Source: Chthonomonadaceae bacterium (GTDB lineage: Bacteria > Armatimonadota > Chthonomonadetes > Chthonomonadales > Chthonomonadaceae). Taken from it: DNA of 39,732 nt. The notes under the pieces are model-generated. The model was not told where the DNA came from, ran no database searches, and was given only the letters and a program-made list of their open reading frames with translations. This document shows, piece after piece, positions 1 through 39,732 of this stretch (the stretch's first letter is position 1; each line of letters starts with the position of its first letter). The stretch is from assembly GCA_027459665.1 (NCBI GenBank), contig DAIDHN010000036.1:1-39732 (forward strand), written 5' to 3'. A program made the translations under genes and the position numbers.

Positions 1-240
1 GCATTTGCTGCACCATGCGTATTTGTGAGATGGCGTCAGCGGGGGGGGGGGTGATGCCTGGGCGGTGCGCAGGAAGCAAAGGCAGAATGCTGCTGCAGGC
101 AGTCAGTTGATACGCAAGGCGCAAAACGCTCGCTGCATATCGAGGAAGTGCCTAATTGCGCATGGGTAAGCAATCACAAATGCCTGGCAGCTTTGCTGGT
201 TTGATACTCTGCCTAAGCAGCTGCCTTCGAAATGTATGCA
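1..240. other. Left flank without a recognisable gene
   Basis: No open frame here shows recognisable protein features. The one notable element is an uninterrupted run of eleven G at 41-51. The stretch adjoins the 3' end of a decayed IS1-family transposase and may include the end of that element, but I could not identify a terminal inverted repeat. Confidence 0.4.
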
Positions 241-783
241 CTATTCCAACAGCCTGAGTGCGCATCTGAGCGCCTCTGCACTGCGTGCCAAGCGAGCCAG
301 AGAGATTCTCAAGTCTGCATTGGTTCCCTCTACGCTCAATGTCTGGCTCTTGCCCGGGTACATCAATTCAGCATAGGCAGCGCATAGTGCGGTCAATGGC
401 GGCAGATGCGAAGAGATAGCGCCCATTTTTGATGGACGGCGTACAGCTCGTCTATCTCGATCACCTCTACGCTCTCAGGCAGGGCTGCTGCTTCACGAGC
501 AGCTTCCTCTGCACGCACTCTGTTGATAACGCTCTGGTTGTGCACTCCCGGCAGGCGGGCGGTTTTGCGAAAGGAAAGACCCGTCAGGTACAGCCTAAGA
601 GCTTGCTGGCGCAGGGAAGCAGGATGGCGAGGAGTGGGATCAAGAAGATAATAACGGTTACAGTCATGGCACTCGCAGCGCTGCCTGCCCTTGGGACTTT
701 TGCCGGCTTTGGTTTGACAATAAATACTCCCGCAAGAGGGGCACGAAGGAGTAGAAGAAGCTAGGTTTGCAATGTAGGAAATT
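241..783 (-). pseudogene. Decayed IS1-family transposase
   Basis: Read on the minus strand from about 783, one frame gives an InsA-like zinc ribbon (CPSCGS, then CECHDC), a helix-turn-helix region, and the start of the DDE domain (VIEIDELY) near 435-460. The frame then breaks. In the next frame the expected continuation GRYLFASAAIDRT follows and soon stops. A third piece ending at 241 gives GKSQTLSVEGTNADLR and LARLARSAEALRCALRLL, the IS1 C-terminal pattern. At least two frame changes and a deletion of the DDE core are therefore visible. No ATG precedes the zinc ribbon in frame. The order of parts matches a single IS1 transposase of about 230 residues, here non-functional. Terminal repeats were not identified. 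Confidence 0.82.
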
Positions 784-842
784 ACATCCGGTATACATAG
801 GCCCTGGCTTCCACGGGCAAGCAGTTTTTCATATTTTTGCAG

Positions 843-848
843 TATAAT
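843..848 (+). promoter_or_regulatory. Possible -10 box of the ABC importer operon
   Basis: A perfect TATAAT lies about 36 bases before the preferred start codon of the binding-protein gene. No convincing -35 box lies 16-18 bases upstream, so the call rests on the -10 box and its position. Confidence 0.35.
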
Positions 849-884
849 GTACTACCTTCGTGAAAGAGATACTTGGGGTTTTTC

Positions 885-2255
885 ATGTTTTCTAACAAAT
901 TTTTCATGCCTGTGGCTGTGCTTTTTCTGCTGGGAGTCATGGCGTATGGCGAGTATGTTGTGGTTCCGCACCACAAAGACCATCGCATACATGTGGTGTA
1001 CTGGGAAAAGTGGACCGGCTCAGAGGGTGATGCAATTAAAAAGGTAGTAGATTACTACAACACTCATCAGAACAAAATCAAAGTGGATTTGCTCACCATC
1101 AGCAGCATTCAGAACAAAACTCTGCTGGCGGTTGCCGGGGGAGACCCACCGGATGTAGCCGGCCTGTATGGTCCTAACGTAACCCAGTATGCCGATGACA
1201 ACGCGGTGATTCCCCTCGACCCTTACCTCAAAAAATACCACATCACCCGCAGCGACTACATTCCGGCTTACTACGATGTTGGCACTGTAAACGGTCATCA
1301 GTACTCGCTTCCCAGCACTCCTGCCTCTACTGCGCTGTTTTACAACCGCGCCCTGTTCAAGGCAGCAGGGATGGACCCGGACAAGCCTCTTCATTGGCAC
1401 AATGGCCACTATACCCTGGAAGAGATGGACAAGGATGCAGCTCGCATTGCCAAGCTGGATAGAAACGGCCATCTGAAAATTGCAGGCTTTCTGCCTTCTG
1501 AACCGGGCTGGTGGGAATGGGGCTGGGGGTACTTTTTCGGCGGGCAGCTTTGGGACGGCGTGAACCGCATCACTGCTACAGACCCGGGCAACGTAGCCGC
1601 CTATCGCTGGATACAGTCTTTCTCCAAAAAATACGGTACAACCAATCTCTCCTCATTTCAGAGCGGCCTGGGGCAGTTTTCTTCCTCACAAAACGGCTTT
1701 ATGTCTGGCAAGGTGGCTATGGAGATTCAGGGGGTGTGGTTTTATCATTACATCAGCCTGTATGCCCCTCAAATGATCAAGCAGCATGAATGGGGAGTAG
1801 CTCCATTTCCATATCCTGCGGCCCGGCCCGATCTTGCCGGAACAACCTTCATCGATGAAGACGTGCTTACCATTCCGCGCGGAGCCAGGCACCCCAATGC
1901 TGCTTTTCAGTTTATCCGATTCATGGAATCGCCTGTCGGCATGGATATGCTGTGCAGCCTGCAATGGAAAATGTCGCCGCTCATACATAATGTGCCAGGG
2001 TTTTACCGCAGCAACCACAACCCTACCGCCCGTTTCTTTGCAGAGCAGGCCATGGGGAAAAACACGGTTGCGCCACCCAAACTGGGCATTTGGCCGCAGT
2101 ACACCGAAGCGCTTAGCAACGCGTACGATACCGTGAGCCTGATGAAAGGAACCCCTCTGCAGGCAATGCAGGCAGTGCAGACCGAAATGCAGCCCAAACT
2201 GGATGAATATCTGAAGGATGAAAAACTCATCCACAGGGCGGAGAAACACAACTGA
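885..2255 (+). CDS. Sugar ABC transporter substrate-binding protein
   Basis: Extracellular solute-binding protein of the MalE/UgpB type (family 1), about 456 residues. The N-terminus is a short charged stretch and a hydrophobic segment (FFMPVAVLFLLGVMAYG) acting as signal peptide or membrane anchor; there is no lipobox. The mature part begins with the usual strand HRIHVVYWEKWTG and contains the family's TLLAVAGGDPPDV and LPSTPASTALFYNRALF segments. It should deliver a sugar or oligosaccharide to the two downstream permeases; the substrate cannot be read from sequence. An in-frame TTG at 873 is an alternative start; ATG 885 is preferred because it leads straight into the signal segment. The stop overlaps the next start by one base, so the genes are co-transcribed and probably translationally coupled. 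Confidence 0.93.
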   Translation: MFSNKFFMPVAVLFLLGVMAYGEYVVVPHHKDHRIHVVYWEKWTGSEGDAIKKVVDYYNTHQNKIKVDLLTISSIQNKTLLAVAGGDPPDVAGLYGPNVTQYADDNAVIPLDPYLKKYHITRSDYIPAYYDVGTVNGHQYSLPSTPASTALFYNRALFKAAGMDPDKPLHWHNGHYTLEEMDKDAARIAKLDRNGHLKIAGFLPSEPGWWEWGWGYFFGGQLWDGVNRITATDPGNVAAYRWIQSFSKKYGTTNLSSFQSGLGQFSSSQNGFMSGKVAMEIQGVWFYHYISLYAPQMIKQHEWGVAPFPYPAARPDLAGTTFIDEDVLTIPRGARHPNAAFQFIRFMESPVGMDMLCSLQWKMSPLIHNVPGFYRSNHNPTARFFAEQAMGKNTVAPPKLGIWPQYTEALSNAYDTVSLMKGTPLQAMQAVQTEMQPKLDEYLKDEKLIHRAEKHN

Positions 2256-3142
2256 TGAAAAAAAGAAGAGAAACCATTACCGCCCTGCTGTTTGCTTCGC
2301 CCTGGCTGCTTGGCTTTAGTATATTTCTGGTGTATCCGCTGGTTGCTTCTATTTACTTCAGCTTTTGCAACTACTCTGTGCTGCGCCCGGCGGTTTTTAC
2401 CGGCATGCAGAACTACACCGACCTGATGCATGACAAAATATTCTGGCTGGCGCTAAACAATACACTGCTCTACACGGTGCTGGCGCTGCCCCTGGGGCTG
2501 ATAGTTTCTCTGGGGCTGGCAATGCTGCTGAACTCCAAAGTAAAGGGGATGGCGTTGTACCGCACCATCTTCTTCGTGCCCTCGCTGGTGCCGCTGGTTG
2601 CTCTGGCCGTGCTGATGCAGTTTATCTTCAACGGGCAGTACGGCATTATCAACTCCATTCTGCGCTACATTCCCATTCACTCGCAAAGCTGGCCGCCCAA
2701 CTGGCTGGGCGATCCGGCGTTCTCCAAAATAGTGCTGGTGCTTATCTCTGTGTGGGGCGCCGGAAATGCCATGGTGATTTACCTTGCTGGCCTGCAGGAT
2801 GTACCCCAGCAGCTGTATGAGGCCGCAGACCTGGACGGGGCAGGGTGGTGGGCGAAAACCATACACGTTACGCTGCCTACCATTTCTCCTGTTATTCTGT
2901 TCAATCTGATTATGGGCATTATAGGCACTCTGCAGGTATTTACAGTGCCCTATGTAATTTCTCCCTCAGGCTCTCCCATGCGTTCCATCTATTTTTACGC
3001 CATGTACCTCTACGACAATGCGTTTACTTTTCACAATATGGGCTACGCCTGTGCGATGGGATGGATACTCTTTCTGATTATTTTAGCTCTTACCCTCCTG
3101 GCGCTGCGCCTTTCGGAGCGGCACGTACACTACGGAAACTGA
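2255..3142 (+). CDS. Sugar ABC transporter permease (MalF/UgpA type)
   Basis: Inner-membrane permease of the carbohydrate ABC importer, 295 residues. It begins with a charged tail (MKKRRETI) and a first membrane helix (LLFASPWLLGFSIFLVYPL), the usual start of single-domain MalF/UgpA-like proteins. About six membrane segments are visible. The ATPase-docking EAA loop is present as YEAADLDGAGWWAKTIHVTLP near residue 190. The ATG overlaps the stop of the binding-protein gene (TGATG). No ATPase gene accompanies the cluster, so it probably uses a shared MsmX/UgpC-type ATPase encoded elsewhere (inference from how such systems are usually arranged). Confidence 0.94.
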   Translation: MKKRRETITALLFASPWLLGFSIFLVYPLVASIYFSFCNYSVLRPAVFTGMQNYTDLMHDKIFWLALNNTLLYTVLALPLGLIVSLGLAMLLNSKVKGMALYRTIFFVPSLVPLVALAVLMQFIFNGQYGIINSILRYIPIHSQSWPPNWLGDPAFSKIVLVLISVWGAGNAMVIYLAGLQDVPQQLYEAADLDGAGWWAKTIHVTLPTISPVILFNLIMGIIGTLQVFTVPYVISPSGSPMRSIYFYAMYLYDNAFTFHNMGYACAMGWILFLIILALTLLALRLSERHVHYGN

Positions 3143-3148
3143 ATATCA

Positions 3149-4039
3149 ATGACTGCCATACAAGCCAATAAACCTAAAAAACAGCGCTCGCTATCGGGCC
3201 CGCGCTACCCGCTGCTTACACATCTGGTGCTGATTGCAGTGTCTGTGGTTATGATTTTCCCGCTGTTTTGGCTGGTAACCACTTCACTCAAAACCAACCC
3301 GCAGGCCATGAGGGTGCCGCCCGTATGGATTCCGCATCCCATTTTGTGGCGTAATTTTTACGACGCATTTACCTACCAGAGCAAATCGCTGGGCTATATC
3401 CCTTTTCTGGTGTATGGCCGCAATACCCTGATTATCTCTATATTGGTGGTGAGCGGAACCGTTGTGAGCAACAGTCTGGTTGCCTATGCGTTTGCACGCC
3501 TGAAATGGCCGGGCCGCGACCTGCTCTTTATGATTACGCTGGCCACCATGATGGTGCCCTTTCCTGTGCTGATGGTGCCTACCTTCATTCTGTTTCAGCG
3601 TCTGCACTGGATAGGCACCTTTCGCCCGCTCTGGGTGCCTGCATGGTTTGGAGGAGCGTTCAATATATTTCTGCTGCGCCAGTTCTTTATGACCATTCCG
3701 CAGGAACTTACAGAAGCAGCACGCATAGACGGCTGCTCTGAGTGGACAATTTACCGCGACATCGTACTGCCCCTGGCGCGCCCCGCCCTGGCCGTAGTGG
3801 CGCTGTTTACGTTTATGGGGGTATGGAACGACTTTCTTGGCCCGCTGATCTACCTTACCAACCAAAACACGTTTACCCTCAGCCTGGGTTTGCAGTCTTA
3901 CTCAAGTCAAAACGGAGGCACCGAATTTGGCTTGCTTATGGCCGCTTCTACCATGGTGATTGCTCCCATTATTATTCTCTTCTTCTTCACCCAGAAGCTG
4001 TTTATACAAGGCATTGCGGTTACCGGCCTGAAGGGCTGA
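3149..4039 (+). CDS. Sugar ABC transporter permease (MalG/UgpE type)
   Basis: Second permease of the importer, 296 residues. A basic N-terminus (NKPKKQRSLSG) precedes the first helix around residues 25-45. The periplasmic LKTNPQAM segment and the EAA loop (TEAARIDGCSEWTIYRDIVLP, about residues 190-210) are characteristic of the MalG/UgpE family, as is the C-terminal LFIQGIAVTGLKG ending. It starts six bases after the first permease ends, making a three-gene operon that closes at a hairpin at 4058-4090. Confidence 0.94.
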   Translation: MTAIQANKPKKQRSLSGPRYPLLTHLVLIAVSVVMIFPLFWLVTTSLKTNPQAMRVPPVWIPHPILWRNFYDAFTYQSKSLGYIPFLVYGRNTLIISILVVSGTVVSNSLVAYAFARLKWPGRDLLFMITLATMMVPFPVLMVPTFILFQRLHWIGTFRPLWVPAWFGGAFNIFLLRQFFMTIPQELTEAARIDGCSEWTIYRDIVLPLARPALAVVALFTFMGVWNDFLGPLIYLTNQNTFTLSLGLQSYSSQNGGTEFGLLMAASTMVIAPIIILFFFTQKLFIQGIAVTGLKG

Positions 4040-4057
4040 TTTACCGGCAACAGGTAC

Positions 4058-4090
4058 GCGCCGGTCTGCAAGGCTTTTGCAGACTGGCGC
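4058..4090 (+). terminator. Terminator-like hairpin after the ABC importer
   Basis: The arms 4058-4071 and 4077-4090 pair over 14 positions (one G-U) around a five-base loop. Only a short T run (GCTTTG) follows, so termination may be incomplete. It lies 18 bases after the permease stop and before ispG. Confidence 0.6.
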
Positions 4091-4201
4091 GCTTTGCATT
4101 CGTGCGCTGTAAGGCAGGCGCAGCGTGCTTTGAAAAAGCGATGCCTGCCGTGTGTCATAATGAATAAGTGTTATTTTTGAGCAGGAGGATTTGGAGAACA
4201 G

Positions 4202-5467
4202 ATGAACCTTCCTTCCGTTTCCTATGCGCGCCGTGCAACGAGGGCGGTGCGTGTAGGCAGTATTACGATAGGCGGCGGGCACCCCATTGTGGTGCAGTCT
4301 ATGATTACAGAAGAAACCCACAATGTAAATGCTGCAGTAGATCAGATTATAGCCATGCACCAAGCCGGTGCAGAAATTGTTCGCGTTACCACTCCTAACC
4401 TTGCAGAAGCAAAGTGCCTGTCGGAAATCAAGGCGCTGCTTCGCTCGCGCTATCAGGAAGTGCCTCTGGTGGCCGATGTGCATCACCAGGGCAGCGATAT
4501 AGCGGTAGAGGTGGCGCGCTATGTAGACAAGGTGCGCATCAACCCCGGGCTTTTTGTGTTTCGCAAAAGGGTAGAACGCTCTATAGACTACTCTGCACAG
4601 GAAGTGGAGGAAGAGCAGGCCGCTATTGAAAAAGAGCTTCTGCCGGTGATTAAAGCCTGCAGGCAGCGCGATATTGCCATGCGCATTGGCGTGAACCACG
4701 GCTCGCTGGCAGAGCGGCTCACCGTGATGTATGGTGACACGCCCGAAGGCATGGTAGAATCGGCCCTGGAATACATTCGCATATGCGAACGGCACGACTA
4801 TCGCAACCTGGTTATATCGCTCAAGGCTTCGCGTGTAAACGTTATGCTGCAGGCAAACCGCCTGATGGCGCAGCGAATGGCAGAAGAAAACATGGACTAT
4901 CCGCTGCACCTGGGCGTTACCGAAGCGGGCGACGGTATGTATGCACGCATCAAATCCACCACCGGTATCGGCACGCTGCTCGCCGAAGGAATTGGAGACA
5001 CTATTCGCGTATCGCTGGCAGAAGACCCTGTGAACGAACTACCGGTGTGCTACGATATTTTGCAGGCGCTGGGTTTGCGCCGAACAAAGGTGGAATACAT
5101 TGCCTGCCCCTCCTGCGGGCGTACCAAATTCGATTTGCCTACTGTGTTTCACTGGGTAAAAGAAGCAACCGCCCACCTGACAGGTCTGGATATAGCCGTA
5201 ATGGGCTGCATTGTAAACGGCCCCGGTGAAATGGGAGATGCCGATTACGGGTATGTGGGCAAGGCAGGAGGCAAAATATCGCTGTACCGCGGGCGTGAGG
5301 AAGTGAAAACAGGCATACCGCAGGAACAAAGCGTGGAAGAGCTGATTGCGCTGATCAAGGCAGATGGAAAATGGCATGACCCTTCTGAAGGATGGACCCC
5401 TCCGCCCCCTCCGCGTGAACTTTCCAGCCGCATTCAGCGCGAAAATACCATAGCGCTCAATTCTTGA
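4202..5467 (+). CDS. ispG: 4-hydroxy-3-methylbut-2-enyl diphosphate synthase (IspG)
   Basis: IspG/GcpE, the [4Fe-4S] enzyme converting 2-C-methyl-D-erythritol 2,4-cyclodiphosphate to HMBPP in the non-mevalonate isoprenoid pathway. The 421-residue length fits the short bacterial form. The N-terminal TIM-barrel part opens with the family signature [19 protein letters not shown]. The cluster ligands are visible: Cys302 and Cys305 in [11 protein letters not shown] and Cys336 in GCIVNGPGE, with the conserved Glu343 seven residues later. A good ribosome site (AGGAGG, then GGAG) precedes the ATG. The stop overlaps the next gene's TTG. The C-terminal tail past about residue 390 is Pro-rich and not conserved. 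Confidence 0.97.
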
Positions 5468-5799
5468 TAATAACCGTGGAAAAACCTGATAGGTATGTGC
5501 TGCCGGAAACGCGCGCGCTGGCGGCGCTGGGCTGCACCGATTTGCTGGCTACTGTGTACCTGCTGGCCACGCACAGGGCTGCCGAAGCCAATCCGCTGGC
5601 GGCAGCTGCCCTCAGCGCGGGCGGCATATGGGGGTTTGCGGCGTTCAAGTTTCTGCTGCTTGCTGTGCCGCTTGGGCTGGCAGAGTGGCTGCGCAGCAGG
5701 CGCCCCCTTGTGGCGCGCAATCTGCTCAGAGTGGTGTTGATTGCCTACCTGGCGCTTCTGGCGCGCGCCTATCTGCCTCTGCTTGTCTCTTTCAAGTAA
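5464..5799 (+). CDS. Small membrane protein, DUF5658-like
   Basis: A 111-residue protein with about three membrane segments. The pattern [10 protein letters not shown] followed by AEANPL near residues 22-45 resembles the DUF5658 family of small membrane proteins of unknown function. It is read from a TTG whose last two bases form the start of the ispG stop (overlap TTGA), suggesting translational coupling; a GTG at 5476 is the alternative. Neither has a clear ribosome site of its own. Function unknown; a terminator hairpin follows. Confidence 0.7.
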
Positions 5800-5814
5800 A
5801 GCCGATCACATGCT

Positions 5815-5845
5815 GCAGCAGTCTGCCCTGAGCCAGGGCAGACTG
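5815..5845 (+). terminator. Terminator of the ispG operon
   Basis: Perfect 14-bp arms (5815-5828 and 5832-5845) with a three-base loop are followed by CTGTTTTAG on the plus strand. The hairpin sits between the plus-strand operon and the convergent exporter gene, whose stop is at 5853, and could act on both. Confidence 0.8.
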
Positions 5846-5852
5846 CTCTGTT

Positions 5853-7451
5853 TTAGTGCATCTCTGCTGCCTGGGCTTTTGCAGAGCGCTGCGATCGCAG
5901 GTTGAAAACCACAGGCGAGGCGATGAGGGCCACTACTCCAATAAGTAAAAAGCCATCGTTGTACGCCATGGTGGATGCCTGTTTCAACACACTGCCTTCC
6001 AGCAGACCAAGCCCTGCCGACTTTGCTGCCTGCAAGCTGTAGCCATGCGCCATAAGAAAGCTTTGCACGCTCTGCATGCGCTGCTGAAAGGCGGGGTTTT
6101 CGGGGGAAAGATAGGTGTTGAGCACCCCGCGGTGAAAGCGGCGCATGTTGTCGAGGTACGTGGAAAGCACTGCAATGCCAAAAGACCCCCCCAGCTGCCT
6201 GCAGAGATTGAGCATACTGGCGCCCTGGGCAATTTCCACGCCCTTGAGAGAATTGAAGGCAGCTACGTTGATGGGGGTAAAAAGCATTCCCAGCCCTGCC
6301 CCGCGCACAATGAGAGCGAGCTGGGTGGCTTGCTGGCCGCTGCTGCTGGTAAGATGCCCCAGGTCCCACATGGAAAGAATAAAGAGGCCCAGGCCGCTTA
6401 AAATAAGGATGCGCGGGCTTACCAGAGCTACTTTGCCGTTGAGAAGCCTGCCACATATCAGGGCGCTGATGCCGGTAGCTATTCCGCCGGGCATGAGGGC
6501 CAGCCCCGTATCGGTGGCAGTGAAACCGAGAATAGACTGCGCAAAGAGTGGAAAGATAAATATTCCCCCGTACAGCCCAAACCCCAGAGTAATAAAGAGA
6601 AGGAGCGCGGCGCGCAGGTCCTGATTTTTTACTACCCTGAAGTTGACTACCGGGTACTTGTTGGCAGGCCATAGTTCCCAGATAACCAGCGCTGCCAGTG
6701 CGGTTACAGAGATGATGGCGAGGCGGGTGATGAGCGGGTCTTGAAACCAGTAGTTTCGGTTGCCTTCTTCCAGCACATACTGCAGGCTTCCCAGCCCCAC
6801 TGCCAGCAGCCCTATTCCGGGCCAGTCTACACCTACTACGGGCATGCGGTACTTGGCATCGCTCAGAAACAGATACACAATGGCCATTGCAAAAAGACCT
6901 ATGGGAATATTCACAAAAAATATCCAGGGCCAGTTGAAATTGTCGGTAATGTATCCGCCCAGGGTAGGCCCTACTGTAGGCGCTACAATTACCCCCATGA
7001 TGTAGATGCTTTGCACCATTCCCTGCTGCTCGCGCGGAAATATCTCGCGCAGAGTGGCCTGCACGGTAGAGATGAGCGCCGCGCCTCCTGCTCCCTGTAT
7101 GATGCGCCAGAACACAAGCTCTGCCAGGCTGCGTGAAGTGCCGCACAGAAAAGAGGCAACAAGAAAAATCGTGATGGAAATAAGCAGGTAGCGCTTGCGC
7201 CCGAAGCGGGAAGCGAGCCAGGCAGTCATGGGGAGCACGATTACATTGGAGAGTATGTAACCTGTGGCCACCCAGCCAATTTCATCGGGGGTTGCGCCCA
7301 GGTTGCCCGCCATTTGTGGAAGCGATACGTTTACAATGGTGGTATCCAGCACTTCCAGAATTGCAGTAGTAATCAGACCGACCAGTAAAATCCAGCGGTA
7401 AGGGTTTAATTCTTCTGTGTCTATGTTTTGTATAGATTGTGCAGCGGCCAT
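5853..7451 (-). CDS. MFS drug exporter, DHA2 (EmrB/QacA) family
   Basis: Proton-driven multidrug exporter of 532 residues with about 14 membrane segments. Family features: the first helix carries LEVLDTTIVNVSLPQMAGNL, the loop between helices 2 and 3 reads ASRFGRKRYLL (motif A), and GVIVAPTVGPTLGGYITDNF is antiporter motif C. The sequence FFVNIPIGL after it is near-universal in DHA2 proteins. A ribosome site (AGGAG, 11 bases upstream) supports the ATG at 7451. The gene stands alone, divergent from the diguanylate cyclase. No EmrA-type membrane-fusion partner is adjacent, so it may work alone or with a partner elsewhere. Substrate unknown. Confidence 0.93.
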   Translation of the reverse strand: MAAAQSIQNIDTEELNPYRWILLVGLITTAILEVLDTTIVNVSLPQMAGNLGATPDEIGWVATGYILSNVIVLPMTAWLASRFGRKRYLLISITIFLVASFLCGTSRSLAELVFWRIIQGAGGAALISTVQATLREIFPREQQGMVQSIYIMGVIVAPTVGPTLGGYITDNFNWPWIFFVNIPIGLFAMAIVYLFLSDAKYRMPVVGVDWPGIGLLAVGLGSLQYVLEEGNRNYWFQDPLITRLAIISVTALAALVIWELWPANKYPVVNFRVVKNQDLRAALLLFITLGFGLYGGIFIFPLFAQSILGFTATDTGLALMPGGIATGISALICGRLLNGKVALVSPRILILSGLGLFILSMWDLGHLTSSSGQQATQLALIVRGAGLGMLFTPINVAAFNSLKGVEIAQGASMLNLCRQLGGSFGIAVLSTYLDNMRRFHRGVLNTYLSPENPAFQQRMQSVQSFLMAHGYSLQAAKSAGLGLLEGSVLKQASTMAYNDGFLLIGVVALIASPVVFNLRSQRSAKAQAAEMH

Positions 7452-7604
7452 AAAGTAGCTGTTCTCCTGCTCTAAATTAAGAGAGTGGTTTATTATTTGA
7501 ATATGTGTATATTACGCCTCATAAAGAACCCCTGTTCCATATTAGCCGTGCCTTTGATTGTGGAATAAGTAAACAGCACCAGTACAAACTACATGGAGTG
7601 GAGA

Positions 7605-7976
7605 ATGCGTCTGCTGTGCCATGAAATGAAAGTGCTTGTATTTCTGCTGGTAGTTTTTAGTTGCAGCGGATACGCTTTTTGGCAGCCGGATGCCACTTCT
7701 ATCGGCAGAAGACACTCTTTGACTGCAAAGAACCTGAATGAAAACAGCTCTGTTTTGAGCGCGAAAAAGCAGAAGCACAGGGGCAAACAAAACAGCGTGT
7801 TTGTGTACAACGCCTTGAGCGGCCCCTGCAGGCATGGAGGCATGCATGAAAGTACTTATAGTAGAAAACGGCGGAATATGCGCAGAATGGGCAGGAGAAC
7901 TGCTGGAGGAGATGGGGCACTCATTTCTTGTAGTCGAGAACGGCCGGGAAGCATGGAACTGGCTGCAAAAAAATGA
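7605..7976 (+). CDS. Doubtful small secreted protein in the 7452-7845 intergenic region
   Basis: The 394 bases between the exporter and the cyclase contain one open frame with a GGAG ribosome site six bases before ATG 7605. It begins with a hydrophobic stretch resembling a signal peptide (MKVLVFLLVVFSCSGYAFW, read from the eighth residue). The middle is basic and low in recognisable features, and the last 131 bases run out of frame over the start of the cyclase gene. It may be a decayed secreted protein whose original stop was lost. I see no other gene in this intergenic stretch. Confidence 0.25.
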   Translation: MRLLCHEMKVLVFLLVVFSCSGYAFWQPDATSIGRRHSLTAKNLNENSSVLSAKKQKHRGKQNSVFVYNALSGPCRHGGMHESTYSRKRRNMRRMGRRTAGGDGALISCSRERPGSMELAAKK

Positions 7977-9252
7977 AGCCGACTGTATGATAACCGACTG
8001 GATGCTGCCAGATACCGATGGACTGGAACTGTGCAGCAAGGTGCGCAGCAGGCAGGAGAACACTTATATGTACTGCCTGCTGATGTCTGCCAAAACAGGC
8101 AGGGGCGAGATGCTGGCAGCATTGAAAGCCGGGGCGGATGATTTTATTGGCAAACCGCTGGATGCAGCAGAATTTACAGCCCGCATGCGTTGTGCCTCAC
8201 GCATTGTAGAGCAGAAATATGCCCTAATGGAAAAACCCGGCATGCTGGCAGGCACGCTTGCCATGCTTCAGCAGGAGCATGGGCGGGTAGTAAGCGTACT
8301 GGAGCGTCTGCCCATAGCCTGTGTTTGCTGCGATCGTGAAGGAATTGTGCAGGAATGGAACAGGGCGGCCTCCCGTCTTTTCGGCTACCCCCCGCATATA
8401 GTTTTGCAAAAACCAGTCAGCGCTACCCTGTACAGGCACTGGACGCAAGAGCGTGTAGAGGCGCGTATGCAGCAGGTATTGAATGGTTGTTCGTCAGAAG
8501 GAGTAGAGTGGGAGTATCCGCATCCGCTGGGGAGAATGCTCTCGCTGGTATGCAGTGAGATTCCGCTGCTTGGCCCCAGCGGCGAGATTACCGGGTACTT
8601 GCATGCCAGTGTAGACATTACCGAGCGCAAGCAGCTGGAAATCAGGCTGGAAGAACAGCTGCGAATCTCTAAAAACCTGAATTCGGTTTTGGAAGTACAG
8701 CGCAAGAGCCTGATAGAAGCCAATGCCCAGCTGGAAAAAATGTCGCTTCAAGACAGCCAGACGGGTTTGATGAACCGCCGCAGTTTTCTCTATGACCTTG
8801 AGCGCCACTGTGCCCGTGCAATGCGTCACAACAGCGTTTTCAGCATACTGTTGCTGGATGTGCGCCAGATGCGCATCTACAATGAACGCCATGGCTATCT
8901 TGCAGGCGACGAGGCGCTGCTGCGCATTACTGCGGTGCTGCGGGATGCCCTGCGCAGCCAGGACAGCATAGCGCGTTTTGGCGGCGATGAGTTTGCAGCT
9001 TTGCTGCCCGATACCGGTATAGAGGGAGCGCTGGAAACGGCAAGGCGCATCTGCCAAAAAGTGGAAGAACTTCCCACCTCTGAAAGCGCACTCAAACTGA
9101 GCGCGGGGTGCGCTCAGTGGCAGAATGAGCAGGATACTGCAAACAGAGTGCTTGAGAGAGCCGAGGAAGCCATGCGGCAGGCTGGCAGTCACCCTCACGC
9201 GAGAACAGCTGCTCATGGGCTGCCGCAGAATAAGGATACGCAGGCAGCATAA
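7846..9252 (+). CDS. REC-PAS-GGDEF diguanylate cyclase
   Basis: Response-regulator diguanylate cyclase, 468 residues, making c-di-GMP from two GTP. Residues 1-118 are a receiver domain with phospho-acceptor Asp in MITDWMLPDTDG, Ser in LLMSA and Lys in GKPLD; the usual acidic pair after strand 1 is Glu-Asn. A PAS domain follows at about 150-260 (VLERLPIACVCCDREGIVQ to GYLHASVDITERK), then a helical linker. The GGDEF domain (about 305-455) keeps FGGDEF, and an RxxD inhibitory site (RSQD) lies five residues before it. The substrate motif usually like DxDxFKxxND reads DVRQMRIYNE, lacking the Lys. ATG 7846 is preferred to 7834 because GGAGG lies five bases before it. Confidence 0.92.
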   Translation: MKVLIVENGGICAEWAGELLEEMGHSFLVVENGREAWNWLQKNEADCMITDWMLPDTDGLELCSKVRSRQENTYMYCLLMSAKTGRGEMLAALKAGADDFIGKPLDAAEFTARMRCASRIVEQKYALMEKPGMLAGTLAMLQQEHGRVVSVLERLPIACVCCDREGIVQEWNRAASRLFGYPPHIVLQKPVSATLYRHWTQERVEARMQQVLNGCSSEGVEWEYPHPLGRMLSLVCSEIPLLGPSGEITGYLHASVDITERKQLEIRLEEQLRISKNLNSVLEVQRKSLIEANAQLEKMSLQDSQTGLMNRRSFLYDLERHCARAMRHNSVFSILLLDVRQMRIYNERHGYLAGDEALLRITAVLRDALRSQDSIARFGGDEFAALLPDTGIEGALETARRICQKVEELPTSESALKLSAGCAQWQNEQDTANRVLERAEEAMRQAGSHPHARTAAHGLPQNKDTQAA

Positions 9253-9288
9253 CAGCGCTGCCTTATCGAGAAAGGCATAAGTGCGGTT

Positions 9289-10587
9289 TTACATGCGCAG
9301 CAGTCTGCTTTTGCCGGGCGGAACCGGATGAAAGCCTGCCTGTTTCCAAGCCCTGCGCAGGTTTTGGCAGCTTTGCAGCAGTCTCCAGGGCAGACCTGTG
9401 CGGCTGTCTTCCAGAGCGAGCATTGCCATGCCAAGGTCTATGCCCAGCACATCATGGTCAAACCAGTTTTTATCCAGGTTGAAAGCATCTCCAAAACCAT
9501 ATCTGCCCCATAATTCAGACTTGAGACGGGCATACATTTTATTTACGGTGCGCTTTGCCCTCTGCGGTGTTTCCAGTATTGCCGCAACCACTCCGGTAGG
9601 AGAAACCGTGCCGTCTTCCGGCCCCTGCGGGGCGCCGAATGCTGCGTATCCGCTTGGCGCATCTGATGCGTTCAGCCCCCAATAGCCCTGCGCATAGGTT
9701 TTTCGCATGCTGGCAAGCGACTGGCAGTAGAGTTTGTTTATGATGATGCCATTGCGCGCCGCTGCATCATAGTTCCAGCCTTCGCTGTCGCACTGCCTTC
9801 GAAAATCGAACCATTCCTGTGACATTTCAAACAGAAAAACAGGTCCGCCAGCCAGTGTAGAAATGCCGTGAAATGCAACTGGAGTGCGTCTCCATGCTTT
9901 CCAGCAGGCAGCGGGCAGCGGGTGTTTGGATGCTCCCATGCCCAGCAGGTAAAGCTGCATCAGTTCACAATAGCTGTCCCAGTTGCTGGCAATAAACCCC
10001 TTTTCGGGCGTCCAGCCCATGCTAAGCGTTTTTTTGAACGGCTGGCTTCCTCCATTGGTCAGCATCCACTGCCAGTCAATGTCATCATACAGCAGCCCCG
10101 CCAGGCGCTGCACCTCTGTATGGCGCCAGTACTGCCCCGCCATCAGCGCTCCTTCTACCAGCAGGGCTGTGTCTATAGAAGAGACTTCACAGTGCCATAC
10201 CCGCACTCCTGTGCGTGCATCTATAAAATGGTACCGCCAGCCATGCACCGACTGCATATGAAAGCATACAAACCTCAGGGTGCGCAGCGCCTGCAGGTAG
10301 GCGTCATGTGGTTTTACCCATCCGCGGCTGGCTGCAATGGGCAGACTGGCCAGGGCATAGCCTGTAGAGGCAATGCTGGCAATATGGTCTGACTTGTCGA
10401 AAGGCCCTCTGTTACGCGCCCTGTCTAGCGTAAGGCCGGTGACGGGGTTGCTTTGCTGCTCAAAAAAGAGACATGCGCGCCTCTCTACAGAATTGAGCAG
10501 CGGGCTGGCAGAAGCCAGCCTGCAGGTGAAAGTGAAAGTGATAAGAAGAAGCGCGGTGCGCGCAAAATTGTGCAGAAAAAAACGCAT
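9289..10587 (-). CDS. Secreted glucoamylase-family protein (PF10091 / GH144-like)
   Basis: A 432-residue protein with a cleavable signal peptide (LLLITFTFTCRLASA). The rest follows the glycoamylase-like domain of PF10091/COG5368, related to GH144 beta-1,2-glucanases: PVTGLTLDRARNR near the mature start, SIASTGYALASLPIAASRGW, HGWRYHFIDARTG, SSIDTALLVEGALMAGQYW, and SYAAFG-like SGYAAFGAPQGPEDGTVSPTG near residue 325. It probably cleaves a glucan outside the cytoplasm; substrate not certain. It is the distal gene of the lacI-led minus-strand run but is separated from it by a strong hairpin at 10607-10639, so its expression may depend on read-through. A weak 6-bp hairpin (9259-9277) lies after the stop. 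Confidence 0.82.
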   Translation of the reverse strand: MRFFLHNFARTALLLITFTFTCRLASASPLLNSVERRACLFFEQQSNPVTGLTLDRARNRGPFDKSDHIASIASTGYALASLPIAASRGWVKPHDAYLQALRTLRFVCFHMQSVHGWRYHFIDARTGVRVWHCEVSSIDTALLVEGALMAGQYWRHTEVQRLAGLLYDDIDWQWMLTNGGSQPFKKTLSMGWTPEKGFIASNWDSYCELMQLYLLGMGASKHPLPAACWKAWRRTPVAFHGISTLAGGPVFLFEMSQEWFDFRRQCDSEGWNYDAAARNGIIINKLYCQSLASMRKTYAQGYWGLNASDAPSGYAAFGAPQGPEDGTVSPTGVVAAILETPQRAKRTVNKMYARLKSELWGRYGFGDAFNLDKNWFDHDVLGIDLGMAMLALEDSRTGLPWRLLQSCQNLRRAWKQAGFHPVPPGKSRLLRM

Positions 10588-10606
10588 GGAGAGCTATCCT
10601 GAAAAA

Positions 10607-10639
10607 ACTGTGTTCCGGCGAGACACGCCGGAACACAGT
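10607..10639 (-). terminator. Intrinsic terminator between the prepilin gene and the glucoamylase gene
   Basis: Perfect 14-bp arms (10607-10620 and 10626-10639) around a five-base loop are followed on the minus strand by six T (10602-10607). It lies just after the DUF1559 stop (10653) and 20 bases before the glucoamylase ATG, so it can both end the upstream transcript and limit read-through into the glucoamylase gene. Confidence 0.88.
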
Positions 10640-10652
10640 GCATGCAATGCGG

Positions 10653-11465
10653 TTAGGGAAGCTGGCCTTTGGCCTCGGCCTGCTGCAGGGTGGTGCAGAA
10701 GGTATTGATCCAGCTCAGATTCATGGTGCCAAAGTTCATATTAGAGGGGTTGTATGCCCACATGTTGGTGCCGTCGCCGTTAGTAGGCGTGCAGGTGGCA
10801 TCCCAGGTGGTGTACTTGGCATGGCCATCCATAAACACAATGTTTGAAGCGCGGTCGCTGCCGTGATGATGTGCGCCCCAGTTTGCTCCGCTTGGCCCCC
10901 AGTTGGGCACCATGGCCATCCACGGCCCGTAATCAGGATACACATCCTTGTTTTCCCCTACCAGCAGGGTATTGGAAGGATATGGAAAGGCGACCTGCGA
11001 GTAGTTGTAGCCTGCCCACCAGTCTCCAGACCCTACGGGTGAGGAAGACATGAAGAAGGCACGGTAGAAGAAGTATCCCCGGTAGGTTTTGGGGGCGTTG
11101 GGGGCATAGCCCGAGTTGGCGTTGCCCGATTCATCGTACACTTGCGAGGCCGGGTTGCTTGGGCAGCGGAATATTTCGAGGTTTTTGATATAGGGCTGCA
11201 GAAGGTCTTTCCAGTTTCCTTCTATGTATTTCGAGTCTACGGCTCGTACCAGCGGGTACATCTCATCGTAGTCCTGCACATACATATCCATTCCCAGCCC
11301 GATTTGCTTTTGGTTGGAGAGGCATACAGTCATGCGGGCTTCCTCTCTTGCCTGTGCGAATACAGGGAAGAGAATGGCTGCAAGAATAGCGATGATTGCG
11401 ATAACGACCAGCAGTTCAATAAGCGTAAACGCGTTTTTGCCTGCGGTTGCAGTAACAGATTTCAT
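10653..11465 (-). CDS. DUF1559 prepilin-like protein
   Basis: Type IV pilin/type II pseudopilin-like protein, 270 residues. The class III leader and N-terminal helix are clear ([19 protein letters not shown], Glu at +5), followed by [36 protein letters not shown], split here by family convention into helix and linker. The C-terminus has the DUF1559 motif VFMDGHAKY. Such proteins are cleaved by a prepilin peptidase and displayed at the inner membrane or in pseudopili; individual functions are unknown. Here it is the third gene of a run led by a LacI regulator and precedes a secreted glucan-active enzyme, suggesting co-regulation with sugar use. It ends at a strong terminator. Confidence 0.93.
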
Positions 11466-11515
11466 GAAGGGTTGCTCCTTCTGCGCATTTTGCGCAGTGA
11501 AAGTAGAAACATTGC

Positions 11516-11719
11516 TTACTTACCGGCGTTATTGGCAGCAGGCGCCTGCTGCTTGGGAATGGAAGGCAGCACAGGTTTTCCGAGGCCAGCCTGCTGCGGG
11601 CTGACTGCAGTGCTGGATGCAGGGTTGTTGGCGAACTGCCTATAGGCAAGAAAGCCGATTACCAGTACCAGCAGCACCAGTACGGTAGTGATTATTTTAG
11701 GGTCGATGTTTTTTTTCAT
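11516..11719 (-). CDS. 67-residue single-pass membrane protein
   Basis: Starts [29 protein letters not shown], cited as two parts: a basic head and one membrane helix (about residues 8-27). A short Pro/Gln/Ala-rich tail follows ([17 protein letters not shown]). The ATG overlaps the lacI stop (ATGA) and GAGGA lies ten bases upstream, so translation is coupled to lacI. It precedes a DUF1559 prepilin gene, and its design matches the small proteins beside the three other DUF1559 genes in this window. Function unknown. Confidence 0.8.
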
Positions 11720-12774
11720 TGCAGAGTTGTCCTCAATACAGCGCCGCATGACTGTCTTATGTTGAGGTGCGGCGGCACTCGTATCTGATGCTGTTCGGGT
11801 GTTTCTCCGTTGAGGCGCCCAACAAGCAGGTGCAGGCTTTGCATAGCCATTTCATAAACAGGCTGCCTTACGCTGGTAAGCGGCGGGTCGGTGTGATCGC
11901 AGAGTGCGGTTGAGTCGTAGCCAACAACCGCCAAGTCTTGAGGAATGTGCAATCCTTTTTTTCTCAAGTGCGCCATGAGGGTAATGGCCACTTCATCACT
12001 CCATGCAAAGAGTGCGGTGGGCCTCCTGCCGGCAGGCAGTTCGAAATAGGAGAGCGCTTCTTCAAAGCTCGCCATAGAGGAGGGGACTTCTGCCACGTTT
12101 GCGTATTCGGGGCTGATGTCTGCCTGTTTCATTGCGTCGAGAAACCCTTTTTTTCTTTCGAGGGCAGGGCCCGATTTGGCAATGCCTGCCAAGTGAAGTA
12201 TTCTTTGGTGGCCCAGTTTCAGCAGGTGTTCTGTGGCAATCCGCGCCCCTGCCACATTGTCGCAGTCTACAAACCAGAGCTTAGGGTTTTCAGAGTGCGA
12301 AAACATGAGTACGTTTGGAAAGCCTGCTTCTGTGAGCAGGGTCGGCAGCGGGTCGTTGATGTCTCTCAGCAGCAGCGCTCCATCCACCCTGCCATCGGTG
12401 AGGGTAGCAAGTTCAGCCTGACTGCTGTCGGTTTTTTCCTCACCCCGCCATGCGCTTTGCGGTGTTCGCGTATGCAGCAGAACATCATATTCTTCTGCAA
12501 TGGCGGCATCGGTGACACCGTGCATGAGTTCATTGATGAAACCCGACCAGCCTGAGAAAACGTTTGGGTACTGCATCACCACAGCAATGGTTCGCGCCTG
12601 CCTATGCGCCAGACTGCGCGCCACCGCATTGGGGTGGTAGCCCATTTCACGTATTGCCGTGAGTACTTTGCGGCGTGTGCCTTCCGGTATAGATTCTCTG
12701 CCATTGAGCACGTACGAGACAGTTGCTTTTGATACCCCTGCCCGTTTAGCTACTTCACGCATGGTGACGGCCAT
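11716..12774 (-). CDS. LacI-family transcriptional regulator
   Basis: A 352-residue repressor. Residues 3-25 form the LacI helix-turn-helix (TMREVAKRAGVSKATVSYVL), followed by the hinge region NAVARSLAHRQART. From about residue 62 a periplasmic-binding-protein-like sensor fold runs to the end, with IAVVMQYPN, VDGALLLRD, GHQRILHLAG and DLAVVGYDST as landmark strands. It should bind a sugar or sugar-phosphate effector. It heads the run with the small membrane protein, DUF1559 gene and glucoamylase gene. A perfect 16-bp palindrome lies at its own predicted transcription start, indicating self-repression. Effector not known. Confidence 0.95.
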   Translation of the reverse strand: MAVTMREVAKRAGVSKATVSYVLNGRESIPEGTRRKVLTAIREMGYHPNAVARSLAHRQARTIAVVMQYPNVFSGWSGFINELMHGVTDAAIAEEYDVLLHTRTPQSAWRGEEKTDSSQAELATLTDGRVDGALLLRDINDPLPTLLTEAGFPNVLMFSHSENPKLWFVDCDNVAGARIATEHLLKLGHQRILHLAGIAKSGPALERKKGFLDAMKQADISPEYANVAEVPSSMASFEEALSYFELPAGRRPTALFAWSDEVAITLMAHLRKKGLHIPQDLAVVGYDSTALCDHTDPPLTSVRQPVYEMAMQSLHLLVGRLNGETPEQHQIRVPPHLNIRQSCGAVLRTTLQ

Positions 12775-12806
12775 AGTACAGCCTTTCTTTGCACCTGTCG
12801 CCGGTT

Positions 12807-12822
12807 ACTTAACCGGTTAAGT
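12807..12822. promoter_or_regulatory. LacI-type operator, 16-bp perfect palindrome
   Basis: The sequence ACTTAACCGGTTAAGT is a perfect palindrome with a central CG, the classic shape of LacI-family operators. It lies directly after the -10 box of the lacI promoter, covering the expected transcription start, where bound repressor would block initiation. Confidence 0.85.
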
Positions 12823-12829
12823 TAAAAAC

Positions 12830-12858
12830 ATTGTAACATGGTTTTTTGATTCTGTCAA
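12830..12858 (-). promoter_or_regulatory. Sigma-70 promoter of the lacI run
   Basis: On the minus strand TTGACA (12858-12853) and TACAAT (12835-12830) are separated by exactly 17 bases. Transcription would begin near 12823, at the operator edge, giving a leader of about 49 bases to the lacI ATG. Upstream, 12872-12888 is A8-G-T8, which could be a bent A-tract or UP-like element. The rest of the intergenic stretch to mqnD shows no gene. Confidence 0.85.
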
Positions 12859-13048
12859 GAACAATCGCCACAAAAAAAAGTTTTTTTTACAACAGTAGCA
12901 ATAAACACGCAATAAACCCCGTTTTACCATCGCAGGGCTTGTAGTTCAAACGCTGAATGGAAGCTGTACTGCGAGACAGGCTGCTGTCGTACGTACATAC
13001 TATGAGGAACAATGCTAGCCGTTAAAAAAATACGAAGGAGAACTACAG

Positions 13049-13867
13049 ATGACAGAACTCAAGCTGGGCATTTCTCCATGCCCCAACGATGTGTTTATTT
13101 TCAGCGGAGTGCTGCTGCAGAAAGTAAGCACAGAAGATTTGCGTTTTCATGTAGAATTTCACGATGTAGAGTATCTCAATGAGGCCGTGCAGCATGGCAG
13201 CCTGGATGTGGCCAAGATTAGCGTGGCTGCTTACCCTGCCTGCCGGCAGGAATATATGCTGCTGCCCTGCGGCGGGGCGCTGGGGCGCGGGGTGGGGCCG
13301 CTTCTGCTTTCCAGAGGGAGCGACGCATGGCAGCCAGAACGCGAAACACTCTCGCCTGGCCGCTATACAACCGCCAATTTTTTGCTTGAGTTTTATCAGA
13401 ATCACACCCACCCCGGCCTTGCTTCATTGCCGCGCCGGTATCTTCCCTTTGATGAGCTGTACAGGGAACTGTGCTGCAACCCTGAGGCGCAGGGAGTGGT
13501 GATTCATGAAAAGCGTTTTACGTATCAGGCAGACGGCTTGCACTGCATTGCCGACCTGGGCGAATTTTGGGAGCAAAAAACCGGCTGCCCCATTCCGCTG
13601 GGGGCGCTGGCGGCAAAACGGCTGCCCAGCCTGGAGAAACCGCTTACCCGCATTGTGCAGAGCAGCATAGAGTGGGCGAGACAGCATTATGATGAAGCAT
13701 TTGCGCTCTGCAGAAGGTATGCACAAGATTTGAGTGCAGGGGTGGTAGAATCGCATATTGAGTTGTATGTAAACCAGTTTTCATACTTTCTGGGCAAAGA
13801 AGGGGAAGATGCGATTAGTTACTTTCTGAATATGCAAGAAATGTTTGCCCATGCGCCTGCCGGCTAG
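13049..13867 (+). CDS. mqnD: 1,4-dihydroxy-6-naphthoate synthase (MqnD)
   Basis: MqnD of the futalosine route to menaquinone, which converts cyclic dehypoxanthinyl futalosine to 1,4-dihydroxy-6-naphthoate. The 272-residue protein has a periplasmic-binding-protein type II fold and opens with the diagnostic LGISPCPNDVFIFSGVL. Other family features are DVEYLNEAVQHGSLDVAKIS and GRGVGPLLLSR. A strong AAGGAG ribosome site precedes the ATG. It is followed after 18 bases by larC, probably one transcript. No other mqn gene is in the window. Confidence 0.93.
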   Translation: MTELKLGISPCPNDVFIFSGVLLQKVSTEDLRFHVEFHDVEYLNEAVQHGSLDVAKISVAAYPACRQEYMLLPCGGALGRGVGPLLLSRGSDAWQPERETLSPGRYTTANFLLEFYQNHTHPGLASLPRRYLPFDELYRELCCNPEAQGVVIHEKRFTYQADGLHCIADLGEFWEQKTGCPIPLGALAAKRLPSLEKPLTRIVQSSIEWARQHYDEAFALCRRYAQDLSAGVVESHIELYVNQFSYFLGKEGEDAISYFLNMQEMFAHAPAG

Positions 13868-13885
13868 AAAAGGAGCCAGAAGTTT

Positions 13886-14620
13886 ATGCGTATTGCTTAC
13901 CTAGACTGTTTCAGCGGCATCAGCGGGGATATGCTGCTGGGAGCATTGCTTCATGCCGGAGTGGACGAAGCGCGCTGGCGCGAGGGGCTGCGCGGCCTTG
14001 GGCTGGAGGAGTTTGGCATTTCGGTGACACAGGTTTCCTGCAGCGGAATAGCAGGCGTGCAGGTGGATGTGATTGTAACCTCGCCGCAGGAAGGGCATGG
14101 ACGGCATTTGAGCGACATAGCGCGAATACTGCAGGCAAGCACGCTGCCCGCTTCTGTGCAGAGCCGCGCCCTGGCAGTGTTCACCCGTCTTGCAGAGGCG
14201 GAAGCCCGCATTCATTCTTCTACCCCCGAGGACATTCACTTTCATGAAGTTGGCGCTGTAGATGCTCTGGTAGACATAGCAGGCGCCTGCCTTGGGCTGG
14301 AGATGCTTGGGGTAGAACGTGTTTATGTTTCTCCGCTGCCCTACAGCAGGGGGTGGGTAAAATGCATGCATGGCTCCATTCCAACCCCTGCGCCGGCCAC
14401 GCTTGCTCTGCTGACAGGGTTTGCCTGGCGGCTGGATGCACGCCCAATGGAATTGGTGACCCCTACCGGAGCCGCGCTGGCGGCTGAGTGGGCTGAGCGC
14501 ACGCCGGAGGGAGATGCAGCGCCGCTGCCAGCCATAACGCTGCGGGCGGCAGGTTACGGGGCAGGGCAGCGAAAAACAGAGCGGCCCAATATGCTGCGGC
14601 TTTGCCTGGGTGATTTGTGA
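13886..14620 (+). CDS. LarC N-terminal-domain protein (nickel-pincer cofactor family), lacking the C-terminal domain
   Basis: LarC installs nickel in the pincer cofactor of lactate racemase and related enzymes. The start DCFSGISGDMLLGALLHAG, the middle DIHFHEVGAVDALVDIAG and the end ERPNMLRLCLGDL are the complete LarC1 part. Full LarC is about 400 residues; this one stops at 244. The 120 bases before the next gene cannot hold the LarC2 part in any frame, so frameshift fusion as in Lactiplantibacillus is not possible here. No larA, larB or larE is present in the window. It may be a domain-reduced form or a truncated gene. The ATG has a ribosome site (AAAAGGAG), and the gene shares a run with mqnD. 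Confidence 0.85.
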   Translation: MRIAYLDCFSGISGDMLLGALLHAGVDEARWREGLRGLGLEEFGISVTQVSCSGIAGVQVDVIVTSPQEGHGRHLSDIARILQASTLPASVQSRALAVFTRLAEAEARIHSSTPEDIHFHEVGAVDALVDIAGACLGLEMLGVERVYVSPLPYSRGWVKCMHGSIPTPAPATLALLTGFAWRLDARPMELVTPTGAALAAEWAERTPEGDAAPLPAITLRAAGYGAGQRKTERPNMLRLCLGDL

Positions 14621-14745
14621 TTCGGCCTCTCGCCGGCTGCACGCATGCAGATAAAACCCTGCGTGCCTATAGTACAGGTGTTTAACAGGCGATTTGCGCC
14701 GATAATTGAAGAGTACGTACTGCTTGGGGCAGAAAAGGAGTGAGC

Positions 14746-15954
14746 GTGAGTAACGCAGAGACCACCGAGAGGCAAAAGAATGAGAAGCCGGCGCGTTTGC
14801 ACCTGCAGTTTCTGGATGGCATGCGCGGGCTGGCGGCGCTGTATGTGGCTACCGCGCACATAGTGGGCGAATCTGCGGCAGGCCAGTCGCGCTTCTGGCA
14901 GTTCAGTTTGCACTGGCTGCTTTTCGCACGCTTGTCTGTAGCTGTGTTCATAGTTCTCTCTGGTTACTGCCTTATGATTCCTGTTGCCAGAAACGCTTCG
15001 GGGGTGATACCCGGTGGCTTTTTAGCCTACATTAAACGGCGTTCGCGGCGCATTCTGCCTCCCTACTATCTGGCTCTTGCGTTGTCTTTACTCATTGCTG
15101 CAGCATCTCGCACCGGGCTGGCTTTGCTTCATGGCTCGCATCAGGCAAAGGTCAATGCCTTGCGTGCCGTACTTGCACCAGGCGACCTGGTTACTCATCT
15201 GTTTCTGGTACACAACCTGTTTCATGGCTATGCACTGAATCTCGACCCCCCTGCCTGGAGCGTTGCTACCGAATGGCAGATTTACTTTTTCTTCCCGCTG
15301 CTTCTGCTTCCTGTGTGGAGACGTACAGGCATAACAGCAGCGGTTGCAGCAGGTTTTGTACTGGGCATGCTTCCACAGCTTCTGCTGCCTGCAGCATATA
15401 ATCTCAACTGGGCGTGCCCATGGTATCTGGGGTTGTTTGCAACAGGCATGGCAGGCGCGTGCATTACTTTTAGAGAAGAGGAAAATTATGTGCGCCTGCG
15501 CAGCAAACACTGGGGAAAGATTGCAGCATGGAGCTGGCTGGCCGTGTTTTTGCTTATGTGGTACCGTGACGGCAATTTGTACCCGGTGTATGGGTATGTG
15601 CCAGATGCAGTGACTGGTTTTGCCACCATGGCCCTTATTGTCTGGTGTGCCGAGCACTTGCGCAGCGGTCATACTGCAAAACCTGCCCTGCTGTGCCTGT
15701 TTGAAAGCAAGCCTGCTGTAACGCTGGGAGCTTTTTCTTACAGCCTCTACCTGATTCATCAGCCGCTTACGCTCAAGCTTGCCCCGCTTATGGACAAGCT
15801 GCCGCGCCCGCTGCAAATGCCGCTGCTTATTCTGGTTGGAATGCCAGCGGTGCTGTTTATTTCGTGGCTGTTTTATTTGCTGATAGAAAAGCGCTGCCAG
15901 TCTCGCCCAGAGAAGGCGGTGCGTGCTGCAGTGCTGCCGGATGCTGCTGCCTGA
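14746..15954 (+). CDS. Acyltransferase 3 family membrane protein (OafA/YrhL type)
   Basis: Integral membrane O-acyltransferase of about 402 residues and ten membrane segments. The signature start LQFLDGMRGLAALYVATAH (catalytic His in the first helix), VFIVLSGYCL, and KRRSRRILPPYYLALALSL are typical of acyltransferase family 3. The end SYSLYLIHQPL is also diagnostic. It transfers acyl groups, often acetyl, to surface sugars. GTG 14746 is the better start, because AAGGAG (14735-14740) lies five bases before it and overlaps the GTG at 14740. A mannosyltransferase-like gene and a second acyltransferase follow, suggesting a surface glycan job. Confidence 0.92.
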   Translation: MSNAETTERQKNEKPARLHLQFLDGMRGLAALYVATAHIVGESAAGQSRFWQFSLHWLLFARLSVAVFIVLSGYCLMIPVARNASGVIPGGFLAYIKRRSRRILPPYYLALALSLLIAAASRTGLALLHGSHQAKVNALRAVLAPGDLVTHLFLVHNLFHGYALNLDPPAWSVATEWQIYFFFPLLLLPVWRRTGITAAVAAGFVLGMLPQLLLPAAYNLNWACPWYLGLFATGMAGACITFREEENYVRLRSKHWGKIAAWSWLAVFLLMWYRDGNLYPVYGYVPDAVTGFATMALIVWCAEHLRSGHTAKPALLCLFESKPAVTLGAFSYSLYLIHQPLTLKLAPLMDKLPRPLQMPLLILVGMPAVLFISWLFYLLIEKRCQSRPEKAVRAAVLPDAAA

Positions 15955-16089
15955 GATTCGTCGGCTGTCTGAGGGAATAATGCATTGTTTTTATTTGGCT
16001 GGATTATTGCTGCATACTGAGCGGGTACCATACTGTAAACGATTTTTCTGCAGCACATTACCAGATGCCTTGCATCCCCGAAAGAACTG

Positions 16090-16815
16090 ATGACTGTATT
16101 CAAGCCGCCTGTTGTGGTGATTCCTACGTACAATGAACTGGAAAACATACCCCAACTCCTCCCTCGAATAGCTGCCAGCGTGCCTGGGGCGCATGTGGTG
16201 ATTGCAGACGACAACTCGCCAGACGGCACTGCAGATGCAGCGGAAGAGATTTGCAGGCGCTATGAAGGCTACAGGGTGTATCGGCGTACCGGAGAGCGGG
16301 GGCTTGGGCGGACATATACCGATGCGTTTCAGATGCTGCTGAGGGAAGGGTATGAGGTGCTTGTGCAGATGGATGCCGACCTTTCGCACAACCCAGACAG
16401 CCTGCCCGGCATGCTGAGAGCCATGAGTAACGCAGATGTGGTGATTGGCTCGCGGTACACGGCAGGGGGATGGGTGGAAAACTGGCCACGCCGGCGGGTG
16501 CTGCTGAGCAGGTATGCCAACCTGTATGTGCGTGCTGTAACCGGCCTGCCCGTGCGGGATGCAACGTCGGGCTTTCGCTGCTGGTCGGCCGCTGCACTGC
16601 AGCGTATGGACCTTGCAGCCATGCAGGCGCGCGGGTATGCGTTTCAGGTTCAGATGGCGTACCGTGCATACAGTGCGGGCATGCGCATTGTTGAGGTTCC
16701 CATTACATTTACCGACCGGGTGCATGGGGTGAGCAAACTTTCCGGTACTGTTTTTCTCGAATCTGTGTGGATGCCCTGGCACATTCGGTTTGGAAAAGAG
16801 AGAAGAGAACCATGA
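16090..16815 (+). CDS. Polyprenol-phosphate mannose synthase-like glycosyltransferase (GT2)
   Basis: Soluble GT2 glycosyltransferase of 241 residues, like bacterial Dpm1/Ppm1, which moves a sugar (usually mannose from GDP-mannose) to polyprenyl phosphate. Features in order: IPTYNELENIPQLL, IADDNSPDGT, RGLGRTYTDAF, the metal-binding MDADLSHNP, VIGSRYTAGG and VRDATSGFRCW, then VPITFTDRVHGVSKLS. There is no C-terminal membrane domain, as in the minimal Dpm1 form. The first ATG lacks a strong ribosome site. Flanked by two acyltransferase genes, it may supply lipid-linked sugar for surface glycans (inference). Confidence 0.9.
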   Translation: MTVFKPPVVVIPTYNELENIPQLLPRIAASVPGAHVVIADDNSPDGTADAAEEICRRYEGYRVYRRTGERGLGRTYTDAFQMLLREGYEVLVQMDADLSHNPDSLPGMLRAMSNADVVIGSRYTAGGWVENWPRRRVLLSRYANLYVRAVTGLPVRDATSGFRCWSAAALQRMDLAAMQARGYAFQVQMAYRAYSAGMRIVEVPITFTDRVHGVSKLSGTVFLESVWMPWHIRFGKERREP

Positions 16816-16847
16816 ATATTTTTGCAAAAACAGGCTGTTGGCTCAAG

Positions 16848-16885
16848 AATGCTATACTGACAATACAATGCTATACTGACAATAC
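16848..16885 (+). repeat. Perfect 19-bp tandem duplication
   Basis: The sequence AATGCTATACTGACAATAC occurs twice in a row (16848-16866 and 16867-16885), 24 bases before the start of the frameshifted acyltransferase gene. Each copy contains TATACT, a -10-like hexamer, so the duplication doubles a possible promoter element. No -35 box is obvious. Confidence 0.9.
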
Positions 16886-16908
16886 TAGGTGTATAAGAAA
16901 CTACAATA

Positions 16909-18103
16909 ATGCCTAAAGAAAATAAGATATTACCAAATAAATCTCCAGGTCACCTGCCTGGTTTGGATACTCTGCGTGGTATTGCCTGCCTTTCGGTTGT
17001 TTTTCTCCATGCTTTTCCGGCAAATCTTTCAGTGAGCATTTTTCACCCATCGCTTACCGTTCAATAACTTGAGTTTAGTGTGGCAGCACATTGGATACCA
17101 GGGTGTATCCATGTTTCTGGCTTTGTCTGGTTTCTGCCTGTACTATCCCATTGTCAGAAAAGGAGAAATGCATCAGAAGGTAGACATTGCCCGTTTTGCA
17201 AAGCGGCGAGCGAAAAGAATTTTACCACCATATTATTTAGCGCTAGTTGTTTTTATACTTTGGGATGCTCTCATTGCAAGTCGTCCAACTCACCATCCGA
17301 TTTCAACTATACCTGCTGCAATGCTTGGCCATATTACTGGCGAATGGCGTAACATTCTGGCACATATATTTATGTTGCATAATCTTTCTCCAAAATATAT
17401 TACTGCATTCGATGGTCCATTCTGGTCTCTTGCTCTTGAAAGTCAGCTTTACCTGATTTTTCCCCTGCTAGTCTACTGCTTTTCCCGACTTGGAGCAAAC
17501 AAAACCTGTCTGGCATCAGCTATGATTGCATTGACTTGGGAAACTGGCTGCCGCATTCATTATGGATTGCACCCCACTCCTTTTCATATACTTAGTGTTT
17601 ATTGGTATGCTCTACCAGCCCGATTTTTCGAGTTTACTGCAGGAATGTGGGCGGCTTTACAAGTTGCTCGTTATCACAATGAGAGCATCTCAACAGACTA
17701 TTGCGCCAAATGGCTGTTTTTACTGTTTCCTGTAGCTCTCGCAGTATGTATTCCTACAGAGAGAACATGCATACCCTTTCGTTTTGTGGCTTGGGGTGCA
17801 TTCTGTGCATGTGTGCTGGTTTTTGTAAATACAGCTAAATCCAGAAGGTTTTGGTCAAGCAGGTTAATGCTGCCTCTCACGAATCTGGGTATATTTTCCT
17901 ACAGTCTTTATCTAATTCATTTCCCTTTAGTAGGGTTTATAATAAGCCAGAAGTATAAACACCACATTCATAATGGGTTTATAAACCTGCTGGCAGTTTT
18001 GGTATCGATTCCGCTGGCCTATGTATTTTACATGTGTTTAGAGCGGCCATTTATGAATACAAAACCTGTTTTTGTGAAGCCAGATCAATTGCAACCAGGG
18101 TAA
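16909..18103 (+). pseudogene. Frameshifted acyltransferase 3 gene
   Basis: The first frame (16909-17067, 52 codons) gives the signature LPGLDTLRGIACLSVVFLHAF and then stops. The next frame carries the rest to 18103 (GVSMFLALSGFCLYYP, KRRAKRILPPYYLALVVF, YSLYLIHFPL). Both frames overlap between 17036 and 17064. A run of five T at 17039-17043 is the likely site: with four T the reading becomes SIFTHRLPFNN and continues uninterrupted. The joined protein would be about 397 residues, normal for the family. The gene is clearly AT-richer than its neighbours, suggesting acquisition by transfer. It may be inactive, rescued by slippage, or a sequencing error. Confidence 0.85.
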
Positions 18104-18124
18104 ATTGCGGTTCTCACCGATCGG

Positions 18125-18958
18125 TTATGCGCTTTGGTTCTGGGCGGCAGATGCTTCTGGCTGGTTTTCCAGCCGGGTGAGCCAGTATTGCACGTCAAAG
18201 CGGTCGTCTGCGGTGAGGAAGCGCCAGAGGCGAATGCGGTTGCATACCTCCAGCCTGTCGTCTTCGCCGTACCAGCCATGGTTGCGCGCCAGTATGCGTT
18301 CTACCTGCGGGTCATGCAGATCGCTGGTATCCCAAAGCAGCATCTGGCGAACTGTGGGGTTGATGCGAATTTTGATCATATAGCGCATGGTGTCGGTGAG
18401 GTTGGGCTGTGCGCAGTGCCAGAGGTCGTGGTGCCCTGCCAGCACAGTTCCCGCCTTGCATACCACCGGTGTTTGCCCCAGAAAGTTTTGCGGGCGCGAC
18501 ACGTCAAATTCATGCACGCGGCGCAGGTGGCTGCCTGGCAGAAACAGCGTACCGCCCATTTCACGCGGGGTGTCATGTGGAAAGTAGAAAAGCTGTATAT
18601 CGAAATGAATGCGCGTATCAATGATTGCGTCCACATGCCACAGCTGCCCTTCTTCATGTTTGGGCGGTACGCGGTGTGCGGCATGGTGATCGTAGAGAGG
18701 TTTCGGGCCAACCAGGCTCTGAATAATTCCCTCAACCTGCGGCAGGCGAAGCATGGCGCCTATCCCCTTTGAATCTGGCCACAATGTGTGCAGCAAAGCC
18801 CCTGCAGGGGCAGCATGCCCCTGAATCTGGCCGGCATCCAGCTCGCGCATTACCTCCCGGTTGATCTCTTCAGGAACCAGTTCATCAAAACGCAGCAGGC
18901 CGTCTGCGGCAAAGTTTGCCATTTGCACCGTGCTGAGCAATGGAATATCGGCGGGCAT
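18125..18958 (-). CDS. Phytanoyl-CoA dioxygenase family protein
   Basis: Fe(II)/2-oxoglutarate-dependent oxygenase-like protein of 277 residues (PhyH family). The iron facial triad is readable: His and Asp in LWHVDAIID (HxD, about residue 108) and the distal His in GHHDLWHCAQPNLT. The 2-oxoglutarate Arg is in MRYMIKIRIN. PhyH proteins hydroxylate varied small molecules; the substrate is not predictable. ATG 18958 is chosen because GGAGGA lies nine bases upstream. The upstream partner gene ends only one base earlier, so the two form an operon. Convergent with the frameshifted acyltransferase. Confidence 0.9.
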   Translation of the reverse strand: MPADIPLLSTVQMANFAADGLLRFDELVPEEINREVMRELDAGQIQGHAAPAGALLHTLWPDSKGIGAMLRLPQVEGIIQSLVGPKPLYDHHAAHRVPPKHEEGQLWHVDAIIDTRIHFDIQLFYFPHDTPREMGGTLFLPGSHLRRVHEFDVSRPQNFLGQTPVVCKAGTVLAGHHDLWHCAQPNLTDTMRYMIKIRINPTVRQMLLWDTSDLHDPQVERILARNHGWYGEDDRLEVCNRIRLWRFLTADDRFDVQYWLTRLENQPEASAAQNQSA

Positions 18959-18959
18959 G

Positions 18960-19232
18960 TTATGCTTCCTCCATTTTTTCAAGTACATATTCAAAGCGCA
19001 GATAAGAAGTTGTTAACTCAAGCCCCGGCTGCAGGGGCAGTATCTGCGGTATGTGTATCACCCTCCAGCCGTCTTTCATGGCTTCCAGCACAGAGCGGTA
19101 GGGCGGCTGAGAGCTGTCGCCGGTGGTATGAGTTTCCTTGCCTGTGCCGTCGTAAACCGCCCACGCACCGGTGCCGCTTTCCAGGCTGGGCGAGGCAGTG
19201 TAGAGAAAAAGCAGTTTCTGTTTCAGCGCCAT
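18960..19232 (-). CDS. Conserved-looking 90-residue protein of unknown function
   Basis: Starts MALKQKLLFLYTASPSLESG with a GGAG ribosome site seven bases upstream. It has a compact mixed composition (WAVYDGTG, PPYRSVLEAMKDGWRVIHIP, LRFEYVLEKMEE) and no signal peptide or membrane segment. I do not recognise the family. It ends one base before the phytanoyl-CoA-dioxygenase-like ATG, so the two genes are almost certainly co-translated and may work together. Confidence 0.75.
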   Translation of the reverse strand: MALKQKLLFLYTASPSLESGTGAWAVYDGTGKETHTTGDSSQPPYRSVLEAMKDGWRVIHIPQILPLQPGLELTTSYLRFEYVLEKMEEA

Positions 19233-19460
19233 TAAAATCTCCAAAAAATCTGTATGCAATATAATTGCTGCTGCCCATCTGCTTTTTCCTGCCTGCTGTG
19301 CCAAAACCGAATAAAAATTTTTGGTGCGGGGCAGCAGAAGGCAACAGCCAGGCAGTACCCGCTTTGCTATTTGCAGACAACAGCTCTAAAAGCCTGCAAT
19401 AACGGCAGGCGCAGGTTACGCCGCGCTACGAAAAAGTGGGATAGAGAGAGGGGAGTGAGG

Positions 19461-19489
19461 GAGGGCTGCCCATGCGTTGCGCAGCCCTC
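19461..19489. terminator. Hairpin after the 19502-19984 gene
   Basis: Perfect 9-bp arms (19461-19469 and 19481-19489) surround an 11-base loop, 12 bases past the stop of the minus-strand gene. No T run follows on either strand, so intrinsic termination is uncertain. The remaining 19305-19460 region shows no gene. Confidence 0.5.
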
Positions 19490-19501
19490 TCAACAAGGCA
19501 G

Positions 19502-19984
19502 CTAAATGCCGGGAATAGGCACTGAGTGGTCTTTGATGGTCATACCGCTGTGAGAGGCAGCCTCTCCGAGAGCAGTGACGCTTGCGTTTACGCCGCTGAG
19601 CATTTTGCCGTCCATTTTGCCCGCCTTCAGTTTCAGGCCGAGGTCATGAAAACCGTTCTGCATTTTGTCTATGGCGCCTGCCAGATGGTGCAGCAGAGGG
19701 CTTTTGCTCACATGCGCCAGATGGTCTGCCGCCTTGACGCGGTTGTACGCAAACAGCAGCGCTACGCCGCCCTTCACCATTGCTTTTACATGGTGGGGTT
19801 TGGTGAGGTTGAAATCGCCGCTGTGGTAGGGCGCCCATACCCAGTGGTGAAAGGCGAAGAAAGCCACTCCCAGATCGGTAACAAAGCGGGTTTTGTCTAG
19901 AAAAGCGCGGGATGGGCGCATGGCAGCTACAAAAAGCAGTGCGGCGAAGCCGCAGGCAAGCAACATTCGCGTCGTCTTGTTCAT
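19502..19984 (-). CDS. Secreted or membrane-anchored protein, unknown function
   Basis: A 160-residue protein starting MNKTTRMLLACGFAALLFVAA, a typical signal peptide or membrane anchor, with AGGAGGAG upstream supporting this start. The middle is His-rich (FAFHHWVWAPYHSG, KPHHVKAMVKGG) and the C-terminal half is helical. I do not recognise a family. It stands alone on the minus strand, divergent from the esterase gene. Confidence 0.72.
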   Translation of the reverse strand: MNKTTRMLLACGFAALLFVAAMRPSRAFLDKTRFVTDLGVAFFAFHHWVWAPYHSGDFNLTKPHHVKAMVKGGVALLFAYNRVKAADHLAHVSKSPLLHHLAGAIDKMQNGFHDLGLKLKAGKMDGKMLSGVNASVTALGEAASHSGMTIKDHSVPIPGI

Positions 19985-20177
19985 ACTCAAATCTCCTCCT
20001 GAGAGCAATGCCGAGAGTGTGCAGCAGTTTCTGCACGCATGCATTACGGAACTGGCTGTGAATTTGTTTCAGCATTGCCAGGGCAAATTCCTGCATTGTG
20101 CAGTAAAAAGCAGGAAGCTGGGCAGTGCAGGGTGAATCACAGTGTATAATCAACTGCTTTTCAGGAGAGGAGCGCTA

Positions 20178-21665
20178 ATGAGAAAAGATTTTGCACTTCT
20201 GCTGCTCTGCAGCGCATGCCTGGCGTTTTCTGGCGCTGCGCATGCAGAGAAACCTTTTGTGAGCCGGATATTCAGCAGCAGCATGGTGCTGCAGAGAGAT
20301 AGAAAAATACCTGTGTGGGGCTGGGCTGAACCGGGCGAAGCAGTGCATGTGCTGATGCACGGTTTCAAATCGACTGCTTATGCCGATGCCGACGGAAAGT
20401 GGCAGGCCCTGCTGCCCCCCATGCCTGCCGGCGGCCCGTATACTCTCAGCATAACCGATGATGAGCAGAGCGTAATTCTGCACAATGTAATGCTGGGAGA
20501 CGTGTGGCTTTGTTCGGGGCAGTCTAACATGGAATTCGGCGTGGGAAACCTGCTGGATGCACAGTCGGTGATTGCAGATGCCAACTACCCGGCTCTGCGC
20601 CTCTACACCGTTTCGAGGCAAGTGGAGCCTAAACCGCTGGCGGTATCGCCCGACAACCCGGAAAACATTGAGGCAAACCAGTGGCACGTATGCACCTCGC
20701 AAAACATTACCAAGGGACTGTGGAACGGCTTTTCGGCAGTAGCCTACTACTTTGGGCGCGACCTGGTAAAAAGCCTGCGCGTACCCATCGGGCTGATTCA
20801 CTCATCATGGGGCGGTACAGTGGCCGAGGCATGGGTGAGCGCAGGCGGCCTGAGCGACTTTCCTTCGTTTCAGCAGCCTTTGCAGCAGCTCTCTGCCAAA
20901 TTCGACCCTAAAAACCCCAATCAGACAACTGTGCTGTACAACGGGATGATTGCCCCTCTTATTCCATTTCCTATCAAGGGGGTAATCTGGTACCAGGGCG
21001 AATCAAATGTGGGGCGTGCGCAGCAGTACCGGCGCTTGCTGCCTGCCCTAATCGCCAACTGGCGCAAAAAGTGGGGCGAGGGCAGCTTTCCATTCTACAT
21101 AGTACAAATAGCGCCCTGGCAGCCCGTAAAACCGCAGCCTGGCCAGAGTGCGTGGGCTGAACTGCAGGAAGCGCAGGCCATGACCGCCCGCAGTGTGCCC
21201 GGCAGCGGCCTGGCCACTACCATAGACATTGGCAACCCCAACGACATTCACCCAAAAGACAAGAAAGATGTGGGCCTGCGGCTTGCACTGCTGGCGCTTG
21301 CCAAAACCTACCATCGAAACGTAGTTTACTCTGGCCCCGTATATCAGTCGATGCACATAGAAAAACATGCCATACGCATCTTTTTTCGCCATACCGACAG
21401 AGGGCTGATGACGCGTGACACAGCGCTCGCTCATGGCAGCAGCGTACAGGGTTTTGCTATTGCAGGCGCCGATCAGCACTGGGTATGGGCCACTGCCCGC
21501 ATTGAGGGAAACACAGTGCTGGTTTCCTCGCCGCAGGTGCCCAGCCCTGTGGCTGTGCGCTACGCCTGGGCGGATACGCCCGTGTGCAACCTGTACAACG
21601 GCGCCGGCCTGCCTGCCGATCCGTTTCGCACCGACCACTGGCCGGGCGTTACAGTGAAAAACTGA
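20178..21665 (+). CDS. Secreted sialate O-acetylesterase-like SGNH hydrolase
   Basis: A 495-residue secreted esterase. The signal peptide runs to about AAHA (residues 1-23). The N-terminal beta domain has the family opening FSSSMVLQRDRKIPVWGWA. The SGNH block I is WLCSGQSNMEFGV with the nucleophile Ser; later conserved pieces are VIWYQGESN and the catalytic Asp/His in DIHPKDKKDVGLRL. Such enzymes remove acetyl groups from sugars such as sialic acid or plant glycans. ATG 20178 follows an AGGAG site; an upstream in-frame start would spoil the signal peptide. It fits the carbohydrate theme of the region. Confidence 0.92.
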   Translation: MRKDFALLLLCSACLAFSGAAHAEKPFVSRIFSSSMVLQRDRKIPVWGWAEPGEAVHVLMHGFKSTAYADADGKWQALLPPMPAGGPYTLSITDDEQSVILHNVMLGDVWLCSGQSNMEFGVGNLLDAQSVIADANYPALRLYTVSRQVEPKPLAVSPDNPENIEANQWHVCTSQNITKGLWNGFSAVAYYFGRDLVKSLRVPIGLIHSSWGGTVAEAWVSAGGLSDFPSFQQPLQQLSAKFDPKNPNQTTVLYNGMIAPLIPFPIKGVIWYQGESNVGRAQQYRRLLPALIANWRKKWGEGSFPFYIVQIAPWQPVKPQPGQSAWAELQEAQAMTARSVPGSGLATTIDIGNPNDIHPKDKKDVGLRLALLALAKTYHRNVVYSGPVYQSMHIEKHAIRIFFRHTDRGLMTRDTALAHGSSVQGFAIAGADQHWVWATARIEGNTVLVSSPQVPSPVAVRYAWADTPVCNLYNGAGLPADPFRTDHWPGVTVKN

Positions 21666-21690
21666 ATGCAGGGCATGCAAGGAGAAACCG

Positions 21691-22026
21691 ATGACGGTTA
21701 ATCAGGATGCGGAGGAGCAAAGCCTCTCTGCCAGAATGGAAGACCCTCCTGCTGCAGGGCAGAATGCTGCACCTGCCTGTTTGCCCATGCGGTATGCGGG
21801 GGCGAGAGTGACAGTGCATTATATCAACACCTATTCAGATACGGGACACATGGTGTCTGCCGACAATTACTGGCTGGAGCTGTTGAAAGACAATGGAGAG
21901 CGGCTGCTGGTGCCCGTGACCAGCATACGGCTGATGAAACTGCTGGATTATACCGACCGGAGCGTGCAGGCTGCTACTTTGCTGCGTCCTTCCGGGCCAG
22001 AAGGAAGTACAGATGCGGATAATTGA
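21691..22026 (+). CDS. Small protein with a possible Sm-like beta-barrel
   Basis: A 111-residue soluble protein. Residues 1-30 are low-complexity, then GARVTVHYINTYSDTG, HMVSADNYWLELL and GERLLVPVTSIRLMKLL form a strand pattern reminiscent of the Sm/Hfq small beta-barrel. This is an impression from pattern only. An AAGGAG site precedes the ATG. The 3' end overlaps the next gene by 14 bases, so the two are coupled. No membrane segment. Confidence 0.6.
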   Translation: MTVNQDAEEQSLSARMEDPPAAGQNAAPACLPMRYAGARVTVHYINTYSDTGHMVSADNYWLELLKDNGERLLVPVTSIRLMKLLDYTDRSVQAATLLRPSGPEGSTDADN

Positions 22027-22483
22027 ACGCCCTGGCCCTGCGCCTTTTCGTATCGTGGTGGCTGTGCACCGCCCCCGTTACCGGGGCAGGGTGTGCCGCG
22101 CCGCCGCGCTGGAGGGCTGGAAGGTGGATGCGCTTCTGAACAGGCAGGACCCCCTGGGCTTCTGCTCAAAGGGGCCGCGCCCGCCGGATATTCTGGTGCT
22201 TTCAGAAGATTTTGGCCGCCAGAGAACCATGGCGCTGTTCAGAGCGGTGCAGCCGCTGCGTAAAAAGGGAATGCTGCTGATTGGGCTGGTAGATGACTGC
22301 GAGAGTGCGCCGGAGGGATTTCCAGAATCCCTGCCCTCCCGCATATGCGATGTCTGCCTCACTCCGCCTTACCTCACCCAGGCTTTACGCACCGAACTGG
22401 AGGCGGCTTATACCCGTCTGCGCGGAATTGCTCCGCCGCCGCCCCTGCGCTCTGCCACCACAGATGCCGAGGAAGAAGACTGA
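22013..22483 (+). CDS. Degenerate receiver-like domain protein, unknown function
   Basis: A 156-residue protein starting MRIIERPGPAPFRIVVAVHRP inside the end of the preceding gene. The alternation of strands and helices (FRIVVAVHR, PPDILVLSEDF, KKGMLLIGLVDD, ICDVCLTPPYLTQAL) resembles a response-regulator receiver domain, but the acidic pair is missing and the position of the phospho-acceptor is unclear. Probably a pseudo-receiver or another flavodoxin-like fold. The last 76 bases overlap, tail to tail, the 3' end of the minus-strand gene. Confidence 0.6.
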   Translation: MRIIERPGPAPFRIVVAVHRPRYRGRVCRAAALEGWKVDALLNRQDPLGFCSKGPRPPDILVLSEDFGRQRTMALFRAVQPLRKKGMLLIGLVDDCESAPEGFPESLPSRICDVCLTPPYLTQALRTELEAAYTRLRGIAPPPPLRSATTDAEEED

Positions 22484-24648
22484 GTGGCATCCAGCTTCTG
22501 AAGAAGCGCCTGTTCGTCCAGCCCCAGGGTATGCGGCCCGAAAACCCGGTTTCGCAATGTTCTGCGGCCTGTGAAGCGTCCGCGCACTGCGCGTGAAATG
22601 GGGTATTCAGGGAGTTCTATCAGGTAAACCGATCCCCGTTTTGTGGGCCATTCCAGCAGGCCGTCTGAGGTTTCCAGCAGGTTCTGCCTGCCTTCCATCA
22701 CCCGTGCAGTTTGGCCAGTGCCCCATGGGTTTGCCAGCCGGCACGGGTTGCCCAGCAAACTGCGCACCGCGATGTAGGCGGTTTTGCCCTCATGTGTTTC
22801 CCCGCATACGCGAAAGCCTCCCGGTGCAGCAAGCGCAAACGCGCCGTTCCAGTGCGATGGCAGTGCGGCGAATACCTGAATAGCTGCCGGCCATGCCCCC
22901 CCAAAGTCCGGCCCGGCGGCCGGCTGCAGCCTGGGAAGCGGTTCATCTCGCAGCAGCATGCTGTTCACCAGCGAAAGCAGCTGCCCTGAAAGCGTGAGAG
23001 AGGGCGTACTGCGGTCTGGTGCAAACCATCCCTGTGCGCTCTGTGGCTGTTCCAGCAGCCATGCGCGCAGCTGTGCGGCGGCATGCACCGGGCGCAGTTC
23101 TTCTGCGGTTTGCAGTGCTTCGCTGCGATAGGCAGGGGTAAGCGGCAGGTGTTCGAGAGCATTTCGCCACTCCCGCCTGCGCTCCTGGTCGATGTCGAGT
23201 TCTTCCGACGCCCAGAGCAGTGCGCGCAGCGCCGCAGCCAGCGCTGCATCCTGCTTCAAATCTCCTTCTGCAGCAGCCTTCAGCATTCTTTTTTCCAGCA
23301 GGCTTTCGGCACAGGCGCGCAGCAGCGGGTAGGCGCGTTCGCGCAGAAAAAACGGGTCTGGGGCGAAACGCCAGGCATCCCATATGAGCATAGCCGAATG
23401 TAAGCCGTCCAATGGGTCTTCTGTTCCTTCTGCAGAGGCGAACTGGTGGCCGTGCCGATTGAACCTGGCGGGAAAGTGCGCTCCTGCCACTTTCTGTTCC
23501 AGCCCTGTGCGTGCTGCCACATCGGGCAGCATTCTGTGGTAGGTTTCCACATAGGGCACGCTCAGTTCCAGGTGGTTGGCCGGCAGCATGGGGGCCAGCA
23601 TGGCGCGCAGATCGGTTCCCCGGTAGAGTGCGGGCGAAGGGCGTTCATCCTGCCGGCTGAGCCACACTGCGCCATCTGGCAGAGGGGCATCGTAGCCGCG
23701 CGAACAGCTTGCCAGGTGGTAAAGGTTGAGGTACCAGAGATTTTCCAGGTAGCCTGCCAGCGGGTCTATGTCGCTTTCGAGCCGCACAAACGATTTCTGC
23801 CAGAATGCCGTCCAGTGCTGCCTGTGTTCGCGCAGCAGTTCGTTGTATCCTCTGGTCATGGCTCCCTGCAGTCTGCCGCGTGCAACAGCCACCGGGTCGC
23901 CGTCGCGCGGGCTGGTGGCTGTTGCGAGGTAGAGCGTGAAGCCGCACGACCTGCACGGGGCGGCCTCAAGCCGTGCATGGCGGCTGTCGGTCTGCCTTGC
24001 AGCGGCCTCATGTCCCTGCATGCGCATCATGAGGGCATAGCGCCGATCGCGCAGCGCCTGCAGAATGCCCACTGTGTCTTGCTGTGCAAACAGGCTGGCA
24101 TTGCGCCACTGTGAAATTTCGGCGTTTCGAGCCGTAGCGCGCAGGGTTTGGTCCTGGTAATCAATTACCATGACGCCAGCGGTAGCCGAAACAAACATGG
24201 TGATTTGGCAGGAACCCGTGGGTGATTCTGTTTGCAGCGTTACTGTGCCCGAATAGAGCGACAGGCGCAGCTCATAGCGGGTCAGGTTCTGCATAATATT
24301 TGGTTCGGTGCGCAGTGTAAGCGCTCCTGCAGAGAGCTGCCGCCATACTGCGGGGTTGGGCACGTGGCTCCCATCAGGGCGCGAAGGCGGGTCATCCCAC
24401 AAATCATTTTTCTGTATCTGCCAGCGCAGCGGGCCTGGCTGCCAGAACATGGCACCCAGGTCTCCGTCTCCTATGTTTACGGCCTGCGACGGGCCAGGTG
24501 GAGAGAGGTATACCAGGTCGTGCTGTGCGAGATAGGCGGCGGTGTCTACGCTGAGTGTAGTTCCGTTGAACGCTACTGTATAGTCAGCGCTGCTGTCTGG
24601 CGACGGCCTGTTTCTGGACAGGCGCGCAGACGAAGGCTGTATCGCCAT
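22408..24648 (-). CDS. GH95-like / DUF5703 protein, cytoplasmic
   Basis: A 746-residue protein. Residues 20-230 match the DUF5703/GH95 N-terminal beta-sandwich: HDLVYLSPPGPSQAV, IGDGDLGAMFW and WQIQKNDLWDD. The middle (about 270-560) looks like an (alpha/alpha)6 barrel with YLENLWYLNLYHLASCSRG. The C-terminal part is beta-rich. There is no signal peptide, although relatives are often secreted. AAGGAG before ATG 24648 supports the start. The final 25 codons (SSSSASVVAERRGGGGAIPRRR) overlap the convergent gene and are low-complexity, so the original stop may have been earlier. Enzymatic activity and substrate are not certain. Confidence 0.75.
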   Translation of the reverse strand: MAIQPSSARLSRNRPSPDSSADYTVAFNGTTLSVDTAAYLAQHDLVYLSPPGPSQAVNIGDGDLGAMFWQPGPLRWQIQKNDLWDDPPSRPDGSHVPNPAVWRQLSAGALTLRTEPNIMQNLTRYELRLSLYSGTVTLQTESPTGSCQITMFVSATAGVMVIDYQDQTLRATARNAEISQWRNASLFAQQDTVGILQALRDRRYALMMRMQGHEAAARQTDSRHARLEAAPCRSCGFTLYLATATSPRDGDPVAVARGRLQGAMTRGYNELLREHRQHWTAFWQKSFVRLESDIDPLAGYLENLWYLNLYHLASCSRGYDAPLPDGAVWLSRQDERPSPALYRGTDLRAMLAPMLPANHLELSVPYVETYHRMLPDVAARTGLEQKVAGAHFPARFNRHGHQFASAEGTEDPLDGLHSAMLIWDAWRFAPDPFFLRERAYPLLRACAESLLEKRMLKAAAEGDLKQDAALAAALRALLWASEELDIDQERRREWRNALEHLPLTPAYRSEALQTAEELRPVHAAAQLRAWLLEQPQSAQGWFAPDRSTPSLTLSGQLLSLVNSMLLRDEPLPRLQPAAGPDFGGAWPAAIQVFAALPSHWNGAFALAAPGGFRVCGETHEGKTAYIAVRSLLGNPCRLANPWGTGQTARVMEGRQNLLETSDGLLEWPTKRGSVYLIELPEYPISRAVRGRFTGRRTLRNRVFGPHTLGLDEQALLQKLDATQSSSSASVVAERRGGGGAIPRRRV

Positions 24649-24864
24649 AGAATTCTCCTTGATATTTATGCAGGGTGTACCGATACTTTATATCGGGAAA
24701 CCGTTTGCTGTTCAGTAGAGAGCATGCCTGAGAAGAGCGGTTTTAGGTCTGCAGGTCTGATGCATGGCAGCAGTGCATGGGCGCACATTTGAAGTAAAAA
24801 GCAGGCAGCGCCAAATTTTTTTCATGGTTTTCTGCTGTTTTGCCCGTTTATGCAGAAAGAAACA

Positions 24865-24894
24865 TTGCGTTTTGCAGCAATGCGGCTGTATAAT
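24865..24894 (+). promoter_or_regulatory. Promoter of rpsU
   Basis: TTGCGT (24865-24870) and a perfect TATAAT (24889-24894) are 18 bases apart, giving a leader of about 75 bases before the rpsU TTG. In the rest of the 24649-24977 intergenic region I see no gene; CCGATA/TATCGG (near 24680) is a small inverted repeat upstream of the divergent gene. Confidence 0.7.
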
Positions 24895-24977
24895 AAATAT
24901 TGCGCTGCAGCAAAGGCAGCTTTAATGGCATTTCTGCTATAGAAACCCGCGCGCAGGAGAAAGGGAGTAGAGACTAC

Positions 24978-25187
24978 TTGGCACAGGTTATTGTAAAGCC
25001 CGGCGAAAGCTTTGAGGCGGCCCTGAGAAGATTCAAGAAAATGACCATGGAGAGCGGTATTCTGAAAGAAGCCCGCGCTCACGAGCACTACGAGAAACCC
25101 AGTGAAAGACGGCGGCGTGAAGAAGCAGCTCGCCTTCGCAAAATCGCGAAAGCCCGCCGCCAGCAGGAAAGCCGCGAGAGCCGCTAG
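24978..25187 (+). CDS. rpsU: Ribosomal protein bS21
   Basis: Small-subunit protein bS21, 69 residues, which contacts the 3' end of 16S rRNA and helps initiation. The sequence from AQVIVKPGESFEAALRRFKK onward is the family's conserved part, and the tail is a basic helix (RRRREEAARLRKIAKARR). The start is TTG at 24978 with GGGAG ten bases upstream; the frame is open to 24900 but the family begins here. Own promoter and terminator, so monocistronic. Confidence 0.95.
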   Translation: MAQVIVKPGESFEAALRRFKKMTMESGILKEARAHEHYEKPSERRRREEAARLRKIAKARRQQESRESR

Positions 25188-25221
25188 GCCCTCTGTTTTC
25201 TTCCACATTTTGAATATCAGC

Positions 25222-25267
25222 AAAACAGCGCAGCGGGAAGCAGCTCCTGCGGCGCTGTTTCTTTTGC
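25222..25267 (+). terminator. Terminator of rpsU
   Basis: Arms 25223-25231 and 25252-25260 (AAACAGCGC/GCGCTGTTT) pair perfectly and are followed by CTTTT. The loop can form further pairs. It lies 35 bases after the rpsU stop. Confidence 0.78.
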
Positions 25268-25282
25268 GCGAGAAGGCTGTTT

Positions 25283-25930
25283 ATGGAACCGGAGAGCAAA
25301 ACCATACGATTGCATGCACTGGCTGAACGGGCTGCAGTTTGCAGAGCCTGTGCATTGTGTGAAACGCGTACACAGGTGGTTTTTGGAGACGGAAACCCCG
25401 AAGCGCCCCTGATGATTGTGGGGGAAGGCCCCGGCATGAATGAAGACGCAACCGGACGCCCGTTTGTTGGCCGCGCCGGGCAGCTGCTGGATGCCTGCCT
25501 GAAAGAAAGCGGCATTACACGCAAACATGTGTACATTACCAATGTAGTGCGGTGCCGCCCAACCCTGCAGGAGGGCGCCTCTATACGAAACAGACCGCCT
25601 TCTGCAGAAGAAATTCATGCCTGCAGCAGCTGGCTGCAGCAGACCATTGAAATCGTACAGCCCCTGGTAATCCTCTGCCTGGGTGCGCCCGCCGCCTCTG
25701 CAATCATTCACAAGGGATTCAAAATGACCCAGGAACGCGGGCAGTGGTTCGCCACCCCGTTCGCCAGCCATGCAATGGCTGCCTGGCATCCTGCTTATAT
25801 TCTTCGCCAGCACGGAGAAGTGTTTGAAGCGGCGCGCAGAGACCTGGTGCATGACATTGAGGCCGCGCGCCTCAAAGTAATTCAGGCCCGGCGCGAGCCG
25901 CAAACCTCCCTTTTTGACGGCGTGGAATAA
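25283..25930 (+). CDS. Type 4 uracil-DNA glycosylase
   Basis: Family 4 [4Fe-4S] uracil-DNA glycosylase, 215 residues, removing uracil from DNA in base excision repair. Cluster cysteines are visible at Cys20 and Cys23 (VCRACALC) and later in VVRCRP and HACSSWL. Motif 1 is GEGPGMNEDATGRPFVGRAG and the uracil-binding TNVVRCRP and leucine-loop motif HPAYILR are intact. Length is normal for the family. GAGAAGG precedes the ATG. It lies between rpsU and the phage cluster, and the 173 bases after it hold no recognisable gene. Confidence 0.94.
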   Translation: MEPESKTIRLHALAERAAVCRACALCETRTQVVFGDGNPEAPLMIVGEGPGMNEDATGRPFVGRAGQLLDACLKESGITRKHVYITNVVRCRPTLQEGASIRNRPPSAEEIHACSSWLQQTIEIVQPLVILCLGAPAASAIIHKGFKMTQERGQWFATPFASHAMAAWHPAYILRQHGEVFEAARRDLVHDIEAARLKVIQARREPQTSLFDGVE

Positions 25931-26103
25931 AACTTCTCCCGCCGCAGCGCCGTTACGGCACTCTCCCTCCCATATGCTCGTATTCCTCTACACCCTCACG
26001 CACCCGGCGTTCGCTCATACTTTGGGGCATCCTGCTCTTATTTCTTTCTGCCGCACCCTGTCTGTTTTTAACTGATTCCGATTTATACAAGAAAGGACGC
26101 AGT

Positions 26104-26616
26104 ATGACAGAAAAACTGCCTGCACAGGCTTCGCTGGCTGGCAGCATGCAGGTGGCGCTGCAGCGCATGCAGCAGCTGCTGGACGCGTGCGACGGCTGGC
26201 TTCGGATGGGCGGCGACGGTTACGACATTGGTTTGCGCGCTGAGGAGGTTGTTGTGCTGGTTCGGCGCGGCGATGCCCCTGCCCAGCGTGTGAACCTTGC
26301 CATGCTTCTGAAGCAGATTGAGGGTCAGAGCGGCGCTTCTGTTGTGTGGGAGCAGCGCACGCCCGACCTGCGCGAGTTTACCCTGCGCACCGCCCGCGAA
26401 CTGCGCGAAACCGCGCTGGCGCTCTTTTCGCTCTACCAGGCAGCGCTTGAAATGCAGAGCCTTGAGCAGCTTCGCGCCGACCTTACCGCAGCCATTGAAG
26501 GAGAAAATGAGAAAACGCGCAAGCGCATTGCTGCAGCCTTCTGCCGTGTCCTGGCTGAAGAAAAACCTCCTGCAAGACGTGCAGCGCCTCGGCGCACAGC
26601 CCCCCGGCTTCGCTGA
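26104..26616 (+). CDS. Phage protein before the terminase; possible small terminase subunit
   Basis: A 170-residue protein with an AAAGGA site before the ATG. The first two-thirds alternate strands and helices (EEVVVLVRRGDAPAQRVNL, LRETALALFSLYQAALEMQSL); the tail is Arg/Pro/Ala-rich (PARRAAPRRTAPRLR) and could bind nucleic acid. Its position just before the large terminase gene fits a small subunit or accessory protein, but I see no recognised domain. It overlaps the terminase start by 110 bases in another frame. Confidence 0.6.
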   Translation: MTEKLPAQASLAGSMQVALQRMQQLLDACDGWLRMGGDGYDIGLRAEEVVVLVRRGDAPAQRVNLAMLLKQIEGQSGASVVWEQRTPDLREFTLRTARELRETALALFSLYQAALEMQSLEQLRADLTAAIEGENEKTRKRIAAAFCRVLAEEKPPARRAAPRRTAPRLR

Positions 26617-27979
26617 CTTTGTACACCAGGTGCGCCCATCCTTTCAGTGGCACCGGCACTGCAGCGTACTCGCCGACGTGCTGGAAGGCGTTGCCAGCGG
26701 CAAACTGCGCCGCGTCATGGTCTTCATGCCGCCCCGCCACGGCAAAAGCGAACTCATCAGCCGCCTGTTTTCCGCCTACTACCTCAGGCTCCATCCTGCA
26801 GCGCACATAGGCGTCTGCGCCTACGGAGCCAGCCTTGCCGCCACCCTTTCGAGAGCCGCCCGCGACAACTACCTCGCCTCAGGCGGCGCAGTGCGCCCCG
26901 ATGCCGCTGCCGCAAGCCACTGGCAGACCCCCGCAGGCGGCGTGTTCTGGAGCGCAGGCGCAGGCGGCCCCATCACGGGCAAAGGCTTTCACCTGGGCAT
27001 CATAGACGACCCCATCAAAAACAGCGAGGAAGCCGCCTCCGAGACCATACGCGAAAAGCTGTGGGAGTGGTACACGTCTACCTTCCTTACCCGCCAGCAG
27101 CCCGAAGGCGCAGGCATTTTGCTGGTTCAGACCCGCTGGCACGAAGACGACCTTGCGGGCCGCATACTGCAGCAGGGGGATGGCGGGCAGCCCTGGCACG
27201 TAGTCAACCTGCCTGCGCTGTGCGAAGACCCCCGCACCTGGCCTGCCGGCTGGACATGCGAACCCGACTGGCGTCAGCCCGGCGAGGCACTTTCGCCCTC
27301 CACGTTCAGCGAAGAGCGTCTGCTAAGCCTTCGCAGGCAGGCAGGCGAACGCGTGTGGGCAGCGCTCTACCAGCAGCGCCCCGCACCTCTTGAGGGCGGC
27401 CTGTTTCGGCGTTCGTGGTTCACCATCGTGGGCGCTGCACCTCGCGCAGTGCGGCGCATTCGGTACTGGGACAGGGCTGGCACGCAGGATGGGGGCGACT
27501 ACACGGCAGGCGTGCTGATGAGCCGCACAGAAGACGGCCGGTTTGTGATAGAAGACGTTGTGCGTGGCCAGTGGAGCGCAGGCGAGCGCGACCGCGTGAT
27601 GCGCCAGACCGCCGAGATAGACGGGCGCAGCGTGTCGCAGTGGACTGAGCAGGAACCCGGCAGCAGCGGCAAAGACGCCGCAGCCAGCTTTGTGCGCCTC
27701 ATGGCCGGCTTCGACGCCCGCAGCGAAACCCACCGCACCAACAAGGCCGTGCGCGCAGCCCCGCTGGCAGCGCAGGCCGAGGCAGGCAGTGTGCTGCTGC
27801 TGCAGGGCGCCTGGAACGCTGCTTTCATAGAAGAGATGTGCCTGTTTCCAAACGGCTCCCACGACGACCAGGCAGACGGCGCAAGCGGCGCATTCAACCG
27901 CCTCACCGACCCGCCCGAACGCAGCGTCTATGCACCCAGCTTCGCATCTGCGGCGCGCAAAGGAGACAAAAGGGTATGA
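26507..27979 (+). CDS. Phage terminase large subunit
   Basis: ATP-driven DNA packaging motor, about 490 residues. The ATPase domain has a Walker A-like MPPRHGKSELIS (about residues 74-85), Walker B with catalytic acidic residue in HLGIIDDPIKN (about 163-173), and the coupling-type segment LVQTRWHEDDLAGRI. The nuclease domain starts with RYWDRAGTQDGGDYTAG (about 319), with further acidic residues in SQWTEQEPGSSG and HDDQADGAS. All parts look intact. The start at ATG 26507 has AAGGAG close upstream; GTG 26579 is an alternative. The stop overlaps the portal start (ATGA). Confidence 0.93.
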   Translation: MRKRASALLQPSAVSWLKKNLLQDVQRLGAQPPGFADFVHQVRPSFQWHRHCSVLADVLEGVASGKLRRVMVFMPPRHGKSELISRLFSAYYLRLHPAAHIGVCAYGASLAATLSRAARDNYLASGGAVRPDAAAASHWQTPAGGVFWSAGAGGPITGKGFHLGIIDDPIKNSEEAASETIREKLWEWYTSTFLTRQQPEGAGILLVQTRWHEDDLAGRILQQGDGGQPWHVVNLPALCEDPRTWPAGWTCEPDWRQPGEALSPSTFSEERLLSLRRQAGERVWAALYQQRPAPLEGGLFRRSWFTIVGAAPRAVRRIRYWDRAGTQDGGDYTAGVLMSRTEDGRFVIEDVVRGQWSAGERDRVMRQTAEIDGRSVSQWTEQEPGSSGKDAAASFVRLMAGFDARSETHRTNKAVRAAPLAAQAEAGSVLLLQGAWNAAFIEEMCLFPNGSHDDQADGASGAFNRLTDPPERSVYAPSFASAARKGDKRV

Positions 27980-29385
27980 AAGCCGGCAAAATATATTCTC
28001 CCGACATGCGGCGCGTGAGCCAGGGCGCCGGTCAGATGTTGTACGGCAGGGGCGGTTTGGGCTACATAGCCCGCCGCGGGGTAGATTTCGGCAGCAGCAT
28101 GGCAGTGCAGACGCTGGAGGGGCTTGGCAGGCTTGCCATGACCCAGCCTTTGGTGCTGCTCTCGCTGCTGCCCGACCTTGTGCCTGAAGTTGGCATGGCG
28201 CTCTGGAACATGACCTGGCTGGGCGCAGGGCCAGACCGCGTTCGCCTGAAGGCTGTGCAGACAGGCAAAAACGGCCGGGGCGAGGAAGACCCTGCAGGCA
28301 CCGCTGCCCTGCATGCGCTGTGGGAGCAGAACCCCCGCGAGGCAGGCGGCTTTCATGATGCACTTGCCCAGAACCTGCAGATGCTCTGCTTTTCGGGCAT
28401 GTGCGCAGCCGAGGCAGTGCCAGCCGTTCGCGGGCGCGGTGTAGCCGCCGTGTTTCCTGTCAACAGCCTCACCCTGCGCTTCAGGCGCGAGACCAGCGGC
28501 CAGCTTACGCTCTGGCAGCAGCAGATAGCCAACGCCAATGGCATGGCCCTCTACAGCGGCGGCATGGGCGGCGTGTTTGTACCCATGCCCATGCAGCGCT
28601 TCTTTCACTCGTGCCTCAGCAGCCTGCCCGACGAACCCTACGGACGCGCGCCCTTCGGCGCAGCGCTCACCATTGTGCTTGAGTGCCTGGCATTCTGGCG
28701 CGACCTGCTGCTGGCGTGGCACCGCGTGGGCAGCCCCAAATGGGATGTAGGCTTCGACTTTGAGATGTGGGCGCACATGGCGCAGGAGGTAGTGGGCCTC
28801 ACCGACCAGGCAGAAATACAGCAGTACGTGCAAGACCGCTATAGCGACGCCGTAGCCTTCTACAACGACCTCAACCCCGACGACGCCTTTTTTCACGACA
28901 TCAAAAGCCAGGTGAACGCAGTCGGCGCAGGCAGCGGCCAGTGGCCCGACCTCACCGGCGTCTGGAGCATGCTTCGCCTCAGGCTGGTGCAGGCGCTCAA
29001 GCAGCTGCCCACCCTTATGGGCATCGTGGAGGGGTCTACCGAAACATGGAGCCGCGTGGAGTGGGACATCTATTCCAGCAGTCTGCACGCCATGGTGCAA
29101 AAAGCCGCCGAACCTCTGCGCAGGGCAGCCGGCCTTCACCTGCAGCTGCTCGGCATGCCGCTGGAGGCAGCCATCGAGTTTGAACCCGCCTGCAGCATCA
29201 CCCGCCTGCTCGACGCACAGGCACAAAGCGTAGAAGCAGCAAACCAGGCGCGCATGCGCGACGAAGGATGGCAAACCAACGAAACCGCCGCCATGACCAT
29301 GACAGGCAGCGCACCCGTCGCACAACCCAGGTCGTGGATGGCACCGCAAACCGCAGACCAGGTGAAAATCACAGAAAGCGAGTGA
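27976..29385 (+). CDS. Phage portal protein
   Basis: A 469-residue protein placed directly after the terminase with an ATGA overlap. Features that fit a portal (Mu gp29/DUF935-like): the N-terminal WNMTWLGAGPDRVRLKAVQ region, HDALAQNLQMLCFSGMCAAE with the following beta strands, PYGRAPFGAALTIVLECLAFWRDL split around the wing and stem, and WHRVGSPKWDVGFDF. The portal forms the ring through which DNA enters the head. The assignment is firm from position and moderate from sequence. GC-rich with mostly C-ending codons like the terminase, unlike the next genes. Confidence 0.83.
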   Translation: MKAGKIYSPDMRRVSQGAGQMLYGRGGLGYIARRGVDFGSSMAVQTLEGLGRLAMTQPLVLLSLLPDLVPEVGMALWNMTWLGAGPDRVRLKAVQTGKNGRGEEDPAGTAALHALWEQNPREAGGFHDALAQNLQMLCFSGMCAAEAVPAVRGRGVAAVFPVNSLTLRFRRETSGQLTLWQQQIANANGMALYSGGMGGVFVPMPMQRFFHSCLSSLPDEPYGRAPFGAALTIVLECLAFWRDLLLAWHRVGSPKWDVGFDFEMWAHMAQEVVGLTDQAEIQQYVQDRYSDAVAFYNDLNPDDAFFHDIKSQVNAVGAGSGQWPDLTGVWSMLRLRLVQALKQLPTLMGIVEGSTETWSRVEWDIYSSSLHAMVQKAAEPLRRAAGLHLQLLGMPLEAAIEFEPACSITRLLDAQAQSVEAANQARMRDEGWQTNETAAMTMTGSAPVAQPRSWMAPQTADQVKITESE

Positions 29386-29421
29386 GACAGGGCGTATTAA
29401 GACAGCAGGAGGGCAGTTGAG

Positions 29422-29754
29422 ATGCTTGGAATGGCGCTTTCGCGTGCAGCGAATGCTACTGTAGAGGCGTATGGTACGCCTACTCTGGTGAACGGCGAGA
29501 CGGTGCCGGCGATCTGGAGCCGTGCGCAGCCGGGGCGTGTGCAGATGTTCCTGAACGACACCACCTGGGCGCAGCCTGGCTGGGAGGTGAAGCTTGCGCC
29601 TTCTGCGCTTGAGGCGCCGGTCAGCCTGTCGCTGGGCGATACGCTTACCTGGCTTGCTACGGGCTGGCAGGCGGTGGTGCGCGGTCTGGAGGTAGATGAC
29701 CTGCAGGGCGTGCCGGGGCTGGTTACGGCGATAGCGGAGCAGACAAGCGAATGA
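29422..29754 (+). CDS. Head-tail connector-like protein (lambda FII-like)
   Basis: A 110-residue protein with a GGAGG site nine bases before the ATG. The design of an N-terminal helix (MALSRAANATVEAYG), then strands ending in SLSLGDTLTWLATGWQAVVRGLEVDD, resembles small head-tail joining proteins such as lambda gpFII. The position after the portal and before a tail-completion-like gene fits. The stop overlaps the next ATG (ATGA). Codon use is less C-ending than in the preceding gene. Confidence 0.6.
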   Translation: MLGMALSRAANATVEAYGTPTLVNGETVPAIWSRAQPGRVQMFLNDTTWAQPGWEVKLAPSALEAPVSLSLGDTLTWLATGWQAVVRGLEVDDLQGVPGLVTAIAEQTSE

Positions 29755-30305
29755 TTTACGCTATAGAAACGCATATGCTTGACGTTCTGCAGGCAGATGC
29801 CACGCTTTATGCAGGCGGCAGCGCATGGCCTGCAGGCTGGTTTGGCAGCGTGCGCACCTCGGAGGCGGCAGCGCCGCAGGCAGGCTGGGTGAACCTTTTC
29901 GACGGCTCGTACGAGCCTGCAGGCGGCGACCACAGGCCGGCTGTCTACCTCGGCACAGAGCAGATAGAGGCGTACGACCGGCTCGAACAGCCCACCATAG
30001 CGCAGGGAGCATGGCAGGAACTGCGCATAGCCACCATTGTGCTTGTTGTGGCCGCCGCAGCGCCTTCCAAACAGCAGGCGCGCCAGCAGCGCGATCAACT
30101 GCGCGCAAATATACGCGCCATTCTGAACAGGCACATTGCCGAGCCGGGCTACTGGTACGATGCGCGCATGGGCGAAGGCGGCGGCCAGATGCAGGAACAA
30201 CTGCGTGTAACCGCGGTGGGAAGCGGCGCGCAGCGCATAGCCGAAGCATCTGCTATTCTGCCGGTAACAGTGCGCTATGTATGGAGCAGCACGGCACAGG
30301 CGTAA
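29751..30305 (+). CDS. Tail-completion or tail-terminator-like phage protein
   Basis: A 184-residue protein overlapping the connector-like gene by four bases. It starts with an amphipathic helix (MIYAIETHMLDVLQADATLY), then strands ELRIATIVLVVAAAAPS, a helix QQARQQRDQLRANIRAILN and a final strand VTVRYVW. This alpha-beta order is like tail-terminator/minor tail proteins (gpU-like). Assignment rests on position and fold pattern, not on a firm motif. Confidence 0.55.
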   Translation: MIYAIETHMLDVLQADATLYAGGSAWPAGWFGSVRTSEAAAPQAGWVNLFDGSYEPAGGDHRPAVYLGTEQIEAYDRLEQPTIAQGAWQELRIATIVLVVAAAAPSKQQARQQRDQLRANIRAILNRHIAEPGYWYDARMGEGGGQMQEQLRVTAVGSGAQRIAEASAILPVTVRYVWSSTAQA

Positions 30306-30371
30306 ACCAGCCTCGGCAGCATGGCTAAAAACGCGCACTGCTGCACAGTTGGTTAGTAGGAGACAATCACC

Positions 30372-30614
30372 ATGAACGACGCCAAACTGCGCGATTTGTA
30401 TGAAAGATGGCAGATAGACCGCAGCAGCCCAGAAGCCATGCCCCTCAGCTACTGGCAGCACGCATACCCGGCAGCAGCCATGCACCTGCAGGAGTGGGGG
30501 CAGACTGACCTGGAGGAGCAGTTTTCACCTGAAGAAATCGAGATGATGGAGAGAGTGAAAAGGCGGGTTCTTGCAGTTTTACACCACCAGCAGGAGGAAC
30601 GGAATGGGGGTTGA
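30372..30614 (+). CDS. Small phage protein, unknown
   Basis: An 80-residue acidic helical protein (LRDLYERWQIDRSSPEA, SPEEIEMMERVKRRVLAVLHHQ) with GGAG upstream. No recognised domain. It overlaps the next ATG by 11 bases, so it is coupled to the small membrane protein. Confidence 0.65.
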   Translation: MNDAKLRDLYERWQIDRSSPEAMPLSYWQHAYPAAAMHLQEWGQTDLEEQFSPEEIEMMERVKRRVLAVLHHQQEERNGG

Positions 30615-30816
30615 ACTAGCCGGGAGCGGGGCGGTTCTGGCAGCCGGGCTGTGCGGGCTGGCAGTGTATGAAACGTACGCGCTGGCTACGCACAGGGTGC
30701 CGCTCATTACATACATTGTGCGCGGCGCTGTCGCCAAAAGGCCGCACATGTGGGCAGGAATATTTGGAGCAGCGGGGATGCTGGCAGGCTGGCTGATAGG
30801 TCATTTGGGAAAGTGA
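30604..30816 (+). CDS. Small two-helix membrane protein, holin-like
   Basis: A 70-residue protein with two membrane helices: ELAGSGAVLAAGLCGLAVYE (residues 4-23) and WAGIFGAAGMLAGWLIGHLG (50-69), joined by a short basic loop (VRGAVAKRPH). Size and layout are those of small holins, but no endolysin gene is near, so another role is possible. ATG 30604 follows CAGGAGGAACGG. Confidence 0.55.
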   Translation: MGVELAGSGAVLAAGLCGLAVYETYALATHRVPLITYIVRGAVAKRPHMWAGIFGAAGMLAGWLIGHLGK

Positions 30817-30822
30817 GGAGAC

Positions 30823-31284
30823 ATGGATTACACTGCTTTGAAAAGCGAATTGCTTACCGACCCTGCGAAGGTGGGTTATGCCTCGTACATGCCTGCAGGG
30901 ATGCCTGCAAACACTGCGGCCATAGCGAACCTGCTGAACGCAGCCACAGGGCCGGGGGCTGGAGTTGTTGCGCTGGCCACAATAGACCACGATGACTTTG
31001 TGGCCGATATACTGCCTGCTGTGCTGACTACGCTGCCCACGCTGAGTACGGCATTGCAGACGAAGTGGAACACTATTCTTGCGCAGTTTTCCACCAGCAG
31101 CGAAGTGCTGCTGACAAACGCCACTACGCAGACGCTGCTAAGCGGGGCGGTAACAGACGGGCTTGCGACGCAGGCGCAGGTAACTGCATGGACTACGCGT
31201 GCAGGAAGCCGTGCTGAGGTACTGTTTGGGGCAGGTACGGTGGCTGCGCAATCGGATGTAATGGCTGCACTGGGGGTGAACTGA
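30823..31284 (+). CDS. Phage protein of a recurrent tail-region family, unknown
   Basis: A 153-residue protein starting MDYTALKSELLTDPAKVGYA, then AANTAAIANLLNA-type text. Short proteins with the opening LKxELxTDPxxxGYA and ANLLN are common in phage structural regions, but their function is unknown to me. The remainder is helical, Thr/Ala-rich. GGAG lies just before the ATG. The stop overlaps the next ATG by one base. Confidence 0.62.
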   Translation: MDYTALKSELLTDPAKVGYASYMPAGMPANTAAIANLLNAATGPGAGVVALATIDHDDFVADILPAVLTTLPTLSTALQTKWNTILAQFSTSSEVLLTNATTQTLLSGAVTDGLATQAQVTAWTTRAGSRAEVLFGAGTVAAQSDVMAALGVN

Positions 31285-31673
31285 TGGCATCGCCGCAAAT
31301 GACATTCAACGCTGCAGGCAATATCGCAAGCAGCATCGCACTGGCAGCAGGCGCAACCAGCACAAACTACACTGTAGACGGCAGTGCCGACTTTGAAACG
31401 CAGCTGCAGGCTTCCATTACCGCAGGCGCGGCAGTGGCAGCAACCAACGGGGTGACAGTGAACTGCTACCGCCAACTGGGGCCGTCTGGCACGCCGGTAA
31501 ACGACACTATCGCGTCTCTGGCCTTTACCATTACCCCACTCACTGCATCTGCCACCAGCGTACGTACTATCAACCTTGATACCGGCAGATGGGTAATCAG
31601 CCTCACCAACACAGATGCGACAAACGGGGTAACGTTTAGCCTGACTACCGCCGCTGTGACAGGCATCGCATGA
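31284..31673 (+). CDS. Phage structural-like protein, unknown
   Basis: A 129-residue Thr/Ala/Ser-rich beta protein (SSIALAAGATSTNYTVDGSA, LAFTITPLTASATSVRTINL, WVISLTNTDATNGVTFSLTT) with no charged clusters, like small Ig-like or decoration proteins of virions. No family recognised. The stop overlaps the next ATG (ATGA). Confidence 0.6.
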   Translation: MASPQMTFNAAGNIASSIALAAGATSTNYTVDGSADFETQLQASITAGAAVAATNGVTVNCYRQLGPSGTPVNDTIASLAFTITPLTASATSVRTINLDTGRWVISLTNTDATNGVTFSLTTAAVTGIA

Positions 31674-32494
31674 GCATACTCTACCCTGATACCCACCAGA
31701 AACCGCCGCTGGGCGCGCAGATAGACTGGAGCCACCCGCTGGCAGACGGCCTGAGGGGGTGCTGGCTGTTCAACGAAGGGACGCTGCCTGCATACGACAT
31801 CACAGGGCTGGTATACCGTTCACAATTGGGAGTAGTTGGTATGGGCATTGGCACAGGCGAGGGGCAGGCAGGGCTTTGCATTACCGCAGCGGGCAATACA
31901 ACTGGTTATCTGAAGGCGGGAGCAGTTTCTGGTTTGCAAAACAGCCCGTGGACTATTTTTGTGCAGGCGGAATTTCTGACATCAGCTGCTTCTATAGAGA
32001 TTCCGGTGAATGTGGGCGACCATGGCAGCGCTCATCAGGCAATTACCATTGGTTTGCAACCCGGCGGCACTTTCTGGTTTGATGAATATTCGGATTCTGT
32101 AACTCTTCCCATTCCGGGCGGATTTCCGGGCGGCAGAGTAGTCACCCTCTGCATGGTTCTTCAACCCAATCTCGCCCGCAATATCTATTACAACGGCATT
32201 CGGGTGGGCGGTGAGGGCAGTGCGGCAGGCTTTTTTACAGGCGAAGGCAATGTTGCATTTATGAATACCGCCGCCGCGGCACAAACCGGCTATGCCATGA
32301 AAGGCAGTCTTTATTGTGCTGCTATCTGGAACCGGGCGCTTATGGCCTCTGAAGCAGCGCTGCTGGCAGCATCGCCCTACGCGTTTGTGCGCAGGCCGGG
32401 GGGGATGCCCCTGCATCTGCTCGTACAACAGCCTGCGCCGACAGTACATGAATGGCAGTCGAACAACCTGGGGGCGGGGCATTTGGGGATGTGA
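31670..32494 (+). CDS. LamG/concanavalin A-fold phage protein
   Basis: A 274-residue protein. The opening WSHPLADGLRGCWLFNEG is typical of phage proteins with a concanavalin A-like jelly-roll, and SPWTIFVQAEFL, YNGIRVGGEG and GYAMKGSLYCAAIWNRALMASE are later strands and the usual end of LamG domains. It probably binds glycans or decorates the tail (inference). The C-terminal tail is Gly/Ala-rich. It follows the previous gene with an ATGA overlap. Confidence 0.78.
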   Translation: MSILYPDTHQKPPLGAQIDWSHPLADGLRGCWLFNEGTLPAYDITGLVYRSQLGVVGMGIGTGEGQAGLCITAAGNTTGYLKAGAVSGLQNSPWTIFVQAEFLTSAASIEIPVNVGDHGSAHQAITIGLQPGGTFWFDEYSDSVTLPIPGGFPGGRVVTLCMVLQPNLARNIYYNGIRVGGEGSAAGFFTGEGNVAFMNTAAAAQTGYAMKGSLYCAAIWNRALMASEAALLAASPYAFVRRPGGMPLHLLVQQPAPTVHEWQSNNLGAGHLGM

Positions 32495-32540
32495 GAGGGA
32501 CAAGCGCCCCCCTCTGCCAGTTTTTGAGGAGTTCAAAGTT

Positions 32541-33362
32541 ATGTGGATAGCTGGTGAAATCATCACAGTATCGCGCACAGACACAGCGTCTGCTGCTGTG
32601 AGTGTGTCTGCACCGCAGCTTACTGCCGCCAGACCCGACGGCACAGTGCAGCAGCTGTCTGTTGCGGTAACAGGTTCGCAGCCGGGTACGCAGCACACGC
32701 TGTCTGCGCTGCTGCCGGTTACAATGGCCGGCAAATGGCATTTGTTGTGGAGCTACAACACCTCTGACGGCCAGACGCTGCTGGAGACAGAAACGCATTT
32801 TGCAGGCTATACCGACATGGGCGCTCTGGTACGCAGGCGTCTCAACGAAAGCACTGCAACGCTTGCCGATACTGACCTCGACCCCGAACTGGAGTTTACG
32901 GTACGCACCCTCATAGACAGGTTTACAGCCCTGCAGCAGGCAGGCGGTTACGGCGGCCTGACAGGGCAGGATCAGGAGCGTTTCGACCAGGCTGCCGGGC
33001 TGCTTACTGCCGTGCGCATGTATCAGTACCGCACCAAGCCTGTGCCGACTGCTCAGGTGCAGCAGGTGAAGATGGGGCAAAACGCGTTTGTATTTGGCGC
33101 GGCAAAACAGACCACAGGCGAACTGACCTCGGCATGGAAACAGGAAGCGCTGCTGGCGCTGGGCAGGGTAAGCCTGGTGCAGCAGCAGTTTGCAGCAGCG
33201 GCAGCAAGCTTCAAGCCATTTCAGGCAAGCGGCCCAACGCGCTACCAGAAAAGCCAGGGTGGTATAGAAACGCTGATGGGAGGGGTGATCAGGCTGCTTA
33301 CAGATGACTGGTACCTCACAGATGCATACATCAATGGAGACATAGGGCTGTGGCTGGGCTAG
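32541..33362 (+). CDS. Two-part phage protein: Ig-like N-terminus plus helical adaptor-like region
   Basis: A 273-residue protein with GAGGAG nine bases before ATG 32541. Residues 1-95 are beta-rich (GEIITVSRTDTASAAVSVSA, HTLSALLPVTMAGKWHLLW) like an Ig-type domain. Residues 96-150 (YTDMGALVRRRLNESTATLA, LEFTVRTLIDRFTALQ) look helical, as in head-tail adaptors. The end is Gly/Leu-rich. It is the last intact gene of the cluster. No firm family. Confidence 0.62.
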   Translation: MWIAGEIITVSRTDTASAAVSVSAPQLTAARPDGTVQQLSVAVTGSQPGTQHTLSALLPVTMAGKWHLLWSYNTSDGQTLLETETHFAGYTDMGALVRRRLNESTATLADTDLDPELEFTVRTLIDRFTALQQAGGYGGLTGQDQERFDQAAGLLTAVRMYQYRTKPVPTAQVQQVKMGQNAFVFGAAKQTTGELTSAWKQEALLALGRVSLVQQQFAAAAASFKPFQASGPTRYQKSQGGIETLMGGVIRLLTDDWYLTDAYINGDIGLWLG

Positions 33363-33364
33363 CA

Positions 33365-33575
33365 CATTGGCTTTGCGGTACGTTCTACTCGGACGCACAG
33401 CGGGCATTTCTAGACAGCACTGCTTTCTGGCTCATAGCGTATGCCCATGCACATGATTTTATACTGGTAAGCCAAGAACGCGCCACCGTGAATTTCAAAG
33501 AGAAAAAATATCAGAATTGCACGTGCCTGCAGTGAATTTAAAATAGAGCATCAGGATATTTACCAGATAATGTGA
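33365..33575 (+). pseudogene. Remnant of a DUF4411 PIN-like toxin gene
   Basis: The plus strand reads FYSDAQRAFLDSTAFWLIAY then AHAHDFILVSQERA, matching the C-terminal third of DUF4411 PIN-like proteins. After the A6 run at 33503-33508 that frame stops, but one base later the next frame continues IRIARACSEFKIEHQDIYQIM to a stop at 33573, the expected KIPxVCxxFGVxxIDxxE-type ending. So the gene has lost its 5' two-thirds, replaced by the end of the phage cluster, and has a frameshift. The rest of 33576-33708 before nagA shows no gene. Confidence 0.72.
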
Positions 33576-33708
33576 CAGTCTGGCGTAAGATTTATTTGTG
33601 ACAATCACGGTGGGTAAGTAATGGCTTTGCCAGATTGCAGCAGCTGTAAAGCAGTATGCGGCGGCAGCGGGTATTATGCCTGCAGTCTGTGCAAAGAGTG
33701 GGGGAAAT

Positions 33709-34884
33709 ATGAGGCAGTCAGTTTCGCGCATACTGGCCGGCAGGGCGGCAGATGCATATGGGGTGTGGGAAAATGCAGCCATACTGCTGAACAACGGGCG
33801 AATTGAAAAGCTGGAAAAGTGGAGCGATTCTACCCGTGTGCAGCCGGGTGACCTGGATGCAAGAGATGCGCTGGTGGTTCCGGGGTTTATAGACATTCAT
33901 GTGCATGGCGGTGCAGGGCGATCGGTGATGGAGGGCAGTACAGAAGCGCTGCAGGTGGTTGGAGGGCATCTTGCCCGGCATGGAGTAACCGGGTACCTGG
34001 CCACTACTGTTACTGCGCCTCTGGAAGAGACCCGGCAGGTTTTGGCGGCGGTAACGCAGCAAATGGAGCGTGAAGCTGCCGGGGAGCAAACAGGCGCGCG
34101 TCTGCTGGGCTGTCACCTGGAAGGCCCCTACATCAACCCAGAAATGCGCGGCGCGCAGCCGCTGCAGTATGTACGCAAGCCAGATGTGGAAGAGTTTTTG
34201 CAGTGGGCCGGCCCCTGGCTGCAAAACGTGCGCATTGTAACAGTTGCGCCTGAAATGGAAGGCGCTCTGCCTCTGATAACTGTGCTGGCGGCAAGAGGAA
34301 TACGTGCTTCTATTGGTCATACCAATGCAACCTGCCAGCAGGTAGAGAAGGCAATTGCGGCAGGAGCAAGGCAGGTAACGCACTGCTTCAATGCCATGCG
34401 CCCGCTGCAAAGCCGGGAACCTGGGGTGGTGGGAGCGGCAATGGCACACAGGGAACTGGATGCTGAACTGATTTGGGACAACATACACGTGCATCCGCTC
34501 TCGTGCAAGGTTCTTATTGACGCAAAAGGAACAGACAAGGTGATTCTGATTTCAGACGGCATTCCGGGGGCAGGCATGGAAGATGGGTACACTTTTTCGC
34601 TGGGCGATTTGCCGGTAGTGGTGCAGAATGGTGCAGCGCGCCTGCCCAATGGCACTCTGGCCGGCAGCCTTCTTACTCTCAATCGCGCCTTTGCCAATGC
34701 AGTTCCCTACTCGCTTTGCCAGCGGGCAGCGCTTACCTCATGCAATGCAGCGCGTGCCCTGGGGTGTGAGCATACGCTTGGACGCATTGCCGCAGGTTTT
34801 GACGCAGATATGGCGGTGTTGAGAGAAGACAGCGAGGTAGTGCAGACACTGACATCGGGCAGGGTGGTTTGGCAGGCGGATTGA
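33709..34884 (+). CDS. nagA: N-acetylglucosamine-6-phosphate deacetylase
   Basis: Amidohydrolase-fold enzyme, 391 residues, removing acetate from GlcNAc-6-phosphate to give glucosamine-6-phosphate. Metal and substrate residues are in place: HVHGGAG after strand 1, the Glu ligand in HLEGPYINPEMRGA, His in SIGHTNAT, His in THCFNAM and the catalytic Asp in LISDGIPGAG. The end GRIAAGFDADMAVL is typical of the family. ATG 33709 is preferred over an upstream in-frame start at 33676 because it begins near the first beta strands and has a G-rich site. Single gene; TATTAT at 33672 could be its -10. A hairpin follows. Confidence 0.94.
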   Translation: MRQSVSRILAGRAADAYGVWENAAILLNNGRIEKLEKWSDSTRVQPGDLDARDALVVPGFIDIHVHGGAGRSVMEGSTEALQVVGGHLARHGVTGYLATTVTAPLEETRQVLAAVTQQMEREAAGEQTGARLLGCHLEGPYINPEMRGAQPLQYVRKPDVEEFLQWAGPWLQNVRIVTVAPEMEGALPLITVLAARGIRASIGHTNATCQQVEKAIAAGARQVTHCFNAMRPLQSREPGVVGAAMAHRELDAELIWDNIHVHPLSCKVLIDAKGTDKVILISDGIPGAGMEDGYTFSLGDLPVVVQNGAARLPNGTLAGSLLTLNRAFANAVPYSLCQRAALTSCNAARALGCEHTLGRIAAGFDADMAVLREDSEVVQTLTSGRVVWQAD

Positions 34885-34937
34885 ATCTGCTGCAGAAAGC
34901 CGCTCAGCGGGTTACGTTTTGCGGGGGGATGAAGTGC

Positions 34938-34975
34938 GCAGGGTTCCCTGTGTGAAGAATTTGAGGGAACCCTGC
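34938..34975. terminator. Hairpin between nagA and the convergent lipoprotein gene
   Basis: Perfect 12-bp arms (34938-34949 and 34964-34975) with a 14-base loop lie between two convergent genes. No T run follows on either strand, so it may be a two-way transcription barrier of limited strength. Confidence 0.65.
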
Positions 34976-34981
34976 AAGGCG

Positions 34982-35173
34982 CTAGTTCTTGGACGATGGA
35001 GCCCCTGCCACGGGACCTTTTAGGTGTGTGCCCGGCAGCGCTGTCTTGCTTTTGCCTGGGCCTTTGTATGCCTGATCACCCGGATTATTGGTCTGATTCG
35101 AGCTGCACCCGGCAATAGTCGCAGCTGCCATGAGTAGCAGAACCGCTGCAAATGCTTTTCGGCTTCTATTCAT
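34982..35173 (-). CDS. 63-residue lipoprotein paired with a DUF1559 gene
   Basis: Signal peptide [21 protein letters not shown] with lipobox IAGC, giving a mature peptide of about 42 residues rich in Gly, Pro, Lys and Asn ([31 protein letters not shown]). It overlaps the DUF1559 stop by eight bases, so it is the second gene of that operon. Function unknown. Confidence 0.85.
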
Positions 35174-36005
35174 GAGAGTTCAGGTCCCACATGTAAAGGT
35201 TGTCATTTTTGATTACCACGTTTTCTTGAGGAGTATTGGCAGTCCAGTTTGTGCCGTTTGCCAGCGTCTCAATGCGGTAATATTTGCTGTGTCCATCGCA
35301 CATAGCCACGTTCACCCCGCCCAGGTGTCTGGGGCGGGCATTTCCGTAAGGCCCCAATGTGCCGTCATTTCCCCATCCGCCGTAACCCAGGGTGTAAGGA
35401 GATGTATATCCATCGGGCGGATCGGTGACGAAGCTGATCTGATAGTAGCCAGCCTGTGCAAGGGTTGGGTCCTGCCCACTGTCGAGGAACATGATCGTAG
35501 AGGCCACAGAGTTGATGCTTGCCTGAGGGGCACCGGTTCTGTCTACGAAATTACCGTTCAAAGCTGGGCTGAGGTACTGATAATTGAAGCCGTAGTCTGA
35601 CCAAAGCTGAACATTGCAGATGTTGAAGTAGATACCGCTCCAGATAGGCGGGTCTCCTACTTGACTGGGGCACTCAAACAGATTCAGGTTTTTGACATAA
35701 GGCTGCAGTAGACTTACCCATGTTTCAAAGGTTGACCCAGGATGGCACTGTTTTGTTGCCAGATAGTCTGAGCCGTTTGGATTTGCCACAAATGCTGGCG
35801 TCATGTCTTCATCATAGTCCTGAATATACATCATTTCTGCCAGACCAAGCTGTTTTGTGTTGGAAAGGCAGGAGATGGCTCGTGCTTTTTCGCGCGCCTG
35901 TGCGAAGACAGGGAAGAGAATGGCGGCCAGAATTGCGATGATAGCGATTACTACGAGCAATTCGATCAGTGTGAAGGCTGATCTGCGACGGGAGGATGCA
36001 AACAT
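35166..36005 (-). CDS. DUF1559 prepilin-like protein
   Basis: A 279-residue prepilin-like protein starting [15 protein letters not shown] with the usual hydrophobic helix and [12 protein letters not shown] segment, AGGAG upstream of ATG 36005. The middle has the family's [20 protein letters not shown] and the end [10 protein letters not shown] (DGHxK motif). First gene of a two-gene operon with a lipoprotein. A 67-bp stretch of its N-terminal coding region (35893-35959) is identical to the paralogue at 37469-37535. Confidence 0.93.
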
Positions 36006-36074
36006 AAATAGTACTCCTAAATAGTTGCTGCACTAGGTCTTATGGACTTGCGAGGCAGCACGTACTGTAGACTG

Positions 36075-36147
36075 GTTACTTGTGCAAGTCATCAGGTTAT
36101 CTACGTATGCAGAATGAGAGTGGTTCCAGATGCAAGTAACAGATAAC
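36075..36147 (-). promoter_or_regulatory. Interleaved inverted repeats in the leader of the 36005 prepilin gene
   Basis: Segments 36075-36082 and 36133-36140 are complementary (8 bp), and 36096-36102 and 36141-36147 are complementary (7 bp). Their order A-B-A'-B' would give a pseudoknot in RNA from either strand. The first arm can instead fold alone (ACTTG/CAAGT). In 36006-36309 I see no gene and no clear promoter. Role unproven. Confidence 0.45.
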
Positions 36148-36309
36148 TCATTCACATAGAAGGCTGTTGAAACATTAAACATCACAACTGGCAGTAAAGT
36201 TCCCCAGGTGTATTTTTTTTGCGTGGTATAACATGACGAATGTGCAGGGGCTTTCCGATTGTGTAAAGGGAGACATAACCATGCGGCATCAAACAGATAC
36301 TGAAGAAAA

Positions 36310-36345
36310 ACGCACAGTTCGGTAGAATGTATCCGAACTGTGCGT
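36310..36345 (-). terminator. Intrinsic terminator of the prepilin-lipoprotein operon ending at 36453
   Basis: Perfect 13-bp arms (36310-36322 and 36333-36345) with a ten-base loop are followed on the minus strand by five T. It lies about 110 bases after the lipoprotein stop; 36346-36452 contains nothing recognisable. Confidence 0.9.
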
Positions 36346-36452
36346 TAGAAGAAACGAAGTTTTACTGGTTTCAGCAAGTCACTTCTGTGTTTTCAGCATA
36401 AAGTGCTGTAACAATATGTCTTGCCTATATACAAAGGGTTATCTTTGCAGTT

Positions 36453-36659
36453 TTAGTTGGAAGCGCCCGCAGCAGCGCCAGATTTTGCTGCACTATTAGG
36501 AGCAGCTGCAGCACCGGCGCCTCCTCCCGAAACGGAAGGTTTTGACTTCAGGTCTTGCATTTTTGTTTGCTGTGTGTCACCGGAGTTATTGTTTCCGCTG
36601 CAGCCAGCAATTGGTACGAGTACAGATACCAGTACAATCAGCGCAAAGCATTGTTTCAT
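36453..36659 (-). CDS. 68-residue lipoprotein paired with a DUF1559 gene
   Basis: Starts MKQCFALIVLVSVLVPIAGC with a lipobox IAGC. The mature peptide (about 49 residues) is polar then Gly/Ala/Ser-rich (SGNNNSGDTQQTK, SGGGAGAAAAPNSAAKSGA). It begins seven bases after the DUF1559 stop and ends before a strong terminator. Function unknown. Confidence 0.83.
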   Translation of the reverse strand: MKQCFALIVLVSVLVPIAGCSGNNNSGDTQQTKMQDLKSKPSVSGGGAGAAAAPNSAAKSGAAAGASN

Positions 36660-36666
36660 TGCACAT

Positions 36667-37581
36667 TTACTCCGTTGGCCAGAGATAGCTGTACACCTGG
36701 TTGCCAGCATTGTCTGTCTTCTTACTGAAGTACTGCATGATAGGCAGTGATTTTGCATGACCATCTACGAAACTTGCGATAATTTGCCCGCCGCATACAC
36801 GCAGATAAGAACAAGCCGTTTTGGTCGTCTGGTTGTGTCGGCCAATGGGACCAAACCTCTGCGCCTGGTAGGCAGGATACCAGGTGGTACAGTAGTGGAA
36901 GAAGTCTGTATCATAAGGCCCAGGTCCGTATGATGCACCCCACCAGTCTCCAGCAGAGGCATCTGTCACCATTGTCATACTAGATGGTGAGGCAATGGCT
37001 GAAAGCGTAGAGCTGGGGGTAGGTGAAATAGTGGAAGGAGACCATCCGTTGTCTGGGAAAGCACCCGCCAGTCCCTGCCACTGCACATGGATATTGGACA
37101 CAACACTTGGATTGCTCCATGCACTGTAGTAGGTGTCTCCCCATTGTGGATTGCCGTCAATGCCCGACAGGGGCGGCATTCCATAGTTGAGACCAAAGTC
37201 GAGTGCAACGTCTGGGTTGGCGTTGGTGAGGAAGTTTTCCGGGCAGATCATTACCCCATAGTTTTTAATATAGGGCTGTACTGTATTCTGCCAAATAGCA
37301 GTCGATTTTACGGTAGCACTGCCAGACCATGCAAACGTAGCCGGGTCGCTGGTGTAGACAGGAGTGAAGAGAAGTGGAAACGACTCATCGTAGTCCTGCA
37401 CATACATGAGTATTCCTGTGGAAAGTTGTTTGACGTTGCTGAGACAGACGGTTTTGCGCGCCTGTGCTCGCGCCTGTGCGAAGACAGGGAAGAGAATGGC
37501 GGCCAGAATTGCGATGATAGCGATTACTACGAGCAGTTCAATCAGCGTGAAAGCTGAACTCCGCCGGGACGGTAAGAATAT
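36667..37581 (-). CDS. DUF1559 prepilin-like gene with ATA in the start position
   Basis: The reading frame from 37581 gives IFLPSRRSSAFTLIE, then the standard helix, [33 protein letters not shown] at 37407, and the end FVDGHAKSLPI. It would be about 304 residues. The paralogue at 36005 starts [11 protein letters not shown]; here the aligned first codon is ATA. GAGGAG lies nine bases upstream of that ATA, and no ATG, GTG or TTG exists in frame between it and the upstream stop. The first in-frame ATG (37407) would remove the prepilin leader. So the gene uses a rare start, carries a start-codon mutation, or is a base error. Promoter at 37709-37737. Confidence 0.8.
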   Translation of the reverse strand: MFLPSRRSSAFTLIELLVVIAIIAILAAILFPVFAQARAQARKTVCLSNVKQLSTGILMYVQDYDESFPLLFTPVYTSDPATFAWSGSATVKSTAIWQNTVQPYIKNYGVMICPENFLTNANPDVALDFGLNYGMPPLSGIDGNPQWGDTYYSAWSNPSVVSNIHVQWQGLAGAFPDNGWSPSTISPTPSSTLSAIASPSSMTMVTDASAGDWWGASYGPGPYDTDFFHYCTTWYPAYQAQRFGPIGRHNQTTKTACSYLRVCGGQIIASFVDGHAKSLPIMQYFSKKTDNAGNQVYSYLWPTE

Positions 37582-37708
37582 GTGATTATTCTCCTCAGGT
37601 TTTGCTGATGTTTAGTCTTTTGGACATATAACAGCATCTTTATAGCATTGTACAGATATTTTTCTGAAAAGCACAAGGCCAAAACTGTAAATGCGCAATC
37701 TAATTATG

Positions 37709-37737
37709 ATTATAACACACACCCGTAAAGTCAGCAA
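37709..37737 (-). promoter_or_regulatory. Promoter of the 37581 prepilin operon
   Basis: On the minus strand TTGCTG (37737-37732) and perfect TATAAT (37714-37709) are 17 bases apart. The leader would be about 120 bases. The -35 box is a weak match. Confidence 0.7.
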
Positions 37738-37801
37738 GGTAATTTAATCAGCTTGAAAATTATTTTTGTGCGGGGTGATCAGAGTCGAATTGATCTTCGG
37801 T

Positions 37802-38125
37802 CTAAATCTGTATAGTCTCTGCTCTTAGGCCAATGCTGCACAAAATGCCAGTGCAGCGTTGACACAGGCATTGGGAACCTGCATAGGCAACTGCTCTTCC
37901 GGTGAAATGCGCTTCAAGCATAATTTCAATGCACTTTTGCAGTGAATGGTCTGTTGCCTTGAGCAGCTGTTCAACCACCTCTTCTGCGCTATGGCAGTTG
38001 CAATTGTAGAGCAGCGTATGCCAGTTTCCTTCACTCAAGAAGTGTTCATCAAGCAGAATATCTGGCGCCAGTTCAAGCTCTGGCAGATTGTTGTGCAAAG
38101 AATTTGTAAACATCATTTCTTTCAT
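37802..38125 (-). CDS. Divergent ClpS-like protease adaptor
   Basis: A 107-residue protein. NWHTLLYNCNCHSAEEVVEQ, ATDHSLQKCIEIMLEAHFTG and RAVAYAGSQ...LCSIGLRAE follow the ClpS core. ClpS passes N-degron substrates to ClpAP/ClpCP. The usual Asn-Asp-Asp of the N-degron pocket is Asn-Cys-Asn here, and the Ala before the second helix is Cys; the pocket His (EAH) remains. Altogether five cysteines lie in the core. ATG 38125 lies just past the terminator of the preceding operon with no strong ribosome site; the ATG at 38116 is an alternative. It may be a specialised adaptor or a decaying gene. Confidence 0.65.
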   Translation of the reverse strand: MKEMMFTNSLHNNLPELELAPDILLDEHFLSEGNWHTLLYNCNCHSAEEVVEQLLKATDHSLQKCIEIMLEAHFTGRAVAYAGSQCLCQRCTGILCSIGLRAETIQI

Positions 38126-38146
38126 GATGCTGAAAATAGAAAAAGC

Positions 38147-38184
38147 GCCGCACATTCAGACAGACTGTCGTCTGAATGTGCGGC
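38147..38184 (-). terminator. Strong intrinsic terminator of the 39363-38203 operon
   Basis: Perfect 15-bp arms (38147-38161 and 38170-38184) with an eight-base loop are followed on the minus strand by GCTTTTTC. It begins 19 bases after the small membrane-protein stop. Confidence 0.93.
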
Positions 38185-38202
38185 TTACCATGCCTGAACC
38201 TG

Positions 38203-38379
38203 CTAGTTTCCCCCTCCGCTTTTTGATCTGCCGCCAACTGGCGGCCTCACAATATGGTTGGGTACTGGCACAGATGGGCCGACTGGTGTTTTTCCAAACA
38301 TCATGTATGCGCCAATGGCCAGCGCCACCACTACTGCAATTGCAATTGCAGCGACTACAGGGTTAATTGACTGCTTCAT
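38203..38379 (-). CDS. 58-residue single-pass membrane protein paired with a DUF1559 gene
   Basis: Reads MKQSINPVVAAIAIAVVVAL then AIGAYMMFGK: one membrane helix (residues 7-27). A short Pro/Gly/Val-rich tail follows (TPVGPSVPVPNHIVRPPVGG, SKSGGGN). GAGGAGG lies about ten bases before the ATG. It starts 27 bases after the DUF1559 stop and ends before a strong terminator, so it is the second gene of that operon. It lacks a lipobox but has the same size and tail style as the lipoproteins beside the other DUF1559 genes. Function unknown. Confidence 0.83.
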   Translation of the reverse strand: MKQSINPVVAAIAIAVVVALAIGAYMMFGKTPVGPSVPVPNHIVRPPVGGRSKSGGGN

Positions 38380-38406
38380 TGGGGGGAAGCCTCCTCTTAA
38401 GGATAG

Positions 38407-39363
38407 TTATTCTGTAATGGTGAAGTATTTCAGCTTCTTGCCATCGGGTGTAAGCGCCATGAGGCCCGGGCCTTTGAACGCTTTTGCATGGCCATCGAGG
38501 AAGGAGACGTTTGCAAGCCCCTGATCAAAGTTGCGCGTAGTACTCACATACGGGGCATTGATGTCGCAGGTATTGTCTACGGTGCCATTGTGGAGCGGGT
38601 TGGGGCCAAAGAAGGTCCAGTCCAGGTCAGAACCGCTGCCCGATACGAAGGTGCCGCAGTATCCGAGCCCGACATCTCCCAGTCCGCCGTTGCCATCGAA
38701 GGTGATTCCGTTCCATGCATCAAAGTTGCCTGCATCGTAAATAAAGGCATATCCTGCCGGGCGTGCTACTGCAGCCAGGGTTACGCTGGGCACTGCTGCG
38801 GTCATGGGGTTGTTCCACCACCCGCCGTAGTCTGCTGCGCCGGCTACACCGTCGTACTGTGTGCCTGCAGGCACATAGTGCTGGAACCATGCCGATGTTC
38901 GCACAGTCCATGCCGGGTCATTTGTTCCATCGAGTGCATTGTGAATGCCAACCACTCCCATCATACCGTAAGAGAGCATGTAGTCGTAGTACTGATGCGG
39001 CGGGGGTGCGCCCCAGGGAAGGGTTTTGCCCTGGTAGAAACCATCCGGATCAAAGAAGAGCTGGTAGTTTTTCACATAGGGCTGAATGTCATCCTGCCAT
39101 GTATGAAAGGTAAGACCGGCGTTGCTTTTGTCTGACCCGCAGAGCAGAGGAATGGTTTCATCATAGTCCTGTACATACATCTGTACGCCGAGGTTGATCT
39201 GCTTGATATTGCTGAGGCAGACGGTTTTGCGCGCCTGTTCTCTTGCCTGTGCAAACACGGGGAAGAGAATGGCTGCCAGAATTGCGATGATGGCGATTAC
39301 TACAAGCAGTTCGATCAGCGTAAAGCCGATCGCGGCGCCTCGCGCACTTTTGTTGCTTTTCAT
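38407..39363 (-). CDS. DUF1559 prepilin-like protein
   Basis: A 318-residue prepilin-like protein starting [20 protein letters not shown], with the conserved helix, [19 protein letters not shown], and [13 protein letters not shown]. The middle contains the hallmark [20 protein letters not shown] and the end [16 protein letters not shown]. First gene of an operon with a 58-residue membrane protein; GGGAGG lies upstream of the ATG. A strong promoter is found about 240 bases upstream with a structured leader between. Confidence 0.93.
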
Positions 39364-39462
39364 ATTGAATGAGCCTCCCTGATAGAATTACGGCATCTGG
39401 TTGAGCCGCGTACAAAACAGATTTGCACACTTAACGTCCCATACTCCTGAGCGCTGTATAAG

Positions 39463-39607
39463 AAAAAAACCACACTGCCTGCGAGAATACGAATACAGTA
39501 AGGTAAAAACCTTAGTACTACATCGCGGTCTTTCAGGATAGTGTGGCTTCGATGCCTGCGGTGACTGCAGCAAAAACATCAGTAGTAAGGAGTTGAACTA
39601 CTCACCT
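39463..39607 (-). promoter_or_regulatory. Structured leader RNA with terminator-like end, or small RNA
   Basis: From the predicted start near 39607, the minus-strand transcript can pair 39540-39546 with 39470-39476 (CCACACT/AGTGTGG), extended by AGG/CCT. This stem encloses a small GCGA/TCGC pair and a 6-bp TAAGGT/ACCTTA hairpin, and seven T follow (39469-39463). That is the layout of an attenuator or riboswitch-type leader of the prepilin operon, or of a short stand-alone RNA of about 145 bases. I do not recognise a known riboswitch. Confidence 0.5.
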
Positions 39608-39613
39608 GTGTAT

Positions 39614-39642
39614 ATAATAACACCACTTGCCGAAATTGTCAA
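39614..39642 (-). promoter_or_regulatory. Strong sigma-70 promoter of the 39363 prepilin operon
   Basis: On the minus strand a perfect TTGACA (39642-39637) and TATTAT (39619-39614) are exactly 17 bases apart. Transcription would start near 39607, about 244 bases before the ATG. Confidence 0.85.
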
Positions 39643-39691
39643 GATAAAAGATTTAGGGGAGTGTCTATCTTTAGCGGGTATACTTTTAGTT

Positions 39692-39732
39692 ATGGAAAAT
39701 ACCTCTACTCCCACTCTGGTCTGCCCCGCTTG
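39692..39732 (+). CDS. Possible start of a gene running off the window
   Basis: ATG 39692 opens MENTSTPTLVCPA and stays open to the window edge. There is no ribosome site, but TATACT (39679-39684) lies seven bases before the ATG, the layout of a leaderless transcript. Only 13 codons are visible, so no function can be given. Confidence 0.35.
   Translation, partial: MENTSTPTLVCPA

Follow-up and report, generated by a model that had tools for sequence, protein, structure and literature searches.

An AT-rich AT3 acyltransferase gene of a Chthonomonadaceae bacterium, split by one base and probably a recent pseudogene

Results

The acyltransferase gene lies in two frames

The window analyzed here is a stretch of 39,732 nucleotides (contig DAIDHN010000036.1 of assembly GCA_027459665.1, a Chthonomonadaceae bacterium). 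It holds an Acyl_transf_3 (AT3, PF01757) gene of about 390 codons with an AT3-only architecture, which is split between two forward frames and preceded by a short tandem duplication. The features are as follows.

16848..16866, forward strand: first copy of a 19-bp unit, perfect tandem duplication
16867..16885, forward strand: second copy of the unit, also perfect; the two copies are the only exact ones in the genome
16909..17067, forward strand: ORF1, N-terminal AT3 piece of 52 aa, carrying the TMH1 sequence LRGIACLSVVFLH, whose Arg and His are ten residues apart
17036..18103, forward strand: ORF2 frame, the remaining AT3 domain, 355 stop-free codons
17036..17064, forward strand: overlap of 29 nt in which both frames are open; holds the frame break
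17039..17043, forward strand: T5 run, the sole run of at least five within the overlap; the gene has eight T5 runs in all
17069-18103, forward strand: ORF2 as listed, 344 aa, with TTG at 17069 as first listed start

An earlier note on this DNA had placed the N-terminal signature of the family in one frame and the rest in the next, and PF01757 matches in both frames confirmed this. Residues 17-40 of ORF1 matched profile positions 2-25 (E 9e-5, on its own below the Pfam curated cut-off), while the listed ORF2 matched positions 43-325 (E 4e-22). When the ORF2 frame was read from 17036, the match started at 17042 with profile position 27 and ran to 325, above the Pfam cut-off, and nothing was missing between the domain halves in ORF1 and the ORF2 frame. 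The gene thus lacks the one-frame continuity expected of an AT3 gene: its two frames are offset by one base, and because they are open together only over 17036-17064, the break must fall within these 29 nt.

A single one-base event suffices to explain the split. The T5 run is indeed present at 17039-17043, and the earlier suggestion that reading it as T4 restores the protein holds as far as the size of the change is concerned. However, that the event struck the T run rather than another place in the overlap is a guess, because a one-base change anywhere in the 29 nt would look identical. Runs of five or more occur in 200 of the 1,166 stretches of 29 nt in the AT3 gene.

The codon of the TMH1 histidine is separated from a G-x-x-G-V motif by 82 nt (27 codons plus one base), and the same loop spans 18 to 33 residues in the homologues (16 of 23 rows readable, 15 of them distinct). 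Since the scores of the HMM built from these 23 rows were inflated, the Pfam matches were used as the basis of our analysis. Indeed, one row (L184) comes from the ORF2 of the window itself, as a piece of 113 aa, L201 duplicates L196, L183 duplicates part of L185, and L186, L187, L189 and L190 are anchored at C-terminal parts alone.

The remainder of the ORF2 frame shows no visible decay. It contains no stop codon, compared to a mean of 16.7 in 2,000 Markov simulations, none of which gave zero, and the other two frames across the same region contain 21 and 9 stops. Unbroken homologues, a single break and an otherwise open frame, as expected of a pseudogene that arose by a recent indel, were all found.

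Upstream of these features, the window holds a gene at 13049-13864 that we take to be MqnA-like, followed at 13886-14620 by the LarC1 part of LarC (profile positions 1-234). The rest of LarC (positions 227-375) is found at C44:28707-29225; the two parts are on separate contigs and are therefore not joined by a frameshift here.

The residues of TMH1 are in ORF1

ORF1 harbors, as LRGIACLSVVFLH, the TMH1 arginine and histidine with ten residues between them, a motif named R-X10-H. In this spacing, in the domain itself, in an L-S-G-F after the first loop and in its length of about 390 codons, the gene is similar to other AT3-only PF01757 enzymes; unlike them, it is split over two frames, and its identity to the homologues found is about 40% at most. 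A sequence comparison of ORF2 with solved structures gave no match at E 0.001.

The excerpted report on Salmonella OafA gives less than 1% of remaining signal for both R14A and H25A (PMC7448272), and the arginines conserved in TMH1 and 3 are described as essential in standalone AT3 enzymes too, in the part of the text cited here (PMC9833829). Because the TMH1 arginine and histidine sit in ORF1, a product made from ORF2 only should be inactive. The intact gene product would presumably O-acylate a surface or exported glycan.

The gene is AT-rich, and the relatives found are distant

The earlier description of the gene as AT-rich against its neighbors was borne out. Its GC content is 0.418 compared to a sample mean of 0.535 (standard deviation, 0.038), and 8 of 2,638 overlapping windows were as low in GC, the AT3 gene's own included. 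Similarly, GC3 is 0.31 in ORF1 and 0.36 in ORF2, compared to 0.57-0.65 in five neighboring genes. Low GC is not confined to the broken copy, the other eleven AT3 stretches that we measured ranging from 0.395 to 0.567.

Among 291 genomes of the phylum, the closest match was 40% identical (38% within the family), and no nearer ortholog was found. An ortholog search by sequence pattern in a collection of genome contigs gave 15 pattern matches, none of which was a relative by tblastn, and the matches from a plasmid search (8 records) and a phage search (1 record) were all below 60% identity. A second scan of the contig collection, with the MqnA-like neighbor at 13049-13864, gave ten Bacteroidota loci at 36-42% identity. 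As the gene is AT-rich and its best match in the phylum is 40% identical, lateral acquisition is likely.

AT3 genes are numerous and seldom broken

PF01757 gave 14 rows in the genome, namely, eight full-length open genes, four pieces whose coordinates place them at contig ends (C52, C59, C65 and C85) and the two rows of the split gene. Since eight other AT3 genes are full length and open, the genome may tolerate losing one. In the 17 family genomes, PF01757 matches numbered 110, and six rows contain stops: the split gene and five rows in one draft, G007. Two more AT3 genes of the family lie in two frames by coordinates (G013:C417 and G007:C548). Broken AT3 genes are thus present in the family yet uncommon.

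As a separate observation, the AT3 N termini at the end of C65 and the start of C59 (L062 and L063) are 86% identical over 364 bp, and both run into the 77 bp that open C52 (L064). Probably, an AT3 gene was recently duplicated or converted here and the assembler collapsed the copies.

A tandem duplication precedes the gene

The perfect 19-bp tandem duplication carrying TATACT, which the earlier note had reported in front of the gene, is present at 16848-16885 and scores highest among the 23 tandem-repeat rows of the window. Promoter-like matches on both strands of 16000-18600 numbered 3, compared to a shuffle mean of 3.1, and are thus not in excess. The unit recurs with 3 mismatches at C5:64043-64061 and C26:8743-8761, with TATACT retained in both, and these near-copies may be promoter-like; the reversed pattern was not found.

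The duplication also lies within a short frame (16812-16916), whose ATG overlaps the stop codon of the preceding glycosyltransferase gene and follows a purine-rich stretch. This frame runs through the duplication and stops at 16914-16916, across the start of ORF1, so that the duplication alters the short frame and not that of the enzyme. Possibly, the short frame is what remains of a gene, or it serves as a coupling leader. We considered a gene lost after the glycosyltransferase, but inspection by eye of the downstream side of 14 related loci showed nothing that resembles the 16812 frame. Presumably, it is serC-like starts that follow in seven of these loci and an rpmH/rnpA-like one in one.

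An 836-kb sample of the genome contained nine perfect tandem arrays whose units measure 12-60 bp. Five of them are inside stop-free frames of at least 256 codons, one is at and another near a contig start, and two (window 16848 and C65 17472) lie a short distance in front of AT3 genes, a count that is biased because AT3 loci were deliberately sampled and one of the arrays is the finding itself. The array on C65 (L062, 17472-17507) consists of two perfect copies of 18 bp upstream of an AT3 match at 17611. Tandem duplications beside AT3 genes are unexplained and only a lead.

The assembly makes an error less likely

The split could be a sequencing or assembly error, the organism itself having an intact gene. 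Errors look like this, with one base changed next to a homopolymer and the remaining frame undamaged, and the genome is a draft of 118 contigs. Furthermore, no 16S rRNA gene was found in it by a search that was positive in 9 of 14 control genomes, and it may for this reason represent a metagenome bin.

However, the contig ends point to a type of data in which such an error would be rare. Among the 35 ends examined (32 starts and 3 ends), nine share at least 31 bp with another place, and five of these nine share exactly 77 bp, at three distinct junctions: one joining the end of L062 with the starts of L063 and L064, one at the end of L066 and one at the start of L101. The other four share 101, 73, 51 and at least 31 bp. 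Exact overlaps of 77 bp are what remains after de Bruijn assembly at k = 77, which suggests short reads. Indel errors in T5 runs are rare in short reads, and an error of this kind is therefore less likely.

Additionally, a survey of split frames in which 385 of 1,303 ORFs of the relative G002 were matched in 836 kb of the genome revealed a single split, although with limited sensitivity. The survey compared 1.6 of 3.44 Mb of G002 with 836,302 of 3,670,980 bases of the genome, a nonrandom sample in which AT3 loci were picked on purpose. A single match covered at least 90% of the query in 221 of the 385 cases. The survey may miss short end pieces and paralogues, and the split gene of the window, which was the best place of no query, escaped it, so that the result is a rough lower bound only. 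The one split that it detected is at the start of contig C1 (L069, 3-1228), in a gene that we take to be Rhs-like. The eight full-length AT3 genes, finally, are unbroken. Taking these data together, we consider an error unlikely.

Recoding and phase variation find little support

Another reading is that the gene is still expressed across the break, by low-level +1 slippage on UUU-C or by reinitiation at the TTG at 17069, giving an active or a two-piece enzyme. The layout of the junction would allow for it: the ORF1 stop codon (17065-17067) and this TTG are one base apart, and the ORF1 frame reads the T run as ATT TTT CAC, so that a +1 slip would move UUU to UUC. Nevertheless, we regard this reading as quite improbable. 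No stimulatory RNA structure was detected in 17036-17135 (z-score of 0.57; 139 of 200 shuffles folded at least as well), and the 291 genomes, with their best match at 40%, yielded no ortholog in which a frame break is conserved. The 16 of 23 homologue rows that are readable at the junction all cross it in one frame. As to printed evidence that a codon of this kind slips, the excerpted source offers only the title of a 1994 reference on E. coli argI (PMC5009743).

Phase variation, the first of the three readings offered by the earlier note, would have slipped-strand changes at the T run, at the 19-bp repeat or at both toggle the enzyme on and off. This is a reasonable idea, because phase variation of AT3 genes is known elsewhere. 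According to the part of the text used here, the AT3 gene oafA of Haemophilus influenzae is phase variable, its copy in the Rd genome has a frameshift, and the title of the work referenced for it names tetranucleotide repeats; in Salmonella, the acetylation of rhamnose is switched epigenetically, signature sequences being present upstream of oafB (PMC9558356). The gene described here is similar to H. influenzae oafA in being an AT3 gene sequenced with a frameshift, and perfect tandem duplications are found upstream of two AT3 genes of the genome. However, in contrast to the tetranucleotide repeats of oafA, the T5 run is the sole repeat at the break: repeats of at least seven bases and multicopy units are absent from the overlap at 17036-17064. 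Runs of this kind are short and common (eight T5 runs in the gene and 2,792 runs of exactly five in the 836-kb sample), and the minimum for poly-A/T near a frameshift was 7 nt in the excerpted frame-transition survey (PMC3711429). Furthermore, the 19-bp repeat has two copies only and sits upstream of the ORF1 start, which leaves the enzyme frame unaffected, and promoter-like matches are at shuffle level. In those parts of the open-access literature that were covered, no such phase-variable AT3 gene is described for this lineage. No positive evidence for phase variation was found, and it appears very improbable.

It is more improbable still that the AT3 family of this lineage is diversified by small reversible lesions, with upstream duplications tuning expression and one-base breaks bypassed by reinitiation or +1 slippage, such that the split AT3 (a TMH1 peptide and the remaining helices) would be made at a low level.

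Discussion

Among the readings of the earlier note, that of a fresh pseudogene is best supported. Overall, we propose that a standalone, AT-rich AT3 acyltransferase gene, probably acquired laterally, was inactivated by a recent one-base change shortly after TMH1, a reading that we regard as probable. The change would shift the frame, and ribosomes would halt at 17065-17067 after 52 residues. Products started inside ORF2 would be made without the Arg and His of TMH1, on which AT3 enzymes depend. That the remaining frame is still open would be due to how recent the event was, although its lack of decay also counts against this reading, as do the limits of the split-frame survey and the unexplained tandem duplications in front of two AT3 genes.

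In the excerpted text of the GeneTack survey, domain-confirmed singleton frame transitions are attributed to indel mutation or sequencing error (PMC3711429). The split gene is similar to those singletons, being likewise a domain-confirmed one-base transition without conserved relatives (PMC3711429). As a probable recent pseudogene, the split AT3 gene is one more frameshifted accessory gene for surface modification, and as such ordinary. If both frames occurred in a population, this lineage would join those known to switch the acylation of their glycans.
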